Shown: in pieces, positions 1-64,000 of the stretch
How positions within the stretch are numbered: position 1 is the first letter of the stretch
Layout: each line of letters opens with the position of its first letter
Notes under the pieces: model-generated
What the model was told of the DNA's origin: nothing
Databases searched by the model: none
Seen by the model: the letters and a program-made list of their open reading frames with translations, nothing else
Made by a program: the position numbers and the translations under genes
NCBI RefSeq assembly: GCF_032999765.1
Contig: NZ_CP136051.1
Coordinates: forward strand, 3,572,417 to 3,636,416
Reading direction: 5' to 3'
Length of the DNA: 64,000 nucleotides
Source of the DNA: Imperialibacter roseus
GTDB taxonomy: Bacteria; Bacteroidota; Bacteroidia; Cytophagales; Cyclobacteriaceae

Positions 1-380
1 TCAACAACGACAACCTTGATTTCTCTTTCGTTGAATTAGACAGCCTCCTTATTGCTTCCGTCACAGCCATTATTGGCATCATGGGAAGTATTGTCCTCAT
101 GTTTTTTGGTGGAGCCCGGCTCAGTCAGTCGAAAGTATTCAACAGAGTGGCCCTGGGAACCAGCATGGACAGAAGTGCTGGCTACACCTCCAGCTTTATG
201 AAAGAGCCGATGGTAGGCAAGACCGGAGAGGCCCACACCATATTAAGACCCAGCGGCAAGGTATTGATCGACGGCGATGTATTCGACGCTTTTACCCGGG
301 GCAACTACATCGACAAGGGCGCCAGAATTGTGGTAATATCTGACGAGGGAACTTCACTGAAAGTTAAAGAGGTTGAATAG
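1..380 (+). CDS. NfeD-like membrane serine protease family protein, 3' part only
   Basis: The frame is open from base 3 to the stop at 378-380, so the gene begins before the window. The visible part has a hydrophobic helix (around VTAIIGIMGSIVLMFFGG) followed by a hydrophilic domain with the GxTGEAHTILRPSGKV pattern and a basic, valine-rich end. That is the C-terminal OB-fold of NfeD proteins (ClpP-class membrane proteins), which scaffold membrane microdomains and often pair with flotillin or stomatin. Whether the N-terminal protease domain is present cannot be seen. It lies 30 bp upstream of kdsB in the same direction and may be cotranscribed with it. Confidence 0.8.
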   Translation, partial: NNDNLDFSFVELDSLLIASVTAIIGIMGSIVLMFFGGARLSQSKVFNRVALGTSMDRSAGYTSSFMKEPMVGKTGEAHTILRPSGKVLIDGDVFDAFTRGNYIDKGARIVVISDEGTSLKVKEVE

Positions 381-410
381 TTTTTGCCGATAACTCCAAA
401 AACCTGCTCT

Positions 411-1154
411 ATGCCTAACATCCTTGGTGTAATCCCAGCCCGTTATGCTTCCACCCGGTTTCCAGGCAAACCTTTGATTGACCTGGCTGGCAAGTCAATG
501 ATCCAAAGGGTGTATGAGCAAGCCTGCAAAGCGAAGCTCCTGAGTCGGGTGGTAGTGGCAACGGACGATGAAAGAATTTTGCTCCACCTGCAAAACCTGG
601 GCCTTGAGGTGGTTATGACCTCGACTAATCATACCAACGGCACTGAAAGGTGCCTGGAAGCGTTGCAACTAACTGAAGGTGACTTTGAGTATGTGATCAA
701 TATACAAGGGGATGAGCCCTTTATCAATCCGCAACAGATTGATACATTGGCAGGTATTCTGAATGGAAAAGTGCAGCTAGGAACGCTCATCAAAAGAATA
801 ACCGATCCAGCCGTGCTCGATTCTCCAAATATTGTTAAGGTGGTGTTTAACAGAAAAATGGAGGCACTGCTTTTCAGCAGATCGTGCATTCCGCACTTGC
901 GGGGGGTTAGTAACCAAGACCGGTTGTCGCAATTCACTTTTTACAAACACATTGGTATTTATGCCTACCGTGTCGATGCCCTTGCGGCCATCACTCACCT
1001 GCAGCCCTCCCCTCTCGAAAAAGCGGAGTCGCTGGAGCAGTTGCGCTGGCTGGAAAACGGCTACAAAATAAAGGTGGTGGAAACCGAACTTGAAACGCTG
1101 GGAATAGACGCCCCAGAGGATGTGGAGAAAGCTTTGAAACATTATAATGTTTAA
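411..1154 (+). CDS. kdsB: 3-deoxy-manno-octulosonate cytidylyltransferase (CMP-KDO synthetase)
   Basis: KdsB activates KDO with CTP to give CMP-KDO for lipid A-KDO assembly in the cytoplasm. The N-terminus VIPARYASTRFPGKPL is the nucleotide-binding signature; VVVATDDERI, TNHTNGTERC, NIQGDEPFI and QPSPLEKAESLEQLRWLENG are all family hallmarks in the right order. The 247-residue length is normal. An in-frame TTG at 384 would add nine residues without family support, so the ATG at 411 is preferred. It implies a KDO-containing lipopolysaccharide in this organism. It follows the NfeD-like gene closely. Confidence 0.95.
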   Translation: MPNILGVIPARYASTRFPGKPLIDLAGKSMIQRVYEQACKAKLLSRVVVATDDERILLHLQNLGLEVVMTSTNHTNGTERCLEALQLTEGDFEYVINIQGDEPFINPQQIDTLAGILNGKVQLGTLIKRITDPAVLDSPNIVKVVFNRKMEALLFSRSCIPHLRGVSNQDRLSQFTFYKHIGIYAYRVDALAAITHLQPSPLEKAESLEQLRWLENGYKIKVVETELETLGIDAPEDVEKALKHYNV

Positions 1155-1238
1155 CCAAATCAAGTCAACGATGGGAACCCTCGGGGTTGCAGTTTCAACA
1201 CCCAGTACCTAATTTAGTTACCGACCAACCGACCCAGC

Positions 1239-2360
1239 ATGCGACGGAGACGTAAGCAAAACGCCTGTTTGAACTGCGGCTATCCGCTCAATAGTGAGAT
1301 TTACAATTACTGCCCGTCCTGCGGACAAGAAAACACCAATATCAATATCTCTTTTGGTCAGCTTCTCTACGATTTTTTTAACAATGCCTTCTCCTTCGAT
1401 AGCCGGTTCACCAACTCACTAGTGCCTTTTTTCTTCAAACCCGGGTGGCTTACCCAGAAGTTCAACGAAGGAAAAAGAGCCTCCTATGCTAATCCTGTCC
1501 GGCTCTATCTGGTCATCAGCCTTTTCTTCTTCTTCGTTCTCAATTTGGTGGGCAAAAAAATCACGAGAGATATAGAAAAAAGCCTTGTCGAGCAGGAAGT
1601 AGCAAGACCTGATACGAAGTTTTCGTTTGGCCCTAACCTTCTCAATGGCAGCGACAGCCTGCATATAATGGACAGCATAAGAGCTGAAATGGGCGAATTA
1701 GAAAGAGCTAAGGAACTAACTAAAGACAGCACTGAGCTGGCACTGCGAAAAAAATCCCTTGACCCCATTAAAATCAATCTTTCGGATGAGGAAGACAATT
1801 TTTTCGGAATAAGCTCCGAGAATTGGGAAGTGTACAACCGGTTAAAAGACGACAGGAAGTTGACTGATGACATGCTCTTCGATAGCCTGAAATTGGAGAA
1901 CAATAGCACTTCTGAACGCTTCGTTGTCAGGCAAATAATCAGGATAAATAGAGCGGATAAACAAACCCTGTTAGAGTTTGTTACAAAAAATCTACCGATC
2001 CTCATGTTTATCATGCTGCCCATTTTTGCTTTGATACTCAAAGTGCTTTATATCCGTCGCAACATCCTCTATGTTAATCATCTTATGCATGCCATCCACC
2101 TTCATAGCTTTGCCTACATCATTTATGGCATCGGTATGTTTGCCGTCGCCATGTACGACAATACCGACGTTTTGGAGGACTGGATCACTACCGTTAGCTT
2201 TCTGATAGTAACCGTCTATTCTTACCTGTCCTTCCTCAGGGTATATGAGCAGGGTTGGTTCAAAACACTTACCAAGTTCTGGCTCCTTGGCTGGATCTAT
2301 TTTTGGTCTTTGTTTATGGGAGTAATGGTAGAGATGACTGTTTCCTTTTTGCTATTCTAA
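1239..2360 (+). CDS. DUF3667 family zinc-ribbon membrane protein
   Basis: The N-terminus carries a four-cysteine zinc ribbon (CLNCGYPL then YCPSCGQEN, residues about 9-29), followed by the DUF3667 signature with a KPGW motif and a long hydrophobic helix (RLYLVISLFFFFVLNLVG). A charged, glutamate- and lysine-rich soluble stretch (about residues 110-240) separates this from a C-terminal group of three or four membrane helices. The family is common in Bacteroidota and has no assigned biochemical role. The sequence shows only an integral membrane protein with a cytoplasmic metal-binding knuckle; substrate or partner is unknown. Confidence 0.75.
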   Translation: MRRRRKQNACLNCGYPLNSEIYNYCPSCGQENTNINISFGQLLYDFFNNAFSFDSRFTNSLVPFFFKPGWLTQKFNEGKRASYANPVRLYLVISLFFFFVLNLVGKKITRDIEKSLVEQEVARPDTKFSFGPNLLNGSDSLHIMDSIRAEMGELERAKELTKDSTELALRKKSLDPIKINLSDEEDNFFGISSENWEVYNRLKDDRKLTDDMLFDSLKLENNSTSERFVVRQIIRINRADKQTLLEFVTKNLPILMFIMLPIFALILKVLYIRRNILYVNHLMHAIHLHSFAYIIYGIGMFAVAMYDNTDVLEDWITTVSFLIVTVYSYLSFLRVYEQGWFKTLTKFWLLGWIYFWSLFMGVMVEMTVSFLLF

Positions 2361-2405
2361 GTCGCAGCTCGCTGTTAAATTGTGTCTTACCTAAACCAAA
2401 CCTTT

Positions 2406-3983
2406 ATGAAATCCTTCTTTCCTCTGGCATTCATCATTCTGCTGGCTAGTTGTCAACCCACTTCGCCACCAGCAGAAACGGAAGCTCAACACTCCGCTGA
2501 AATCAGCAGCTTCGACCGTTCCTTTAAGCCTGCGGTATTTACAGAAACCAATAGGGTGCAAAGAGTAGTTGCACTGGGGCCGGAAATCGAAGCTTTGCTT
2601 CAGCAGACCGCCAAAGACAATCACTACCCAGGCATGGTGTATGGCATTGTCATGGAAGGGAAATTAGTTTGGTCGAGTTCCTATGGTATCGTCAATACCG
2701 GCAACAAAGTACCAGTCTCAACCAAGTCTCTTTTCAAAATAGCCTCTATGAGCAAAAGTTTTACTGCCATGGCTATTATGAAGCTGGTGGAAATGGGCAA
2801 ACTCGAACTTGATGATGAAGCCGCTGCCTATATGCCAGAAATGAAAAATCTGGTATACCTCACAAAAGACGCCACACCCATCACCATCGAAAACCTGCTC
2901 ACAATGACAGCGGGCTTTCCCGAGGACAACCCCTGGGGAGACAGACAGCTGGAAGACACCCCAGAAGAATTGCAAGCCCTAGTGGCAGAAGGCCTGAGTT
3001 TCTCCAATATCCCCTCCTTTGGCTATGAGTACAGCAACACCGGCTTTGCAATTCTGGGGCAGATCATCAGCAATGTATCAGGCCAACCTTATCAGGAATT
3101 CATTAATGAGAACATTTTTAAGCCACTCGGTATGAACAATACCTACTGGGAGTTTGAGGGGCTTCCTGAAGACCTGCTGGCGTTGGGCTACCGCTGGGAA
3201 GATGAACAATGGAAGCCGGAGCCTCTGTTGCACGACGGTGCCTTTGGCTGCATGGGCGGGCTCATCACCTCTCTGGACGACTTCAGCAAATACGTGGCCT
3301 ATCACCTTTCCGCCTATCCACCAAAAAACGATGACGAGTATGGCCCCGTAAAGCGCAGCTCTCTCAGAAGCATGCACAAACCCAAAGAACCAAGCCTGAT
3401 GGCTAACGCCAGGGATGCTGATGGAAATACCTGTCCGATGATCAGCGGTTATGGCTATGGATTGAGTGCCCGAAAAGATTGTAACGCCGTGGTGTACATC
3501 CGGCACAGCGGTGGGCTGCCTGGTTTTGGCAGTGACTATCGTTTTTATCCTGAATATGACCTGGGCATCATTTCCTTCGCCAACCGCACTTATGCAGGCG
3601 CTGGCGCCATCAACAATGAGGTCGCCAACCTGATATTCAAAAAAGCCGGCCTCCAGCCCAGGATATTGCCAGCTTCTGATATTCTCCTGGCCGCCCAGAC
3701 AAAAGTGGCCAGTTGGCTACAGACCAACGAAGCAGGTGTTGAAGAAGCGCTTTTTGCGGAAAATTTCTTCCTGGATTTTTCCAGAGACAGACGTATCAAA
3801 GAATACAATCAGGCCCTGGCTCCTATAGGTAATGTCACTAAAGTGGGGGAAATGAAAGCCATCAACCAGCTCAGGGGTGTTTTTACCCTCACAGGCGAAA
3901 ACGGGAGTGCAGAAGTTTTCTTCACTATGTCTCCTGAAAAGACACCAAAAGTACAGCAGCTGGATGTTCGACTGAAGGAATGA
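2406..3983 (+). CDS. Serine hydrolase lipoprotein, class C beta-lactamase / PBP-like
   Basis: The protein starts with a lipoprotein signal (LLASC, lipid-anchored Cys about residue 16) and has the class C beta-lactamase fold signatures in order: SxxK as SMSK (nucleophile Ser about 114), YxN as YSN within EYSNTGFAILG, and HSGG near residue 360. Members are usually esterases, D-Ala-D-Ala peptidases or related hydrolases rather than true resistance enzymes. Mature length (about 510 residues) allows a short C-terminal domain after the catalytic fold. The ATG at 2406 is preferred over an in-frame GTG at 2382 because it begins right at the signal peptide. It is convergent with hemL, with a shared hairpin between them. 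Confidence 0.85.
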   Translation: MKSFFPLAFIILLASCQPTSPPAETEAQHSAEISSFDRSFKPAVFTETNRVQRVVALGPEIEALLQQTAKDNHYPGMVYGIVMEGKLVWSSSYGIVNTGNKVPVSTKSLFKIASMSKSFTAMAIMKLVEMGKLELDDEAAAYMPEMKNLVYLTKDATPITIENLLTMTAGFPEDNPWGDRQLEDTPEELQALVAEGLSFSNIPSFGYEYSNTGFAILGQIISNVSGQPYQEFINENIFKPLGMNNTYWEFEGLPEDLLALGYRWEDEQWKPEPLLHDGAFGCMGGLITSLDDFSKYVAYHLSAYPPKNDDEYGPVKRSSLRSMHKPKEPSLMANARDADGNTCPMISGYGYGLSARKDCNAVVYIRHSGGLPGFGSDYRFYPEYDLGIISFANRTYAGAGAINNEVANLIFKKAGLQPRILPASDILLAAQTKVASWLQTNEAGVEEALFAENFFLDFSRDRRIKEYNQALAPIGNVTKVGEMKAINQLRGVFTLTGENGSAEVFFTMSPEKTPKVQQLDVRLKE

Positions 3984-3989
3984 AATAGG

Positions 3990-4026
3990 GATTTGGTGCC
4001 ACCAGCTGCGCTGTGGGCACCAAATC
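3990..4026. terminator. Hairpin terminator between convergent genes
   Basis: Perfect 11-bp arms (GATTTGGTGCC / GGCACCAAATC) enclose a 15-nt GC-rich loop in the 45-bp gap between the serine hydrolase gene and hemL, which converge here. The position suits a bidirectional terminator, though neither side has a strong U-tract. Confidence 0.5.
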
Positions 4027-4028
4027 TC

Positions 4029-5327
4029 TCACGAATGGATTTCTTTCAAGGCCTCTTTGTTGGCGGCAATAATCTTGTCAGCTAGTTCTTCAGTGATGGC
4101 AGTAGAGATAAACAGTGTTTCATACTGTGAAGGTGCGAGGTAGATACCCTTTTCAAGCATTTTTTGAAAATACTTGCCAAACATAGTGGTATTACTGGTC
4201 TTGGCGGAGTCGAAGTTTACCACGTCAGAATTGGTAAAAAACAGACTGAACATGCTACCAACGTGATTGATGGTATGCAGCAAGCCGAGTGACTCCAGGT
4301 TGTGTCTAAAGCCGTCTACAATTCGCTGCGTAATCTTGTTCAGGTAAGTGTAGGTCTCGGGGTGCTCGTTCAGGTAGGTAAGCATCGCCTTGCCGGCTGC
4401 CATGGCAATAGGATTGCCCGACAAAGTGCCCGCCTGGTAAACCGGTCCGGCCGGGCTCACATAGTTCATGATTTCAGCACGACCCCCATAGGCACCAACA
4501 GGCATGCCACCACCGATGATTTTACCCATAGTGGTGAGATCGGGAGTGATGCCGAATATTTCCTGTGCCCCGCCCTTTGCCAGGCGGAAACCGGTCATCA
4601 CTTCGTCGAATATCAAAAGAATGCCTTCCTGATCGCAAAGCTTACGCAGCCCTTCCAGAAACCCCTGCGCAGGCAGTACGCAGCCCATATTACCAACTAC
4701 GGGCTCTAAAATAATGGCCGCAATAGTCCCTTTATTCTTCGCAACCAGCGTTTCCACAGCCGCCAGGTCATTGAAAGGTGCCGTTAACGTGTCTTTGGCA
4801 GTTCCTTCAGTTACGCCCGGGCTATCGGGCGTTCCCATGGTTACTGCACCACTTCCTGCGGCAATCAAAAACGAATCGCCATGGCCATGGTAGCAACCTT
4901 CAAACTTGATGATTTTGTCTCTCCCTGTGAATCCACGAGCCACCCTTACTGCCGACATGGTAGCTTCAGTACCCGAGTTAACCATTCGCACCTTCTCAAT
5001 GGAAGGCACCATATGTGAAATCAGCTCCGCAATTTCCACCTCAGCTTTCGTAGGCGCTCCAAATGAAAATGATTTACCGATGGCATTTCTTACGGCCTCT
5101 TCAATCATCTCATTGGCGTGGCCTAAAATCATTGGCCCCCATGAGTTGATCATTTCTATGTACTTGTTGCCATCTTCATCATAAAGATAGGCTCCCTTGG
5201 CTGACTTGATAAATAGTGGGTTGCCCCCTACTGCTTTAAATGCCCTTACCGGAGAATTTACGCCACCTGGAATTACCTTTTGTGCCCTGTCAAAGAGCGC
5301 TGCACTGCTAGATCTGTTCAACCTCAT
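4029..5327 (-). CDS. hemL: Glutamate-1-semialdehyde 2,1-aminomutase
   Basis: A PLP enzyme of aminotransferase class III that converts glutamate-1-semialdehyde to 5-aminolevulinate, the C5-route entry to heme. Visible marks: [12 protein letters not shown] at the N-terminus, [34 protein letters not shown], and the PLP lysine in [14 protein letters not shown]. Length 432 is standard. It is the last gene of a leftward operon, 4 bp after the TPR/periplasmic-binding protein gene, which itself follows guaA by 5 bp. Confidence 0.95.
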
Positions 5328-5331
5328 ACTG

Positions 5332-7164
5332 CTACTTAACTTCCTTCACTAATTGGTTATTCTCTAACTTCAGAAAAGTCACCACTTGATTATCGTTGTG
5401 GAATCCATATTCGAAACCAGATGTAAATACCCCTTCCACTATCTTACCCTCTGGCAGGCCTGCCTGAAAATAGTTGCCATTGGCATGCATCAAGCCTCCA
5501 AAAACCATAGTCATTTCGTAACCTAACGAAGCATATACCGATGGCGGTGCTTTGTATTTTCTCATATAGTTTCCGCTAAACGACTGGTAGGTTGCCCGGC
5601 TCTTGTCTATGAATACAGGTGATATAAATACCGCATTGATCCTTTCCACCTGGTCATAATTTACCTGGGGAATATCCAACCAGTCTTCCCTGCCAATCAC
5701 AGGGATTTTATCAGGACGAATTTCTACTGCGCTGATCGTATTGGTGGCGAAAAGAGGATTAGACGAAGCAATCATAATGTGGCCGATACTGTCTCGTTTG
5801 ATACCCCACACCTCCTCATGATAAACCAGAGAATCCTTGCCATATGTCTTCTGCTTGGACTTCACAATGTATTTCTCAGGATACAACAGCATGGTATCCA
5901 ATTTTTCCTGGGTCTTTATCTCAACTTCCTTCTTGAAGCTCAGTGTGTCGATAAGATAGTGGGCTTCACTCGACCTCAAGGGCTTCACTTTCAGCACATT
6001 GAACTCATTATCTCTCAACTGCTGGGCATAAAGCACTGCTGCAAGTGAGTCTCTGTTGTCGTTGGGCTTGTATTCATAAAAAACAAGTGCGTTCTTATTA
6101 GCCTGAAATTTCTCTATCGCATATTCTGCTGCCTTTAAAGACTGGGTCAGGTAGGTTGGTCGAAGTAGAAACGAAAACGGATTGCCTGCCATCACGTCCG
6201 GATTGGCCGACACCGGGTTGATCATATTGATCTTATTGGCAAAGGAAAAATCTGACACCAGCTTACTGGGTTCGGGGTAAAGCGGCCCAATAATCAAATC
6301 CATTCTTTTCAGCTCCTCTTTTTGGAGTAGTTTGGATGTAACGGTACCGTTCCTTCTGGTATCGTAGGCGTGAACAATCACTTTTTTCTTCTCGCTATTG
6401 AGCTTTTCTGTTGCCAGGAGAATTCCTGTATAGAGTTCGGTGACAAAGTCGGCCCGTGGGTTAGCTTTGCTTTCATCCAATGAGGAGAACATAAAAGGCA
6501 GCATTACTGCCACATGATACTCGCTCTTTTTAACAGACTTGCTCAGGTCAACCAGGCCAAATGATTCCACGGGCAGATCAAACTTCTCTACTATCTCCCT
6601 CACCAGGGCCTGATCAAGCGTATTGCCCGGGTCACTCATGATACTTCTTGCCAACCAGGACGCTACGATAGTATCCTGACTGTAGGTATTGTACAATACT
6701 TTTAGTTGATTGAGGCTATCAATTTTGGAGATGTATTTTGTTTTGAGAAGCTTAATTTCGCCGGACATGGCCGGGCTTTTCACCCTTTTCAAATAATCAA
6801 GGGCAGCGGCAGGCTGATTCTGCTCAAAGTATCCTGTGGCCAGCCAATAGTAAGCCTCGTCCAACTTTTCCCAGGATGGGAATCGTTGCGTCAGCTCCAA
6901 AAACAAATTGCGGCTGTTTTCTGATTGCCCAAGCTTGTAAGCCGACAGTGCATTGTAAAATGAAGCGTAGGCAGCATAGGGATTATCTGGAGCAGGCAGC
7001 ATCACCTTCCTGAATGATTGCATGGCCAACTCATAGCGTCCCTCCCGAAAGAGTTCCTTACCAAAAGTAAAATTGGTCTTGAGATCCTGTGCATTCGTAT
7101 AAAGCGCACAGAAAGACAAAAGAAAGACTATTAGAAACTGTCTAAAAATAGCTGGATATCGCAT
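5332..7164 (-). CDS. TPR plus periplasmic-binding-domain lipid/peptidoglycan-associated type exported protein
   Basis: An exported protein of about 610 residues. It has a Sec signal ([17 protein letters not shown]), then N-terminal tetratricopeptide-like helices ([59 protein letters not shown]), then a type 1 periplasmic-binding fold from about residue 220 ([41 protein letters not shown]). The order resembles LpoA-like proteins, but no partner penicillin-binding protein is nearby, so ligand and role are open. The ATG at 7164 is chosen because the earlier one at 7179 lies inside guaA. It sits between guaA and hemL with gaps of 4-5 bp, so it is cotranscribed. Confidence 0.7.
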
Positions 7165-7169
7165 GTTGA

Positions 7170-8699
7170 TTATTCCCATTCAATGGTTGCAGGTGGCTTA
7201 GAGCTGATGTCGTACACCACTCTGTTAACCCCCTTTACTTTATTGATAATTTCACTCGATATTTCTCCCAGGAATTCATAAGGCAGGTGGCAAAAATCGG
7301 CAGTCATGCCGTCGACACTAGTTACTGCCCTTAAAGCTACTACATTTTCATAAGTTCTTTCGTCGCCCATCACACCTACTGCCTGAATCGGCGTAAGCAT
7401 AGCGCCTGCCTGCCATACCTGGTCGTACAAACCATGGTCTTTGAGGCCCTGCACAAAGATATGATCCACCTCTTGTAGCACCCTGACCTTTTCAGCGGTG
7501 ATCTCACTCAAGATTCTGATCCCCAATCCCGGGCCGGGGAAGGGATGGCGGCCCAAAATATTGGGGTCAATCTCCAGCGTGCGTCCTACATTCCTCACCT
7601 CATCTTTGAACAAGGTATTGAGCGGTTCCACCACCTTCATTTTCATTTTGTCGGGCAAACCACCCACATTGTGGTGCGACTTGATGGTGGCGGAAGGCCC
7701 TTTTACCGAAACGGACTCGATCACATCTGGATATATGGTGCCCTGACCAAGCCACTTCACGTCCTGAATTTTGTGCGCCTCTTCGTCAAATACCTCAATA
7801 AACGCCCGGCCAATCGCTTTCCGCTTTTGCTCAGGCTCTGTCAATCCTTTAAGCGCTGCATAAAAACGTTGTGAAGCGTCTACACCCTTCACATTCAGGC
7901 CCATGTGCTTGTAAGACTCAAGTACGCTAGCGAATTCGTTCTTACGAAGGAGCCCGTTATCAACAAAGATACAATGCAGGTTCTTACCAATAGCTTTGTG
8001 GATCAGCATGGCAGCCACTGAAGAGTCCACACCGCCGGAAAGTCCCATAACCACCTTATCATTGCCCAGTTTGGCTTTCAATTCAGCCACTGTGGTTTCC
8101 ACGAAGATGTCTGGTGTCCAGTCCTGACTGCAACCGCAGATGTGCACAACAAAATTGCGAAGCAGCGTTTTGCCCTCGGTGGTATGTGTCACTTCGGGGT
8201 GGAACTGAATACCGTAAACTGGCTCATTCTTCAACTTGAATGCCGCCACATTTACCGACGGGGTGCTGGCTATAACCTCATACTTGTCAGGTATGCTTGC
8301 TATGGTGTCGGCATGCGACATCCACACTTGCGAGTTAAGCGTAATTTCTTTCAGCAGGTCGTGGTGCGAATCTACCTTGCTAAGCCTGGCCCTGCCATAT
8401 TCTCTGATTTCTGAGGGAAGAACATTGCCTCCACTCTTTTTTGCCATGAGCTGCGCACCATAGCAAACGCCTAACAATGGCACCTTGGAAGAATAAAAGT
8501 CAATATCTATGTCAGGCGATCCCTCATCTCTTACCGAGCAGGGGCTACCAGAAAGAATGACGCCTTTTATGTCGTCGCTCCACTCAGGAAGGTGGTTGTA
8601 GGGGTGTATTTCGCAGTAAACATTGAGCTCCCGAACCCGGCGAGCGATGAGTTGCGTGTATTGAGATCCGAAGTCGAGGATCAGAATCATTTCAGCCAT
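7170..8699 (-). CDS. guaA: GMP synthase (glutamine-hydrolysing)
   Basis: GuaA aminates XMP to GMP using glutamine and ATP. The class I glutamine amidotransferase domain comes first ([19 protein letters not shown]; nucleophile Cys in [20 protein letters not shown]). It is followed by the ATP-pyrophosphatase domain with the PP-loop [12 protein letters not shown] and the C-terminal dimerisation domain ending in KPPATIEWE. Length of about 509 residues is normal. An ATG at 8699 is used; a second ATG at 8690 would start right at MILILDFG and is equally compatible with the fold. First gene of the guaA / TPR-binding protein / hemL operon. Confidence 0.95.
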
Positions 8700-8702
8700 C
8701 CG

Positions 8703-8710
8703 CAAAAATA
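8703..8710 (-). promoter_or_regulatory. guaA: Candidate Bacteroidota -7 box for guaA
   Basis: On the minus strand TATTTTTG fits the Bacteroidota -7 consensus TAnnTTTG. It ends 3 nt before the guaA ATG at 8699, so transcription from it would begin at or just inside the reading frame; a leaderless message starting from the second ATG (8690) would be needed. No clear -33 TTG was found at the usual spacing. A 12-bp perfect palindrome (TAGTTTAAACTA, 8722-8733) lies just upstream. Confidence 0.3.
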
Positions 8711-9034
8711 ATACGGGGGGTTAGTTTAAACTAGTTTTTGGATGGGAAAGTCGGGAGGAAAATGGAAGTGGCAGATTGAGAGGTGCGAAAGTTTGAGAGT
8801 GATGAGTAAAGCGTATCAAAGTGAGAAGTGGCAGCGTTCAGGAATCGGGAAAGCAGTTTGAAGACCGAGGATCGAAGTAAGCGGCTGCTGCAATATCAAA
8901 AGAGAGTGGCGAGCTGAAAAGTGGTAGTACGATCCGTGGGAGACAATATTCACTTAGGGGCATTGGCTATTTCAAATAAGCGACCCTAATTGCTGTGAAA
9001 GGGCACTTTTCATATTAAAGCTTTATATTTAAGC
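8711..9034. other. Intergenic region without a recognisable gene
   Basis: About 320 bp between divergent guaA and the coiled-coil gene array. The plus strand is strongly purine-rich (many GAAGTGG, GAGAGTG, GAAAG runs) from about 8740 to 8940. No open frame with codon character, no tRNA-like structure and no long inverted repeat was seen apart from the palindrome at 8722-8733. It should hold the promoter of the downstream array. Confidence 0.5.
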
Positions 9035-9382
9035 ATGAAAAATCTTCTGCTTTTTTTCGGAGTTGGCTTGTTCATGGTGCTCGCCTCCTATTCTTCACCA
9101 GAAACATATTCCTGTAAGGATGAAGTAAAGAAGCTCATGGTGGTAAACGACTCATTGAAGGCAGAAATTCAAAAAGCTTTGGCTATTGTGGAGGCGAGGA
9201 GACGTGAGGCTGAGCAACAGACACTAATAGCCGAAAAGCAGAGAGCAATTGCCGATCAATCTCAGGAAGAAGCGCTCATCCAGGCGGAAAGAGCGGTTCA
9301 GGCAAATGCTGAGGCTGTTAGGCAAGCAGCTTTGGCCAACGATTACAAAAAGCAGCTTGAGGCCTGTCAAAAGAAAAACTAG
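9035..9382 (+). CDS. Small exported or anchored coiled-coil protein, array member 1
   Basis: A 115-residue protein with an N-terminal hydrophobic helix (LLLFFGVGLFMVLASYSS) and a continuous Ala/Glu/Gln-rich coiled coil from about residue 30 to 108 (for example EARRREAEQQTLIAEKQRA). It ends LEACQKKN. The same plan, one N-terminal helix, a coiled coil and a C-terminal Leu-x-x-Cys or Leu-x-Ala-Cys motif, recurs in the next three genes. It is not recognised as a named family; similar heptads occur as linkers in large signalling NTPases. The helix could be a cleaved signal or a membrane anchor. It leads a compact array of four genes with gaps of 12, 27 and 22 bp. Confidence 0.6.
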   Translation: MKNLLLFFGVGLFMVLASYSSPETYSCKDEVKKLMVVNDSLKAEIQKALAIVEARRREAEQQTLIAEKQRAIADQSQEEALIQAERAVQANAEAVRQAALANDYKKQLEACQKKN

Positions 9383-9394
9383 AACTAAACCATT

Positions 9395-9646
9395 ATGAAA
9401 CTCTGGGTGAAAATTATCATCGGTGTTCAAACCGTCATTATTGTATTTTTCTACATCTTTTCCAGTATTAAAGCAAAAGAAGCAGAACGCACTACAGCCC
9501 TGCTGATCGGGCAGGAAACTTTGCTCGTTCAGGCGCAGCAGGAGGCTGAGCTACAAGCAGAATTGGCCCTGAAGAACGCTGCAGTAGCTCAAAGACAAGC
9601 TGACCTTGCCAGGCAAGCACTTGAAGCTTGCGAGAACAGCAAGTAG
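9395..9646 (+). CDS. Small membrane-anchored coiled-coil protein, array member 2
   Basis: 83 residues: a short basic N-terminus (MKLWVK), one membrane helix (IIIGVQTVIIVFFYIFSS), then a coiled coil rich in Ala, Glu and Gln, ending in QALEACENSK. It is clearly paralogous to the next gene: both start MKLW-K-I-G-Q and share IxSSxKAxEA after the helix and an A-C motif near the end. The positively charged N-terminus and lack of a cleavage site suggest a single-pass protein with the coiled coil outside the cytoplasmic membrane. Function unknown. Confidence 0.6.
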   Translation: MKLWVKIIIGVQTVIIVFFYIFSSIKAKEAERTTALLIGQETLLVQAQQEAELQAELALKNAAVAQRQADLARQALEACENSK

Positions 9647-9673
9647 AAACATCACCACTAAACCATTAACACA

Positions 9674-9949
9674 ATGAAACTTTGGGCAAAAATCACCATC
9701 GGCATCCAAGTGCTTATCATTATCCTTTTTGCTATTTACTCCTCTCTCAAAGCGAATGAAGCATCCACGTTCCTGAACCTATTGAGGGAGCAAGAAGCAC
9801 TGCTGGTTCGGGCTGAACTGGAAGCTGAAAAGCAAACTGAAATAGCGATAAGTGCTCAAGCCGAGGCCGAACAACAACGAATGATGGCCGAACAACAAGC
9901 TGCGCTCGCTATGCAGACGCTTAAGGCATGCGAAAGCAAAAAGAAGTAA
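9674..9949 (+). CDS. Small membrane-anchored coiled-coil protein, array member 3
   Basis: 91 residues with the same architecture as the preceding gene: MKLWAK, membrane helix IGIQVLIIILFAIYSS, then a coiled coil (EQEALLVRAELEAEKQTEIA and a QAEAEQQR / MMAEQQAALA stretch) and a terminal LKACESKKK. The N-terminal 45 residues align closely with array member 2, whereas the coiled coil has diverged but kept its heptad register and the C-terminal cysteine. This is what recent tandem duplication looks like. Function unknown. Confidence 0.6.
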   Translation: MKLWAKITIGIQVLIIILFAIYSSLKANEASTFLNLLREQEALLVRAELEAEKQTEIAISAQAEAEQQRMMAEQQAALAMQTLKACESKKK

Positions 9950-9971
9950 CTTGCCGTCAAAGTACTTTCTC

Positions 9972-10193
9972 ATGAAAAACTTCCCACTGATCATTATTGT
10001 CATCTTATCGGCGGCCCTGATTCTCCTGGGCATCTATTCCAAAATGCAGGCTTCCAAAGCTGAGCTTAACTCGCTAATGGCCAACAAATACCAGGAAATG
10101 ATGCTGCAGGAAAAGGAAGTGAATGAACAATTGACGGTGGAGCTGTTGGAGTGCAGGGAAGGGAATAGTGAGGAGTTAAATGGTGAGGAGTAA
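9972..10193 (+). CDS. Small membrane-anchored coiled-coil protein, array member 4 (divergent)
   Basis: 73 residues starting at the ATG at 9972 (an in-frame TTG lies at 9951, but the ATG begins right at the hydrophobic helix). It has one membrane helix (FPLIIIVILSAALILLGIYS), the shared IYSKxQASKAE junction, a shorter helical segment without the Ala/Gln repeats, and LLECREGNS near the end. It is the most divergent of the four but keeps the junction and the late cysteine. It converges with the sodium/solute symporter gene. Confidence 0.55.
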   Translation: MKNFPLIIIVILSAALILLGIYSKMQASKAELNSLMANKYQEMMLQEKEVNEQLTVELLECREGNSEELNGEE

Positions 10194-10211
10194 GTAGTAA
10201 GTGTTTGCTTG

Positions 10212-10232
10212 AAAAAAGGTAAGATACTTACC
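10212..10232 (-). terminator. Short intrinsic terminator of the SSS symporter gene
   Basis: Reading leftward, GGTAAG-TAT-CTTACC is followed directly by TTTTTTC. The 6-bp stem is short, and it overlaps the symporter stop codon, but the hairpin plus U-tract arrangement is typical. Confidence 0.35.
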
Positions 10233-11628
10233 GATTGGCTGAGATAGGAGGTTTCCTGGGAAAAAGACCGGTTCCCACGACCATTGCCGCCGCACTGGCA
10301 CCAAACCCAATAAACATAGCCGGAAACTCGAAGTGAAAAACATGTTCGCTCAGAAACCAGCTGATTAGCCCAACCACCATCGACAATATCGCCCCGCCCT
10401 GGGACGACTTTTTCCAAAACAGTGCTGTTACCATTGGCACAAATAGCGTGACCAAGCCCAAAATCGAAGATTCCGATACCAGCTCGTAAATATTGGTTCT
10501 GAAAGCAGCCAACCAGGCAGCCAAGGCAGCCATACCAACCACAGAAACCCTCAAAATAACTAAAAAGCGCTTGTCGGACATGTTTTGATCCACCAACGGA
10601 CGAATGATATTCTCCGACAAAATACTGGCAGGTGCCAGCACGGCTCCACTACATGTGCTGAAGATCGCCGACAGCAACGCCCCGAAAAACATCACTTGTA
10701 CCCATAAGTTGGTGTGTGCCATTACCATGGAGGGCAGCACCTGTTGGGTGTCTCCATCGATCAATTCCGGATAAAGCACCTTACCTGCCAGGCCAATGAA
10801 CAGCGGGAGAATAGCAATCAGGCCGTACATGCCAGCTCCCAGCAATGTAGACCGAACGGCCGTTTTCTCACTTTCGGCAGAGTTGGCCCGTTGAAAAATA
10901 TCCTGAGAAGCGAGCGAACCGAGGCCCAGCGTGAGCCAGGCCGCCAGGTAATGAATCCAGGTCATCGGGTCTCCGTCGGTAGGTACAAACGAAAAGAATC
11001 CCTCCGGCGCACCGTCCAATACTGGTGCCATTCCGCCAGCTTTATTGACAATAGTAACCGCCACAATCACCAAACCGACGACAATGATGATACTTTGCAA
11101 GAAATCAGTAATAGTTATGGCCCACATCCCTCCCATCAGTGTATAAATCGTCACCACACTAGCACTGATCAGGATGCCGTAAATGGTGGGCAGGCCGGAG
11201 ATGATCTGGATGAGTATGCCCAGTGCCACCAGCTGAGCAGCTATATAACCAAAAAAGGTCAGCAGCATGCAAAAGCTGGCGATCAACTCCACGCTTTTTC
11301 CATAGTGGTTGCGGTACAAGTCGCCGAGCGTCAGCAAGTTTAACCTGTACAACGGCTTGGCAAAGATGAGCGCAAATAAAACGAGGCAAAGCACGCCTCC
11401 GAACGGGTCTTCGATCACACCCAGCACGCCATGCTTCACAAATTCGGAGGATGCTCCAAAAATAGTCTCAGAGCCAAACCAGAGAGCAAACAGCGCTGAG
11501 GCAGAGAGAAACATGGGCAGCTTGCGGCCTGCCAGCATGAAGTCCGTGGATGTTTTGATGTACCTGGAAGCGGCTATACCAATAGCCACAGTCAATACCA
11601 GATAAATCACTACAAAAACTCCAAGCAT
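10228..11628 (-). CDS. Sodium:solute symporter (SSS family)
   Basis: 466 residues with about 13 membrane helices and SSS-family marks: an N-terminal helix with GIAASRYIKTSTDFMLAGRKLP, WFGSETIFGASSEF, TLGDLYRNHYG, YTLMGGMWAITITDFLQS, and GSLASQDIFQRANSAESEKTA. These are the core helices of Na+-coupled transporters of the PutP/SglT type. The substrate cannot be read from the sequence; proline, pantothenate and sugars are all possible. It stands alone, between the coiled-coil array (convergent) and hsp20 (same direction, about 150 bp upstream). Confidence 0.85.
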   Translation of the reverse strand: MLGVFVVIYLVLTVAIGIAASRYIKTSTDFMLAGRKLPMFLSASALFALWFGSETIFGASSEFVKHGVLGVIEDPFGGVLCLVLFALIFAKPLYRLNLLTLGDLYRNHYGKSVELIASFCMLLTFFGYIAAQLVALGILIQIISGLPTIYGILISASVVTIYTLMGGMWAITITDFLQSIIIVVGLVIVAVTIVNKAGGMAPVLDGAPEGFFSFVPTDGDPMTWIHYLAAWLTLGLGSLASQDIFQRANSAESEKTAVRSTLLGAGMYGLIAILPLFIGLAGKVLYPELIDGDTQQVLPSMVMAHTNLWVQVMFFGALLSAIFSTCSGAVLAPASILSENIIRPLVDQNMSDKRFLVILRVSVVGMAALAAWLAAFRTNIYELVSESSILGLVTLFVPMVTALFWKKSSQGGAILSMVVGLISWFLSEHVFHFEFPAMFIGFGASAAAMVVGTGLFPRKPPISANR

Positions 11629-11703
11629 TAGCCTCCGCTGAAATGTAAAAGACGAGCAGCAAAAATAGGAGTAGAAAAATGGAATACAATACCGTTAAAA
11701 CAC

Positions 11704-11735
11704 AAGACCCCACGGGCAAACGCTCGCAGGGTCTT
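11704..11735 (-). terminator. Hairpin downstream of hsp20
   Basis: AAGACCC ... GGGTCTT arms enclose a partly complementary GC-rich core (ACGGGC / GCTCGC). It lies between the hsp20 stop and the symporter start, so it suits a terminator for hsp20. The U-tract is weak (TGTGTTTT on the minus strand). Confidence 0.4.
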
Positions 11736-11777
11736 CAAAAAGGACTAATCAAAACTATGCTTAATAGTTATTCTCTT

Positions 11778-12179
11778 TTACACAGTATCTATATCTATGC
11801 TCCTGAAATATCCCTCAGCCAGTTCATTAAAAGGCATGATAACTTTCAAGTGCTTTCCTTCATACAGGGCAGTGATGCTATCCAGCTCCACGTCGAATGG
11901 GATCGGCATCAAATGTACAATATTTGGTGCTCCCTCCTGTTCATTCGTGTGGTTGGGTGCCTTATAGTTCAGGTAATGGAACACACTCAAGTGCCTGTTG
12001 TGAATTTCAATTTTGAGGTTTTCCACCGAGAGTCCCGGAGCAACCACATCCAATTCGTAGCAATCTTCCAGCTTCCGCATTTTTGTGGAAGGAAGACTCA
12101 TACCGCCATTGATTGTGTTCAGCAAATCGGCCGTCACAACCATGTTTTTTACCAAAGAGTCAGATAACTTCATTTTCAT
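11778..12179 (-). CDS. Hsp20 / alpha-crystallin family small heat shock protein
   Basis: 133 residues with the alpha-crystallin domain pattern: an ELDVVAPGLSVENLKIEIHN strand pair, a variable loop (about residues 65-88), then IPFDVELDSITALYEGKHLKVIMP, where the bacterial family usually has FxLPxxVDxxxIxAxxxxGVLxIxLP. The match to the later strands is good, but the C-terminal I-x-I/V tail is only loosely present (RSIDIDTV). It would act as an ATP-independent holdase in the cytoplasm. The variable loop is longer than in most members. Confidence 0.7.
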   Translation of the reverse strand: MKMKLSDSLVKNMVVTADLLNTINGGMSLPSTKMRKLEDCYELDVVAPGLSVENLKIEIHNRHLSVFHYLNYKAPNHTNEQEGAPNIVHLMPIPFDVELDSITALYEGKHLKVIMPFNELAEGYFRSIDIDTV

Positions 12180-12287
12180 ATATCCTAAATTCCCACATCA
12201 CCAATCAATCAATGTACCAACGCATTTTTCAGGTATTTATGTCATGTTTTCTGAATAAAAATTCATAGAATCGGTCAAATTGTCTTT

Positions 12288-12316
12288 TTGTCTGACAGAG
12301 TAATCCCGTAGTTTCG
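12288..12316 (+). promoter_or_regulatory. Candidate promoter of the PAP2 gene
   Basis: TTG (12288-12290), an 18-bp spacer, then TAGTTTCG (12309-12316), which differs from TAnnTTTG at one position. The start of transcription would fall near 12321, ten bases before the ATG at 12331. Spacing fits the Bacteroidota sigma-A pattern. Confidence 0.35.
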
Positions 12317-12330
12317 GCAAAAAACAGCTG

Positions 12331-13326
12331 ATGTTTCAAACCGAGCCAAACCATTTCCTCCAGAGTTTTGACAGCCCGGCCATTTACTGGCTTATGGACG
12401 CTACCACCAGGCTCGGGTACAACTCCGCCTTCATTGCCGTGGCCATTGTGCTCATTTTTGGCATCCATATGAAGAAGGCCTTCCTTGCTACACACATGCT
12501 TATCTGGACAGGGTTTGCCGGAGCTCTTCTGAAAGACTTTTTTGCCCTGCCCCGCCCGGAAAATGTTGATTCATCGCTCAAGCACCTTGTCAATGAGTTC
12601 AATGCCGTTTCTCCCTTCGTCAGAAAAGGCGGGCAATCCTTTTTCAGCCTACCTGCACCGGAAGCCATTGAATACTACAGAGAGAACAAGCTCGATTCTC
12701 ATGGGTTTCCATCAGGTCATGTGAGTGGCTCGGTGGCTTACTGGGGAGGTATTGCGTTGCTGTTTAACCGAACCTGGGTGAGGGTGGCGGCCATCATTAT
12801 CATTGCGCTGATGCCATTTTCACGCATGTACCTCGGCAGGCACTTCCTGGCCGATGTGCTGGGTGGGCTCGTTCTCGGTGGCATCACCGTTTGGCTGGCG
12901 TGGTTTTTTCTGATCAAAAAGAATAAACTTTCGGCCTATCTCTCCCTCAGCAGGCTGCGACTGCAAATGAATATGCCTACTCTCATTTTCATTTCTTCTT
13001 GTGTTATACTTCCCATCGTTTTCATTTTCCTGGGCAACAGCATAGCTGCTCAATTCCTGGGGCTCAATATTGCTTTCCTCCTCATTGGCTTGCAGGGATT
13101 CCCCTCGGATGAAGGTAAGTGGCCGATCCGGGTTTTAAGAGTGGTGTTGGCCATTGTGGTATTGGTGGGGAGCAGTATTCTCCTTGATCAACTGATCAGG
13201 GCTGTCGGGTTGAAAGGCAATAACACTGTGCTGTTGATGAAAAGGGCTTTGGAGATGTTTTTGTTGATTTGGGGCAGCACGGCTATTGCTAAGAAACTGG
13301 GATGGTATAAAAGCCAGACAGGGTAA
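12331..13326 (+). CDS. PAP2 superfamily membrane phosphatase
   Basis: 331 residues, about nine membrane helices. The three PAP2 phosphatase motifs are present in order: KDFFALPRP (KxxxxxxRP), FPSGH, and SRMYLGRHFLADVLGG (SRxxxxxHxxxD). These build a histidine-phosphatase site facing the periplasm. Substrates in this group are lipid phosphates such as undecaprenyl pyrophosphate, phosphatidate or phosphatidylglycerophosphate. About 90 residues separate the first and second motifs, longer than in minimal members, and a C-terminal membrane extension of about 120 residues is also present. Confidence 0.85.
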   Translation: MFQTEPNHFLQSFDSPAIYWLMDATTRLGYNSAFIAVAIVLIFGIHMKKAFLATHMLIWTGFAGALLKDFFALPRPENVDSSLKHLVNEFNAVSPFVRKGGQSFFSLPAPEAIEYYRENKLDSHGFPSGHVSGSVAYWGGIALLFNRTWVRVAAIIIIALMPFSRMYLGRHFLADVLGGLVLGGITVWLAWFFLIKKNKLSAYLSLSRLRLQMNMPTLIFISSCVILPIVFIFLGNSIAAQFLGLNIAFLLIGLQGFPSDEGKWPIRVLRVVLAIVVLVGSSILLDQLIRAVGLKGNNTVLLMKRALEMFLLIWGSTAIAKKLGWYKSQTG

Positions 13327-13341
13327 TTGACTATTTTTCAT

Positions 13342-13349
13342 TATTTTTG
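13342..13349 (+). promoter_or_regulatory. Candidate -7 box for the VapBC-like pair
   Basis: TATTTTTG matches TAnnTTTG exactly, 45 bp before the antitoxin ATG. A TTG occurs upstream at 13327-13329 but the spacing (12 bp) is shorter than usual, so only the -7 element is supported. Confidence 0.35.
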
Positions 13350-13394
13350 ACTTGTAAGAAGTGCAGGAGTCTTTTTTCTTTTAATAAATGAACC

Positions 13395-13598
13395 ATGAGA
13401 ACCATCACGATAGACATTATTAACGAAAAGGCTATTAGCTTATTAAAAGATTTAGAACTGCTTAAGCTCATCAGAGTTCGAAAAGAAAAACTAGTTGATA
13501 AAACGACTAATTGGGCTAAGTACAAAGGAGCCATGACCAAGCAGCCATTGCATGATATTGACAAGCAGCTTGATGATCTGCGTGACGAATGGGAATAG
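13395..13598 (+). CDS. VapB-like antitoxin
   Basis: 67 residues. It starts with a short beta-strand/helix (MRTITIDIINEKAISLLKDL) and ends with an acidic C-terminus (DKQLDDLRDEWE), the usual layout of antitoxins paired with PIN-domain toxins in Bacteroidota. Its stop overlaps the start of the PIN-domain gene by 10 bp, so the two are translationally coupled. The antitoxin would bind the toxin through the C-terminus and the operon promoter through the N-terminus. The call rests on context and size; sequence similarity to named VapB types is weak. Confidence 0.65.
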   Translation: MRTITIDIINEKAISLLKDLELLKLIRVRKEKLVDKTTNWAKYKGAMTKQPLHDIDKQLDDLRDEWE

Positions 13599-13984
13599 AA
13601 TACCTTTGGGTTACCAATGTGGTCATCTACTATCTACAGCAACAGTTTTCTCCATCTGCAGAAAAATTCATAGACGCTATTTTAGCCAATTCTCAACCAT
13701 CAATTTCAAGTATTACTGAGATTGAACTCTTGTGCTGGAATGCGCCAACAGAAAAAGACCTGGAAGTAGTAAAAAACTTCATTGAGGATGCATGGGTATT
13801 TGAGCTTGAAAGCGCTGTTAAAATGAAAACTGCTGAAATCCGCAAAGCTCATAAGGTAAAACTACCCGATGCGATCATTGCCGCCACTGCCGTCGAATTT
13901 GACTTGACTCTTTTGACGAGAAATATCAATGACTTCAAAAATATACAAGCTTTGAAATTGGCAAACCCTTACGAAATTCAGTAG
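13589..13984 (+). CDS. PIN-domain VapC-like toxin with a substituted active-site Asp
   Basis: 131 residues with PIN-domain signatures: EYLWVTNVVIYYLQQ at the N-terminus, ITEIELLCW (acidic pair 44/46), KLPDAIIAAT (Asp 94) and LLTRNINDF (Asp 115). These acids coordinate Mg2+ for ribonuclease action. In functional relatives the first motif reads LWDTN, but here codon 8 is GTT (Val) where GAT (Asp) is expected, a single-base change. The other three acidic positions are intact and the frame is unbroken, so this looks like a recent catalytic loss or a neutralised toxin. It is coupled to the upstream antitoxin. Confidence 0.8.
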   Translation: MGIEYLWVTNVVIYYLQQQFSPSAEKFIDAILANSQPSISSITEIELLCWNAPTEKDLEVVKNFIEDAWVFELESAVKMKTAEIRKAHKVKLPDAIIAATAVEFDLTLLTRNINDFKNIQALKLANPYEIQ

Positions 13985-14026
13985 TAATTTCTCAGATTTA
14001 ACTGGTTTTCAACTTTATCCCCGCAA

Positions 14027-14746
14027 TCAATTATCCTGCTCCTTGAACACCTTCTTTAACAGTTCGGTAGTTCGGGCGCCGGGGTTGCTGCGGATATTGG
14101 CTTCTTCCTGGGCCACCAGTTTGAACAGACCGTCAATAGCCAATGTGGTTGCGTAGTCGTTCAGGTCAGGGTTGACCTTGTCCACAAATGGAATCTTGTT
14201 GTAAGTATTTACCAGGTCGCCGTAGTATTTAGTCGCATTCACCTTGTCCAACGCCTTTTGAATGACAGGCTTAAATTTGTCCTCAAGTTGGCTGGTCGTT
14301 GTCTTCTGCAAGTATTGAGTGGCGGCGTCCTTGTCTCCCTTCAGGATATTCCAGGCGTCATTGATTGTCATTTGTTTTATCGCACTCACAAAGATCGGTG
14401 CCGCCTGTTTGGCTGCTTCTTCAGCTCCCCTGTTGAGTGTTTCAATGAACTGATCCACCTGCTTATCCATCCCCAGCTGACGGAGCTTTGTCTCCACTTT
14501 TTGCACGTCAGGAGGAAAAGGAATCTTGATCTGAGGGTTTTTGTAGTAGCCATCGACAGCAGAGGCTTTTTTGGCTCCGTTGGTAATCCCTTTTTCCAGC
14601 GCCTCCTTCAATCCCGATACCACCTCCTCGGTGGTTGGCTTGGCGTCTTTCAGGTAGCCGTCAACTGTTTTCTGTATTTGCTGAACTGAGCAGGCTGAAA
14701 TTGCCAGTATGCCAAAGGCCAATATTGTTGCAGATAAAAATCTCAT
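14027..14746 (-). CDS. DUF4197 family lipoprotein
   Basis: 239 residues, lipoprotein signal (LAFGILAISAC). The rest matches DUF4197: GLKEALEKGITNGAKKAS, a YYKNPQIKIPFPPDVQKVE stretch, NRGAEEAAKQAAPIFVSAIK, ILKGDKDAATQYLQKTT, and LFKLVAQEEANIRSNP near the end. The family consists of secreted or periplasmic helical proteins without an assigned role, and is widespread in Proteobacteria and Bacteroidota. It diverges from cinA across 158 bp and converges with the VapBC-like pair. Confidence 0.85.
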   Translation of the reverse strand: MRFLSATILAFGILAISACSVQQIQKTVDGYLKDAKPTTEEVVSGLKEALEKGITNGAKKASAVDGYYKNPQIKIPFPPDVQKVETKLRQLGMDKQVDQFIETLNRGAEEAAKQAAPIFVSAIKQMTINDAWNILKGDKDAATQYLQKTTTSQLEDKFKPVIQKALDKVNATKYYGDLVNTYNKIPFVDKVNPDLNDYATTLAIDGLFKLVAQEEANIRSNPGARTTELLKKVFKEQDN

Positions 14747-14849
14747 TACGTTGCTGTTTTAAACTTTTTCAAATAAAACCACTTTATATGTTTATAGCTA
14801 AAAAACGATGTTACAAATTTGGCAGGAATTTAAAGTAGCCGAACCCAGT

Positions 14850-14877
14850 TTGATAACACAGCGATCTATTAACTTTC
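14850..14877 (+). promoter_or_regulatory. cinA: Candidate cinA promoter
   Basis: TTG (14850-14852), 17-bp spacer, TAACTTTC (14870-14877), one mismatch from TAnnTTTG. The predicted start is about 20 bp before the cinA ATG. Confidence 0.35.
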
Positions 14878-14904
14878 GCCAGAATAACGAACAACATCTC
14901 ATCC

Positions 14905-16167
14905 ATGCATATCACCGCAGAAATACTCACTATTGGAGATGAAATCCTTTACGGACAAATCAATGATACCAACTCCACCTGGATAGGTCAGCAACTATCA
15001 GAACGGGGCATAAAGGTAATCCGCAAAACCACGGTAGGTGACGTAGAAAACGAAATGATGGCCGCCTTTGCTGAGGCAGAAAAAAGGGCAGATATCATCA
15101 TCATCACAGGCGGCCTGGGTCCGACCAAGGACGACTTGACTAAACCTTTATTGGCCAGGTACTTTGGTATGGAACTGGCATTACATGAAGAAGCCCTCGC
15201 AGAGATCACCGCCCTTTTTGAGAAGCGTGGCTTTCAAATGACTGACACCAACCGCCAGCAGGCGTGGTTGCCCAAAGGGAGCACCAAACTCACCAACCGC
15301 ATGGGCACCGCTCCGGGCATGTGGTTCGAAAAAGGCGACAAAACCTTTGTGTCGCTCCCAGGTGTGCCTTACGAAATGAAAGTGTTGATCAGCGAACAGG
15401 TCATCCCCAGGCTAAGAGAAAAATATACCCTGCCGGTTATCTACCACAAAATGATCCGTACTATCGGTATTGGTGAGTCATGGTTGTCGGACAAAATTGA
15501 ATGGTGGGAAACATCGCTGCCTCCGCACATCAGGCTGGCCTATCTTCCCAGCCCCGGAGAGGTGAAGCTACGGCTGACGGGTGCCGGCCCCAACCTGGAG
15601 ACGCTGGCGAAAGAAGTGCAAGCTGAAATAGACCGGGTGCTGCCCGATATTCAAAAGTTTGTATACGGCTACGATCAGGAAACCATTGAATCAGCCATCG
15701 GCAAGCTGCTGCTGGAGCGCAAGCTGACAGTGTCTACCGCCGAAAGCTGCACGGGCGGCTACCTCGCTCACGAAATCACGAGCGTACCAGGCAGTTCCGC
15801 CTATTATGTAGGCAGCATTATCTCCTACGACAATCGTATCAAAACCGATGAGCTGGGCGTAAAGCAGGAAACCCTCGACACGGTGGGCGCTGTGAGCGAA
15901 GAAACTGTGCGACAAATGGCGGAGGGCGTGAGAAAAAGGCTGAAAACGGATATTGGGCTGGCTACATCGGGTGTTGCGGGCCCAGACGGTGGTACGCCTG
16001 AAAAACCTGTCGGTACCGTGTGGATTGCCTGCGCTTTTGAGGGGCAAACTTTTACACGAAAGCTACAACTGACCACCGACAGGCAAATCAATATCCACGC
16101 CAGTGCGTTGCACACACTGAATCTTTTAAGGACATCGCTGATGGAAATGGAGGAGGTTGCTAAATAA
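14905..16167 (+). CDS. cinA: CinA family protein (NMN deamidase / ADP-ribose pyrophosphatase)
   Basis: 420 residues with both CinA domains. The N-terminal molybdopterin-binding-like (COG1058) domain has TIGDEILYGQINDTNSTWIG and IITGGLGPTKDDLTK. The C-terminal domain has STAESCTGGYLAHEITSVPG and GVAGPDGGTPEKPVGTVWIA. The C-terminal domain of this family deamidates nicotinamide mononucleotide in pyridine nucleotide recycling, and the N-terminal domain hydrolyses ADP-ribose. It is a single cytoplasmic enzyme, not linked to recA here. Confidence 0.93.
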   Translation: MHITAEILTIGDEILYGQINDTNSTWIGQQLSERGIKVIRKTTVGDVENEMMAAFAEAEKRADIIIITGGLGPTKDDLTKPLLARYFGMELALHEEALAEITALFEKRGFQMTDTNRQQAWLPKGSTKLTNRMGTAPGMWFEKGDKTFVSLPGVPYEMKVLISEQVIPRLREKYTLPVIYHKMIRTIGIGESWLSDKIEWWETSLPPHIRLAYLPSPGEVKLRLTGAGPNLETLAKEVQAEIDRVLPDIQKFVYGYDQETIESAIGKLLLERKLTVSTAESCTGGYLAHEITSVPGSSAYYVGSIISYDNRIKTDELGVKQETLDTVGAVSEETVRQMAEGVRKRLKTDIGLATSGVAGPDGGTPEKPVGTVWIACAFEGQTFTRKLQLTTDRQINIHASALHTLNLLRTSLMEMEEVAK

Positions 16168-16393
16168 GTGTTCTCTCTCTGCCCGGTTTGGTAAAGCTTA
16201 CGACACTGCAAGGAAAAATTATACATCATTCCCATTAAAATGTTAACTTAGAGGCCGTAAGCGCTATTTTGCACACAAACGATTCTTAGGTTTTAGTCTA
16301 TAAAGAGACGATGAATTAGAAGAATATTTTGAAAAGCAATAAACAACAATACAAATAACCTATTACCCAAAAGGATACGAAATACTTAGTGAC

Positions 16394-17662
16394 ATGGCAG
16401 TAGTTGAAATGGTGATGCCCAAAATGGGTGAAAGTATAATGGAAGGCACGATCCTTTCATGGTTGAAAAAGCCAGGAGAGACCATTGAACAGGATGAGTC
16501 GGTGCTGGAAGTGGCTACTGATAAAGTGGATACGGAGGTGCCCGCCACCCATGCTGGCGTGTTGAAAGAGATTTTGGCCAAAGAGGGTGAAGTAGTGCAG
16601 GTGGGCAAAGCCATTGCGATTATAGAAATTGAAGGAAGCAGTGAAAACGGACATACTGCTGACATCTCAGGGAATGGCAAGGACGCTGTGGCTCTTGCTA
16701 CCGAAATGGTCGAAACAGCCGTAGCAGCAGTGAGCCACACCCCCATTGCAAAGCCAAGCTCCGACAGATTCTACTCTCCCCTTGTGATGAGCATAGCCAA
16801 AGAAGAAAAGATCAGCACGTCAGAGCTGGAAGGAATTCCCGGCACTGGCAAGGAAGGCCGTGTTACCAAAAACGATATCCTCGCTTACATTCAAACCAGA
16901 GGAAAAAGCGCTGCCCCTAAAGTGGCCGAACCAATAAAAATCACTTACAGCGGCGACGATGAAATCATCGAAATGGATCGCATGCGCAAGATGATTGCAG
17001 AACGCATGCTGAGCAGCAGGCAGATCAGCGCTCATGTAACCTCATTTGTGGAAGCCGACGTAACCAACGTGGTGAACTGGAGAAACAAATGGAAGCGTTC
17101 CTTTCAGGAAAAGGAAAGAGCGGCCCTTACCTATACCCCCATTTTCATTGAAGCGATTGTGAAGGCCATCAAGGACTTCCCCATGATCAATATCTCGGTA
17201 GATGGCACAAAGATTGTCAGGCACCAGGCTGTGCACATTGGTATGGCCGTGGCATTGCCATCAGGCAACCTGATTGTGCCCGTGATCAAAAATGCAGACA
17301 AGCTGAGCCTGCTGGGCATTACCCATGCGGTGAACGACCTGGCTGAACGTGCCCGCACCAACAACCTGAAGGCCGACGAGCTTTCAGGAGGCACCTACAC
17401 CATCTCCAATGTGGGTGGTTTTGGCAATATCATGGGCACGCCTATTATCATGCAGCCTCAGGTGGCTATTATGGCCGTGGGTGCAGTGAAGAAAAAGCCA
17501 GCGGTAATCGAAACCCCACAGGGCGACTTCATCGGCATCCGCCACATGATGTTCCTCAGCCACAGCTACGACCACCGGGTGGTGGACGGCGCACTAGGAG
17601 GCATGTTTGTGAGGAAGGTAGCGGATTATTTGGAGCAGTTTGATACGACCCGTTCTATTTAG
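16394..17662 (+). CDS. Dihydrolipoamide acyltransferase (2-oxoacid dehydrogenase E2)
   Basis: 422 residues with the E2 domain order: one lipoyl domain (lipoyl Lys in ATDKVDTE, about residue 43), an E3/E1-binding domain (SPLVMSIAKEEKISTSELEG... GRVTKNDILAYI, about 122-172), then the catalytic acyltransferase domain ending with SHSYDHRVVDG, where His and Asp are catalytic. The single lipoyl domain fits branched-chain or 2-oxoglutarate type complexes as well as pyruvate; the substrate cannot be fixed. No E1 or E3 gene is adjacent, so this is an orphan copy. A degraded copy of its 3' end lies 115 bp downstream. Confidence 0.88.
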   Translation: MAVVEMVMPKMGESIMEGTILSWLKKPGETIEQDESVLEVATDKVDTEVPATHAGVLKEILAKEGEVVQVGKAIAIIEIEGSSENGHTADISGNGKDAVALATEMVETAVAAVSHTPIAKPSSDRFYSPLVMSIAKEEKISTSELEGIPGTGKEGRVTKNDILAYIQTRGKSAAPKVAEPIKITYSGDDEIIEMDRMRKMIAERMLSSRQISAHVTSFVEADVTNVVNWRNKWKRSFQEKERAALTYTPIFIEAIVKAIKDFPMINISVDGTKIVRHQAVHIGMAVALPSGNLIVPVIKNADKLSLLGITHAVNDLAERARTNNLKADELSGGTYTISNVGGFGNIMGTPIIMQPQVAIMAVGAVKKKPAVIETPQGDFIGIRHMMFLSHSYDHRVVDGALGGMFVRKVADYLEQFDTTRSI

Positions 17663-17700
17663 CTACACCAAGATTTGAAGCTCACCAACGACCACTTTAA

Positions 17701-17726
17701 AGCTCAAATTGAGTTGAATTTGAGCT
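17701..17726 (+). terminator. Inverted repeat after the E2 gene
   Basis: Perfect 10-bp arms AGCTCAAATT / AATTTGAGCT with a 6-nt loop, 38 bp after the E2 stop. It probably ends E2 transcription, but the stem is AT-rich and the downstream T content is moderate. Confidence 0.4.
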
Positions 17727-17777
17727 GTATTTCTAATATAGATGAGCCATAAATGCATTTCGACTAGCATTTTCTTT

Positions 17778-17864
17778 ATGATATTCCTCAGCCACGGCTA
17801 CGACCATCAAATAGCGAATGGAGCTTTGGGCGGCTGTTTTTTTGAAAGTGGGCTACTCAAATAG
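17778..17864 (+). pseudogene. Decayed duplicate of the E2 acyltransferase 3' end
   Basis: These 29 codons read MIFLSHGYDHQIANGALGG then diverge to a stop. The intact E2 gene reads MMFLSHSYDHRVVDGALGG at the equivalent place (17547-17603). At DNA level the first 31 bases differ at only three positions. The catalytic Asp of HxxxDG has become Asn. The remnant has the same orientation as E2, no start signals of its own, and lies between E2 and the AT-rich methyltransferase module. It could be an island attachment scar or a small tandem duplication. Confidence 0.75.
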
Positions 17865-17886
17865 TTATTTTAACACTCCTATTAGT

Positions 17887-18807
17887 TTATTCTAGTAGAG
17901 CGTCTGGTGATCCTTTATAAGTAATGAGCATTTTACCGCCCCTTTTTTCATGCTTATACTTAGTTGGATTTCTGTCTTTCAATACTTCACTCTTTAAGCT
18001 CTCACTAAAGAACAGAATTTCCTTGCCAATTCTGGCATCATATGCTGTGTGCTTAAATGAATACTCAATTTTGTCGACATCGGGATAAAGATCTTTTATT
18101 TCTTGCGCATTGTCATATGAAACTAACCAATTAGACAAATCGGAGTCGACTATTGACAAACTAACGGCTTTATGATCTTCAAGCTGATAATGATTTAGAT
18201 AAAGTGAGTCAGCCTTTTTGAAATAAGGAGGGTCTAGATATACTAGGCTGGATTCTTCCTTTCCAGTTGAAAAGGCCTTTATAACATCCAAAGCATCATC
18301 ATTTTTTACAATAATTGAGTCTTTAATTTCGGCAATCCTCTTTATCCGCTCGATCAATTCCTCTTTGTTAAATCGACAGTCAATTTTATAAGGGCTAGTT
18401 TGGTTTCTCCCGCCAATCATTCCCCCCATAATTATCCCTGACCTATTGGTTCTATTCATAAAAAATGAAGAAAAACCCAGATCCATAAGGTTTTCCTTCT
18501 CCTTGTTGTTCTGGATTGCCCTTTGGTTATCCCATTCAGAAAGGGAAATATCTGTGTTTCTAATTCTATAGATAAACTCATCACTATAATGGAGGATGGA
18601 GTACCAAAAACTGTAGATTGACCTGTCTTTGTCGTTAATGGTAACTTTTTTCACATAGCCATTCATCAAAAGAAAAAGTGCGACTGCGGCTCCGCCGCAA
18701 TACGGCTCTACATAGTGTTCGGTTAGGTTATTTTTTTCGCAGATCTTAGCGATAAAGGCAGATAGCTTATTTTTCCCACCTGGGTACCTTAAAGGAGAGT
18801 AGTTCAT
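17887..18807 (-). CDS. D12-class DNA N6-adenine methyltransferase (Dam-like)
   Basis: 306 residues. Class signatures: PLRYPGGKNKL at the N-terminus, the SAM-binding EPYCGGAAVALFL (about 34-46), a central insert with FFMNRTNRSGI, and the catalytic DPPY (192-195). Such enzymes methylate adenine in short motifs such as GATC. The gene is markedly AT-rich compared with its neighbours. It begins 5 bp after the ParB-fold gene, so the two form one unit. No restriction endonuclease is encoded nearby, so it may be an orphan modification enzyme or the modification half of a non-standard module. Confidence 0.88.
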   Translation of the reverse strand: MNYSPLRYPGGKNKLSAFIAKICEKNNLTEHYVEPYCGGAAVALFLLMNGYVKKVTINDKDRSIYSFWYSILHYSDEFIYRIRNTDISLSEWDNQRAIQNNKEKENLMDLGFSSFFMNRTNRSGIIMGGMIGGRNQTSPYKIDCRFNKEELIERIKRIAEIKDSIIVKNDDALDVIKAFSTGKEESSLVYLDPPYFKKADSLYLNHYQLEDHKAVSLSIVDSDLSNWLVSYDNAQEIKDLYPDVDKIEYSFKHTAYDARIGKEILFFSESLKSEVLKDRNPTKYKHEKRGGKMLITYKGSPDALLE

Positions 18808-18812
18808 TGTAA

Positions 18813-20216
18813 TTACTTAGGTGGATTCAAAACTATTTTAAACAGGGACTCCAACTGAGCATAGGCTTTTCTCACATCTCTTTCTGATGACGAGCAGTTT
18901 TCATTATGATTAATCATATTCATTCGTTCCAAAGAGTATGGTTGATCATAGTCAGATTTAACAATCTTTAGTGTTTCAATTAGATTCGAATCGTTAATCG
19001 AAGGTGATTTACCATTGATTATATGTGTTAGCATTTCACCTAGCTTGGGGTTGTGATTCTCCAATTTCTTTATTTCCTTAAACTCACCTGTTTCTTTGAA
19101 ATAAAATAGAAGAGAACACTCTAAAAAGCTTCTTAATAAGTCATGTGTTGCATTTGGAAAGTCTTGGACACTTATATTTCTTAACTCATCATATAGTATC
19201 CTCAAGCTTGAACTATTTAGTCTAAAGGGTAAGTCTCCAGAGTGATAAAGCCCCTTTGGTACAGTTTTGCTTCTAATATGGAGAGCTTTTGCTGTTTCAG
19301 CTTCTTGCCTTGGGTTAGTTATGGGTTTACTGCCAACTTCAATTATTTCATTTCCGAACAGGTCGCTTGTTGTGTTTACTTTGATTTTTTTTTCAACTTT
19401 TTCGGAATCCTTAGGGTCAATAGATCGGATAAAATCTTCAATTTTCTCCTTCTTGTTCAAGGTGCGGGAATCAATTCTATTTCCTTGAAGATCTGTTTTG
19501 TTCAAAATGCTAAATATGACAACCTTTAGCTCGTCTGAGAAATTAGGGTTTTGAACCTCTAAATCCCCCTTTTCCAATATTTTGTAACCATATTTTTTCT
19601 TTGCAGGCGTTGATGTAAGAGTCCTAAAAAAGTTTGTAACAAATCCTTTACCAAGTATTTTATCCTTTAACGCCTCCGGAATATCTAACGCTCTTACAGC
19701 ATTTGTAAGCCCCACTTTAAGTGAGTTATTGATCGTCTCATCCCCTCGCCTGGTATTGTAATTCACTCTTTCAGGCTCTTGCCAACCGACTTCATTATTC
19801 CCGTTGGCGTGCTTTCTGTCAATATATCTAAAACCGACAGCCTTATCCGTTGTTACTATGCATTCAACCGCAAAGCTCTCATCAACGGTAATTTTACTCT
19901 TTTGCCCGATTAAGAAATCCTTAAAAGTGGGATTGTCTGATAATTCTGGGTCTATGAGAAGCTTGTATGCAGTAAGCCTCCTATTCCCTTCCAAGACGAT
20001 ATTGTTATCCTCATCATTCCAAACTACAAGCTTTTCAAGCTGAGGCAACTCAAAATCTTTAACAACAGCTTCAACTAACTTCTTGATCTTGTATTCGGCA
20101 TTGCTAATAAAAAAATTTATTAAAACCCTCTCATCGGTGTTGTAGTACTTGTCTGGAAATCGGGCATTTTCGTCCCAAAGAATTAGGTCTTTAACTTTTA
20201 GTGTTTGTGTTTTCAT
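18813..20216 (-). CDS. ParB/sulfiredoxin-fold protein partnered with adenine methyltransferase
   Basis: 467 residues. The N-terminal 90 residues look like the ParB N-terminal (ParB/Srx) fold: VKDLILWDENARFPDKYY at the start and IVLEGNRRLTAYKLL (about 73-87), equivalent to the GERR box of ParB. The middle has a helix-rich region (NYNTRRGDETINNSLKVG and GKGFVTNFFRTLT). The last 150 residues (SGDLPFRLNSSSLRILYDEL through RDVRKAYAQLESLFKIV) are unrecognised. It lacks a clear DNA-binding HTH like that of chromosomal ParB. This fold can be a CTP switch, a nuclease or an adenylyl/phosphotransferase, so activity is open. AT-rich, and first gene of the two-gene module. Confidence 0.65.
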   Translation of the reverse strand: MKTQTLKVKDLILWDENARFPDKYYNTDERVLINFFISNAEYKIKKLVEAVVKDFELPQLEKLVVWNDEDNNIVLEGNRRLTAYKLLIDPELSDNPTFKDFLIGQKSKITVDESFAVECIVTTDKAVGFRYIDRKHANGNNEVGWQEPERVNYNTRRGDETINNSLKVGLTNAVRALDIPEALKDKILGKGFVTNFFRTLTSTPAKKKYGYKILEKGDLEVQNPNFSDELKVVIFSILNKTDLQGNRIDSRTLNKKEKIEDFIRSIDPKDSEKVEKKIKVNTTSDLFGNEIIEVGSKPITNPRQEAETAKALHIRSKTVPKGLYHSGDLPFRLNSSSLRILYDELRNISVQDFPNATHDLLRSFLECSLLFYFKETGEFKEIKKLENHNPKLGEMLTHIINGKSPSINDSNLIETLKIVKSDYDQPYSLERMNMINHNENCSSSERDVRKAYAQLESLFKIVLNPPK

Positions 20217-20433
20217 AGAAGTTTATGAAAGATTACTCAGACACATCAACGGACATCACAAACCACATTTCTAACACTCTCCGGCAATGCAAAACACTTC
20301 TTTCAATAGTAAATTAAGCAAAAAAAATACTACAATGCCCTTTATTGCTTGTAAGACTCCAATAGCCATTAAAAATCAGATGTTTTTTAATATATGTTGA
20401 AATGACAATAATCAATATCCTGGATTAGTATTA

Positions 20434-22119
20434 TTACCTCAACCCTACCTCCCTCTTCACCTTCCCTCCTTTTTCGGAATCAATAGTGATGGTAGCCTTG
20501 GGCGAATTGCCTGTTACTTTGAAGACATACTCAATCGTTTTGGTACGGTCAGCGCTTTCACCATCTCGGCGCCCGGCGAGGTTTCCAAGATCGGTCCTCA
20601 TTTTACCGCTGACCAACTCGGCGCCACTTAACTCAACAATCGCCCTTACAGGCTTGGCTATCTCCAGCTCTATGGCTCTTTCCGTGATATTGGTGGGCAA
20701 ATAGCCGTCGTTTTCTACAGTGAGGCTCACTTTCACCAGCTTACCTTTTTCCAGCACTTCTACTTTCGGTTGCGAAACGGCAATCTTCGGGCTGGTTTCT
20801 GCCAGCCACAGCATCCACTCCACATACTTTTCTATTTCTCCCTTCAGAAATTTAGTTGGTGGATTCTGGCGGGTAAACTTATAATCCCATCCACCAATTT
20901 CCACCTTGCCCAGCTGCGGGTGATCGTAAGCCTGCCAGTTGACAAAGCCCTTGCCGCCCAGTTCGGCGTCATTCCATTTCATCCTCTCCAAATCAGACAC
21001 ACGGCCATCTTTGTTGGCATCAGCCTGGAAGGCTCCCCAGAACTCCGGCACAAAGCCTACGACGCCGTAGTCCCAATAGCCCCAGCTGATCAGGGTGCCG
21101 TGGCGGTGCAGGCGGGGATTGCTATAGCTGGGCACCACCTTCTGGCTGGTAGTGGTGGCATATTTATCTGACAGCTCAAGGATGAGGCGCTGATCTTCCA
21201 TATTAAAGTTGTCCCAATTGGTAGTGGAAGGCAATCGGTAGAGAAACCCAGCGGCCGTGTGCCCATGGAAAATGCCGGTAATGTTGCGGTGCGTGCTCAA
21301 AAACTCAATGGTCGCCCTGGTTTCAGGCTCCGAAAGCGGATAAGGCCCGGCTCCTTTTTGCTCCGACTCCAGGCCCCAGTTGCGGGGGAAGTTGCGGTTC
21401 ATATCAATGCCACCAATACCGTCTTCGTTGTACAGTCCGTCTTTGTCATCATCAATTCCCTCGTCGTACATGTCGTAAAAATCGCCACTTAGGTCGTTGG
21501 GCTCTCGTTCCACCATGATGCGGGGATCTTCGGTACTGATTTTCCACTTGCCAGTGGGGTTCTTCACCCGCATGTCGGTGATGAGGTTGTCGCTGTTCAG
21601 GTCGTTGCCCGGGTCTTCGTCGAGCAGGCCGTCGCCGTCCTGATCATAGGGTCTGGGTGTGCTGCGCAGCGCCTGGGGAGTTGTCAGGGCAATGTCAGCG
21701 CCGTCCGGATTGAACTTGGGGCGGATGTAGATAGTACGAGTATCGATGAGGTTGGTAATGCGTGGATCCTTGCCGTAGCTGCTGAGCAGCAGCCAGGTAT
21801 AGTGCAGCGCTACTTCGGCACCCGTTAGCTCTCCAGCATGGATATTGCCGTCGTAGTAATAGGCTGGCTTGTCCTCTGCGGCGCCAGTGCTTTTGTTGGT
21901 GATTTCCAGCACCATCAGCTGAGTGCCTTTCAGCGTCTCGCCTATAGAATAGAGTTTGGTCAGGTTAGGATAGGCTTTGGCCCACTCCTGGAGCAAGTAG
22001 TAAGCATCAGCAGTGATGTGATACTTCGCCCAATTGGGGTTTTTAGGGTCTTCCTTCTGCGCCTGGGTGAATTGGGCAGCGGTGACAAGAACGGTAATGA
22101 AGAGCAACTTTTTAAGCAT
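20434..22119 (-). CDS. Secreted M14 zinc carboxypeptidase with EF-hand-like loops
   Basis: About 561 residues from the ATG at 22119, which begins the Sec signal (LLFITVLVTAAQFTQAQ); an upstream in-frame start would add 39 residues before the signal. The M14 site is visible: NIHAGE (His/Glu zinc ligands, about 94 and 97), MNRNFPRNW (substrate Arg region), GIFHGHTAAG (third zinc His) and VPEFWG (possible catalytic Glu). Inserted in the catalytic domain are acidic loops DQDGDGLLDED, DDDKDGLYNED and a canonical EF-hand loop DANKDGRVSDLE. A C-terminal beta domain follows. It likely trims peptides outside the cell in a calcium-dependent form. Confidence 0.88.
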   Translation of the reverse strand: MLKKLLFITVLVTAAQFTQAQKEDPKNPNWAKYHITADAYYLLQEWAKAYPNLTKLYSIGETLKGTQLMVLEITNKSTGAAEDKPAYYYDGNIHAGELTGAEVALHYTWLLLSSYGKDPRITNLIDTRTIYIRPKFNPDGADIALTTPQALRSTPRPYDQDGDGLLDEDPGNDLNSDNLITDMRVKNPTGKWKISTEDPRIMVEREPNDLSGDFYDMYDEGIDDDKDGLYNEDGIGGIDMNRNFPRNWGLESEQKGAGPYPLSEPETRATIEFLSTHRNITGIFHGHTAAGFLYRLPSTTNWDNFNMEDQRLILELSDKYATTTSQKVVPSYSNPRLHRHGTLISWGYWDYGVVGFVPEFWGAFQADANKDGRVSDLERMKWNDAELGGKGFVNWQAYDHPQLGKVEIGGWDYKFTRQNPPTKFLKGEIEKYVEWMLWLAETSPKIAVSQPKVEVLEKGKLVKVSLTVENDGYLPTNITERAIELEIAKPVRAIVELSGAELVSGKMRTDLGNLAGRRDGESADRTKTIEYVFKVTGNSPKATITIDSEKGGKVKREVGLR

Positions 22120-22247
22120 GGCTTTCGGTTTGATTGATGCAATAAGATACCGACGCCCTATGAGCCTTTGAAAGGGAATGTGATGGAAGGGAGGTTTCAT
22201 TGCTGAACGATCAACCCTACATTTAGAATGTTTCACTAGATTGAAGT

Positions 22248-23213
22248 ATGATACGATCGGACACTTTCAATGTAGCATTCCTCCTGCTGATCAGCACAGC
22301 CATCTCGTCCTGCAAAGAAAAATCAGCAGGACAAGCTGAAGCCTCATTGCCTGACCAATTCATCATGGTGCTGGGTGTGGCGCAAGACGCCGGTTACCCG
22401 CAGGCTGGCTGCGAAAAAGCCTGTTGCCAACACTACTGGTCGGGTGAGCACAAAGAAGAGAGGGTGGTGAGCCTTGGCATCGTAGACAAGAAAGCCGGAA
22501 AGGTGTGGATGATCGAAGCCACGCCTGACTTCAAAAGCCAATGGCATGACCTGAATGAGAAGGCTGGTCTAAACAATACCTCTCCCGATGGCATTTTTCT
22601 CACCCATGCGCACGTAGGTCATTACACCGGATTGATGGAGCTGGGCAGAGAGATCATGGGGGCTGCCAGTGTGCCCGTTTACGGCATGCCGGTTATGCGG
22701 TCTTTCTTAACCCAAAATGGCCCCTGGAGCCAGCTGGTTGCCCTGGAAAATATCAGTCTGCAAAAGCTGGCGGCAGACTCTACGATTCAATTGTCACCTG
22801 ACATTTCCATCACCCCATTTCTTGTTCCACACAGAGACGAGTTTTCAGAAACCGTGGGTTACCGCATTGAAAGCGGGCGTAAGGGTGTCATCTTCATCCC
22901 CGATATTGATAAATGGAGCAAGTGGGACAGAAACATCAGAGAGTTGGTAGCATCTGCCGACGTGGCCTTTCTGGATGCCACCTTTTTTCGAAAAGGAGAA
23001 ATTGCCCGTGACATGAGCGAGGTGCCCCACCCTTTTGTAGAAGAATCGATGGCGCTATTTGAAGACTTGCCCGAAAGTGACAGACGGAAGGTACATTTCA
23101 TTCATTTCAATCATACCAATCCGTTAATATGGAGCGATGAAGAGATGAAAAATGTAAAAACTAATGGGTTTAATATTTCCAGAGAAGGTGACATATTCGA
23201 ATTAGTCAATTAA
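22248..23213 (+). CDS. PqqB-like metallo-beta-lactamase-fold lipoprotein
   Basis: 321 residues with a lipoprotein signal (LLLISTAISSC). The body matches the PqqB-like branch of the metallo-beta-lactamase superfamily: VLGVAQDAGYPQAGC near the start, ATPDFKSQW, LTHAHVGHYTGLMELGRE, FLVPHRDEFSETVGYRI, FIPDIDKWSKWDRNI and FIHFNHTNP. The motif is HAHVGH, with Gly where zinc enzymes have Asp, so only part of the classical metal site is kept. No other pqq genes are present, and export as a lipoprotein argues against a role in PQQ synthesis. Substrate unknown. Confidence 0.8.
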   Translation: MIRSDTFNVAFLLLISTAISSCKEKSAGQAEASLPDQFIMVLGVAQDAGYPQAGCEKACCQHYWSGEHKEERVVSLGIVDKKAGKVWMIEATPDFKSQWHDLNEKAGLNNTSPDGIFLTHAHVGHYTGLMELGREIMGAASVPVYGMPVMRSFLTQNGPWSQLVALENISLQKLAADSTIQLSPDISITPFLVPHRDEFSETVGYRIESGRKGVIFIPDIDKWSKWDRNIRELVASADVAFLDATFFRKGEIARDMSEVPHPFVEESMALFEDLPESDRRKVHFIHFNHTNPLIWSDEEMKNVKTNGFNISREGDIFELVN

Positions 23214-23244
23214 ATTGTATGAACAAAACTTATTTTCGACAACC

Positions 23245-23574
23245 ATGAACAAAATCCCCTCTTTTGTTTATCTCATTTTCCCAGGGTTCCATTTGGCACT
23301 CATTATTTCAAGCTTTTTTGGGGTTCGGTTTGATTCTTACTGGGGTGTTGATGCGCTATTTTCGGGCTTAATCATGGCCTTGATTGCTTCCATCCTTTAC
23401 ATCGTCCATGTAACAAAAAACCAGGAACTCAACCGGGAGGGCAAGTTCCAGTGGATACTGCTCATTGTAGTTGGAGGCTTGCTTGGCGAAATATATTACT
23501 GGTTCAAGCACATTCGGAAGGGCGAGTTTGCTAAGTCAAGAAATTCCAGGCGGTACTTCAACTCAAACATATAG
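23245..23574 (+). CDS. Small integral membrane protein of unknown function
   Basis: 109 residues with three membrane helices (YLIFPGFHLALIISSFFG, ALFSGLIMALIASILYIVH, WILLIVVGGLLGEIYYWFK) and a basic tail (HIRKGEFAKSRNSRRYF). The ATG at 23245 is preferred to a TTG at 23215. The last helix with a following basic stretch resembles the small PLD-N-type membrane segment, but no family is firmly recognised. It follows the PqqB-like gene by about 30 bp and may be cotranscribed. Confidence 0.55.
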   Translation: MNKIPSFVYLIFPGFHLALIISSFFGVRFDSYWGVDALFSGLIMALIASILYIVHVTKNQELNREGKFQWILLIVVGGLLGEIYYWFKHIRKGEFAKSRNSRRYFNSNI

Positions 23575-23610
23575 GCAACAGGTCAAACCGAAACTCTGAT
23601 ATCGAATTCA

Positions 23611-23638
23611 CTCAGTGTCTCCTGAAAGGGACGCTGAG
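23611..23638. repeat. REP-like hairpin, downstream side of the RAYT gene
   Basis: CTCAGTGTCTCC-TGAAA-GGGACGCTGAG forms a stem with one GT wobble and one mismatch. Its core CTCAGnGTCnC / GGGAnnCTGAG recurs in the hairpin on the other side of the transposase gene (24236-24270). Confidence 0.55.
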
Positions 23639-23647
23639 GAGTTTGAA

Positions 23648-24211
23648 CTAGATCACGTTTCTATAATGGAGCAAATATTTATTATCCTTACCTAACTCAT
23701 AAAATCCTGCACTTGAATGCGGATATGTTCTCCAGTCTTCTACAAGGCTCCATTTTCCGCTCACTGGATTATGATGGATATAATCCAGCTTTTGCTCAAC
23801 TATCTTTCGATTAAAGCATTTCTTAGCATCAAACGACAATCTAAAAACTTCGTGTTGCTTGTTCTTGTTCTTTTCACTTTCTCTTACATGCGACGATAAT
23901 TGCGTCAAAAGGTCTGACTGACCAGACTTCTTTAGCCTCTTAACAATCTCGTACGCCAAAAAGCGCTTGCCATTCCCTACGAGGTTATTCAAAGAAATTC
24001 CGCATTTGTCGCCCAAATAAACAAGTCCATGAAAATGGTTTGGCATTATGACATACCCCACCAGAGAAGCATCATTTTTAAGCAAGTAACCAAACCACTT
24101 ATTGAAATATTCATAAAGCGAAGTCTTGTCGAAAAGGGGTAGCCATTCAAAGCAGGTAAATGTAATAAAGTAGATTGTGCCGATCTCTGTATGCTTAGTG
24201 TGTGTTGACAT
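23648..24211 (-). CDS. REP-associated tyrosine transposase (RAYT, Y1 HUH family)
   Basis: 187 residues. The HUH nuclease marks are complete: YVIMPNHFHGLVYLG (His 59 and His 61) and the catalytic tyrosine in KLDYIHHNPV (Tyr 144). An FITFTCFEWLPLF start and the HNPVSGKW / YPHSSAGFY end are typical of chromosomal RAYTs in Bacteroidota rather than IS200 elements. It acts on single-stranded palindromes and is thought to spread REP sequences. Similar hairpins flank it at 23611-23638 and 24236-24270, and no IS ends were found. AT-richer than its neighbours. Confidence 0.9.
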   Translation of the reverse strand: MSTHTKHTEIGTIYFITFTCFEWLPLFDKTSLYEYFNKWFGYLLKNDASLVGYVIMPNHFHGLVYLGDKCGISLNNLVGNGKRFLAYEIVKRLKKSGQSDLLTQLSSHVRESEKNKNKQHEVFRLSFDAKKCFNRKIVEQKLDYIHHNPVSGKWSLVEDWRTYPHSSAGFYELGKDNKYLLHYRNVI

Positions 24212-24235
24212 AGGGTAGAAAATATTCTCTTAATA

Positions 24236-24270
24236 CTCAGAGTCCCCTCCTATCGTCGGGAGACTCTGAG
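24236..24270. repeat. REP-like hairpin, upstream side of the RAYT gene
   Basis: CTCAGAGTCCCC and GGGAGACTCTGAG form the arms, with a loop around CTATCGTC. It shares the CTCAGnGTC core with the hairpin on the far side of the transposase gene, the usual arrangement of a RAYT with its cognate REP sequences. Confidence 0.55.
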
Positions 24271-24307
24271 GGAATACTAGTCGATGCTCCCAAAATTGTG
24301 CGCCTAA

Positions 24308-24355
24308 AGTAAAGAGGTTACTATCTGCGCTCCCGCACATAGTAACCTCTTTACT
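24308..24355. repeat. Dispersed palindrome, copy 1 (likely also a terminator)
   Basis: Arms of 19 bp (TAAAGAGGTTACTATCTGC and its near complement) with a 6-nt loop and one mismatch; outer bases extend the stem by two more pairs. The same arms, with a different loop, occur at 50947-50994. This copy lies after the RDD gene (leftward) and is followed by a CTTTACTTTT run on the plus strand. Confidence 0.75.
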
Positions 24356-24368
24356 TTTCCGCTCCCTC

Positions 24369-25067
24369 CTACATCTCCTTGGCCGCCATGTACTCGTAGT
24401 CGGCAATTACGGTATACAAAAACTTCACGTCTGGCATCGGAGTTTCTATGGACAGCAGGTCTTTGATTTTTTGTGACACCAGCATCACTGCCTGATCGTT
24501 GAGTCCCTCCTTCCGCAGGTTCAAAGCATTTCTGATGACTTCAATCTGGCTATCATTCAGCACCCTGGCAGTTGGAAACGTCACCTGATGGTTTTCATCG
24601 ACTTTTGCGACCAGGTCAGCATTAGAAACCTGCTTTTGTAGTCTGATCACCACTGTGCCCGCAGCCAGATCGCCCAGCCGTTGTCCGTTTTGAGTTGCAA
24701 TAATGGTAATCACGGCAACGCCTCCACTCATAAAGTAGATGTCGACAAGCCGAAGCACCCACCTGAGGATATAATTCACAATTCCAGCGGGACTGCCGTC
24801 AGCCTTCACCACTTTGATATTCATGGCTTTTTTGCCAATACTCTGCCCCTGAAAAAGAGACTCGAAAAGCAGGGAATAAAACATGACCAATACCCATGGA
24901 ATGAAGTAGAACTCCGGTCGGTCAAAACCTGTGGAAATGATCCAAAAGCACAGCACGATGAATACAAAAATCACAAACATGTCAATCAGGAATGCAAGGA
25001 TCCTTTCGCCAAGGCTGGCTAGCTCAAGGTCGATTTCTATATTCTGACTGGTGACAAATTTGGGCAT
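24369..25067 (-). CDS. RDD family membrane protein
   Basis: About 233 residues from the ATG at 25067; an earlier start would overlap the divergent SpoIIM-like gene. The RDD domain is clear: SLGERILAFLIDMFVIFVF with the Arg...Asp-x-x-x pattern, then QGQSIGKKAMNIKVVKADG, and NGQRLGDLAAGTVVIR. It has four or five membrane helices and a soluble C-terminal part of about 80 residues. RDD proteins commonly neighbour SpoIIM-like and MoxR/DUF58 genes, as here, where it diverges from that cluster across 44 bp. Transport has been proposed for some members, but the role here is not known. Confidence 0.85.
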   Translation of the reverse strand: MPKFVTSQNIEIDLELASLGERILAFLIDMFVIFVFIVLCFWIISTGFDRPEFYFIPWVLVMFYSLLFESLFQGQSIGKKAMNIKVVKADGSPAGIVNYILRWVLRLVDIYFMSGGVAVITIIATQNGQRLGDLAAGTVVIRLQKQVSNADLVAKVDENHQVTFPTARVLNDSQIEVIRNALNLRKEGLNDQAVMLVSQKIKDLLSIETPMPDVKFLYTVIADYEYMAAKEM

Positions 25068-25111
25068 TTCCCTTCTAGTGATTATGTTAACGCATATTTG
25101 GGCGGAAGATA

Positions 25112-26077
25112 ATGAAGCAGTCAATATTTGTAAAAAATAATCAGGCTAAATGGAATGAATTTGAGTCGAAACTGACAAATACTGGCACACTTTCTTCCGA
25201 CGAACTTTCGCTCATCTATATCCACCTTACCGAAGACCTGGCCTTTGCCAAGGCCAACTATCCAAACACCAAACTTTTCACCTATCTGAATGCCCTGGCG
25301 TTGAAGGTCCATACAACGGTGTACAAAAACAAGAAAGAAGAGAAAGGGCGGTTCCGTAAATTCTGGGCCTATGAGGTGCCATTGGAAATCCGAAGGTCGT
25401 ACAAATACATCCTTATTGCCTTCCTCATTACTGCTGCTGGAGTCGCCATTGGAGCCCTGTCTTCTGCCAACGACGAAACCTTCATGCGCCTGATCATGGG
25501 CGATGCCTATGTGGACATGACGCTAAATAATATCAAAGAAGGCGACCCCATGGGCGTGTATGGTTCTATGGAGGGCAACCATATGTTCATGGCTATTACC
25601 TCCAACAATATCCGGGTATCATTTGTGGCTTTTGCGCTGGGCCTTTTCTTTAGTGTTGGGGCCGGGTGGGTGCTGTTCCAAAATGGTGTAATGCTCGGTG
25701 CCTTTCATTACCTATTCTTCAAAGAAGGCTTCTTCGACGATACCATCCTCACCATCTGGCTTCACGGCACTATTGAAATCTGGTCTATCATCGTAGCTGG
25801 GGCAGCGGGTATTGTCCTCGGCAATGGCTTCTTGTTTCCCGGCACCTACCCCCGGCTGTACTCGTTCCAGCGAGGGGCAAAGCAAGCCATTAAAGTAGTG
25901 CTTGGCCTGTTTCCTTTCTTCGTAGTTGCCGGGTTTATCGAGTCGTTTGTAACACGGCATACCGAATGGCCACTTTACCTGAAGCTTTTGATCATCAGCT
26001 TGTCGCTGCTGCTCATTCTATTCTACTTTTTCTATTTGCCTCTAAAAACCAACCCTCATGACCACGCCAAAAATTGA
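25112..26077 (+). CDS. SpoIIM-like stage II sporulation protein M family membrane protein
   Basis: 321 residues. A soluble N-terminal helical region (about 100 residues) precedes five or so membrane helices, with the SpoIIM core marks NNIRVSFVAFALGLFFSVG, LFQNGVMLGAFHYLFF and HGTIEIWSIIVAGAAG. In spore formers SpoIIM localises peptidoglycan hydrolases, but in this non-sporulating context the family travels with MoxR/DUF58 genes and has no fixed role. First gene of a tight rightward operon; it overlaps the next gene by 20 bp. Confidence 0.85.
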   Translation: MKQSIFVKNNQAKWNEFESKLTNTGTLSSDELSLIYIHLTEDLAFAKANYPNTKLFTYLNALALKVHTTVYKNKKEEKGRFRKFWAYEVPLEIRRSYKYILIAFLITAAGVAIGALSSANDETFMRLIMGDAYVDMTLNNIKEGDPMGVYGSMEGNHMFMAITSNNIRVSFVAFALGLFFSVGAGWVLFQNGVMLGAFHYLFFKEGFFDDTILTIWLHGTIEIWSIIVAGAAGIVLGNGFLFPGTYPRLYSFQRGAKQAIKVVLGLFPFFVVAGFIESFVTRHTEWPLYLKLLIISLSLLLILFYFFYLPLKTNPHDHAKN

Positions 26078-26939
26078 GTTGTACAAAATGCGTGACTTCG
26101 GCCAGAAGCTGAACGCCACCATCGAATTCATAAGAGCAAACTTCAAAAAGCTTTTTACAACGTTGCTTTTCGTTGCTGGCCCCACTGCCCTCATCATGGG
26201 CATAGTGATGAAACAGTTTATGGGGTTTTTCATGGGCATGTCTGCCAACCCGGGGAATCCGGCTATACTGGATGACCTACCCACACTTTTCACGAACTAC
26301 TTCGTTATGTTCCTGGTGTCCATTTTTGCCAGCATTATGTTGTCACTTACAACCTATGCCTTCATGGAGCTCTACAGCCAAAAAGAAGCGTTGGAGTTTA
26401 GCGCCATGGACGTGCTTCGCAAAGCCTTGAGCAGGTTTGGCTCCACCTTTTTACTGACCATCCTCGTGGGCATTACTCTTTTCATTTCAGTCTTCTTCTT
26501 CTTTCTTCCAGCGCTCTATTTCGGGGTCGTCCTGTCGCTGGCTATTCCTATTCTTTATTTTGAGAAAGTGAGCCCGGTGGAAGCCTACAGAAGAGCATTT
26601 ACCCTTATCAAAGACAAGTGGTGGAGCACTTTCGGGCTGCTTTTCATTTCGGTAATGATTTCCTATGTGGTATCGATGATTTTCTCCGTGCCATTTTATG
26701 CTGTATACATGTTTGAGTTGGTAGGTGTGGTAGACAAAATCAACACCGACCCTAGTGCCTTTACCAATATATTCTCAAGTTGGTATATGGCCATTAGCAT
26801 GGTGATCCTGGGTGTGGGGGGCTACCTCTCCTACTCTATCCCGCTGATCGCACTCGGCTTTCAGTATTTTAATTTGGCAGAACGAAACAGCGCCCCCGGC
26901 TTGATCAATAAAATTCAGGACTTTGAAAATATTCAGTAA
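26058..26939 (+). CDS. Multi-pass membrane protein of the MoxR/DUF58 cluster
   Basis: 293 residues with six or seven membrane helices and Gly/Pro-rich loops; segments such as AIPILYFEKVSPVEAYRRAF and FTLIKDKWWSTFGLLF resemble the glycerophosphodiester phosphodiesterase membrane domain group (DUF7544-like), but no catalytic domain is attached. It starts inside the end of the SpoIIM-like gene and ends inside the start of the DUF4129 gene, so it belongs to the same operon. Probably part of the same envelope complex; function not known. Confidence 0.65.
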   Translation: MTTPKIELYKMRDFGQKLNATIEFIRANFKKLFTTLLFVAGPTALIMGIVMKQFMGFFMGMSANPGNPAILDDLPTLFTNYFVMFLVSIFASIMLSLTTYAFMELYSQKEALEFSAMDVLRKALSRFGSTFLLTILVGITLFISVFFFFLPALYFGVVLSLAIPILYFEKVSPVEAYRRAFTLIKDKWWSTFGLLFISVMISYVVSMIFSVPFYAVYMFELVGVVDKINTDPSAFTNIFSSWYMAISMVILGVGGYLSYSIPLIALGFQYFNLAERNSAPGLINKIQDFENIQ

Positions 26940-27615
26940 AGCTGTATTTGCTTTTGCTGCAACCAGCATTGCGTGGGGAGCCTGTCTGTATGCCGAAGCC
27001 AGGTGGCTGGCCGGAGAAAGAGCCTTTGACCGGGCAGCCATGGAAGCTTACAAAGCCGACCCAGCTTTTGACTACGTCAGCCTTCGGCCGGAAGGAATTT
27101 CACTTTGGGATCAATTATGGCTTTGGATATTTAGCCTGATCGGCAGGTTGTTTGGTGGGCCCAACGGACAAAATATAGGCCAAATCCTCTGGTTACTTTT
27201 TCTTGCGGCTGTGGTCGTGGGAGCAGCCTATTTGATTATTAAAATGCAGTATGGCTCCGTTTTTTCTAAATCGAATGAGGCTGGCAGTTCGGCTTTTACC
27301 GTGTATGGCGGCAGCCAGCAGGTTGACTACAACAAGCGCATCAATGAAGCATTGGAAGCGGGCGACCTTAAAATGGCCATTCGCTATTTGTATATGAAAG
27401 GCCTCACGAATCTGAGCGATCAAAACCTGCTGAAGATTCGCTCCTGGAAAACTGGCGCCGACTATGCCAGTGAGTTGAGCGGAGACCAAAAATCAAAGTT
27501 TATCCAGCTCAAGCAGGTGTTTGAGTATACCTGGTATGGAGAGTTTGAGCCGGACGAAACCGACGTTCAACTGTGCAAGGCAACAGTGGCTGACCTGGAA
27601 AAGAAAAAGGCATGA
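26923..27615 (+). CDS. DUF4129 domain protein
   Basis: 230 residues with a signal-anchor at the N-terminus, a second membrane helix (ILWLLFLAAVVVGAAYLIIK), and a C-terminal DUF4129 region: NKRINEALEAGDLKMAIRYL, LYMKGLTNL, and EYTWYGEFEPDE. No ATG precedes the signal-anchor, so a TTG at 26923 is used, giving a 17-bp overlap with the previous gene. DUF4129 proteins accompany MoxR, DUF58 and transglutaminase-like genes across bacteria. The stop overlaps the next start by 4 bp (ATGA). Confidence 0.8.
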   Translation: MKIFSKAVFAFAATSIAWGACLYAEARWLAGERAFDRAAMEAYKADPAFDYVSLRPEGISLWDQLWLWIFSLIGRLFGGPNGQNIGQILWLLFLAAVVVGAAYLIIKMQYGSVFSKSNEAGSSAFTVYGGSQQVDYNKRINEALEAGDLKMAIRYLYMKGLTNLSDQNLLKIRSWKTGADYASELSGDQKSKFIQLKQVFEYTWYGEFEPDETDVQLCKATVADLEKKKA

Positions 27616-28766
27616 ACAAAAAGGACAAAATCTTTCTTTGGGTTTTTATCGGCCTTTTCGTCGGTTACGTGATCGTGCAATACACGGCACCCAAACCGCT
27701 CGATTGGACTATCACCTTTCATGAAGATGACAAGAATCCATTCGGGGGTTTTGTGCTCATTGAAAGGCTGCCGGACATTTTTCCTGAGCTTGAGACCAGC
27801 AACTATAACTTCACGCAGCTTTTCACAGACAAAGAAAATGTTCTCGTTTTGGCACATGAAATGGAACTAAGCCCAACTGACGAGGAAAGCATCAGTGAGA
27901 TGCTCCACGCAGGTAGTTCCGTTTTTTTGGCAGCCCATCAATTTCCCCAGGCATGGCTCGATTCATTGGGCCTGAAGGTGGCGTTCAACTACAGCTTCGT
28001 TAACGAGGAGATATTCGGAGAAGATCAAATTCAATTAATCAGCCGCATAAACTCTTCTTCATCGAGGTACCCCCGGCAAATGATACAGGCAGTTTTTGAG
28101 GAAGTAGAAGCCGACAAATGGGAAATCATTGTCACCGATGAAACCGACCAGCCACTGGTAATCAAAAAAGCAGTTGGTGATGGCGAATTGATTTTATGCA
28201 GTTCGCCGCTGATCTTCACCAATTTTGGTCTGCTCTATCAGGACAACTACCGGTTTGCGGCTGGTATATTGAACCTCCTCCCTGAGCAGCGCACCCAGCT
28301 CAGCTACTTCTACCAGCTTGGCCGGCCCGAAGTTCAAACCCCGCTACGTTATATCCTTTCACAGGAAGCACTGAAATTGGCGCTTTACCTGGCTTTGGCA
28401 GCGTTACTGGTCTTTCTGATTATCGAAACACGAAGGAGGCAACGAGCCATTCCAGTGATGACACCGCCTGAGAATGCCACTTTGACTTATGTGAAAACAC
28501 TGGGCAATTTATATTTTCAGGAAGGCAATCATAAAAACCTGGCGGAAAAGATGATCCGGCACTTCATTCACCGGGTAAAGGAAAAATATTACTTGACCTT
28601 TGAGCCAACTGAGTATTTTAATCACATGCTTTCGGTGCGAAGCGAGGTACCTATTGAAGAGATCAACGCTACGCTGGCAGCGGTGATCGCTGTCAGGCAA
28701 AAGGAACAGATAAAAGGCAACGAGCTGGTGTTGCTGGCTGAAAAGCTCAACAGGATAGTGGGTTGA
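27612..28766 (+). CDS. DUF4350 domain protein
   Basis: 384 residues. One N-terminal membrane helix (FLWVFIGLFVGYVIVQYTA), then a soluble GATase-like DUF4350 fold (DKENVLVLAHEMELSPTDEE, GSSVFLAAHQFP, VGDGELILCSSPLIFTNFGL), then a second helix (LALYLALAALLVFLIIETRR) and a cytoplasmic tail of about 110 residues. The fold lacks an obvious catalytic cysteine in the expected place. Gene order DUF4129-DUF4350-MoxR-DUF58 is widely conserved and suggests one membrane machine. It follows DUF4129 with a 4-bp overlap. Confidence 0.82.
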   Translation: MNKKDKIFLWVFIGLFVGYVIVQYTAPKPLDWTITFHEDDKNPFGGFVLIERLPDIFPELETSNYNFTQLFTDKENVLVLAHEMELSPTDEESISEMLHAGSSVFLAAHQFPQAWLDSLGLKVAFNYSFVNEEIFGEDQIQLISRINSSSSRYPRQMIQAVFEEVEADKWEIIVTDETDQPLVIKKAVGDGELILCSSPLIFTNFGLLYQDNYRFAAGILNLLPEQRTQLSYFYQLGRPEVQTPLRYILSQEALKLALYLALAALLVFLIIETRRRQRAIPVMTPPENATLTYVKTLGNLYFQEGNHKNLAEKMIRHFIHRVKEKYYLTFEPTEYFNHMLSVRSEVPIEEINATLAAVIAVRQKEQIKGNELVLLAEKLNRIVG

Positions 28767-28807
28767 AAAATGTTAAAAATGGAATCAGAAGTTGACATAC
28801 AAATAGC

Positions 28808-29779
28808 ATGAGTGAATTTGAAAACAGAATTGATCTGAAACTTCTCAATGAGAAAGTAGCTAAAATAAAAACCGAAGCCAGGAAAGCGCTGGTGGGCCAG
28901 GACAAAATGCTCGACCTGATACTGGTGGCGCTGTTAGCAGAAGGCCATGTGCTGATTGAGGGCGTGCCTGGTGTGGCCAAAACGCTTACAGCAAGACTAA
29001 CAGCCCGAATGATTGATGCCGAGTTCAAGCGCATTCAGTTTACTCCCGACCTGATGCCAGCCGATGTGCTCGGCACCTCTATTTTCAACCCCAAAAAGGC
29101 TGAATTTGACTACAAGAAGGGGCCCATTTTCTCCAACCTCGTCCTCATTGACGAAATCAACAGGGCACCAGCCAAAACCCAGGCCTCGCTTTTTGAGGTA
29201 ATGGAGGAAAAGCAGGTCACCAACGACGGCACCACCTACCCACTGGATCCCCTTTTTATGGTGCTGGCTACTCAAAACCCTATTGAACAGGAAGGAACCT
29301 ACCGGCTACCCGAGGCTCAGCTGGATCGGTTCATTTTCAAAATTAAGGTCGACTACCCAAAGCTGGAAGAAGAGTTTCAGGTGCTGCACCTGGTCAATGG
29401 CAACTTTGGCTTCAAGCAGCTGAGCTTTATTCATCCTGTGATTAACCGCAAGGAGGTAATAGAAATAAGGGAAAACCTGAGGCAGATATTAACCAAAGAC
29501 TCGCTGGTGGAGTACATTGCGCACCTGGTAGGCAAAACCAGAAGCCATCCTTCCCTGTATCTTGGTGCGTCGCCAAGAGCGTCAATCGACCTGCTACGGT
29601 CATCGAAGGCCTACGCCGCTATGCAGGGCCGTGATTTCGTGACGCCCGAGGACATTCAGTACCTGTTCAAGCCAGTGGTTGACCATCGGATCATCCTCAA
29701 TCCTGAAGCTGAAATGCAAGGGCTCACCTCCACAGAAGTTTGTCAGCAAATCATTGAGCAGGTCACGGTGCCCAAGTAA
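28808..29779 (+). CDS. MoxR family AAA+ ATPase
   Basis: 323 residues. Walker A is GVPGVAKT, Walker B is [16 protein letters not shown], with the [11 protein letters not shown] and sensor 1 [21 protein letters not shown] signatures of MoxR. A C-terminal lid with the sensor-2 Arg region ([19 protein letters not shown]) follows. MoxR ATPases act as chaperones that mature or activate partner proteins, usually with a DUF58 or VWA protein; the DUF58 gene starts one base after this stop. The length and motifs are standard. Confidence 0.93.
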
Positions 29780-29780
29780 A

Positions 29781-31100
29781 ATGAAGCTATTCGTTACCAA
29801 CCGGTTCTACTACAGTGCCACCGTCCTTACCATCGGGTTTGCGGCCAGCTATTTCTTTCCGGCGCTTCTCATCCCGGTTAAGCTGGTTTTCTTTGCCTTT
29901 ATGGCACTGCTGGCTGCCGATTTTCTCTTGCTGTTTATTACTGGCGGCGAGGTGAGCTGCGAAAGGGAATTGCCAGAGCGGTTCTCGAATGGTGATGACA
30001 ATGCTGTGGTCTTAAGAATAACTAACAGGTACTCATTCGGCCTGGACGTTGAGGTGCTGGATGAGCTGCCTCCTCAATTTCAGATGAGGAACCTGGCCAT
30101 TGTTCTGACTGTCGCCAGAGGTGAAACACGGCTGGCGTCTTACTTCGTTCGGCCTACTGCAAGAGGCGAATACAACTTCGGACACACCAACGTGCTGGTT
30201 ACCACCAAACTTGCCATGATCAACAGGCACTTCAAAGCCGGGCACGAACAAACGGTAAAAGTGTATCCGTCCTTTCTGCACCTTCGCAAATACGAACTGA
30301 TCGCCTTTTCTCAGCAACAGTCAATAGAAGGCCAGCGAAAGCTTCGGAAGATTGGCCATAGCATGGAGTTTGATCATATCAAGGAATATACGCCCGGCGA
30401 CGACCCACGCCACCTCAACTGGCAGGCAAGTGCCAGAAGGGGCCATTTGATGATCAACCACTATATCGATGAAAAGTCGCAGCCGATTTATAATGTGATT
30501 GATAAGAGCAGGCCAATGAAAATGCCTTTTGAAGGAATGACACTGCTCGACTACGCCATCAACGCCTCGTTGGCCATCAGCGATATTGCGCTTAAAAAAG
30601 GAGACCGGGCGGGTCTTGTTACTTTTCAGCACAAACCCGACACCATCGTACCTGCGCAAAAAGGCCCCAAACAGATGTACGTACTGATGGAAAGCCTCTA
30701 CCACGAAAAGACAGCCTTCACTGAGCATAACTTCGGAATGCTCTATGCCCAGATAACAGCGAAAATAACGTCGAGAAGCTTGCTACTGTTGTACACCAAC
30801 TTTGAGTCGTTGTATTCACTGGAGCGCCAGTTAAAGTACCTGAAGCTGCTCAATCGTAAGCATTTGGTATTGGTTATCATTTTCAGAAACACAGAACTCG
30901 ACGGACTGATTACCAATGGGGCGGGTGACCTTCGGGAGGTTTACCATCAGGCCATCGCCCAAAACATGCTCAACGAAAAGTTCGCCATACTCCAGTTGCT
31001 TCGCCAGCATGGCATCCTGAGCCTCTATACCACCCCACAAAGCCTGACAGCAGATGTCGTGAACAAGTATTTGGAGTTGAAAAGCAGAAGGGCGATTTAG
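29781..31100 (+). CDS. DUF58 domain protein
   Basis: 439 residues from the ATG at 29781. Two N-terminal membrane helices are followed by a beta-sandwich-like segment and the DUF58 signature GHSMEFDHIKEYTPGDDPRHLNWQASAR (about 215-245; key residues Glu, Tyr, Gly-Asp-Asp, Arg, Trp). The remainder has a vWA-like fold with an acidic, MIDAS-like but incomplete site (YNVIDKSRPM). It is the natural partner of the adjacent MoxR ATPase. It converges with bioA 10 bp away. Confidence 0.9.
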   Translation: MKLFVTNRFYYSATVLTIGFAASYFFPALLIPVKLVFFAFMALLAADFLLLFITGGEVSCERELPERFSNGDDNAVVLRITNRYSFGLDVEVLDELPPQFQMRNLAIVLTVARGETRLASYFVRPTARGEYNFGHTNVLVTTKLAMINRHFKAGHEQTVKVYPSFLHLRKYELIAFSQQQSIEGQRKLRKIGHSMEFDHIKEYTPGDDPRHLNWQASARRGHLMINHYIDEKSQPIYNVIDKSRPMKMPFEGMTLLDYAINASLAISDIALKKGDRAGLVTFQHKPDTIVPAQKGPKQMYVLMESLYHEKTAFTEHNFGMLYAQITAKITSRSLLLLYTNFESLYSLERQLKYLKLLNRKHLVLVIIFRNTELDGLITNGAGDLREVYHQAIAQNMLNEKFAILQLLRQHGILSLYTTPQSLTADVVNKYLELKSRRAI

Positions 31101-31109
31101 CGAAAGAAA

Positions 31110-32381
31110 CTAAGCACCCAGGAAGTCTTCAATCGCTTCATACACCCTTTGTAACTCTTCCTCCGTTATCACATAAGGCGGCAACACATAAATCACATTC
31201 CCCAGCGGCCTGATCAAAATGTTTCTTTCCAGAAAAAAGGGCATCACCTTGGTGCGTATGTCATTGAAATAAGATGTGTCGCCGGTATTGATGTCCAGCG
31301 CCAGAATCGTACCGGTAACTCTCACGTCTTTTACCCTCGCATCGCCACCGATCTTCCCGGCAAAAGCCCGATGACTTCTTTCAATCATCTGACGCTGCCG
31401 TAGACACGATTCATCGAGCAACAGCTTCATGCTGGCAATGGCAGCGGCACACGCCAAAGGATTGGCGGTAAACGAATGTCCATGAAAGAAGGTCTTTGAA
31501 AGGTCCGCCGTTGCAAAAGCCTCCACAATAAAGTCAGCCACAGCGGTAACTCCCAGCGGCAAAAAACCTCCGGTAATCCCTTTCGACATGCACATCAGGT
31601 CGGGTTTGTGGGTAGTTTGGTCTGTGGCGAAAATGGTGCCTGTTCGCCCAAAGCCGGTCATTACTTCATCAGCAATACAGATCACTTTATTTCTCCGGGC
31701 AATGCTCATCAGCTCATCCAAAATGCCCACAGAATACATATTCATGCCTCCGGCACCCTGCACCAGTGGCTCAAAAATAAAGGCCGCTACTTCGCCGGTG
31801 GCAGTAAGTTCATTTAGTCGCTCAAACGCCTGATCCTTATTCTGTTCGGTAGGGAACGGAATAAAATCCACATCAAACAGTAAAGAACCGAATGGGGCGG
31901 TAAACCCTCCCCTGTCTCCCACAGCCATGGCCCCAAAAGTGTCGCCATGATAGGCACCTTCTATGGCTATCAATCGCTTCTTAGGGGTTCCCAGGTTGTG
32001 CCAGTATTGAAGAGCGAGCTTAATAGCCACTTCCACCGACGTGCTGCCATCATCGGAATAGAAAACCTTAGAAAATTTATCCGGCAATAGGGCCAAAAGG
32101 CTTTCCGCTACCCGAATGGCCGGCTCATGCGTAAAGCCTGCAAAAATGACCTGCTCCAACTTCATGGCCTGGTCGGCAATAGCCAGGGCGATGTCTGGTT
32201 GCGCATGGCCGTGAATGTTTACCCACCACGATGACACTGCATCAAGGATTTTCCGCCCATCTTCGGTGTAAAGGTAGGCACCCTCCCCTTTCGTAACTAC
32301 TAATGGTGCAATGCCTCCCTCCAGGGGCGTGAAGGGGTGCCAAATAAGGGATTTGTCTATTTCTTGAAGCAATTTACTCAT
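31110..32381 (-). CDS. bioA: Adenosylmethionine-8-amino-7-oxononanoate aminotransferase
   Basis: BioA transfers the amino group of S-adenosylmethionine to KAPA to give DAPA. Motifs: WHPFTPLEGG at the N-terminus, WWVNIHGHAQP, FYSDDGSTSVEVAIKLA, IEGAYHGDTFGAMAVG, CIADEVMTGFGRTG and the PLP Lys in MSKGITGGFLPLG. 423 residues is normal. It is the last gene of a leftward bioF-bioD-bioA operon, and its start overlaps the bioD stop by 4 bp. Confidence 0.95.
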   Translation of the reverse strand: MSKLLQEIDKSLIWHPFTPLEGGIAPLVVTKGEGAYLYTEDGRKILDAVSSWWVNIHGHAQPDIALAIADQAMKLEQVIFAGFTHEPAIRVAESLLALLPDKFSKVFYSDDGSTSVEVAIKLALQYWHNLGTPKKRLIAIEGAYHGDTFGAMAVGDRGGFTAPFGSLLFDVDFIPFPTEQNKDQAFERLNELTATGEVAAFIFEPLVQGAGGMNMYSVGILDELMSIARRNKVICIADEVMTGFGRTGTIFATDQTTHKPDLMCMSKGITGGFLPLGVTAVADFIVEAFATADLSKTFFHGHSFTANPLACAAAIASMKLLLDESCLRQRQMIERSHRAFAGKIGGDARVKDVRVTGTILALDINTGDTSYFNDIRTKVMPFFLERNILIRPLGNVIYVLPPYVITEEELQRVYEAIEDFLGA

Positions 32382-33013
32382 TTCCAGTTTTCATTCAATT
32401 GTGCTGCGTATTTCTTCACCACTTCCTTGTCTATTTTCTCCTCCTCCTTGATATGAAGAAGCACTGGCCATCCTGTTTTTGCCATAATGATTTGCTCACT
32501 TTCCGGATTAGAAGGACCATTGAAAATAATTCCCGCTACCGGCACCTTATGCGTCTTAAGATATTCTGCCGACAACAAGGTGTGATTGATGCTTCCCAAA
32601 TAAAGATTGGCGACAAGGATGACCTCCGCCTTGAATTCTATGATCAAGTCGGAGACGAAATCATAATCATTGAGCGGCACGAGCAAACCGCCCGCCCCTT
32701 CAATGATCAGACAATTGTCGGTTTGCGGCAACTTGATCTTCGTCATGCTTATTTCAACGCCATCGGCCTTCGCTGCCGCATGGGGTGAGGCTGGCGTGTT
32801 CAGCAGGTATGCCTCCGGGTGAAATTGCGTCTTCTCATTGCTCACCAGCGATTTTACCGTATCAGTGTCCCTGGGCAGTCCGGCCTGTATTGGCTTCCAG
32901 TAGTCGGCACGAAGTGCTTCACAAACAATGGCGCTGACCAGCGTCTTCCCGCTATCGGTACCAATTGCCGTCACAAAATACCTGCTTAGAGTGGCTGGCT
33001 TAAAATCTGACAT
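32378..33013 (-). CDS. bioD: ATP-dependent dethiobiotin synthetase
   Basis: BioD closes the ureido ring of DAPA with CO2 and ATP to form dethiobiotin. The P-loop FVTAIGTDSGKTLVSAI, WKPIQAGLPRDTDTV and IIEGAGGLLVPLNDYD are family marks. 211 residues. It lies between bioF, whose end it overlaps by 28 bp, and bioA, so all three are translationally linked. Confidence 0.93.
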   Translation of the reverse strand: MSDFKPATLSRYFVTAIGTDSGKTLVSAIVCEALRADYWKPIQAGLPRDTDTVKSLVSNEKTQFHPEAYLLNTPASPHAAAKADGVEISMTKIKLPQTDNCLIIEGAGGLLVPLNDYDFVSDLIIEFKAEVILVANLYLGSINHTLLSAEYLKTHKVPVAGIIFNGPSNPESEQIIMAKTGWPVLLHIKEEEKIDKEVVKKYAAQLNENWK

Positions 33014-34116
33014 AGTGCATTTATTTCTTCTTCTGTGTTATAGGTATGCAAGCAAATTCGCAGCCTCTCCTCTCCCTCTCTCACTGTAGGTGCTAAAATC
33101 GGGCGAACATCAAATCCCTTGCTCTGTAAGGCTTTTGCCATGGCTTTTGCCCTTTCATTGCCTTGCGCAACAATAGGTTGAATGGCTGTATTGCTCTGAA
33201 TTCTCTTCATGTCAGTCTCCTCAGGAAACTGCTTTAAAAACAACGCTATCCTTTGTCTTAGTTCGGCTTGCAGATGCTGGTTTTTCGACAAGTAATTGAA
33301 TGCCTGCTCAATAGCTACCAGACTATGCAAAGGCATCGCTGTAGTATAAATAAATGGTCGGCCAAAATTCACCAGATAATCGATCAGTTCCTGGCTACCC
33401 ACTACCGCTGCGCCATGAACACCCATGGCTTTCCCAAACGTGTAAACCCTGGCAAAGAAATCATGTTCCAGGCCTAGAGAGCAAACCAAACCATTGCCTC
33501 CTTCTCCAAAAACGCCGGTACCATGCGCTTCATCTATGATCAACCTTGCTTCATATCTTTTACAAAGTGTTGCTATCTCCTTCAAGGGGGCATCGTCTCC
33601 ATCCATAGAATACACCGATTCTACCACCACAAACTTATTGCCTTCAGCAGCTTTCAGCCTTCGTTCAAGGTCCTCCAGGTCGTTGTGCAGAAAGGCAAAA
33701 GTCTGGGCTTTGCTCAACCAGGCACCTTCCTTAAGGCAAACGTGTGAAAGCTGATCGTAGATAATAGTGTCTCCTTTTTGTGCTACCGAAGAAATCAGGC
33801 AAAGGTTGGCCTGATAGCCAGACCCAAAAACCAGTGCTGCCTCAGCATTAAAAATGCCAGCCAGTTTTTGTTCCAACGCCATGGCAAAGTCGCTGTTGCC
33901 CGAAAGCAGCCTGGAGCCGGTGCCTCCGTGGGCTGGAGCTCCCAACTCGGCCAACCTGTTAGCTATCATTTGCCCAAGCGCTTGTGACCTGGCCAAGCCA
34001 AGGTAATCGTTTGAGGTAAAGTTGTGTGGTAACTGGATAGAAGGCAGAGAACGTAGATTGCCTTTGGTCTTACGCTCGTCCAACCTTTGCTGCATTTGAG
34101 GGGTGATGCTCTTCAT
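32986..34116 (-). CDS. bioF: 8-amino-7-oxononanoate synthase
   Basis: BioF condenses pimeloyl-ACP or pimeloyl-CoA with alanine to give KAPA. Visible marks of the alpha-oxoamine synthase family: NDYLGLARS, GGTGSRLLSGN, FGSGYQANL, ESVYSMDGDDAPL, IIDEAHGTGVFGEGGNG and the PLP lysine in YTFGKAMGVHGA. About 376 residues from the ATG at 34116; an in-frame TTG at 34155 would add 13 residues. No bioB, bioC or bioH is present here, so the pimelate-forming and final steps are encoded elsewhere. Confidence 0.93.
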   Translation of the reverse strand: MKSITPQMQQRLDERKTKGNLRSLPSIQLPHNFTSNDYLGLARSQALGQMIANRLAELGAPAHGGTGSRLLSGNSDFAMALEQKLAGIFNAEAALVFGSGYQANLCLISSVAQKGDTIIYDQLSHVCLKEGAWLSKAQTFAFLHNDLEDLERRLKAAEGNKFVVVESVYSMDGDDAPLKEIATLCKRYEARLIIDEAHGTGVFGEGGNGLVCSLGLEHDFFARVYTFGKAMGVHGAAVVGSQELIDYLVNFGRPFIYTTAMPLHSLVAIEQAFNYLSKNQHLQAELRQRIALFLKQFPEETDMKRIQSNTAIQPIVAQGNERAKAMAKALQSKGFDVRPILAPTVREGEERLRICLHTYNTEEEINALCQILSQPL

Positions 34117-34300
34117 AGCCACCACAAAAGTGGATGCTAAAGGCGGTATGCGCAAGGAATCAGGTAATTTGTTAATGCCATAAACCCACTAAATTGACCT
34201 TATCCTCCCGATAAATTAAGTAAGTCTGTTTTTTTTACCCGCTTCTAATAATGCAGTCACTTTTGTCGTTATTTGCATTCAGGACTAAAATTTTACAAAA

Positions 34301-34924
34301 ATGATCAAAAAGACACTTTTCCTACTAGCTATTGTTGCCATGGCGGCGTCTGCCAATGCGCAAGACATTAAGATTGGGCCAAGAATAGGCCTTACATCAT
34401 CGTCCATAAAGGTTGACAAGGAATCAACCGGCGCATCTTTGGGTGCCCAATTTGAAAGCGGCGATGCCAAAATCGGCTTCCAGGGTGGCGCATTTGCCCG
34501 GCTGGGTATAGCAGGCTTTTACTTACAGCCAGAATTGCTGTTTTCTGCAACAGGTGGCGAAATACATGTGAAAGACGTTTCTGCATCTTTGGACGAAACC
34601 AGAGAGCTTTCCTTTAAAAAATTGGATGTCCCAATCATGTTTGGAAAGAAGTTTGCCAAAATTGTTCGTGTAAACGTAGGCCCGTCGTTTAGCTACCTGC
34701 TAAAAGCCGAATCAAAAGTAGGTGACATTACGACTGACGTGAAAAATAACTACAGCAACGCCACCGTCGGTTTTCAGGCAGGTGCTGGTCTTGATCTTGG
34801 TCCACTTATACTTGATGTAAAATATGAGGGCAGCCTCAGCAAACTTGGCGATGCTGTTGGTGGCTACAACACCGACCAGCGTCAAAGCATGTGGGTGGTA
34901 GCGTTGGGATTCTCTTTCTTATAA
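34301..34924 (+). CDS. PorT-like outer membrane beta-barrel protein
   Basis: 207 residues with a Sec signal (LFLLAIVAMAASANAQ), then alternating amphipathic strands typical of small Bacteroidota barrels (KIGPRIGLTSSSIKV, FARLGIAGFYLQPELLFSAT, LDVPIMFGKKFAKI, GFQAGAGLDLGPLILDVKY), ending in a C-terminal aromatic strand (MWVVALGFSFL). Members form eight-stranded barrels. A strong hairpin with a T-run follows the gene. Role unknown. Confidence 0.85.
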   Translation: MIKKTLFLLAIVAMAASANAQDIKIGPRIGLTSSSIKVDKESTGASLGAQFESGDAKIGFQGGAFARLGIAGFYLQPELLFSATGGEIHVKDVSASLDETRELSFKKLDVPIMFGKKFAKIVRVNVGPSFSYLLKAESKVGDITTDVKNNYSNATVGFQAGAGLDLGPLILDVKYEGSLSKLGDAVGGYNTDQRQSMWVVALGFSFL

Positions 34925-34950
34925 GAAACAGCCCTCTAAACGGAACACAG

Positions 34951-34991
34951 GGGTGGAATTGACGATGGGTCGATTCCACCCTTTTCTTTTT
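34951..34991 (+). terminator. Intrinsic terminator of the beta-barrel gene
   Basis: GGGTGGAAT ... ATTCCACCC (perfect 9-bp arms, 13-nt loop) is followed by TTTTCTTTTT. It is a classic rightward terminator 27 bp after the beta-barrel gene stop. Confidence 0.8.
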
Positions 34992-34993
34992 GC

Positions 34994-37273
34994 CTATAAA
35001 CGAATTTTTAATCCTCCATAGTAGTTCCTCGCCGGTGCCGGTTGATAGTTCCGGCCTCCAAATGCATTCAGGTCGTTGCCCCAGCTAAATTTCTGATCCA
35101 GCAGGTTATCTACGCCAGCAAACAGTTCCAAGCCCCATTTGCCTGAAGCAAGTTGGTTCTTCCAACCCAGTCGGCAAGTCACATTGCTGTAAGCATCGGC
35201 ATATACAGTGTTATCGTCCCTCAATGGTATTTTATCGCTCCAGAACCAGCTCAAATTCGAATAGAAGTTGCCCTTAAAAGCAATATCCAATACTGTGGCA
35301 ATTGTATTTGGCGCCACACCCGTCAGCTTGTTGCCTGAAAAGTCATCGTCACCTTTCTGATAATCTTCAAACCGAAAGTGATACCCCGTGTAGGCTACCT
35401 GGAGCTTGGAAGAAGCTACAAACGCCGCTGGGTTCTCGGACAAAATTCCGTTTACTTTCAACTCTATTCCTTTTTGGTTGGTATTACCAGCATTGTCAAA
35501 CAGCACAACACCGTCCTGATTGGTTCGAGTTACAATTGTTCCTTTGAGCTTGAAATAGAAAGCAGTGGCATCCACAAACCATCTGTCTCCAATAATCGAT
35601 GCCCGGTAGCCCAGTTCATAATTAATGCCTTTTTCCGCTGTCAGGTTTTTATTGATGCTCCCTTCGTTGGTTCGGACCTCGTCGATCGTCGGTGGCGAAA
35701 AACCGTTACTCAAAGAAGCATAAATAGACTGGCGATCGGATAGCTTCTTAAGCGCTGCCAGCCTCGGCACCCAAATAGGGTCAAACGAGTTATTGTAAGT
35801 AAATACCGGCCCAACTTTCGACTGATCTCTATCGATATCAAATACCTGGTAGTTTCTGCTTAATCCGCCGGTAACCACCCACTCGCCTGGCAGATCTACA
35901 TCCAGCTGCGCAAAGGCAAAGTATTGCTTGATCAGCAGGTCGTCGTGAAAACGGAGTGTGTCGGCCTTGCCCATCACATTGCCAAAGTTGTAGGCATTAC
36001 TCCACCCCTGCTGCCACTCTCCTCCAAACGACAGGTGGGCCTGGGCTTCGCCTGCACTTTTGTGCCAAACAAATTTTGTCCTGCCACCCAGTCCTGAGTT
36101 AAACTCCCTTTTATAGTCGAGATTGAATGGGTTCTGGAAATCGACATAGGAGTAAAGCAGGCTCGTTTTATTTTCAAAGTTGTCGGAAATGACAATATCA
36201 TTCACCACTCCCACATACACCGACTTCTGGTCAATCGACGAGTTCCTGTCGACACTGCCCGGCCTGGCCTGGCGCCTGTCTTCGTTGAGTTGGTCTAGTG
36301 TAAGGCCCCCGGGGATGCCGTAGTTGAGGTCGCTGAAAAATGAATGAACAGAAACAGTGTGGTTGGCCGATGGGAACAAATGCGCCGACACCTGAGCCAC
36401 TTTTCTGTCGGTAAAAGACTGCTCCCGGTACCCGTCCGACTTAAGGGCAACACCTTTTACCTCTATCAGGCTCTTGTCACGGCGAACAGTTCCGGAAAAC
36501 TGGTGTTTCCACAAGCCGTAGCTGCCAGCCATGCTTTGCCAGGCCAGTCCATTGCCCTTAATGTCTCTCGGGTTAGCACTGCTAAGCAAAAGTGTGCCGC
36601 CTGTACCTGCGCCATACACACTTCCGGATGGCCCTTTTAGCACCTCTATTCGCTCTGTATTCGACAGGTCTAATATGTTCAATGGCGTGGTTCCGTTAGC
36701 CTCTGTAAAAGGCAAATCGTTCCAGTATACCTTCACATTTCTGACACCGAATGGAGATCTGATCGAGCTACCCCTGATAGAAACCCGGTAGCTTGACGGC
36801 GCCCGCTCCTCCATCCGCACACCGGGTAGGGTATTGAGCGAGGGCACAAGGGAGGTTTCGCTGAATTTGGCCAGGTCGGCTGGCTGCAGGTAGGCTATCG
36901 GCGCTGCCTGATCGATCAACTCCCGTTCAAAATCAAAGCCTGTTACCTCTACAGCTTGCAGCATCTTTTCCAAAGGCTGCATGTACAGCGTTTGGCCGGA
37001 CTTACTGATGATCACTTTGGTGGAAATATAACTCACATGTGAAAGCAGTACTTCAACAGGCAATTCTGCTGACAAAGTAACCATTCCATTTTCACCGGCT
37101 ATTGCCTGCCCGGATTGGAAGCTCACGACTGCTCCTTCTATCGGCCGATTGGTTTCAGCATCTATTACAAAAACACTTTGTTCGACTGCTTGCTGCGCCG
37201 GCTGAGCGACAAGCATTGCCCCGGGGAGTAAGAGAAAAGCCAGATACAGATGTTTCACTTTTATCAGTTTCAA
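34994..37273 (-). CDS. TonB-dependent outer membrane receptor
   Basis: About 759 residues. After a signal peptide (LYLAFLLLPGAMLVAQ) comes a carboxypeptidase-regulatory-like domain (about 28-105), then the plug (LNTLPGVRMEERAPSSYRVS, SPFGVRNVKVYWNDLPFTE, RIEVLKGPSGSVYGAGTGG), then a 22-stranded barrel ending with LDQKFSWGNDLNAFGGRNY and a C-terminal aromatic strand (NYYGGLKIRL). It resembles FecA/ferric-siderophore type receptors, but the ligand is not decidable. There is no ATG before the signal; translation starts at TTG 37273 or GTG 37258. Confidence 0.9.
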   Translation of the reverse strand: MKLIKVKHLYLAFLLLPGAMLVAQPAQQAVEQSVFVIDAETNRPIEGAVVSFQSGQAIAGENGMVTLSAELPVEVLLSHVSYISTKVIISKSGQTLYMQPLEKMLQAVEVTGFDFERELIDQAAPIAYLQPADLAKFSETSLVPSLNTLPGVRMEERAPSSYRVSIRGSSIRSPFGVRNVKVYWNDLPFTEANGTTPLNILDLSNTERIEVLKGPSGSVYGAGTGGTLLLSSANPRDIKGNGLAWQSMAGSYGLWKHQFSGTVRRDKSLIEVKGVALKSDGYREQSFTDRKVAQVSAHLFPSANHTVSVHSFFSDLNYGIPGGLTLDQLNEDRRQARPGSVDRNSSIDQKSVYVGVVNDIVISDNFENKTSLLYSYVDFQNPFNLDYKREFNSGLGGRTKFVWHKSAGEAQAHLSFGGEWQQGWSNAYNFGNVMGKADTLRFHDDLLIKQYFAFAQLDVDLPGEWVVTGGLSRNYQVFDIDRDQSKVGPVFTYNNSFDPIWVPRLAALKKLSDRQSIYASLSNGFSPPTIDEVRTNEGSINKNLTAEKGINYELGYRASIIGDRWFVDATAFYFKLKGTIVTRTNQDGVVLFDNAGNTNQKGIELKVNGILSENPAAFVASSKLQVAYTGYHFRFEDYQKGDDDFSGNKLTGVAPNTIATVLDIAFKGNFYSNLSWFWSDKIPLRDDNTVYADAYSNVTCRLGWKNQLASGKWGLELFAGVDNLLDQKFSWGNDLNAFGGRNYQPAPARNYYGGLKIRL

Positions 37274-37451
37274 ATTGATCTACCGTTTTTAAGAGATTTC
37301 TGCCAAAAGTAATAACAAGCAGCCCACATTACTCATGAATTTACACGGGTTTGGCTTTTAAGTTGTTAAAAATTGTCTTTGCACGCTCAATGACAGCCAA
37401 TTTTCGTAATTTCATTGAAAATAGCTTACTATCATTAAACATATCATACCT

Positions 37452-37925
37452 ATGAAAACATTTTTTACTTTCAACCGCTTTATCGCCACATCAATAGCGA
37501 TCGTGCTTCTCTCGTCTTGTGCTGCCAACAAAAAGGCCTCCACCACAGAAAGTAGTGATGACAGCGATACAATATCTATCAAAATGGACGACTCGTCTGA
37601 CACTAAAGCCGGCAGTGTCTCGTCGCTGAACAATAACAGCATGCAACTGGTGGACTACCTGCGCAGAATTCCGGGCTTGCAAATTGACCAGCGAGGCAGC
37701 ACCGTAAATGTGATGGTGAGAGGTATGTCCTCTGTTGGAGGAAACAACAGCCCCTTGTATGTTATCAACAATACAGCCATAGGTAACAGCTATGCCGACG
37801 CTGTGAGTGCTGTTGATGTGAATGACATCAAAACTGTGAATGTTATCAAAGGGGCTGAAGGACAACAGATGTATGGCATGCGGGGAGCTAACGGCGTAAT
37901 TCAGATTTTTACAAAGAAAAAATAA
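37452..37925 (+). CDS. Stand-alone TonB-receptor plug-domain lipoprotein
   Basis: 157 residues with a lipoprotein signal (IVLLSSCAANK). After an acidic Ser/Asp-rich linker comes a complete plug-like domain (MQLVDYLRRIPGLQIDQ, VMVRGMSSVGGNNSPLYVIN, VNDIKTVNVIKGAEGQQMYG, GANGVIQIFTKKK) and then the stop. No barrel follows. Such minimal plug proteins occur in Bacteroidota, and this one diverges from a full TonB receptor gene. Whether it interacts with TonB or with another receptor is unknown. Confidence 0.8.
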   Translation: MKTFFTFNRFIATSIAIVLLSSCAANKKASTTESSDDSDTISIKMDDSSDTKAGSVSSLNNNSMQLVDYLRRIPGLQIDQRGSTVNVMVRGMSSVGGNNSPLYVINNTAIGNSYADAVSAVDVNDIKTVNVIKGAEGQQMYGMRGANGVIQIFTKKK

Positions 37926-37973
37926 AGCAACGACAAAGTTGACTTATACTTCAGGAGGGTGAATCTTTGCTTT

Positions 37974-38378
37974 ATGCAAAAAGATTCACCTTTCTTTGTT
38001 TCCGGAGTTCACCATATTGCCGTTATCTGCTCCGACTATCCGGCCTCGAAGAGATTCTATACCGAAATTCTGGGGTTTGAAACGCTTAGAGAGGTTTACA
38101 GAGAAGAGCGGGATTCGTGGAAGCTGGATTTAAAGATTAATGGGCTTTATCAAATAGAGCTTTTCTCTTTTCCCAATACGCCCCCGAGGCCTTCAAGGCC
38201 GGAGGCTTGCGGTTTAAGGCATCTGGCTCTCAAGGTCAGCGATATCGAGTCTGCGAAAAGTCACCTGGAGTCCAAAGGCGTTCTTTGCGAAGATCTTCGG
38301 GTTGATCCACACACCGGCAAAAGGTTTACGTTTTTCAGTGATCCGGATGATCTTCCTATTGAGTTCTACGAAGACTGA
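37974..38378 (+). CDS. VOC superfamily protein, YaeR/GloA2-like
   Basis: 134 residues. The vicinal oxygen chelate fold is evident: GVHHIAVICSDYPASKRFYT (metal His), FETLREVYREERDSW, RHLALKVSDIESAKSHL, and FTFFSDPDDLPIEFYED (metal Glu). It resembles the YaeR-type lyase group, whose substrate is not known. An in-frame GTG at 37959 is possible but the ATG at 37974 is preferred. Its stop codon is directly adjacent to that of the convergent bestrophin gene with no gap. Confidence 0.85.
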   Translation: MQKDSPFFVSGVHHIAVICSDYPASKRFYTEILGFETLREVYREERDSWKLDLKINGLYQIELFSFPNTPPRPSRPEACGLRHLALKVSDIESAKSHLESKGVLCEDLRVDPHTGKRFTFFSDPDDLPIEFYED

Positions 38379-39302
38379 TCAATGTATTTTCTCGTATAAT
38401 TCCCTTTTTGCTTCTTCCTGCACAGGGCGTTCGTCCATCAAAATTTCGAAAACATTGTTCTTGATGTTGTGGGCTATGTCACCGGTGGGCAGGTCGTTGC
38501 AATCGACACCAAAAGGCTCCTCCACCTCTTCGGCCATCAGCTCAAGACCAAGCAATGCAAAGAAAATCACCATCACAAGTCCTATTGTATGATAGCCAAA
38601 GTCGGCAATCATCCCAAAAGGAAGCATGATGCCGTAAACCGTGATAAATAACTTGATATGCACGGCATAGGAAAATGGAATGGGTGTTTTTCGTATCCTT
38701 TCGCAGGCACCCAATATGTCAAGCAACGAGTTGTGGTGGATTTTCATATTGATGGCATCGGCCTCCGATAAAACACCAGCCTTCTGAAGCGCTGTCATTT
38801 TTTTGTAAAGCCACAAAGAAATGTGGTTGGGCTTGTGCTTTTTTGGGGTAAGCTCCGAAATCTCTTCATCAGACAACAGCAGCAAAGCGTCTGTTTTGAC
38901 GCCGTCACGCAGATGATCCCTGAGTGCTATGCAAAAGTTTGCGATATGCTTTGCAAAGAATCTCCGGGTGTCTTTGTCATTGGCTGGCAGCAGGCTTTCC
39001 ACCATGATGGCATAGTTGCGGCAGTTGTTCACCAGCGCACCCCACTGCTTGCGCCCCTCCCACCACCTGTCGTAGGCGGTGTTTGTTCGAAACACAAGGA
39101 GTATGCTTAAAATGACACCCAGAAGAGAGTAGATGCCCGAATGCAAGTTTGATTCCAGACCGTAAAACTCATACACAAAACACACCAGACCAGTATAGGA
39201 TCCTATCAGCAACACACCAAAAATGATTTTTTTCATTGTATAACTTCTGGTGAAGTTGACCATATCCTTTACCCAGAAGCGGTTAGATTCATATACTATC
39301 AT
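38379..39302 (-). CDS. Bestrophin family anion channel
   Basis: 307 residues. Bestrophin/UPF0187 marks include FRTNTAYDRWWEGRKQWGAL, LVNNCRNYAIMVESLLP, and CERIRKTPIPFSYAVHIKLF with IYTLLGV-like helices. Four membrane helices with a large cytoplasmic part are expected. Family members conduct Cl- and HCO3-. The start overlaps a small upstream ORF (39299-39466) by 4 bp (ATGA), so the two are likely translated in series. The ORF looks like the front of a beta-carbonic anhydrase, which would fit a bicarbonate channel. Confidence 0.88.
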   Translation of the reverse strand: MIVYESNRFWVKDMVNFTRSYTMKKIIFGVLLIGSYTGLVCFVYEFYGLESNLHSGIYSLLGVILSILLVFRTNTAYDRWWEGRKQWGALVNNCRNYAIMVESLLPANDKDTRRFFAKHIANFCIALRDHLRDGVKTDALLLLSDEEISELTPKKHKPNHISLWLYKKMTALQKAGVLSEADAINMKIHHNSLLDILGACERIRKTPIPFSYAVHIKLFITVYGIMLPFGMIADFGYHTIGLVMVIFFALLGLELMAEEVEEPFGVDCNDLPTGDIAHNIKNNVFEILMDERPVQEEAKRELYEKIH

Positions 39303-39466
39303 AGCACGTCGGGTTTGACTAAGTAAAACGACCTGTCAGCAAGCCTTCTTCCAAATTTGGGCTGCTGGCCTTGAGAAGTACGAAGAAAAAACTCAGGGTC
39401 TTTTCTTGTCTCACCTTTGTAATACAATTCGTTTCCTTCAAGCAAGCGTTGAATTGATGGTTTCAT
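39299..39466 (-). CDS. Small ORF resembling the N-terminus of a beta-carbonic anhydrase
   Basis: A 55-codon frame, MKPSIQRLLEGNELYYKGET..., with KDPEFFLRTSQGQQPKF in the middle. The pattern LLEGN-x-x-Y, DPEFF and GQQPKF matches the N-terminal arm of beta-class carbonic anhydrases, where GQxPxYLWIGCSDSRV follows. Here the sequence departs after PKF: GRRLADRSFYL, and removal of one G would restore ADSR. The stop TGA overlaps the bestrophin ATG. It may be a degraded carbonic anhydrase, or a short protein that was kept because it couples translation to bestrophin. Confidence 0.45.
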   Translation of the reverse strand: MKPSIQRLLEGNELYYKGETRKDPEFFLRTSQGQQPKFGRRLADRSFYLVKPDVL

Positions 39467-39589
39467 TAATTGATTTTCAGTTTACAATTACTGATTCAAA
39501 CTAAGCAGAAACACCTTTGATTCAAATAAGTAGTGGAGTAAACAATTTTTCTTGTGTCCAATGAAGCCAAGCCGATTTTTATGAAACAT

Positions 39590-39635
39590 AAAAAAAGCCA
39601 GTCCTTCCAAATATCTGCATATGGAAGAGCTGGCC
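39590..39635 (-). terminator. Intrinsic terminator of the tandem UspA gene
   Basis: On the minus strand GCCAGCTCTTCCATAT and ATATTTGGAAGGACTGGC form a stem with a few mismatches, followed by TTTTTTT. It lies just after the UspA stop at 39656. Confidence 0.75.
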
Positions 39636-39655
39636 ATTCAAAGAAACCAGCCAGA

Positions 39656-40486
39656 CTACTTTATATTCATACTCAACACCGGAAAATTGGAATGATAAAC
39701 GAGCGTTTCGGTAACACCCAACAGATAATGCGGAATATGCCTGTTGCCGTGGGTCACCAGCGAAATCATGTCCGGCTTAGAAGCAAGGCTGTAGTTGAGA
39801 ATTCCTCTGTCGGGCAACTGATGATTGTAAACGGCCTTACTGAATTTCACCCCGGGATACTTCGCTATAAATTTGTCCATTATCTGATTGATAGTGTCGT
39901 CATTCTTGAAGTCTGTCGGCGTGTTGATAAAGACCATTTCGATTTTTGCCTTCACCGCTTTGGCCACGTCCAAAATCTTCTCAAAGGAAGCATTGACGTT
40001 TTCCGCAAAATCTGAGGCAAACAGTATTTTTTTGAAAGTCTTCCCTTTGAAATTTTTCTTGATCGTGAGCACAGGGCATTGTGCCATTCTCATTGTCTTT
40101 TGTGCGTTGGAGCCAATAAACAACTCCTTCGGTTCGTCTGGCCCATGAGCTCCCATCACCACAAGGTCTGCTTTCACTTTCTTGTTCGCAAAGTGAACAA
40201 TTTGCTCATAGATGTTTCCGGCGACAAGGTGAGTGTGAATCTTCAGTCCTTTGAGTAACGGCTTCCACGACTCTTTCTCCAGTTGACTTTCTGCTTTTTC
40301 TATATTTGCCAGCGTTTCAGGATACGACGCCCTTTTCTCTATTGGCAAATGCGCCCAGTCGATGTTGGTTCTTACTGAGTGAAGTAAATGTATCTCTGCT
40401 TTGGCCTGCCGGGCTATGAGTGCGGCCACCCTCAATGCATTGTTTGCGCTAGGTGAAAAATCGGTTGGAATGAGTATGTTTTTCAT
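39656..40486 (-). CDS. Tandem UspA universal stress protein
   Basis: 276 residues from the ATG at 40486 (upstream in-frame start has no family support). Two Usp domains in tandem: the first starts MKNILIPTDFSPSANNALR and ends near LVVMGAHGPDEPKELFIGS; the second starts FKKILFASDFAENVNASFE and ends SLVTHGNRHIPHYLLGVTE. The GxH-x9-GS/T ATP-binding motif is partly present in the first domain. A cytosolic stress protein. Single gene with its own terminator. Confidence 0.9.
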   Translation of the reverse strand: MKNILIPTDFSPSANNALRVAALIARQAKAEIHLLHSVRTNIDWAHLPIEKRASYPETLANIEKAESQLEKESWKPLLKGLKIHTHLVAGNIYEQIVHFANKKVKADLVVMGAHGPDEPKELFIGSNAQKTMRMAQCPVLTIKKNFKGKTFKKILFASDFAENVNASFEKILDVAKAVKAKIEMVFINTPTDFKNDDTINQIMDKFIAKYPGVKFSKAVYNHQLPDRGILNYSLASKPDMISLVTHGNRHIPHYLLGVTETLVYHSNFPVLSMNIK

Positions 40487-40683
40487 GACTAAATTGTTTA
40501 TGCGTGAGAATTGGTACTTTGTCAAGCTAACCAATCATATAGTCTTCACTAAAAACTTTAATCACCTCAATTTCTGATTCTTATCACCTTGCAAACAGCA
40601 GCCTTCTTCGCACGATAACACAAATGCAGGCAGGTCTGGCTATTATCTTTCAGGTGTCCATAAGGATTTCGATCTAATCTCCT

Positions 40684-40691
40684 TACCTTTG
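40684..40691 (+). promoter_or_regulatory. mtaB: Candidate -7 box for mtaB
   Basis: TACCTTTG matches TAnnTTTG exactly and ends 7 nt before the ATG at 40699. No TTG is found at the usual spacing upstream. If used, the message would have almost no leader. Confidence 0.35.
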
Positions 40692-40698
40692 CATTCCA

Positions 40699-42018
40699 AT
40701 GAAAAAGGTGGCATTCTATACCTTAGGCTGTAAGCTCAACTATTCCGAGACCTCAACGATCGCACGGATGTTCGAAAACCGTGGCTATCAGAAGGTAGAT
40801 TTTTCTGATTCTCCAGATATTTTTGTCATTAATACCTGCTCGGTGACGGAAAACGCCGACAAGAAATGTCGCAAAGTGGTGCAGGAGGCCAAGAAGATTT
40901 CTCCGGATTCGTACGTAACCATCGTTGGTTGCTATGCACAGCTGAAGCCGGTGGAAATATCGGAAATTCCCGGGGTGGATGCTGTATTGGGTGCTGCCGA
41001 AAAATTCCAGCTGATCGACTACCTCGATGGGTTCCAAAAGAAGGAGAAGCCTCAGGTGTTCGCTTCTGAAATCAAAGAAGCAAAGCGTTTCAATCACTCT
41101 TATTCATACGGCGACCGCACCCGCACTTTCCTCAAAGTGCAGGACGGCTGCAACTACGGCTGCGCCTTTTGCACCATTCCGCTGGCCCGTGGCAAAAGCC
41201 GCAGCGACAGTATACAGAACATAGTAGTGGCAGCACAGGAAATAGCTGCTACCGACGTAAAGGAGGTGGTGCTCACCGGTGTTAATATTGGTGACTTTGG
41301 CATTCAGGATGGACGCAGGGTGGAGAAGTTTCTGGATCTAGTTAAAGCATTGGATGAGGTGGACGGTATTGATCGTTTCCGCATTTCCTCCATAGAGCCC
41401 AATTTGCTTACCAAAGACATCATCAGCTTTGTCGCAAAATCCAAAAGATTTGTGCCCCACTTCCATATCCCTCTTCAGTCGGGCTCCAACAAGATTTTGC
41501 AGCGCATGAACCGCCGCTACCTTCGGGAGCTTTATGCTGAACGGGTAGCTACCATCAAAAAACTAATGCCTCATTGCTGCATCGGGGTAGATGTCATCGT
41601 GGGCTTCCCTGGTGAAACGGAAGAAGACTTTCTTGAAACGTATCAGTTCCTGAATGAGCTGGACATCTCCTACCTGCACGTGTTCACCTATTCCGAAAGA
41701 GCCAACACCGATGCCATTGAAATGGATGGCGTGGTGCCCATGAAGGACCGTAACAAACGCTCCAAAATGCTCCGCTCCCTTTCTGAAAAGAAGCGCCGTA
41801 ACTTCTACGAAGAAAACCTGGGGGGACAGTTCACCGTGCTGTTTGAGGAAGACATTGAAGAAGGCATGATGCATGGCTTCACCGAAAATTACATCCGGGT
41901 GGCTGCCAAATACGACCCCATTCTGATCAACGAGACCAAAAAAGTGGAGTTGCGTGAAATCAACGACCGTGGTGTTGTGGAAGTAACAGAAGCTGAAGAA
42001 GAGATACTGGTTCATTAA
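40699..42018 (+). CDS. mtaB: tRNA (N6-threonylcarbamoyladenosine37-2-methylthio) methylthiotransferase
   Basis: A radical-SAM methylthiotransferase of 439 residues. The UPF0004 domain has FYTLGCKLNYSET, FVINTCSVTENADKKC and TIVGCYAQLKP (three Cys for an Fe-S cluster). The radical SAM motif is GCNYGCAFCTIPLARG, followed by a C-terminal TRAM domain. GCKLN with NTCSV places it in the MtaB (YqeV) branch rather than MiaB. It modifies t6A37 of tRNAs that read ANN codons. Independent single gene with a short leader. Confidence 0.93.
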   Translation: MKKVAFYTLGCKLNYSETSTIARMFENRGYQKVDFSDSPDIFVINTCSVTENADKKCRKVVQEAKKISPDSYVTIVGCYAQLKPVEISEIPGVDAVLGAAEKFQLIDYLDGFQKKEKPQVFASEIKEAKRFNHSYSYGDRTRTFLKVQDGCNYGCAFCTIPLARGKSRSDSIQNIVVAAQEIAATDVKEVVLTGVNIGDFGIQDGRRVEKFLDLVKALDEVDGIDRFRISSIEPNLLTKDIISFVAKSKRFVPHFHIPLQSGSNKILQRMNRRYLRELYAERVATIKKLMPHCCIGVDVIVGFPGETEEDFLETYQFLNELDISYLHVFTYSERANTDAIEMDGVVPMKDRNKRSKMLRSLSEKKRRNFYEENLGGQFTVLFEEDIEEGMMHGFTENYIRVAAKYDPILINETKKVELREINDRGVVEVTEAEEEILVH

Positions 42019-42129
42019 CCTTTCTTCGATACGGTTCTGCCTGCACCAATTTTTTTTCTCTTCAATTCTACATCACCAACCATTATTCCCGGGGAGGGGT
42101 CTTATAGTCCAAAGCTTAATCCCCTTGTT

Positions 42130-43386
42130 ATGAAACACCTACTGGCCAATATCAACAGGCTTACCTGGGTGAGCCTGTTTGTTACCACTTTCATCAGCGG
42201 CTGTTCAACCGAAGAACCCGTTAGCAATATTCCTAACCTTCGAACGCTGTCGGTGCCGGAAGAACAAGTGGCATCGGCATCGAACAATTTTTCGTTCGAT
42301 GTTTTTTACCAAATCAACAAGCAACATCAGAGCGCCAATATCTTCATCTCCCCTTTTAGCATCAGCGCTGCTCTTTCTATGACTGCCAACGGTGCGGAAG
42401 GCGACACAAAATCAGCCATCAAGCAAGTGATTGGCAATGCTGACGTGGCCGATGATGACATGAACGAGGCTTACAAAGGCTTGCAGGATTTTCTGCTCGA
42501 TGTAGACAAAAAAGTGGCTCTCGAAATAGCCAACAGCAACTGGTATACAAAGGAATACACCATCAAGAGTGCTTTTAAGGAGATTTTGCTCAACTATTAC
42601 AACGCCGAAGTAAAATCTGCCGATTTCAGAGCACCGACCACAGTAGGCGACATCAACGGTTGGATTGAAGACAAAACCAACGGCAAGATTCGGGATATGC
42701 TGGATCGCATCCCGGACGACGCCGTGATGTACCTCATCAATGCCATTTATTTCAAAGCCGACTGGCAGTATAAGTTCGATGACTCAAAAACTACGAAGGC
42801 AACATTCTACGCACCTACCGGTGAAACCGAGGTCGACATGATGTTTTCGAAAGGAGCCAGGATTAACTATCGCTACGGTGAAGATTTCACCATGGTAGAT
42901 ATCCCTTACGGCAATGGACAGTACAGCATGACCATTTTTATGCAGGCCGGAAGCAGAAGTATCAACCAAATAATTGAAACATTTGACGGCGCAACGTTTG
43001 CCGACTACCTCGACAAGGCAGACACCATCACAGCAGAGCTCTACCTGCCCAGGTTTAAACTACAATTCAAAGAGGAGCTTAAAGAGACACTCTCCGACAT
43101 GGGCATGGGTATCGCTTTTTCCGACAAGGCCGACTTTTCCAATCTGTTTGATGAGAAACTGGCTCTGGTTATCAGCCGTGTGCTGCATCAATCATTCATA
43201 GAGGTAAATGAAAAAGGCTCGGAAGCAGCGGCAGCCACCATCGTTGAAATGGTGGAATTGTCGTCAAACTCCACCCCTCACCCGAGAATCTTTCGAGTCG
43301 ACCGGCCTTTTGCTTTTTTTATCAGAGAAAAGCACAGCAACGTGATCCTTTTTGCTGGCAAAATGTTGTCTCCAACCAATAATTAG
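42130..43386 (+). CDS. Serpin-family protease inhibitor, lipoprotein
   Basis: 418 residues with a lipoprotein signal (VTTFISGC). The serpin fold is intact: NIFISPFSISAALSMTANGA, YLINAIYFKADWQYKFDDSKT, a PRFKLQFKEELKETLSDMGM stretch, and the hinge EKGSEAAAATIVEMV. Counting from the hinge Gly as P15 puts P1 at Leu 377 and P1' at Ser 378, as in chymotrypsin-directed serpins; this is inference. Bacterial serpins are thought to protect cells from host or competitor proteases. It stands as a single gene. Confidence 0.93.
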   Translation: MKHLLANINRLTWVSLFVTTFISGCSTEEPVSNIPNLRTLSVPEEQVASASNNFSFDVFYQINKQHQSANIFISPFSISAALSMTANGAEGDTKSAIKQVIGNADVADDDMNEAYKGLQDFLLDVDKKVALEIANSNWYTKEYTIKSAFKEILLNYYNAEVKSADFRAPTTVGDINGWIEDKTNGKIRDMLDRIPDDAVMYLINAIYFKADWQYKFDDSKTTKATFYAPTGETEVDMMFSKGARINYRYGEDFTMVDIPYGNGQYSMTIFMQAGSRSINQIIETFDGATFADYLDKADTITAELYLPRFKLQFKEELKETLSDMGMGIAFSDKADFSNLFDEKLALVISRVLHQSFIEVNEKGSEAAAATIVEMVELSSNSTPHPRIFRVDRPFAFFIREKHSNVILFAGKMLSPTNN

Positions 43387-43475
43387 CGCTCACCTCCGCC
43401 TGTTCTCCAACGAGGCCAGCGAGCCAAAAATCAAGATACCATACTAACGCTATGCGAGTAATTCAATATTTTTTT

Positions 43476-43508
43476 AATAAATTAGTTTATAATATAAACT
43501 AATTTATT
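43476..43508. promoter_or_regulatory. Palindromic operator-like site A
   Basis: AATAAATTAGTTTAT-AAT-ATAAACTAATTTATT: perfect 15-bp arms with a 3-nt centre, 32 bp before the membrane-protein gene of the winged-helix regulator operon. A related palindrome occurs at 44398-44427. Probably the binding site of the regulator encoded at 44100. Confidence 0.65.
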
Positions 43509-43540
43509 ATACATTCGTATAAGCATAGAAAACCACTTAT

Positions 43541-44107
43541 ATGAAAGAAGAACTCACACATCAGGAAAGCCTGGATTTGATCACCGAGATGATCAAACAG
43601 GCGAAAAGGAATGTAGCGAAAGGAGGAAGTAAGCAAATACTTCTGTGGGGCTGGACTATTGCCCTTGCCAATTTTGGACATTACTTTTTGGCTATGGCGG
43701 GTATTCCATCCCCCTACATAATTTGGCTCATTACCATTCCAGCGGCCGTTACCTCGGCGGTCATAGGCACGAAGATGAGGCAACGTGGAGCTACTGGCCA
43801 TATAGACAGCGTGTATGCCAAAGTATGGATAGCAGCGGGCGTTAGCATTGTCATCTGCTTGTCAATGATGCACAAGATCAACTTTAACCACAATGCTGTG
43901 ATTCTCCTCATCGCAGGAATGGGGATGTTCATCACGGGTAGCTTGTTAAGATTCACACCAATTTTACTTGGAAGCTTTGTGTTATGGCTAGCGGCATTAA
44001 TTTCGTTTAATTTGCCTGAAATTCAGCAGTACATCGTGGCAGGCAGCGCCATCATTTTAGGTTACCTGATCCCCGGATACTTACTTAAAAGAGCCGAACG
44101 TGGATAA
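43541..44107 (+). CDS. Membrane protein cotranscribed with a winged-helix regulator
   Basis: 188 residues. An N-terminal amphipathic segment (ESLDLITEMIKQAKRNVA) precedes about five helices: LLWGWTIALANFGHYFLAMA, IIWLITIPAAVTSAVIG, AKVWIAAGVSIVICLSMM, VILLIAGMGMFITGSLL, and IQQYIVAGSAIILGYLIPGYL. Similar proteins often sit next to PadR/HTH-34 type regulators in Bacteroidota. It overlaps the regulator gene by 8 bp. Function unknown; it may link a membrane signal to the regulator. Confidence 0.65.
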   Translation: MKEELTHQESLDLITEMIKQAKRNVAKGGSKQILLWGWTIALANFGHYFLAMAGIPSPYIIWLITIPAAVTSAVIGTKMRQRGATGHIDSVYAKVWIAAGVSIVICLSMMHKINFNHNAVILLIAGMGMFITGSLLRFTPILLGSFVLWLAALISFNLPEIQQYIVAGSAIILGYLIPGYLLKRAERG

Positions 44108-44387
44108 TTTTGAGCCATTAGATCCCCTATTGCATTCGCAATTGCGTTTGGCGGTGATGTCGCTGCTGATAAGCCTGGAGGACGCCGAATTTACCTTCAT
44201 CAAGGAAAAAACACAGGCAACTGCCGGCAACCTCAGTGTGCAGCTCGACAAGTTGGATCAGGCCGGATACATCAGCATCTCCAAGTCGTTCAAAGGCAAA
44301 AGACCATTAACAACTTGCAAGATTACCACAACAGGTATTAAGGCATTTGAAGCCTATGTTCTTGCCCTGAAAAAGTATCTACCATAA
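44100..44387 (+). CDS. Winged-helix transcriptional regulator (MarR/HTH_34-like)
   Basis: 95 residues starting at GTG 44100. The wHTH is clear: PLLHSQLRLAVMSLLISLED, FTFIKEKTQATAGNLSVQLD (recognition helix) and a KLDQAGYISISKSFKGKRPL wing, then a dimerisation helix. This is the compact regulator type with no ligand domain that pairs with the membrane protein encoded upstream, by 8-bp overlap. Similar palindromes at 43476-43508 and 44398-44427 are the probable operators, implying autoregulation and control of the next gene. Confidence 0.85.
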   Translation: MDNFEPLDPLLHSQLRLAVMSLLISLEDAEFTFIKEKTQATAGNLSVQLDKLDQAGYISISKSFKGKRPLTTCKITTTGIKAFEAYVLALKKYLP

Positions 44388-44397
44388 TTTTTTTTAT

Positions 44398-44427
44398 CAA
44401 TTTAGTTTATAAAATAAACTTATTTAT
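44398..44427. promoter_or_regulatory. Palindromic operator-like site B
   Basis: CAATTTAGTTTAT-AAA-ATAAACTTATTTAT: same TAGTTTAT / ATAAACT half-sites and 3-nt centre as site A, with some outer mismatches. It ends 5 bp before the ATG of the secreted protein gene at 44432, so a bound regulator would block expression. Confidence 0.6.
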
Positions 44428-44431
44428 AACC

Positions 44432-44947
44432 ATGCAAACTATCACTCATTTAATACTCGTCATATTACTCGTTCCCGTCATAGGTTGGGCGCAGGCGCCT
44501 GAAACTGATGCTTTAGCTAAAGCCGAGGTTACGAAGCTTGGCTTCATCACCGGACGCTGGGAAGGGAAAGGATGGATGTACGGACAAGACAGGGTCAGGC
44601 GGGAGTTTGATCAGGTGGAAGACATCAAATTCAAACTCGACAGTACAGCCATACTGATTGAAGGAAAAGGTTCTTCCGACGGAAAAAACGTTCACAATGC
44701 CATGGCAATTATTACATTCAACAAGAGTGATAACAACTACTCCTTTTACTCCTACCTTTCCACAGGACAAAAGGGTGAGTTCAAAGGCGAATTAATCGGA
44801 GAGGAATTTTACTGGTACCCCGCTGAAAATATGAGATACATTATCTCCATTAACGGCAAGGGCCAGTGGTATGAGAAGGGGGAGATCAATATGGGCACAT
44901 CATGGTTTCAGTTTTTTGAAATGACTTTGGACAAGGTTGGAGATTGA
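44432..44947 (+). CDS. Secreted lipocalin-like / DUF1579-type protein
   Basis: 171 residues with a Sec signal (LILVILLVPVIGWAQA). The mature part has LGFITGRWEGKGWMYGQDR, ILIEGKGSSDGKNVHNAMAI, YSFYSYLSTGQKGEF, and a later YWYPAENMRYIIS strand set, a small beta-barrel reminiscent of DUF1579/lipocalin-like proteins. Similarity is at pattern level only. An operator-like palindrome directly precedes it, so it is probably controlled by the adjacent winged-helix regulator. It faces the ABC exporter genes tail to tail. Confidence 0.6.
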   Translation: MQTITHLILVILLVPVIGWAQAPETDALAKAEVTKLGFITGRWEGKGWMYGQDRVRREFDQVEDIKFKLDSTAILIEGKGSSDGKNVHNAMAIITFNKSDNNYSFYSYLSTGQKGEFKGELIGEEFYWYPAENMRYIISINGKGQWYEKGEINMGTSWFQFFEMTLDKVGD

Positions 44948-44968
44948 TACCCCAGCCCCCCCCAATGG

Positions 44969-44999
44969 AGGTAGCCTGACTTAAGAAGTCGGGCTACCT
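44969..44999. terminator. Hairpin between the secreted-protein gene and the ABC permease
   Basis: AGGTAGCCTGACTT-AAG-AAGTCGGGCTACCT: 14-bp arms with one GT pair, in the gap between the convergent secreted-protein gene and ABC permease. No T-run follows on either strand, so it may rather be a bidirectional stop structure. It touches the last base of the permease gene. Confidence 0.45.
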
Positions 45000-46041
45000 A
45001 ATACCACTTGAACACTTTCATGCCGACTGACATGCACACCAGCCCAAGCCCTGCGAGCACTCCGACAGGCAACACGATCTGGCTCCACCCAGCCCCTTCA
45101 ATAAAGATGGCCCGGGCTGTGTCGGCAAAAATGGTCAGCGGAAACAGCCTGATAATGCTCACTGCCCATTCAGGAAAGCCGTGGTAGCTAAAAAAGATAC
45201 CGGATAGAATCATCATTGGCATTACTACAGCATTCAAAATGCCATTACCGACATAGGTGTTGTTTGTTCTTGAAGCCGTAAGAATAGCTATACCAGCAAA
45301 GGCGATGGTGCCCGACAGAAACAAAACGACAAGTGCTGAAAAGCTCCCCTCAAGGTGTATATCAAAAAACAACCATGAGAAGCCTATAAGAAGCGCAGCT
45401 TCTATGGCGCTCATCATGGTGCGTGCAATCAACAGCGCCGCCATAAAGTGTGTCTTTCGCATCGGAGTAGCCACCATTCTGCGTAGCAGCATCTTGGATC
45501 TTTTCTCAATCAGTCCATAACTGATCCCCCACATGCACGACATCATCACACCCATGGCCATTAGTCCGGGCACCAGAAAGTCGATGTACCTGCTTCCTAT
45601 TTCCTTTAAAGGCACCACATCCTCTCCACTTGACAGTGTTTCGTTTCCGTTGAGCACTGCGGTGAGATTGATGTAGGCCAACTGCGCTTCGGGGTTCAGT
45701 GGATCAAAATGATACTGATACTTGTCCCCTTCCTTCTTCACGATCAGATCAACTGTTCCTCTTTTTAGTAGCACCAACCCTTCATCAAACCCTACATTCA
45801 GGAACTCATAATTGGTAAAGCCCGTGGTTTCGTTGCCCACTTTCTTCGTCCAGCTCTTTTCTTCGGTTTCCTCATTCCCAACAAAGGCGATCTTTTGATT
45901 CCGTTCTCCTTTTTGAGTGAATGCGAGACCAAGTCCGCCTGCCATCAACACTGGGAAAAAGACAGCCCAAAACACAGCTCCCGGCTGCCGAAGAAATTCT
46001 CTGAAGTTGGTCAGTATCAAAAGTATAATCGGATGCTTCAT
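44998..46041 (-). CDS. ABC-2 type transporter permease
   Basis: 347 residues of the ABC-2 (YhgE/CcmB-like) permease type: one N-terminal helix (REFLRQPGAVFWAVFFPVL), a large extracytoplasmic segment (about 60-160), then five helices with the signature region LLRRMVATPMRKTHFMAALL and ILSGIFFSYHGFPEWAVSII. Partner of the ATPase gene 4 bp upstream; together they form an exporter. The substrate is unclear; a drug, polysaccharide or lipid is possible. Confidence 0.85.
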   Translation of the reverse strand: MKHPIILLILTNFREFLRQPGAVFWAVFFPVLMAGGLGLAFTQKGERNQKIAFVGNEETEEKSWTKKVGNETTGFTNYEFLNVGFDEGLVLLKRGTVDLIVKKEGDKYQYHFDPLNPEAQLAYINLTAVLNGNETLSSGEDVVPLKEIGSRYIDFLVPGLMAMGVMMSCMWGISYGLIEKRSKMLLRRMVATPMRKTHFMAALLIARTMMSAIEAALLIGFSWLFFDIHLEGSFSALVVLFLSGTIAFAGIAILTASRTNNTYVGNGILNAVVMPMMILSGIFFSYHGFPEWAVSIIRLFPLTIFADTARAIFIEGAGWSQIVLPVGVLAGLGLVCMSVGMKVFKWY

Positions 46042-46045
46042 CTCT

Positions 46046-46978
46046 TTATTGATTAATATGGCGGCCAGTCATCGAAGTGAATAAATCGTCGAGTGTCAAT
46101 TTCCGGCATTCCAGCGAATCGATTCTGATCTTCTCTTTTTGCACGTAAAGCAGAAAGTCTGGCAAGAACTCCACTATGTCGGTAACCAAAAGCTCGCCAC
46201 TGAGCGTTTCCTTCTCAAAAGTGTAGTTTAAAATGGCCTGCTGTCCCGGCAACGCTTCTTTTTCCAGCGGCCTGTCAATGCTAAAGTCAATAATTTCCCC
46301 TTTCACGTGCTTTGAGAGCAGCTGCTTCAAAGTGCCTTCAGCCAATATACTCCCCTGGTCCATGATCACAATTCTATCGCACAAATAGGCTGCTTCCTCC
46401 ATGTAGTGCGTGGTGAGGATCAGCGTAGTGCCCTTTCTTTTTCTGAGGTTCAAAAGGATGTCCCAAAGTTCTCTTCTGGCATTCGGATCAAGGCCAGTGG
46501 TGGGTTCATCCAGGAGTAAAATCTCCGGTTCATTTAATAGCGAGATGCCCAATGCCATTCTCTGCCGTTGGCCTCCCGAGAGTTTGTCTGTGAAAGCCTT
46601 CTGCTTTTCAGTCAGATTCACTAGTTCAAGCACCCTCTCTACTCTTTCGCTGCCCAAGCCGTAAAAGCTGGCAAAAAGCTCAAGTGTTTCTCGTACCCGA
46701 AGTTTCTCGATAAAGCGGGTTTCCTGAAGGGAAAGCCCAATGATTTGATGCAATTTCCTGGCATTTTCGGCCCAGGTCATACCCTTGAGTTTGATTTCTC
46801 CCGAGTCGGGCTTTTGAATGCCTTCGATCATCTCAACCAGGGTTGTTTTTCCAGCACCATTTGGGCCAAGCAAGGCCACAAATTCCCCCTTGTAAATGGT
46901 GAGGTCTATGCCGTTGACAGCTTTCACATCTTTGAAGTGCTTGATGACTCCAGCGACTTCAATCTGAACTTCCTTCAT
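46046..46978 (-). CDS. ABC transporter ATP-binding protein
   Basis: 310 residues from the ATG at 46978 (an earlier in-frame start would add 21 residues without fold support). Walker A LLGPNGAGKTTLVEMIEG, Q-loop LSLQETRFIEKLRVRETL, signature LSGGQRQRMALGISLL, Walker B ILLLDEPTTGLDPN and the H-loop LILTTHYMEEA are all complete. The C-terminal 100 residues (ILNYTFEKETLSGELLVTDI) are typical of ABC-2 exporter ATPases. It is coupled to the permease gene. Confidence 0.93.
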   Translation of the reverse strand: MKEVQIEVAGVIKHFKDVKAVNGIDLTIYKGEFVALLGPNGAGKTTLVEMIEGIQKPDSGEIKLKGMTWAENARKLHQIIGLSLQETRFIEKLRVRETLELFASFYGLGSERVERVLELVNLTEKQKAFTDKLSGGQRQRMALGISLLNEPEILLLDEPTTGLDPNARRELWDILLNLRKRKGTTLILTTHYMEEAAYLCDRIVIMDQGSILAEGTLKQLLSKHVKGEIIDFSIDRPLEKEALPGQQAILNYTFEKETLSGELLVTDIVEFLPDFLLYVQKEKIRIDSLECRKLTLDDLFTSMTGRHINQ

Positions 46979-47078
46979 ACCACGAAAAATAAATAAGGAT
47001 TGCAGTAGGCAATTTATGAAGACTTTCTGAAGACCACACAAAAAAATGGACGACGATCCACTCTATCCCCGGAAAGAA

Positions 47079-48290
47079 CTAATGGGTCGAAAAAACCAAG
47101 TATTCATACTTACCGAATCCTTGACGATCAAGTGCTTCGGCGAGAAAATCGACGTAAGTTCGACCGTCAAGCCTCTTTGTGCAGCTGAGTTCATAGATGG
47201 AAAAATCGTCAATCTCCAATCCAGATTCTTTCTCGTAGACAATATTGGCAACAACTGGTATTCTAACGTTAGCTCCTGCATCGCCATAAACAGTCCAGGA
47301 CATGCCAGCTTGTCCGTCGGCAGAAGAGTAGAGCCATTGAGCACTCTTATAGGTGTAATCGAAAGAGGCGTCGAAACTGAATCCCTTAGTCGTCCGGTCA
47401 ACTATAGAAAGGGTAAATGATGGAAATTCCACATCGAGCGCAGGTTCCCCATGCTTATGGTAGGTGATATGGGAAGGGCCATAAAATTCATTGAACTTGG
47501 TAGAGTAGGAATCATACCCTTGTATGTAGCCCAGCGAAGTTTCGGTACTGTACAAAAATGAATCGTAGGCATCACTCAGGAGATAACCTCTCCCGTCATT
47601 AAAGTACCCGATCGTTCTGCCATCCTCGTGAAACTCAGCAGGAATCTCTATTATTTGATCATACTCCTGAAATGAATCAAAATCAATCACAAGATTTTCA
47701 TTCGGTAACATCGCCGCCACCTTCAAATAAACTCTCTGGCCACCTCTAAATCCCGTCATCAGTAGCTCTTGTGGGTCTTTATACATATTAATAGTGGCCA
47801 AAAGCCCTGATTCAGTAACAGAGCGGTCGTTAAGCGGCGACCCTGAAGTACCAGGAGAAAACTTAATTGACTCATCGGGAGGCATTGACTCATGATAGTT
47901 AACTATTTCAATGGTGGCAGTACCGATAACCTCCGGTGCTTCATATTCATCCTGGGCTGCAATTGTTAGGGTTAGACCAGGGTTAATCCCAAGATAGGTA
48001 ACTGCTGAAGCGACTCCCGAGCCACTTGAACCAGGTATGAAAACCGTCACATCAATCGCTTCAAGGGTTACGGGCCCCTTCAGTTCAAACACTTCACCAT
48101 TTTTGCATTTGTGACTATCCAACACTTTTCCTGAAGGTTCTGAAATATACACCCACTGTTCCTGCCCTTCATTTATCGCATTTTCCTCTACCATTATAGT
48201 AAGCAAGGACAACCCTTCAGATTCTTTTTCACAAGAAAAACATAAAATACCAAGAGCAGAAACAATACAAAGTGATAACTTCCTTGTCAT
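47079..48290 (-). CDS. Secreted lipoprotein of unknown function
   Basis: 403 residues with a lipoprotein signal (LGILCFSC). The rest is beta-rich with many aromatic residues and no recognised domain: repeats of short strand-like blocks (TGFRGGQRVYLKVAAMLP, GYFNDGRGYLLSDAYDSF, SIYELSCTKRLDGRTYVDF). A carboxypeptidase-regulatory or FN3-type start is possible (YISEPSGKVLDSHKCKNGE). Base composition is slightly more AT-rich than the neighbours. Stand-alone gene; no partner can be named. Confidence 0.7.
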   Translation of the reverse strand: MTRKLSLCIVSALGILCFSCEKESEGLSLLTIMVEENAINEGQEQWVYISEPSGKVLDSHKCKNGEVFELKGPVTLEAIDVTVFIPGSSGSGVASAVTYLGINPGLTLTIAAQDEYEAPEVIGTATIEIVNYHESMPPDESIKFSPGTSGSPLNDRSVTESGLLATINMYKDPQELLMTGFRGGQRVYLKVAAMLPNENLVIDFDSFQEYDQIIEIPAEFHEDGRTIGYFNDGRGYLLSDAYDSFLYSTETSLGYIQGYDSYSTKFNEFYGPSHITYHKHGEPALDVEFPSFTLSIVDRTTKGFSFDASFDYTYKSAQWLYSSADGQAGMSWTVYGDAGANVRIPVVANIVYEKESGLEIDDFSIYELSCTKRLDGRTYVDFLAEALDRQGFGKYEYLVFSTH

Positions 48291-48565
48291 GGAGTTGAAT
48301 TGTGGTAGAATTCAATTTAATAAAATATCTCCTCTCATAAAATACTTTGCCTTCGAAACTACCCTTAGTGCATACACTACCTCACCAAATGCGACTGCCA
48401 CTACATGCCAGATCATCACAACGATGAATGGGAGAAAAGAGTCCATCTCATCTCAACAGCAAAAAAAGTTGTTTTGTAGTCTTCTCATAAACGAGAAAAA
48501 TCCACGTCTTTTCTGCAACCTTTCACCTCCAGCGAGGTACTCTAGGCTAAAAGAACCTCAAGGCC

Positions 48566-50929
48566 ATGCTCAAAAACTACTTCCTGGTAGCGCTGAGAAC
48601 CATCAAGCGCAACAAAATCTATAGCACCATCAATATTTTCGGTCTCTCTTTGGGTATCGCCTCCAGCATCCTTATCCTGATGTGGGTCAACGATGAGCTT
48701 ACTTACAACAGCTCGCACGAAAACCTCAACTCCATTTTTCGGGTGATGGAAAACCAACACTATTCAGACAGAATTGGCACCACGTCTTCCACGCCGGGCC
48801 CACTGTCTCCCTATCTCAAAGCCACCTACCCGGAGGTTAAATATGCCTCCAGGCTTACCTGGCCTACCGAAAACCTCTTCAATATCGAGGAAGCGTCCTA
48901 CTACGAATCAGGGCGCTATGTGGATGCCGACTTCCTGGAGATGTTTACCTTCAAGTTCATCGAAGGCTCGGCTGCCACAGCATTCAGAGATAAAAACTCG
49001 GTAGTTCTCACCGAAACAATGGCCAAAAAGTACTTCGGAAATGAGCCTGCCACTGGTCAAACTTTCCGCTTTAACAATAAGGATAACCTACAAGTGACCG
49101 GCGTGGTGGAAGACTGGCCAAAAAACAGCGACTTTGGTGGGTTTGCCTACCTGCTCAACTTTGACAAGTTCATGGATGAGAACAAACAATGGCTCGACCA
49201 ATGGGGCAACAACAACGTCTCCACGTTTGTGCAGCTACAAAGCGGGCAGGACTGGGAAGCTTATTCTGCCAAAATAAACAGGCTGCTCGATGAGAAAAAT
49301 GAGAACAACTCCATCGAACTGTTTCTGTACCCCGCCACGAAAATGCACTTGTATGGCAGCTTTGAAAATGGCGTGCAGGACGGCGGCCGCATCCGCTACG
49401 TGAAAATTTTTGCCATCATTGCCGTTTTTCTTTTGCTCATTGCCTGCATCAACTTTATGAACCTGTCTACTGCCCTGGCGGTAAAGCGAAGCAAAGAAGT
49501 AGCGTTGCGAAAGGTAGTTGGTGCTTTCAGGAAACACCTGATTTACCAATTCCTTACCGAGTCTGTTGTGTTTTCGATTTTGGGCGGCATGCTTGCCATG
49601 GCGTTGGTACTGCTGCTAATGCCCGTTTTCAATGAAATTTCTGACAAGAGCCTCGTGTTGGATTTCAGCATGCAAACCGTCTTGCTCTTTGTTGGCACGA
49701 TCCTTTTCACCGGCTTTGTGGGCGGTAGCTACCCAGCGTTTTACATCGCCCGTTTTGAACCAGCAAAAGTTCTAAAAGGCCAACTGAAGAGTGGTAAGGC
49801 CGCTGTGAGGTTCAGGAAGGTGCTGGTCACCACGCAGTTTGTGCTCTCTATCATCATGATCTTCTGCACCGTGGTAGTGTATCAGCAACTTTGGTATGTT
49901 CAAAATCAGGACACCGGCTTCAACAAGGAAGGGATCATTTACATGGAAATGCAGGAGAACATGGCAGAAAAATATGACCTGATACAAGATCAACTTCTAC
50001 AAGACCCGTCCATTCTGTCGGTTAGTGAAAGCAGCTTTTCACCCCTTTCAATTGGCAACTCCACCTGGGGGCTCGACTGGCCTGGCAAAGATCCACAAGA
50101 GCGCATTCTGTTCAGCAACTTTGCCATCGACGGTTCTTACATCGAAACCATGGGACTCACCCTGGTTGGTGGGCGGACCTTTGACAAAACCATGGCCACC
50201 GACACGGCAAACATCATTATCAATGAATCGGCAGCTCGCAAAATGGGCTTTGAGCCTTTGGAAGCTGTAGATCAGCCCATCACCGTTTGGGGAGAAAGAA
50301 AAGGGCACATCATTGGGGTGGTGAAGGACTACAACTACAGCTCGTCTCACTCTGTCATCAGGCCTATGTTCATGATGTTCGAAAAGGACTGGTGCAGCTA
50401 TATCATCGTGCGGGCCAAGCCACAACAGTACACAGCTGCCATTGATGCCCTTAACAGCATTTATACTACTTACGCCCCGGCCTACCCGTTCGAATATCGC
50501 TTCCTCGACGTAGACTGGGCGGAATTCTATGAAAATGAAGAGCGCACCGGCCAGCTGTTTCAAGGCTTCGCCTGGCTGTCGATATTCATTTCTTGTCTGG
50601 GGTTATTTGGCCTGGCTGCTTTCGCCATTCAGCAGCGCACCAAGGAGATTGGCGTACGGAAGGTGCTTGGCGCCTCCACTTCTTCAATTATCACACTCAC
50701 TGTGAAAGACTTTGCTCTATTGGTCATTATAGCGGCGGTCATCGGCTCTCCCCTTGCCTGGTACCTGATGGATCAGTGGCTGACCGACTTTGCCTTTCAT
50801 GTCGACATCAGTGTGCTGGTGCCGCTGGCAGCCATGCTGCTGGCCCTGGTGATCGCTATCGTAACGGTCGGCTTCCACTCGATCAGGGCTGCACGGACTA
50901 ATCCGGTGGATGCGCTTCGCTATGAGTAA
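48566..50929 (+). CDS. FtsX/MacB-type ABC transporter permease
   Basis: 787 residues with two MacB-periplasmic-core/FtsX units. The N-terminus (LKNYFLVALRTIKRNKIYST, GLSLGIASSILILMWVNDEL) is the usual entry helix with the periplasmic core after it; FtsX blocks FMNLSTALAVKRSKEVALRKVVGAFR and GLFGLAAFAIQQRTKEIGVRK lie in the middle and near the end. Eight or so membrane helices are expected. No ATPase or membrane-fusion gene is adjacent, a common situation for this Bacteroidota group of orphan permeases. Likely part of an antimicrobial or lipoprotein export system. Confidence 0.88.
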   Translation: MLKNYFLVALRTIKRNKIYSTINIFGLSLGIASSILILMWVNDELTYNSSHENLNSIFRVMENQHYSDRIGTTSSTPGPLSPYLKATYPEVKYASRLTWPTENLFNIEEASYYESGRYVDADFLEMFTFKFIEGSAATAFRDKNSVVLTETMAKKYFGNEPATGQTFRFNNKDNLQVTGVVEDWPKNSDFGGFAYLLNFDKFMDENKQWLDQWGNNNVSTFVQLQSGQDWEAYSAKINRLLDEKNENNSIELFLYPATKMHLYGSFENGVQDGGRIRYVKIFAIIAVFLLLIACINFMNLSTALAVKRSKEVALRKVVGAFRKHLIYQFLTESVVFSILGGMLAMALVLLLMPVFNEISDKSLVLDFSMQTVLLFVGTILFTGFVGGSYPAFYIARFEPAKVLKGQLKSGKAAVRFRKVLVTTQFVLSIIMIFCTVVVYQQLWYVQNQDTGFNKEGIIYMEMQENMAEKYDLIQDQLLQDPSILSVSESSFSPLSIGNSTWGLDWPGKDPQERILFSNFAIDGSYIETMGLTLVGGRTFDKTMATDTANIIINESAARKMGFEPLEAVDQPITVWGERKGHIIGVVKDYNYSSSHSVIRPMFMMFEKDWCSYIIVRAKPQQYTAAIDALNSIYTTYAPAYPFEYRFLDVDWAEFYENEERTGQLFQGFAWLSIFISCLGLFGLAAFAIQQRTKEIGVRKVLGASTSSIITLTVKDFALLVIIAAVIGSPLAWYLMDQWLTDFAFHVDISVLVPLAAMLLALVIAIVTVGFHSIRAARTNPVDALRYE

Positions 50930-50946
50930 TTGCTGAGGCATGAGTA

Positions 50947-50994
50947 ATTAAAGAGGTTACTATCTGCAGTACCGCAGATAGTAACCTCTTTAAT
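50947..50994. repeat. Dispersed palindrome, copy 2 (likely bidirectional terminator)
   Basis: Perfect 21-bp arms (ATTAAAGAGGTTACTATCTGC and complement) with a 6-nt loop, between two convergent genes. The inner 19 bp of each arm match the copy at 24308-24355, except for one base in the right arm; the loops differ. The position suits transcription termination on both strands. Confidence 0.75.
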
Positions 50995-51021
50995 GTGGCG
51001 CAAGACTCGCTTTAATATTTT

Positions 51022-51825
51022 CTACTTCTTATAATACTTCATCGCCTCGGGTATCGCCGCCTTCAAGTCGGCAATACGAGTGCTGTGCGAAGGGTGGGTA
51101 GATAAAAACTCCGGAGGAGCCCCGCCACCACTGTTGGCAGCCATTCTTTCCCAGAAAGCAGGTGCTTCATTGGGGTCGTAGCCTGCCATGGCCATAAAAA
51201 TAAGGCCCATCCTGTCAGCCTCAGACTCCTGAAGACGAGAGAAAGGCAGCATAGCCCCAACAGTAGTGCCTGCACCATAGGCTGTCATAAACAGCTGCTG
51301 CGCTTCCGCCGGTTTGTCTTTCACCGCATAAGACAGCGCCAAACCACCAAACTGCTGAATCAAGCCCTGCGTCATCCGTTCATTACCGTGACGTGCAATG
51401 GCGTGAGCAATTTCGTGTCCCATCACCACGGCTACACCTTCATCAGTTTTGCAAATAGGCATAATGGCCGTGTAGAAAGCCACCTTGCCGCCGGGCATGC
51501 ACCAGGCGTTCACCGTTTCGTCGTCTTGAATCAGGTTAAACTCCCACTTGTACCCTTTCAGTTGATCGCTCAGTCCGTGCGTCGACATGTACGACTCAAC
51601 AGCCTTCTGAATCTTCTTGCCGACCGATTTCACCTGATTAACCTGGGCCGTGTTGGTGGACAATTTGGACTCGCTGAGCACCTGGTCGTACTGTGTAAAA
51701 CTCATGGAGTTGAGTTCTGAATCAGGCACCAGCGCAAGCTGCTTCCTACCTGTAATCGCCACCGTTGAGCAGCTATAAACAATCAACGTGGCACCAATGC
51801 CTAACAATGCTATTATCCTCTTCAT
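51022..51825 (-). CDS. M48 family zinc metalloprotease lipoprotein
   Basis: 267 residues with a lipoprotein signal (LIVYSCSTV). The active site is VVMGHEIAHAIARHGNER (HEIAH, about 137-141), third ligand in LQESEADRMG. It resembles LoiP/BepA-like periplasmic proteases that control outer membrane protein quality. A conserved GKVAFYTAIMP precedes the site. The ATG begins at the lipoprotein signal. It is convergent with the FtsX permease and stands alone. Confidence 0.9.
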   Translation of the reverse strand: MKRIIALLGIGATLIVYSCSTVAITGRKQLALVPDSELNSMSFTQYDQVLSESKLSTNTAQVNQVKSVGKKIQKAVESYMSTHGLSDQLKGYKWEFNLIQDDETVNAWCMPGGKVAFYTAIMPICKTDEGVAVVMGHEIAHAIARHGNERMTQGLIQQFGGLALSYAVKDKPAEAQQLFMTAYGAGTTVGAMLPFSRLQESEADRMGLIFMAMAGYDPNEAPAFWERMAANSGGGAPPEFLSTHPSHSTRIADLKAAIPEAMKYYKK

Positions 51826-52158
51826 TTGTTTCTAATTTATTGTGAAAGTTAACAAGCTTCTTGCCAAAGTAGATTTTCCAGTCCTTCGAGACTGCAAAAA
51901 CCAGTCTGTTTTGAAATACTCCGACAACTTCATTGGACAAAAATAATACTATGGGAATGATTTCTTCGCACGTGCCGATGGCTTACATACCTACTGTGTG
52001 CGTGTTAGGTGAGTTACTTTTAGCTTTAACGGAATCTGAATGAAAACGAATGGAATTTTCGAAAATTATAGCCCTTTGCTCAAATAATAGTCACGCAGAT
52101 CAAAGATAGGTTGCGGAATCGCTGACTATCAGATATTTTGGCACCAAACATCACTACT
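51826..52158. other. Intergenic region with a promoter candidate
   Basis: About 330 bp between divergent M48 and FAH genes. No coding frame, tRNA or long repeat was found. Near the right end a TTG and a TATTTTG (one base shorter than the TAnnTTTG consensus) separated by about 20 bp may be the promoter of the FAH/M23 operon. Confidence 0.4.
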
Positions 52159-52770
52159 ATGAAAATCCTTTGTATCGGTCGCAACTACGTAGAGCACATC
52201 AAAGAACTCAACAACGAGACCCCCGATGAGCCGGTTATTTTCACCAAACCTGACACTGCGCTGTTGCTGAACAACAAGCCGTTCTATTTTCCTGACTACA
52301 CAAAGGAGATTCACCACGAGCTGGAGATCATTATCAGAATTTGCAAGGAAGGAAAAAGTGTTGAGGAGAAATTTGCCTCTACTTACTATGATGCCATAGG
52401 CCTGGGCATCGACTTCACGGCACGGGATTTGCAGCAGAAAGCCAAAGCCAAAGGGTTACCATGGGCGCTTGCCAAGGGATTCAATGGGTCAGCTCCGATT
52501 TCCAAATTTGTTCCAAAGGAAAAGTTTGCGGATATGAAAAACATTAATTTCAAGCTGGAACTCAATGGTCAACCAGTTCAGATTGGGAATACCGGTCTGA
52601 TGATCAACTCTATAGAAGCCATTATAGCCTACATTTCAAAATTCATTACACTTAAAAAAGGAGATATTATTTTCACAGGAACGCCGAAAGGAGTTGGGCC
52701 TGTCAAAATAGGAGATCACCTGAAAGGATACCTGGAAAGTGACGTACTACTCGATTTTGAAGTTAAATAA
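52159..52770 (+). CDS. Fumarylacetoacetate hydrolase family protein
   Basis: 203 residues from the ATG at 52159 (upstream TTG at 52138 is not needed). FAH-fold marks: KILCIGRNYVEHIKELNN, PVIFTKPDTALL, IHHELEIIIRICKEG (metal ligands), YYDAIGLGIDFTARDLQ, KGFNGSAPISKFV and DIIFTGTPKGVGPV. This group includes fumarylpyruvate hydrolases and oxaloacetate decarboxylases, and the substrate is unclear. It is the first gene of an operon with M23 and bcp; the M23 start lies within its last 14 bp. Confidence 0.9.
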   Translation: MKILCIGRNYVEHIKELNNETPDEPVIFTKPDTALLLNNKPFYFPDYTKEIHHELEIIIRICKEGKSVEEKFASTYYDAIGLGIDFTARDLQQKAKAKGLPWALAKGFNGSAPISKFVPKEKFADMKNINFKLELNGQPVQIGNTGLMINSIEAIIAYISKFITLKKGDIIFTGTPKGVGPVKIGDHLKGYLESDVLLDFEVK

Positions 52771-54649
52771 ACTAGCACTTCTACTTTTACTAACAGCAAA
52801 CACGGCCATAGCCCAATACGGATATGACACTGCCTACCTGATGTTCCCTATCAGGCCTGGAGATCGCAACTACCTGGCTGGCACGATGGGTGAAATCAGG
52901 GGCACCCATTTTCACGCAGGGATTGACATACGCACCAGTGGCATAGAAGGCTTGCCAGTGTATGCCCCAGCCGATGGCTATATCAGCCGTGTGAAGATCA
53001 GCACTGGCGGCTACGGCAATGCCCTGTACCTTACTCACCCCAACGGGCTGACCACGGTATATGGCCACCTGAAGTCGTTTAGCAAGCCCCTAGCCGAATG
53101 GGTGCGGGCACAGCAGTATGCCAAAGAAAGCTTCGACGTAGAGCTTTTTCCGGCACGCAACCAATTCAGCTACAAGAAAGGCGAAGTGTTTGCCGCCTCA
53201 GGCAATACCGGCGGCAGTTCGGGGCCCCATCTCCATTTTGAAATACGGGACCAAGAGCAGAAGATTCTTGACCCCATGCGCTTTCACTTCAAAGAGCTCA
53301 TTGATGAAGCACCTCCTTTGATTAGAAAGGTGGCCTTTACTACCATGGATATCAAGTCGAGAATCAATGGGCAGTTTGGTCGGTTCGAATTTGATGTAAC
53401 CAAAGAAGGGGACAGTTTTGTCATGCACACGCCACTGACATTTGAAGGAACCATTGGCGTGGAAATCTATGCCTACGACCGCTTCGACGGCACCTGGAGC
53501 AAAAACGGCATCCCGTGCATTGAGGTGATGCTCGATGACCAGAAGATGTTCAGCCAAAGCATTACCAAACTGAGCTTTGATGAAATGCGCAATGTGGCTG
53601 TGCACATGAACTACGGCGAGTATTTAACCAGCGGGCAAAAGTTCACCAAACTGTGGGTAGACGACGGTAACTGGTTGAAGGTGTACGAAGCAAAGGACTG
53701 GCAAGGCATGCTGAAAATCAAAGACTCCAGCGATCACAGACTTGAAATACGCACCTGGGACAGCTACAATAACTACTCGTATTTTAAGACAACGCTCAGC
53801 GACAAAGGGAAGCGAAGCAATGCCACCATCAAAAGTCTTGGCAAGCTGCGGCGGGAGGGTTATGAAATAACCGGCAATGTAATGGAGCTGACGAACCCCA
53901 ATGGTGTGGCCCGCCAGAACGTTCTTTTGTACTCTGCAGGACAGGCGTATGAACTACCGCCGGTCTACCACGTGGGTGCCAACGACTTCTACCTCTGGGA
54001 TTTGAGAAATGGCCTCCCAGACTCCGTCGATTTGTGTGGCACGATGCAAAAATATGACTTTAAGGCCATGGTATCTCCACATCACGACTACAGCTTTTTT
54101 GACAAAGACATGGACGTGGCCTTTAACCGGTACAGTCTGTTTGATACACTCTACCTGGCAGTAAAGGACAAGAAAATAGAAAACGGCAGAGAAGTGTTTG
54201 CTATCGACAATGTGCTGGATCCGCTTCGCCGCTCGGCAAAGGTGACGCTCAAGCCAATGCAGCTTTACGATAAAGAAAAGTCGGCGGTGTACTCCTACAG
54301 CGCCAAAGGCAACCTTGGCTACGTGGGCGGTGCCTGGGACAAAGACGGCATCAGCTTTCTCACCACCTCGCTGGGCACCTGGACCGTCGCCACCGACTCT
54401 GTGCCCCCTACCATCAAGCCGGCAGTGATCAACAAAAGTGAGTGCCGCCTGATCATTGAGGATGACCTGTCGGGCATCAAAAGCTGGAAAGGCACCATTG
54501 ATGGCGAATGGGTGTTGCTGAACTACGAATACAAGAAAAAACTATTGTGGACAGAAAAACTCGATGCAAGCAAACCTTTCGACGGAGAGTTTGTTGTGGT
54601 AGTGACCGACAACGCCGGTAATGAAACTGTGTACAAAACAAAACTCTGA
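52757..54649 (+). CDS. M23 family peptidoglycan endopeptidase (LytM)
   Basis: About 630 residues. TTG at 52757 starts a good Sec signal (KLNKLALLLLLTANTAIAQ); GTG at 52739 is possible but adds nothing. The catalytic M23 site is at the N-terminus: RGTHFHAGIDIRTSG (HxxxxxxD) and SSGPHLHFEIRD (HxH). About 430 residues of beta-rich, Ig-like segments follow, ending with a DDLSGIKSWKGTIDGEWV type block, as in LytM proteins with extracellular domains. It likely cuts stem-peptide cross-links. It starts within the FAH stop region and bcp follows by 6 bp. Confidence 0.88.
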   Translation: MKLNKLALLLLLTANTAIAQYGYDTAYLMFPIRPGDRNYLAGTMGEIRGTHFHAGIDIRTSGIEGLPVYAPADGYISRVKISTGGYGNALYLTHPNGLTTVYGHLKSFSKPLAEWVRAQQYAKESFDVELFPARNQFSYKKGEVFAASGNTGGSSGPHLHFEIRDQEQKILDPMRFHFKELIDEAPPLIRKVAFTTMDIKSRINGQFGRFEFDVTKEGDSFVMHTPLTFEGTIGVEIYAYDRFDGTWSKNGIPCIEVMLDDQKMFSQSITKLSFDEMRNVAVHMNYGEYLTSGQKFTKLWVDDGNWLKVYEAKDWQGMLKIKDSSDHRLEIRTWDSYNNYSYFKTTLSDKGKRSNATIKSLGKLRREGYEITGNVMELTNPNGVARQNVLLYSAGQAYELPPVYHVGANDFYLWDLRNGLPDSVDLCGTMQKYDFKAMVSPHHDYSFFDKDMDVAFNRYSLFDTLYLAVKDKKIENGREVFAIDNVLDPLRRSAKVTLKPMQLYDKEKSAVYSYSAKGNLGYVGGAWDKDGISFLTTSLGTWTVATDSVPPTIKPAVINKSECRLIIEDDLSGIKSWKGTIDGEWVLLNYEYKKKLLWTEKLDASKPFDGEFVVVVTDNAGNETVYKTKL

Positions 54650-54655
54650 CAACCA

Positions 54656-55105
54656 ATGGCATTAAAAGCAGGCGACAAAGCTCCAGACTTCGAGGTAAGT
54701 GACCAAAACGGAAAAACAGTAAAACTCTCCGACTTCCAGGGCAAGAAGGTAGTGCTCTACTTCTACCCGCAGGACAATACGCCTACCTGCACGGTCGAAG
54801 CCTGCAACCTCAGGGACAACTACAATACCCTGAAAACCAAAGGCTACGAGGTGCTGGGCGTAAGCCCCGACTCGGCCAAGAAGCACACCAACTTCATCAA
54901 GAAATTCAGCCTGCCCTTCACGCTGCTGGCTGACACCGACAACAAAATCATTGAAAGCTATGGTCTGTGGGCAGAAAAAACCACTTTTGGACGTTCCTAC
55001 ATGGGCGTGCTACGCACCACTTTTATTATCGACGAAAATGGCATCATTGAGCGGGTGATTGACGACGTGAAGTCGAAGGAGCATGCGGAGCAGATTTTGG
55101 GGTAA
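54656..55105 (+). CDS. bcp: Thiol peroxidase, BCP-type peroxiredoxin
   Basis: 149 residues. The peroxidatic Cys is in NTPTCTVEAC (Cys 45), with a likely resolving Cys at 50, as in the atypical 2-Cys bacterioferritin-comigratory proteins. KLSDFQGKKVVLYFYPQD and LLADTDNKIIESYGLW support the call. It reduces hydroperoxides with thioredoxin. It ends the FAH-M23-bcp operon. Confidence 0.93.
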   Translation: MALKAGDKAPDFEVSDQNGKTVKLSDFQGKKVVLYFYPQDNTPTCTVEACNLRDNYNTLKTKGYEVLGVSPDSAKKHTNFIKKFSLPFTLLADTDNKIIESYGLWAEKTTFGRSYMGVLRTTFIIDENGIIERVIDDVKSKEHAEQILG

Positions 55106-55153
55106 TTTATCCCCAAAACTTCCTATTTTGCTGGAAACTTAAACATCCAGCCC

Positions 55154-56257
55154 ATGAAATACATACTCGCATCAATTTTCACAGTAGTCACCCTGGCTGC
55201 TGTCGCCCAACCAGCCAAAAAACCTCTCAAAATTGGCGTGGCCGGTCTTATCCACGGCCATGTAGGTTGGGTGCTTAATAAGGCCAAAGCTGGCGACGTG
55301 GAAATCGTGGGCATTGCCGAGTCCAATAAAGCCCTGGCAGAAAAGTTGTCAAAACAATATGGCTTCTCCATGTCGCTGGTGTACCCCACCCTGGATGAAA
55401 TGCTGGCCAAAACCAAGCCCGAAGCCGTTACTGCCTTCAACGACATTTACGGCCACATGGAAGTGGTGGAGAAGTGCGCCCCCAAGGGCATCCACGTGAT
55501 GGTGGAAAAGCCGCTGGCCATGAGCTACGACCATGCCAGGCGGATGAAGGCGCTGGCCGACAAACACAAGATTTTTCTGGTGACCAACTACGAAACCACC
55601 TGGTACGCCACCACGCAGGAAACCCTCACCAAAGCGGCAGCGGGCGACCTGGGCACCCTTCGCAAAGTAATGGTGAACGACGGGCACGAGGGACCTAAGG
55701 AAATTGGTGTTGGCAAAGAATTCCTCGACTGGCTCACTGACCCTAAACTGAACGGGGCTGGAGCACTGATCGACTTTGGCTGCTACGGCGCCAATCTCCT
55801 CACCCACCTGATGAGCAACGAAAGGCCGCTGTCGGTCACAGCTATTACCCAAACCAACAAACCTGACATCTACCCCAAAGTAGATGACGAGGCTACCATA
55901 TTGGTGAAGTACCCCGGCACCCAGGGCGTCATTCAGGCGTCGTGGAACTGGACGTTTGGGCGCAAAGACATGGAGGTGTACGGCACCAACGCTTATATCA
56001 AGACAGTAGACGGCACCCGCATGAGCCTTCGGGTCAAGCAGTCGGAGCCAGAGCAGCCCATGACGCTGGAGCCCATGAAAACACCTTTCAACGATCCGTT
56101 CGATTTTCTTACCGCCGTCATCAGAGGCGAAACCAAGCTCAACGAAACCGTGCAGGGCAGGCTTTCGTCACTGGAAAACAACATGGTGGTGGTAGAAATA
56201 CTGGATGCAGCCATCCGGTCGGCGAAGGAGGGGAAAACGGTGGTGCTGGAAAGGTAG
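55154..56257 (+). CDS. Secreted Gfo/Idh/MocA family NAD(P)-binding oxidoreductase
   Basis: 367 residues. The N-terminal Rossmann fold has IGVAGLIHGHVGWVLNKAK and VEIVGIAESN, the EKPLAMS motif (about residue 118) and GALIDFGCYGANLLTHL (lysine-less active-site region). It is preceded by a Sec signal (ILASIFTVVTLAAVAQP) with no twin arginine, whereas most exported members use Tat. It would need an NAD(P) source in the periplasm or be a repurposed sugar-binding protein. Stand-alone gene after bcp. Confidence 0.85.
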   Translation: MKYILASIFTVVTLAAVAQPAKKPLKIGVAGLIHGHVGWVLNKAKAGDVEIVGIAESNKALAEKLSKQYGFSMSLVYPTLDEMLAKTKPEAVTAFNDIYGHMEVVEKCAPKGIHVMVEKPLAMSYDHARRMKALADKHKIFLVTNYETTWYATTQETLTKAAAGDLGTLRKVMVNDGHEGPKEIGVGKEFLDWLTDPKLNGAGALIDFGCYGANLLTHLMSNERPLSVTAITQTNKPDIYPKVDDEATILVKYPGTQGVIQASWNWTFGRKDMEVYGTNAYIKTVDGTRMSLRVKQSEPEQPMTLEPMKTPFNDPFDFLTAVIRGETKLNETVQGRLSSLENNMVVVEILDAAIRSAKEGKTVVLER

Positions 56258-56283
56258 GCGGCACGCAAGAACTGACTCTTTTT

Positions 56284-56391
56284 GGCTTCGCCAAAATGGG
56301 TGTCACGCTAAGGCGCAAAGCTCGCAAAGGCTGGTGTGGAGATTCTTTGCGCCTTAGCGTCTTGGCGTGAAATAAACCACCTGGCGAAGCC
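56284..56391. repeat. Nested inverted repeat (MITE-like)
   Basis: Outer 10-bp arms GGCTTCGCCA / TGGCGAAGCC (56284-56293, 56382-56391) enclose perfect 16-bp inner arms ACGCTAAGGCGCAAAG / CTTTGCGCCTTAGCGT (56305-56320, 56345-56360). The core CTTAGCGTCTT is shared with the tandem repeat at 59999-60356. It lies in the gap after the Gfo/Idh gene. Confidence 0.6.
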
Positions 56392-56460
56392 GGAGCACCA
56401 GACTAGAACAAGCAAGAACTATTCTCCGCACCTACCTGTTTTGTTCTTTTTTAAATCATT

Positions 56461-57150
56461 ATGAGTCAATCAACCATCCAACCATCTACCTTCCAGTTTC
56501 TCACCGACCTCGCTGCCAATAACAACCGGGACTGGTTTGCCCTGCACAAAGACTGGTATCAGGCATCACTTGACAATATGGTGGGCTTTGCCGATGCGCT
56601 GCTGGCTGAAATGAACAAGCATGACCTGATAGAAACGCCGTCAGGAAAGAAAGCGCTGTTTCGGATCTACAATGACGTGCGGTTCAGTAAAGACAAGTCG
56701 CCCTACAATGCCCGCTTTGCCATGTCGTTCCGGCGGGCCACCATAGAGCGGCGGGGCGGCTATTACCTTAACCTCAAACCGGGTAGCAACTTCCTGGCCT
56801 GCGGATTTTTCAACCCCAATCCTGACGACCTGAGACGCATCCGCTTTGACATAGAAGACAACTACGAGGACTGGCACAAGATTCTGCGGTCAAAAGTTAT
56901 AAAAAGCACCTATGGCGACATGCAGGGAAATACAGTGGCCACAGCACCGAGAGGCTACACAGTCGACCACCCGGGCATTGATTTGCTTCGGCATAAATCA
57001 TTTGTTTTCCGGCATAGCTTCACCGACGACGAAGTCCTTGCCAGCGGTTTCCATAAAAGCGTGAGCCAGACCTTCAAAACCATCAGGCCCTGGCTCGACT
57101 ATATGAGCGAGGTGCTGACTACCGACAGGAACGGAGAACTGCTTGTGTAG
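56461..57150 (+). CDS. DUF2461 family protein
   Basis: 229 residues matching DUF2461/TIGR02453: TFQFLTDLAANNNRDWFALH, FRIYNDVRFSKDKSPYNARF, GGYYLNLKPGSNFLACGFFN, and a C-terminal KSFVFRHSFTDDEVL with PWLDYM. The family is common in bacteria and fungi, and its activity is not assigned. It is a cytosolic protein. Next to the ion channel gene, which converges with it across 10 bp. Confidence 0.88.
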   Translation: MSQSTIQPSTFQFLTDLAANNNRDWFALHKDWYQASLDNMVGFADALLAEMNKHDLIETPSGKKALFRIYNDVRFSKDKSPYNARFAMSFRRATIERRGGYYLNLKPGSNFLACGFFNPNPDDLRRIRFDIEDNYEDWHKILRSKVIKSTYGDMQGNTVATAPRGYTVDHPGIDLLRHKSFVFRHSFTDDEVLASGFHKSVSQTFKTIRPWLDYMSEVLTTDRNGELLV

Positions 57151-57160
57151 CTAATAATTT

Positions 57161-57979
57161 CTACTGGAGCGCCTCTCCGCATTCGCAACAATACTTCGCT
57201 TTTTTCATGTGATCAGCATTGCCACATTGCCGGCATTGCCTGCTTGTATCTCCGGAAGGATTCAGGGCATTGGTGCTTCCTTTGGCAAGCTCCACGGTAA
57301 CCAGTCCGGTGGGGACAGCTATCAGGCCATAGCCAGTCACCATCAAAATGGTAGCCAGAAACTGTCCTAAGGTCGTTTGAGGAGCGATGTCACCATAGCC
57401 GACGGTGGAGAGCGTCACAATGGCCCAGTAGATACTCCGGGGAATGCTCGTAAACCCGTGCTCCCGTCCTTCAATGATGTACATCAAAGTACCAACAAAA
57501 ACGCTGACGATAACAACAAAGAAAAGAAAAACGACAATCTTCCTGGAGCTTGATTTCACTGCTTCACCAAGCTTGCTGGCCTCACCCATAAACTGCACCA
57601 GCTTAAGCACCCGAAATACCCGCAACAGCCTCAACACCCTAATGATAGCCAGCGCATGGCTACCAATAAAAAAGATGCTCAGGTAAGTAGGCAAAATGGA
57701 GAGCAGATCGATAATGCCAAAAAAGCTGAAGACATATTGAGTCTTCTTTTCTGATGTCCATAGCCTAAGTCCGTACTCGACGGTAAACAGACCAGTGATA
57801 ATCCAATCAAGTTTGTAAAAAAGAGCCGCCCATTCCTGATTGATCTCCCTGACACTTTCCAGCATAAGTATGGTAATGCTGGCCACGATGAGGATGAGGA
57901 GTGCTATGTCGAAACCCTTGCCTGCGGGTGTATCTACACCAAAAATGATCCTGTGGAGCTTTTCTTTGGTTGATTGCAT
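57161..57979 (-). CDS. Voltage-gated potassium channel with a C-terminal zinc ribbon
   Basis: 272 residues with six helices. S4 is RVLRLLRVFRVLKLVQF (about 114-130) with Arg at regular spacing; the pore loop carries the K+ selectivity filter TVGYGD (192-197) between S5 and S6. After S6 and a short linker, a CxxC (249, 252) and a CCxC (264-267) form a zinc-ribbon-like knuckle absent from typical bacterial Kv channels. The gene converges with the DUF2461 gene. Function of the ribbon is unknown, possibly redox or metal gating. Confidence 0.9.
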   Translation of the reverse strand: MQSTKEKLHRIIFGVDTPAGKGFDIALLILIVASITILMLESVREINQEWAALFYKLDWIITGLFTVEYGLRLWTSEKKTQYVFSFFGIIDLLSILPTYLSIFFIGSHALAIIRVLRLLRVFRVLKLVQFMGEASKLGEAVKSSSRKIVVFLFFVVIVSVFVGTLMYIIEGREHGFTSIPRSIYWAIVTLSTVGYGDIAPQTTLGQFLATILMVTGYGLIAVPTGLVTVELAKGSTNALNPSGDTSRQCRQCGNADHMKKAKYCCECGEALQ

Positions 57980-58216
57980 GAGTTAAATGATAATGCCAGG
58001 AACTTGCAATGCGAATCTAGCAAGTTTTACTTTAAATATCCTCTCGTTCCCTTCAGCTACTTCCTGGCATTGAAAACCACCTTTTCAAACCAAACCCAAC
58101 TCCACAGAGAAAGTTAGCGCATGTGCTGACAAATAAATGACCGGGAGATTTGGGAAGAACTATCGGAGCAATAAAATGCGAAGGCTAGTCAATCAAAAAG
58201 TAAGTAAATTGCAAAT

Positions 58217-59251
58217 ATGGAAACTCTCCGGCTACCAAAAATACGCTTGCTGATTTATGGGGCTCCCCTGGCGGTCATTTTCATTTCCGTTGGCCTGGCA
58301 GTAAGTCCATTGCTGGTTGCCTACCCACAACTCGCTACTGGCATTATCTACGACCTAACGCTAACCTCTCCGGTCATTTATCTGATGCTGATCTGGAATA
58401 GACCTATTCCAAAGGCTACTGTGGTTCCCATTTTTATTGTCGGCGTTGTGCTCGCCTCGTTTCTGCTGCCCGACAATCAACATTTCCACCTCAATCTGGT
58501 GAAAACCTTCCTGCTACCGGTGGTAGAGCTTTTGGTTGTCACAGGTATTGTGCTGAAAGTCAGAAAGACGGTCAACGCTTTTAAAGCAAACGCTAGTAGC
58601 GAGCCTGATTTCTACCTCACTCTTAAAAAAAGCACGATGGAGGCATTGGAAATTCCCTTGCTAGCTAGAGCCATGTCAACGGAAATAGCCGTGTTTTACT
58701 TCAGCCTCTTTCCCTGGAAAAAGGAAGTCCCAAGGGACAATGAGTTCAGCAGCTACAAGGATAACGGAGCGATCGCATTGCTGGGAGCAATCATCTTTAT
58801 CCTGGTTGCCGAAACCTTTGTCTTACACACTTTACTCGCCCACTGGAGTACCACATTTGCCTGGATACTGTCTGCCACTAGCATTTACACTGGGTTTCAG
58901 CTTTTTGGGCACATCAAGGCCATGATTTTTCGGCCTTCGACGATGACTGCCGAGGCGTTGCACCTGAAATATGGGCTGTTTGGAGACATTACCATCCCGT
59001 GGGAGGATGTTGACCGGGTGGCATTGCATACCGGAAGTATGGAAACAGCCCTACCAGGAATGGAACAATTAGCTTTGTTGAAAGGTCTCGAAACCGCCAA
59101 TGTGATGCTGTCATTCAAAAAGACCCAAACGATAGAAAAGTTATACGGCTTCACAAAAAGCTGTGATAACCTCTTAGTTCATATCGATAATAGCCCGGCA
59201 TTTATAGAAAAGGCGAGGGCCGCAATTTTGAACCTCAACACAAAAATGTGA
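58217..59251 (+). CDS. Membrane protein with PH-like C-terminal domain, unknown function
   Basis: 344 residues. Seven or so helices in two groups (about 10-120, and 185-235), then a soluble C-terminal part (AEALHLKYGLFGDITIPWED and VDRVALHT) with a PH-like beta pattern near residues 250-340. No family is firmly recognised. It overlaps the SAM methyltransferase gene by one base (TGATG), so the two may be coupled. No catalytic residues are recognisable. Confidence 0.6.
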   Translation: METLRLPKIRLLIYGAPLAVIFISVGLAVSPLLVAYPQLATGIIYDLTLTSPVIYLMLIWNRPIPKATVVPIFIVGVVLASFLLPDNQHFHLNLVKTFLLPVVELLVVTGIVLKVRKTVNAFKANASSEPDFYLTLKKSTMEALEIPLLARAMSTEIAVFYFSLFPWKKEVPRDNEFSSYKDNGAIALLGAIIFILVAETFVLHTLLAHWSTTFAWILSATSIYTGFQLFGHIKAMIFRPSTMTAEALHLKYGLFGDITIPWEDVDRVALHTGSMETALPGMEQLALLKGLETANVMLSFKKTQTIEKLYGFTKSCDNLLVHIDNSPAFIEKARAAILNLNTKM

Positions 59252-59967
59252 TGACTGAAGACTATGACGCCGTCATCGCTCATCACTACAACGCCTACCG
59301 CCCACCCTTGCATCAAGTGATCCTTACAAAGTGCCTGAGGCCTGGGACAGTTTATGACAACGGACTTGACATCGGTAGCGGCACCGGACAGTCGTGTATC
59401 GCACTGGCCGATTTCTGCGAAAAGATAACGGGTGCTGAGCCAAGCAAGGAGATGCTGGCACAGGCTATCGGGCATTCGAAAGTAACCTACGTGCATTTTG
59501 ACGGTATTAATTTGCCCTTCGCTGATAGCAGTTTCGACCTGGTCACTTTTGCGGGGTCATTGTTTTACGCCAGGTCGCAAGGGATTCTCAATGAGGTGGT
59601 GAGGGTGTGCCTGCCCAACGCCATAGTCATTGCCTACGACTTTGAGGTGCTTTTTCAACGGCTGCCATTTGGGTTTCACTTGCCAGAGGAGTCTGTGGGC
59701 TATAATCACCGGGCTAGCTTTTCGGGCCTTGAAATGAATGGGCTTAGAGAAACTGACTCGTTTGTCAGCGACTACCAGTTGGGTGTCAGTGCTGAGAACC
59801 TGGCTCATTTGCTGTTGTCGGCAGGAAGCTTCTACAATTATTTTTCTGAGAGATATACAGCTTCGGATCCTTTTGGCTTGCTTGTGCGGGAGCTAAGCCA
59901 ACATGCTATTGTGCATTCAATAGGTGCCAGGCTATACGCCACCGTGTACAAGGTTGGCGTGAAGTAA
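59251..59967 (+). CDS. Class I SAM-dependent methyltransferase
   Basis: 238 residues. Rossmann-type motif I is NGLDIGSGTGQSCIALADFC, motif post-I GAEPSKEMLAQAI, then INLPFADSSFDLVTFAGSLF (motif II) and NEVVRVCLPNAIVIAYDFE. The substrate is not predictable; the group includes small-molecule methyltransferases. The ATG at 59251 overlaps the upstream stop. The downstream gap holds tandem repeats. Confidence 0.85.
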   Translation: MTEDYDAVIAHHYNAYRPPLHQVILTKCLRPGTVYDNGLDIGSGTGQSCIALADFCEKITGAEPSKEMLAQAIGHSKVTYVHFDGINLPFADSSFDLVTFAGSLFYARSQGILNEVVRVCLPNAIVIAYDFEVLFQRLPFGFHLPEESVGYNHRASFSGLEMNGLRETDSFVSDYQLGVSAENLAHLLLSAGSFYNYFSERYTASDPFGLLVRELSQHAIVHSIGARLYATVYKVGVK

Positions 59968-59998
59968 CTCCGTCGGACGGTTTGCATTTTTTGAAATA

Positions 59999-60356
59999 TG
60001 GCCACGAAGGCACAAAGACGCTAAGGATTCTTCGGCCTCCGGTCTTCAAACTCCCGTCTCACTTCCCTACCCGGCGGCTGACGGCTCCATCGCCAGGACC
60101 TGCTGGCCGTACCGACGCCTGATTCCCTTGCCCGCCGAAGCTTTTGGCGTAGGCGGTCGCTTCGCTCTTCAATGTGGCCACGAAGACACAAAGACACTAA
60201 GGGTTCTTCGGTCTCCGGTCTTCAAACTCCCGCCTCACTTCCCTACCCGGCGGCTGATGGTTGCCTCCACACTGCCCGGCACGTACCGACGCCTGGTCAT
60301 CTTCCGTCTCCGGTCTTCCGACTTCCTTGCCCGCCGAAGCTTTTAGCGTAGGTGGG
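59999..60356. repeat. Two imperfect tandem repeats with CACGAAG-AAGACGCTAAGG motif
   Basis: Copy A (59999-60157) and copy B (60175-60356) share TGGCCACGAAGGCACAAAGA, then CGCTAAGG, a TTCTTCGGnCTCCGGTCTTC block, CACTTCCCTACCCGGCGGCT, TACCGACGCCTG and CTTGCCCGCCGAAGCTTTTG. They differ by inserts and point changes. The second copy ends at the AraC stop codon. Non-coding; the CCGCC / GGCGG ends of the last block can pair. Confidence 0.7.
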
Positions 60357-61337
60357 CTAAACCAACACCGGCTCCTTATAATACTTGTTCCTGTACTCAA
60401 TGGGCGTAAGCCCTGTAATTCGCTTGAACACTGTACGAAACGCCTTGGTGTCAGTATACCCCACGTCATACATGACTTCGTTGATGTTTTTGCGGCTCTT
60501 TTCAAAGCTGCGTTTGGCGGCCTCTACTTTCACCCGTTGTATGTACTCCACAATGGTGTTGTTGGTAGCCTTCTTGAACCTCCGCTCAAAGCTCCGGCGG
60601 CTGACGGCAAACATATCTACAAGCTGATCGACGCTGATGCGCTCAGCTGAATTGTCCTCGATAAAATCCTGGGCCTTCTTCACTTCCGGGTCGTTGTGAT
60701 CCTTCTGCCCATTGAACATCATAAAGGCCGACTGACTCTCCCTGTCGATATCGATGGCAAAGTACTTGGCCGCCAGAATGGCTGTGTCCCGATCTGTGTA
60801 TTTCTCCAGCAGGTAGAGCAGCAGGTTCCAATAGGAATTGGCGCCACCACTCGAATAGAGCCGGTGCTCCTCGGTAATAATGCTTCCATCTACCAGCTCC
60901 ACATCGGGAAACGTCTCCCGAAACTCGTTGGCAAATGCCCAGTGGGTAGAGCATCGTTTGCCTTCCAGCAAGCCGGTGGATGCCAGCAGGAATGCCCCCA
61001 CACAAAGCGAGGCTATTTCTGTGCCCTCATTGTATTTATCCACCAGCCACGGAATAGCTTCTTTGTTGACTTCCACAGCCTGTTTCATGTCACCAAACAA
61101 AGCAGGGATCACAATCAGATCCGTTTTTTCAACATCCTTCATCAGCTTGTCGGTATGGACAGAGAAAGCGCCATCGTGCAGCTTCACGTCCTTTGTAGCG
61201 CCCACCAGTTGCACTTCAAAAAGTGGCGCTTTGCCAACAGCCTGTAAAAACTGGTTGGCGGCGGTGAACATGTAGCGGGGATCGGCCACCGCTTCCATCA
61301 CTGCCGAGTTAGGAACAAGGATTGAAATACTCTTCAT
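60357..61337 (-). CDS. GlxA-type transcriptional regulator (DJ-1/PfpI domain plus AraC)
   Basis: 326 residues. The N-terminal DJ-1/PfpI-like domain (SISILVPNSAVMEAVADPRY, LIVIPALFGDM, IASLCVGAFLLASTGLLEGK) has the nucleophile-elbow Cys. The C-terminal AraC domain has two HTHs (SVDQLVDMFAVSRRSFERRF, NINEVMYDVGYTDTKAFRTV). Regulators of this type respond to small molecules. It diverges from a VOC gene across about 130 bp, so it may control it. Confidence 0.9.
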   Translation of the reverse strand: MKSISILVPNSAVMEAVADPRYMFTAANQFLQAVGKAPLFEVQLVGATKDVKLHDGAFSVHTDKLMKDVEKTDLIVIPALFGDMKQAVEVNKEAIPWLVDKYNEGTEIASLCVGAFLLASTGLLEGKRCSTHWAFANEFRETFPDVELVDGSIITEEHRLYSSGGANSYWNLLLYLLEKYTDRDTAILAAKYFAIDIDRESQSAFMMFNGQKDHNDPEVKKAQDFIEDNSAERISVDQLVDMFAVSRRSFERRFKKATNNTIVEYIQRVKVEAAKRSFEKSRKNINEVMYDVGYTDTKAFRTVFKRITGLTPIEYRNKYYKEPVLV

Positions 61338-61436
61338 TGGGATGAAATTTGACCTGATAAAAGTAGGAATTCCCTATGACGCAATCAACCCTCCAAACTG
61401 CCGTTTTCACACCCCGGCAAGCGATGCTCCCAAAGC

Positions 61437-61444
61437 TACTTTTG
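61437..61444 (+). promoter_or_regulatory. Candidate -7 box for the VOC gene
   Basis: TACTTTTG matches TAnnTTTG exactly, 22 bp before the ATG at 61467. A TTG at the usual -33 spacing is absent. Confidence 0.35.
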
Positions 61445-61466
61445 TATGGCTGACAAATGCTTATAA

Positions 61467-61874
61467 ATGGCCCATTTGATTACATATTTGACCTTCAACG
61501 GAAACTGCAGGGAGGCGATGACCTTCTACCGTGACTGCCTGGGTGGGGAACTTCAGCTTGAAACTGTGGCAGCATCATCCGCTTCTGCTGAGTTCCCACA
61601 ACCTATGGGAGAATTCATCCTGCAGGCCACGCTCTCGAAAGATAACCTGGTGCTGATGGCCACCGACATGGTGGGTGAAGACGGCCTGAGTCGTGGAAAT
61701 GCCGTATCTATTCTGATAGACTGCAACAGCAAAAAGGAGCTTCAGCACTACTTTAAGAAACTGTCCCATAAAGGCCAAGCCACTCACCCCATCGGAAAAA
61801 CTTTTTGGGGCGCCTGGTTTGGAGGACTCACGGATAAGTTTGGTAACCACTGGCTGCTCACCTGCAGAGGCTAA
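61467..61874 (+). CDS. PhnB-like VOC family protein
   Basis: 135 residues. PhnB-type marks are LITYLTFNGNCREAMTFYRD, GEFILQATLSKDNLVLMATD, GNAVSILIDCNSKKEL and WGAWFGGLTDKFGNHWLLTC. The family is related to glyoxalases and 3-demethylubiquinone methyltransferase-like proteins, without a fixed reaction. It is divergent from the GlxA-type regulator. Confidence 0.88.
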   Translation: MAHLITYLTFNGNCREAMTFYRDCLGGELQLETVAASSASAEFPQPMGEFILQATLSKDNLVLMATDMVGEDGLSRGNAVSILIDCNSKKELQHYFKKLSHKGQATHPIGKTFWGAWFGGLTDKFGNHWLLTCRG

Positions 61875-61959
61875 GCGAAAGCTCGCTGCTTCACAGCTTC
61901 TCTATCTCATCACAAGTTTCCTGAATTTTTCCTTCCTTACGTGTTTTGTTTCCCGCTGC

Positions 61960-61967
61960 TATATTTG
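61960..61967 (+). promoter_or_regulatory. Candidate -7 box for the membrane AraC gene
   Basis: TATATTTG matches TAnnTTTG exactly, 17 bp before the ATG at 61985. No TTG at normal spacing upstream. Confidence 0.4.
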
Positions 61968-61984
61968 CGGTTCACTCTTGAACA

Positions 61985-63142
61985 ATGAATATAGGGCTGC
62001 TTCAAATTTTACTTTTTGCAGGCTGCATCCAGGCTATTCTCCTGGCCACTTACCTATTTTTTCATTCTGCCATCAGAGGTTCCCGGCTGTTTGGTATTCT
62101 ACTGTTGCTTCTGGCCATCCACTTGTTTCTTGTCACCAACGACAGGCAGGAGTTCTTCATGCAATTCCCGCACCTTTTGCACGTCACCTGGTTGGTGCCA
62201 TCACTTTACGGCCCCATCATTCTCATATTCGTGCGGCGAATCACCAGGTATTCGCTAAAGTCCTCGCTTGTGGAATGGCTTTACTTTGTCCCCTTTGTGC
62301 TACTGGCTGCCTATCACATGCCTTTCTATCTCCTGTCGGCAAGCGAGAAGCAGGCCTATATTGCGGACTTCGCCCTTTCGGTGAAAGACGACTTTGGGCT
62401 GATCAACCAGCTGGTCAACGTGCTCCATGTCACGTTTTTCTCTGCCTCACTTTGGTTTTATAATCTTTACAGAAAAAAGATCCTGAACTATGCTGCCTCT
62501 GAGGAAACCAGACTCCTGTGGCTGGGCAATTTTCTTTGGATCAATCTTGCCATTGTGTGCGTAGGTATGGCAGTGTTTTATGCCAGAAAGTATAACCTCC
62601 CCGTGGTTGGAAGCATTTACCCCTATCATTTTCTGGGTGTCATTTTCCTGATCTACTGGTCGGCCTATAAGCTCATCCGGCAGCCGGCTATTTTTCAGTC
62701 GGAAACTGAAGAAGGAGGCTTTGCCGAAGTGTCGGAAGTTCCGTCGACCCAGGAGGCTGCCAGGCCGGTTACAGAACAGCAACGGCAGCTGGCTGAGGGC
62801 ATCAAAAAGCTGATGGAAGAGGAAAGGCTCTACCGAACGGCCGGCCTTGCGCTGCCCGACGTGGCGGCAAAGTTAAAGTCGAACAAGCAGTACGTGTCGG
62901 AAGCTATCAACCTGGTGTTTGGCAAAAACTTCTACGACTTTGTGAATGAGTACCGGCTGAAAGAATTTACCAACAAGCTTGATAGCCAGGAAGACCAAAA
63001 CCTCACGCTGCTGGGCATTGCCTCCAATGCAGGCTTCAATTCCAAGGCTACCTTTAATGCGGTGTTCAAGAAACACTATGGGATGACGCCGTCGGAATAC
63101 CAAAGGGAAAATTCCAATGTTCAAAAAACAAAGATCAAATAA
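61985..63142 (+). CDS. Membrane-bound AraC family transcriptional regulator
   Basis: 385 residues with a seven-helix N-terminal region (FAGCIQAILLATYLFFHSAI to YPYHFLGVIFLIYWSAYKLI) and a cytoplasmic AraC domain near the end (LPDVAAKLKSNKQYVSEAIN, GIASNAGFNSKATFNAVFKK, HYGMTPSEYQRE). It likely senses a signal at the membrane and binds DNA directly. The last 12 codons (from about 63105) overlap the first copy of a 46-bp tandem repeat, so the C-terminus looks to have been altered by repeat spread. Confidence 0.9.
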   Translation: MNIGLLQILLFAGCIQAILLATYLFFHSAIRGSRLFGILLLLLAIHLFLVTNDRQEFFMQFPHLLHVTWLVPSLYGPIILIFVRRITRYSLKSSLVEWLYFVPFVLLAAYHMPFYLLSASEKQAYIADFALSVKDDFGLINQLVNVLHVTFFSASLWFYNLYRKKILNYAASEETRLLWLGNFLWINLAIVCVGMAVFYARKYNLPVVGSIYPYHFLGVIFLIYWSAYKLIRQPAIFQSETEEGGFAEVSEVPSTQEAARPVTEQQRQLAEGIKKLMEEERLYRTAGLALPDVAAKLKSNKQYVSEAINLVFGKNFYDFVNEYRLKEFTNKLDSQEDQNLTLLGIASNAGFNSKATFNAVFKKHYGMTPSEYQRENSNVQKTKIK

Positions 63143-63236
63143 GCAACAACGAGGAAATTCCAAAACTCAAGCAGCAAAAGACAAATGAGCACCAAAGAGA
63201 AAACTCCAAAGCTCAAGCTGCAAATAGCAAATAAGC
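63105..63236 (+). repeat. Three 40-bp repeats with an exact 46-bp period
   Basis: Copies at 63105-63144, 63151-63190 and 63197-63236 share the pattern GAGnAAAnTCCAAAnCTCAAG then CnGCAAAnnnCAAATnAGC, with 6-bp spacers. The first copy lies in the coding end of the AraC gene (REN-SNVQKTKIK). Copies 2 and 3 are about 80% alike; copy 1 is more diverged. Confidence 0.7.
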
Positions 63237-63289
63237 TTCATTCAGGCAATTACCAGATAACCGTCATCAATAAACTAAACATCACTTGC

Positions 63290-63454
63290 CGTCATTGCGA
63301 GAAGCTCGTCTACTCATCGATTGTGTTCGATAATTATGAAGCGACGAAGCAATCCTGCTCATAGGAATTTACGCTTCGAAATAAACAAGTTTGCTTCGTC
63401 ACTTAGTATGTGGTACACACAATTCAAACTCATCTGAGTATCCTCGCAATGACG
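63290..63454. repeat. MITE-like element with CGTCATTGCGAG ends
   Basis: Terminal inverted repeats CGTCATTGCGAG (63290-63301) and CTCGCAATGACG (63443-63454), 12 bp, perfect. Internal arms GACGAAGCAA (63343-63352) and TTGCTTCGTC (63391-63400), 10 bp, perfect. Non-coding, about 165 bp. Similar CGTCATTGCGAG palindromes are widespread in bacterial genomes. Confidence 0.65.
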
Positions 63455-63555
63455 AATGATAAAATACACGTCTCAATTCGTCCGGATTGATCAATTCGGA
63501 CGATCAGCTATCAACTCCCTCCGTATATCAGCCAGTCAAAAAACTCAAAACCATT

Positions 63556-64000
63556 ATGAAAAAGAATGTACTCATGGGGCTGATTCTCCTCGGCTGGGCT
63601 ACAGTGTCACAAGCACAAACAAAGCTCTCACTGTCGGTGCCGCTGCTCGACTTGCCTCAAAACACCCAGCTTCCGCAGAACTACCCTTCCATGCATCAGT
63701 CCCTTCAATGGAGCGCCGATGTGTACGACGTGAGCTTCTGGGGTATTGACGCCGCTAGCAATTCGCTGTTCGACAAAAAATGGACGCAGACTGGTTTCAG
63801 CTATGCCACCGGACTGCTCTTCAGCAAGTATGGCAGTGAGCTGCCCCTGCCGCTTGGCGTATGGGGGCATGAAGAATACCACCGCTCCGTGCTTGGCACT
63901 AAGGGCATCGCCAGCAAAAACGGCAACTGGATTTTCCACCGCTGGGACGGCACCGTGTATGGCCCGTCGGACGAAGACCTCGCCAACCTGAAGGCTACCG
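63556..64000 (+). CDS. Exported protein with HEEYH motif, 5' part only
   Basis: 148 codons to the window edge with no stop. A Sec signal (VLMGLILLGWATVSQAQ) is followed by aromatic-rich strand-like sequence (SLQWSADVYDVSFWGIDAA) and VWGHEEYHRSVLG, an HExxH zinc-peptidase-type pattern (about residues 103-107), in an exported context. A membrane or barrel-associated protease is conceivable, but the flanking sequence does not match a family I recognise. The true length is unknown. Confidence 0.5.
   Translation, partial: MKKNVLMGLILLGWATVSQAQTKLSLSVPLLDLPQNTQLPQNYPSMHQSLQWSADVYDVSFWGIDAASNSLFDKKWTQTGFSYATGLLFSKYGSELPLPLGVWGHEEYHRSVLGTKGIASKNGNWIFHRWDGTVYGPSDEDLANLKAT

Follow-up and report, generated by a model that had tools for sequence, protein, structure and literature searches.

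A PD-Lambda-5-type gene pair in Imperialibacter roseus joins a predicted ParB-HEPN protein to a D12-class adenine methyltransferase

Matches to family models place two adjacent genes of Imperialibacter roseus (called A and B below) in PD-Lambda-5, a two-gene anti-phage system, and the pair itself is accordingly of an already known kind. The reading preferred for its mode of action, to which a probability of about 0.6 was assigned, is modification-gated abortive infection, in which the methyltransferase B would mark self DNA and A, a predicted ParB-HEPN protein, would destroy RNA upon meeting unmarked phage DNA. Both genes lie in a stretch of 64,000 nucleotides of contig NZ_CP136051.1 (referred to as the window), in the coordinates of which the following features were located.

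17663-20448, no strand: stretch unmatched in the congener G770 by genome comparison (GC 0.362)
17778-17848, plus strand: degenerate duplicate of the 3'-terminal part of the adjacent E2 gene, at the insertion edge, by alignment
17887-18807, minus strand: gene B, 306 aa, PD-Lambda-5_B, a D12-class N6-adenine DNA methyltransferase by its matches to PF02086 and PDLC04018
18772-18783 and 18223-18234, minus strand: motifs PGGK and DPPY of B, respectively, both intact
18813-20216, minus strand: gene A, 467 aa, PD-Lambda-5_A, with a ParB-type N-terminal domain, a helical middle, a linker and a predicted C-terminal HEPN-like domain
19782-20216, minus strand: residues 1-145 of A, ParB-CTPase fold by structure match and conservation (N17/R19; GNRR, residues 77-80, at 19977-19988)
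18813-19241, minus strand: residues 326-467 of A, predicted HEPN-like domain with E344, R362, E366, H437 (His codon 18906-18908) and R431-x5-H437

The layout of the original prediction, with ORFs of 467 and 306 residues on the minus strand, was confirmed, B lying downstream of A after a spacing of 5 bp (18808-18812), and the claimed AT-richness was likewise upheld by GC fractions of 0.362 (A) and 0.371 (B) relative to 0.475 in the remainder of the window. Within the window the pair stands alone; A is present in a single copy in its own genome (6.75 Mb, one contig searched), and one B-type gene was found there at E <= 1e-40. The pair is flanked by two housekeeping genes, one for a 2-oxoacid dehydrogenase E2 and one for an M14 peptidase, both confirmed by Pfam. 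In G770, the sole other genome of the genus that was compared, the E2 gene is 89% identical to the flanking E2 gene of the window and is likewise followed by the M14 peptidase gene. Homology to G770 stops at 17660 and restarts at 20449, leaving about 2.79 kb between the homologous flanks in the window, compared to about 70 bp in G770. The degenerate E2 copy showed 75% identity over 72 nt to the E2 gene of G770 and 74% over 57 nt to that of the window itself. A and B were either gained in Imperialibacter roseus or lost in G770, and gain is favoured because the insertion is AT-rich. Besides A and B, the stretch from 17663 to 20448 holds three ORFs of at least 60 aa, all antisense inside A; the insertion showed neither an integrase ORF nor paired repeats (at least 14 nt) linking its two ends, and no phage gene was seen in it.

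In PADLOC, A matched PD-Lambda-5_A (PDLC03998; 6.1e-44) over residues 1-462 of 467, and B matched PD-Lambda-5_B (PDLC04018; 1.1e-112) over residues 2-279, so that both proteins fit the models nearly end to end and in the same gene order. The methyltransferase also matched Pfam MethyltransfD12 (PF02086; 5.8e-21) and contains both PGGK and DPPY, as originally noted. The first protein had been considered mostly unknown, which does not agree with a PD-Lambda-5_A model spanning residues 1-462; a known defence family thus accounts for A as a whole, one of the two outcomes named in the original prediction as speaking against it. Its supposedly unrecognised C-terminal part is indeed without a family in Pfam and NCBIfam, but is covered by the models of PADLOC and PHROGs, in the latter case by phrog_9592 (4e-27), a phage family without known function. 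Pfam gave nothing significant on A and did not report ParB_N, and a PDB sequence search with A gave no lead. Three other assignments were rejected: housekeeping Dam for B (58.3 bits against the TIGR00571 cut-off of 114.85), partition ParB for A (no ParA among the eight neighbouring window ORFs scanned with Pfam), and a type II restriction-modification (RM) system with a separate restriction endonuclease gene (the only other ORFs of at least 60 aa are those antisense in A, and the flanks encode E2 and the M14 peptidase).

According to Vassallo 2022 (PMC9519451), PD-Lambda-5 was picked experimentally in E. coli by its anti-phage effect, and was likened by the authors to RM combined with abortive infection (RM+Abi). 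A worked-out mechanism was not found in the open-licence literature (bioRxiv and the figures and supplements of Vassallo 2022 fall outside this scope). In the pair of E. coli KL53, which would be close to the original PD-lambda-5, A agrees with window A at 12 of 13 residues checked, the sole difference being D in place of E366, and B is 45% identical to that of the window. The KL53 pair is prophage-borne, located between the replication endonuclease and the portal of a P2-like prophage, a site described in the same paper as a hotspot for such systems (PMC9519451), and a search at megablast sensitivity recovered it from 22 of 5,426 E. coli genomes; the window pair, in contrast, resides in a chromosomal insertion in a Bacteroidota genome, and its anti-phage activity is a prediction. 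A and B also lie side by side near an integrase in the temperate-looking Marinobacter phage AS1. An order-level survey of 390 genomes with the single A model PDLC03998 gave matches in 15, of which 11 were partial (N-terminal region only) and four, including the window, near full length; two of the partial cases (L013 and L017) do have B adjoining. Since PD-Lambda-5_A models also match shorter ParB proteins of other neighbourhoods, they are a source of false calls. Such short ParB proteins of about 365 aa, with other gene neighbours, were seen at L007, L009 and L010, the neighbour at L007 being a P-loop ATPase as judged by eye. Genome G130 carries the A+B pair twice (L003 and L018), the two copies encoding identical proteins and lying 39 kb from each other.

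The N-terminal sequence of A, which contains VLEGNRRLTAYKLL, had been claimed to be ParB-like, and the structural model endorses this. AlphaFold2 (45 sequences) gave a model of A with a mean pLDDT of 85.2 and a pTM of 0.55, in which residues 1-145 matched Myxococcus xanthus ParB bound to CTP-gamma-S or CDP with a Z of 9.2 (95 residues, rmsd 2.6). Conservation was evaluated in 65 of 68 A proteins, all of at least 420 aa with B within 3 kb and retained at an alignment score above 60. R19, GNRR, H136 and W145 were invariant in all 65 of these full-length relatives, with N17 and R198 conserved in 98% and 94%, respectively. A test for the ParB-CTPase fold found the fold itself together with N17/R19 and GNRR, which we take to be box I (the C motif) and box II (the P motif), respectively. 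The box names are those used in PMC12704722, which reports fusions of ParB folds with other domains as well as their binding of CTP, ATP or GTP; these proteins share the N-terminal fold and a GNRR-type P motif with A, but the main text of that paper never uses the word HEPN. As modelled, the N-terminus of A is a ParB-type nucleotide-switch fold. Of the two roles put forward for it in the original prediction, nuclease or switch, the evidence favours the switch, with a separate, predicted HEPN-like domain at the C-terminus as the effector. A GmrSD/SspE-like reading of A was rejected, as SspE reached just Z 4.4, in the N-terminal part, and Pfam found no HNH in A.

In the full model of A, residues 332-467 matched HepT and other HEPN proteins with Z up to 7.6. 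When residues 326-467 were folded alone (pLDDT 91.7, pTM 0.86), the best structure match was the HEPN protein 2hsb (rmsd 3.0, 118 residues) with a Z of 9.1, a level that according to the comparison tool possibly reflects a common arrangement in helical bundles. Next came AbiA, which has a HEPN domain, and 4nqf (both 8.9), then a Sulfolobus protein without characterisation (8.7), sacsin HEPN (8.4) and HepT (8.1). Ten of the top 21 rows carried HEPN in their titles, four were HepT-type toxin-antitoxin entries, one was AbiA and six had no such title; rows of other kinds entered the list from Z 5.7 down. Because Foldseek gave no significant match for residues 326-467 (best E 0.81), the HEPN call rests on this second structure comparison and its consistent list, from which the A C-terminus (approximately residues 332-467) is predicted to be a HEPN-like domain.

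Across the 65 relatives E344, R362, E366 and H437 were conserved in 94%, 97%, 89% and 97%, respectively, and this near-invariance across very divergent sequences suggests a working site. The canonical HEPN motif is Rx4-6H, and it is conserved in HEPN proteins such as HepT, AbiA and Csm6, with which A shares the fold; the A family conserves the E-R-E-H set instead. Window A has this motif as R431-x5-H437, but Rx4-6H occurs in only five of the 63 relatives that have the His, and R362 and E366 may stand in for the missing motif Arg. As the conserved set of the family differs from Rx4-6H, the RNase activity of A is uncertain; A nevertheless probably carries an RNA-cutting suicide domain, as judged from its predicted fold. 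Tandem A genes were found at three loci (L019/L005, L020/L004 and L045), which form one clade by their B and thus represent one event. Both copies retain all nine residues examined at positions 17, 19, 77-80, 136, 145 and 198, and H437 has been lost in one copy.

The two genes had been proposed to belong together, and the pair does recur across many genomes. Prior to counting, window copies (L001, L006 and L169) and identical proteins were dropped. When viral contigs were searched with A, 35 of 38 full-length A proteins had B within 600 bp, so that the first gene is not usually found without the methyltransferase; the three exceptions were the first copy of a tandem, a contig edge and a B located 1,023 bp away. 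Among shorter ParB-type ORFs with intact ends the corresponding figure was 4 of 18. Out of 77 A-type ORFs of at least 420 aa, nine had no B within 3 kb: two each at L004 and L005, where B falls outside the locus and is visible in L020 and L019, two at contig edges (L037 and L041), two with another architecture or a fragment (L016 and L043), and one real exception, a long A in the Vibrio phage locus L024 (1-3284), where an HNH-endonuclease gene adjoins and no B-like gene was present in the 5.6 kb examined. Searches starting from B gave 36 distinct B-clade proteins on viral contigs (from the best 80 of at least 553 relatives), of which 23 had A within 600 bp, 12 had an OLD-like AAA protein as partner and one, at a locus cut there, had neither. 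In 395 Bacteroidota genomes, 18 B-clade proteins besides that of the window were accompanied by A (14), the OLD-like protein (1) or neither (3), the last comprising one with stops, one at a contig end and one real case (L182). The complete B-clade set consisted of 94 proteins at 230 bits or more with the A2 model, including the B of the window, from loci found by A or by B; because it mixes both, the A-first and B-first counts were kept apart. Its partners were A in 74 cases, OLD-like in 13 and neither within 600 bp in seven, the viral B-first share again stemming from the best 80 of at least 553. Lower-scoring D12 methyltransferase ORFs had A within 600 bp in only 2 of 41 cases (a second methyltransferase of the A+B locus L064 and a fragment of the L026 B) and an OLD-like partner in none. 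The PADLOC matches and the recurrence in many genomes establish that the pairing of A and B is beyond chance. At L182 (1483-2370), the B-clade methyltransferase without A or OLD-like partner has a 308-aa neighbour on the other strand (524-1450), possibly a third type of partner.

The alternative partner of B is an OLD-like AAA protein of about 470-580 aa, recognised with a model derived from 11 of these 13 proteins. In 13 of 94 cases, and also in E. coli, it stands in the place of A next to a methyltransferase of the same clade; it is unrelated to A in sequence and is absent from the window. The viral loci are L089, L091, L097, L102, L104, L105, L110, L112, L116, L117, L120 and L122, and further combinations with a PD-Lambda-5_B-type gene lie at L200 (1939-4588), L201 (1845-4557) and L172. 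Six of the OLD-like partners, as well as that of E. coli M10, match Pfam AAA_15/AAA_21, and five that were scanned gave weak matches to AriA, GajA and PtuA models. Pointers to a TOPRIM part are a PADLOC ATPase-Toprim model and, on visual inspection, E and DxD motifs; Pfam gave no TOPRIM match. In a quick methyltransferase tree with SH-aLRT support only, the partner switches at least eight times, five when only starred branches are considered. The B proteins of L105 and L097, which adjoin an OLD-like gene, share 77-82% identity with the B proteins of L062 and L108, which adjoin A. At L035 (3333-7420), OLD-like, A and B genes follow each other on one strand. In E. coli the OLD-like + B pair, the B of which also matches PD-Lambda-5_B, was present in 87 of 5,426 genomes, in two sets of 85 (many of them near-identical strains) and two without overlap among the rows seen; its sites were, in M10, a region where integrase and phage genes lie and, elsewhere, an integrative conjugative element. 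No description of this pair was found in the open-licence literature (bioRxiv lying outside that scope), and it is a candidate separate defence system.

We conclude that B marks self DNA, presumably by methylation, and that A, elsewhere the OLD-like protein, is an exchangeable effector. In the mechanism preferred, B would methylate adenine in its target site throughout host DNA as a self mark, and A, a nucleotide-binding ParB-type reader (possibly gated by NTP) joined to a HEPN effector, would be inactive on DNA so marked. Incoming phage DNA that is unmarked, the most likely trigger of A, would load or switch the ParB domain, which in turn would activate the HEPN domain and lead to cleavage of RNA, so that the infected cell would be stopped, amounting to RM + Abi in two genes. 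A methylation-based defence module, as first suggested, is the best reading of the pair. Mrr attacks some methylated DNA, and a host without mrr is therefore compatible with in vivo methylation by B; the host used by Vassallo 2022 lacked the mrr region (PMC9519451).

A compact true RM system, in which phage DNA lacking methylation is cut by A itself, using either the ParB fold or a nuclease site not yet recognised, and the cells survive, would also account for the pairing with a methyltransferase. It could draw on the replacement of A by OLD-like ATPases weakly matching models of GajA, a DNA nicking endonuclease, and on ParB-family proteins reported as nickases or nucleases in PMC12839542 and PMC10853773. 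It is nevertheless unlikely, considering that Pfam finds no restriction-nuclease family in A, that the conserved C-terminal site lies in a HEPN-like fold, known for RNA cleavage, and that the comparison made in PMC9519451 is to RM+Abi. The structures closest to the A C-terminus include HepT toxins, and A is mostly accompanied by B, as would be expected if A were a HEPN toxin curbed by B or its mark and the anti-phage effect arose from loss of B during infection. Such an addiction or toxin-antitoxin function is improbable, given that a plain toxin has no need of the invariant ParB-type nucleotide-binding motif and that B pairs with OLD-like partners too. It is slightly less probable still that the HEPN-like domain has only a structural role and the activity lies with the ParB domain, for instance through consuming or sensing NTPs: the occurrence of Rx4-6H in just 5 of 63 relatives and the tandem copies that lack the HEPN His and still retain the N-terminal residues are in line with this, but the near-invariance of the E-R-E-H set is not. 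A phage-derived pair that serves as an orphan epigenetic regulator without a defence role, as the numerous relatives on viral contigs might imply, is hardly credible for a system selected for its anti-phage effect (PMC9519451), and partner exchange suits effectors better than regulators.

More tentatively, PD-Lambda-5 could be one branch of a wider modular immunity, in which one adenine methyltransferase clade marks self and unrelated effectors, either a ParB-switched HEPN ribonuclease or an OLD-like AAA nuclease (at L035 both together), are swapped to read the mark. On this view it would be an RM system whose 'restriction' step destroys RNA under NTP control and does not cut phage DNA, and the OLD-like + PD-Lambda-5_B pair would be a separate system. 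Closely related methyltransferases beside two unrelated effectors constitute a natural experiment, and the window pair makes the PD-Lambda-5 mechanism testable through E344, R362, E366 and H437 and through the nucleotide switch. Two features deserve following: the swapping of partners beside B and the tandem A copies that are HEPN-dead.

Elsewhere in the window, a PIN-domain protein (VapC-like) is encoded at 13589-13984, about 4 kb from the pair. A second stretch without a match in G770 was found at 23156-24305; the congener has about 110 bp at the corresponding place. The stretch holds a weakly IS200-like ORF at 23648-24211 (Y1_Tnp, E 0.059), adjoined by a 24-nt inverted repeat at 24306-24357, and this ORF perhaps encodes a REP-associated transposase.
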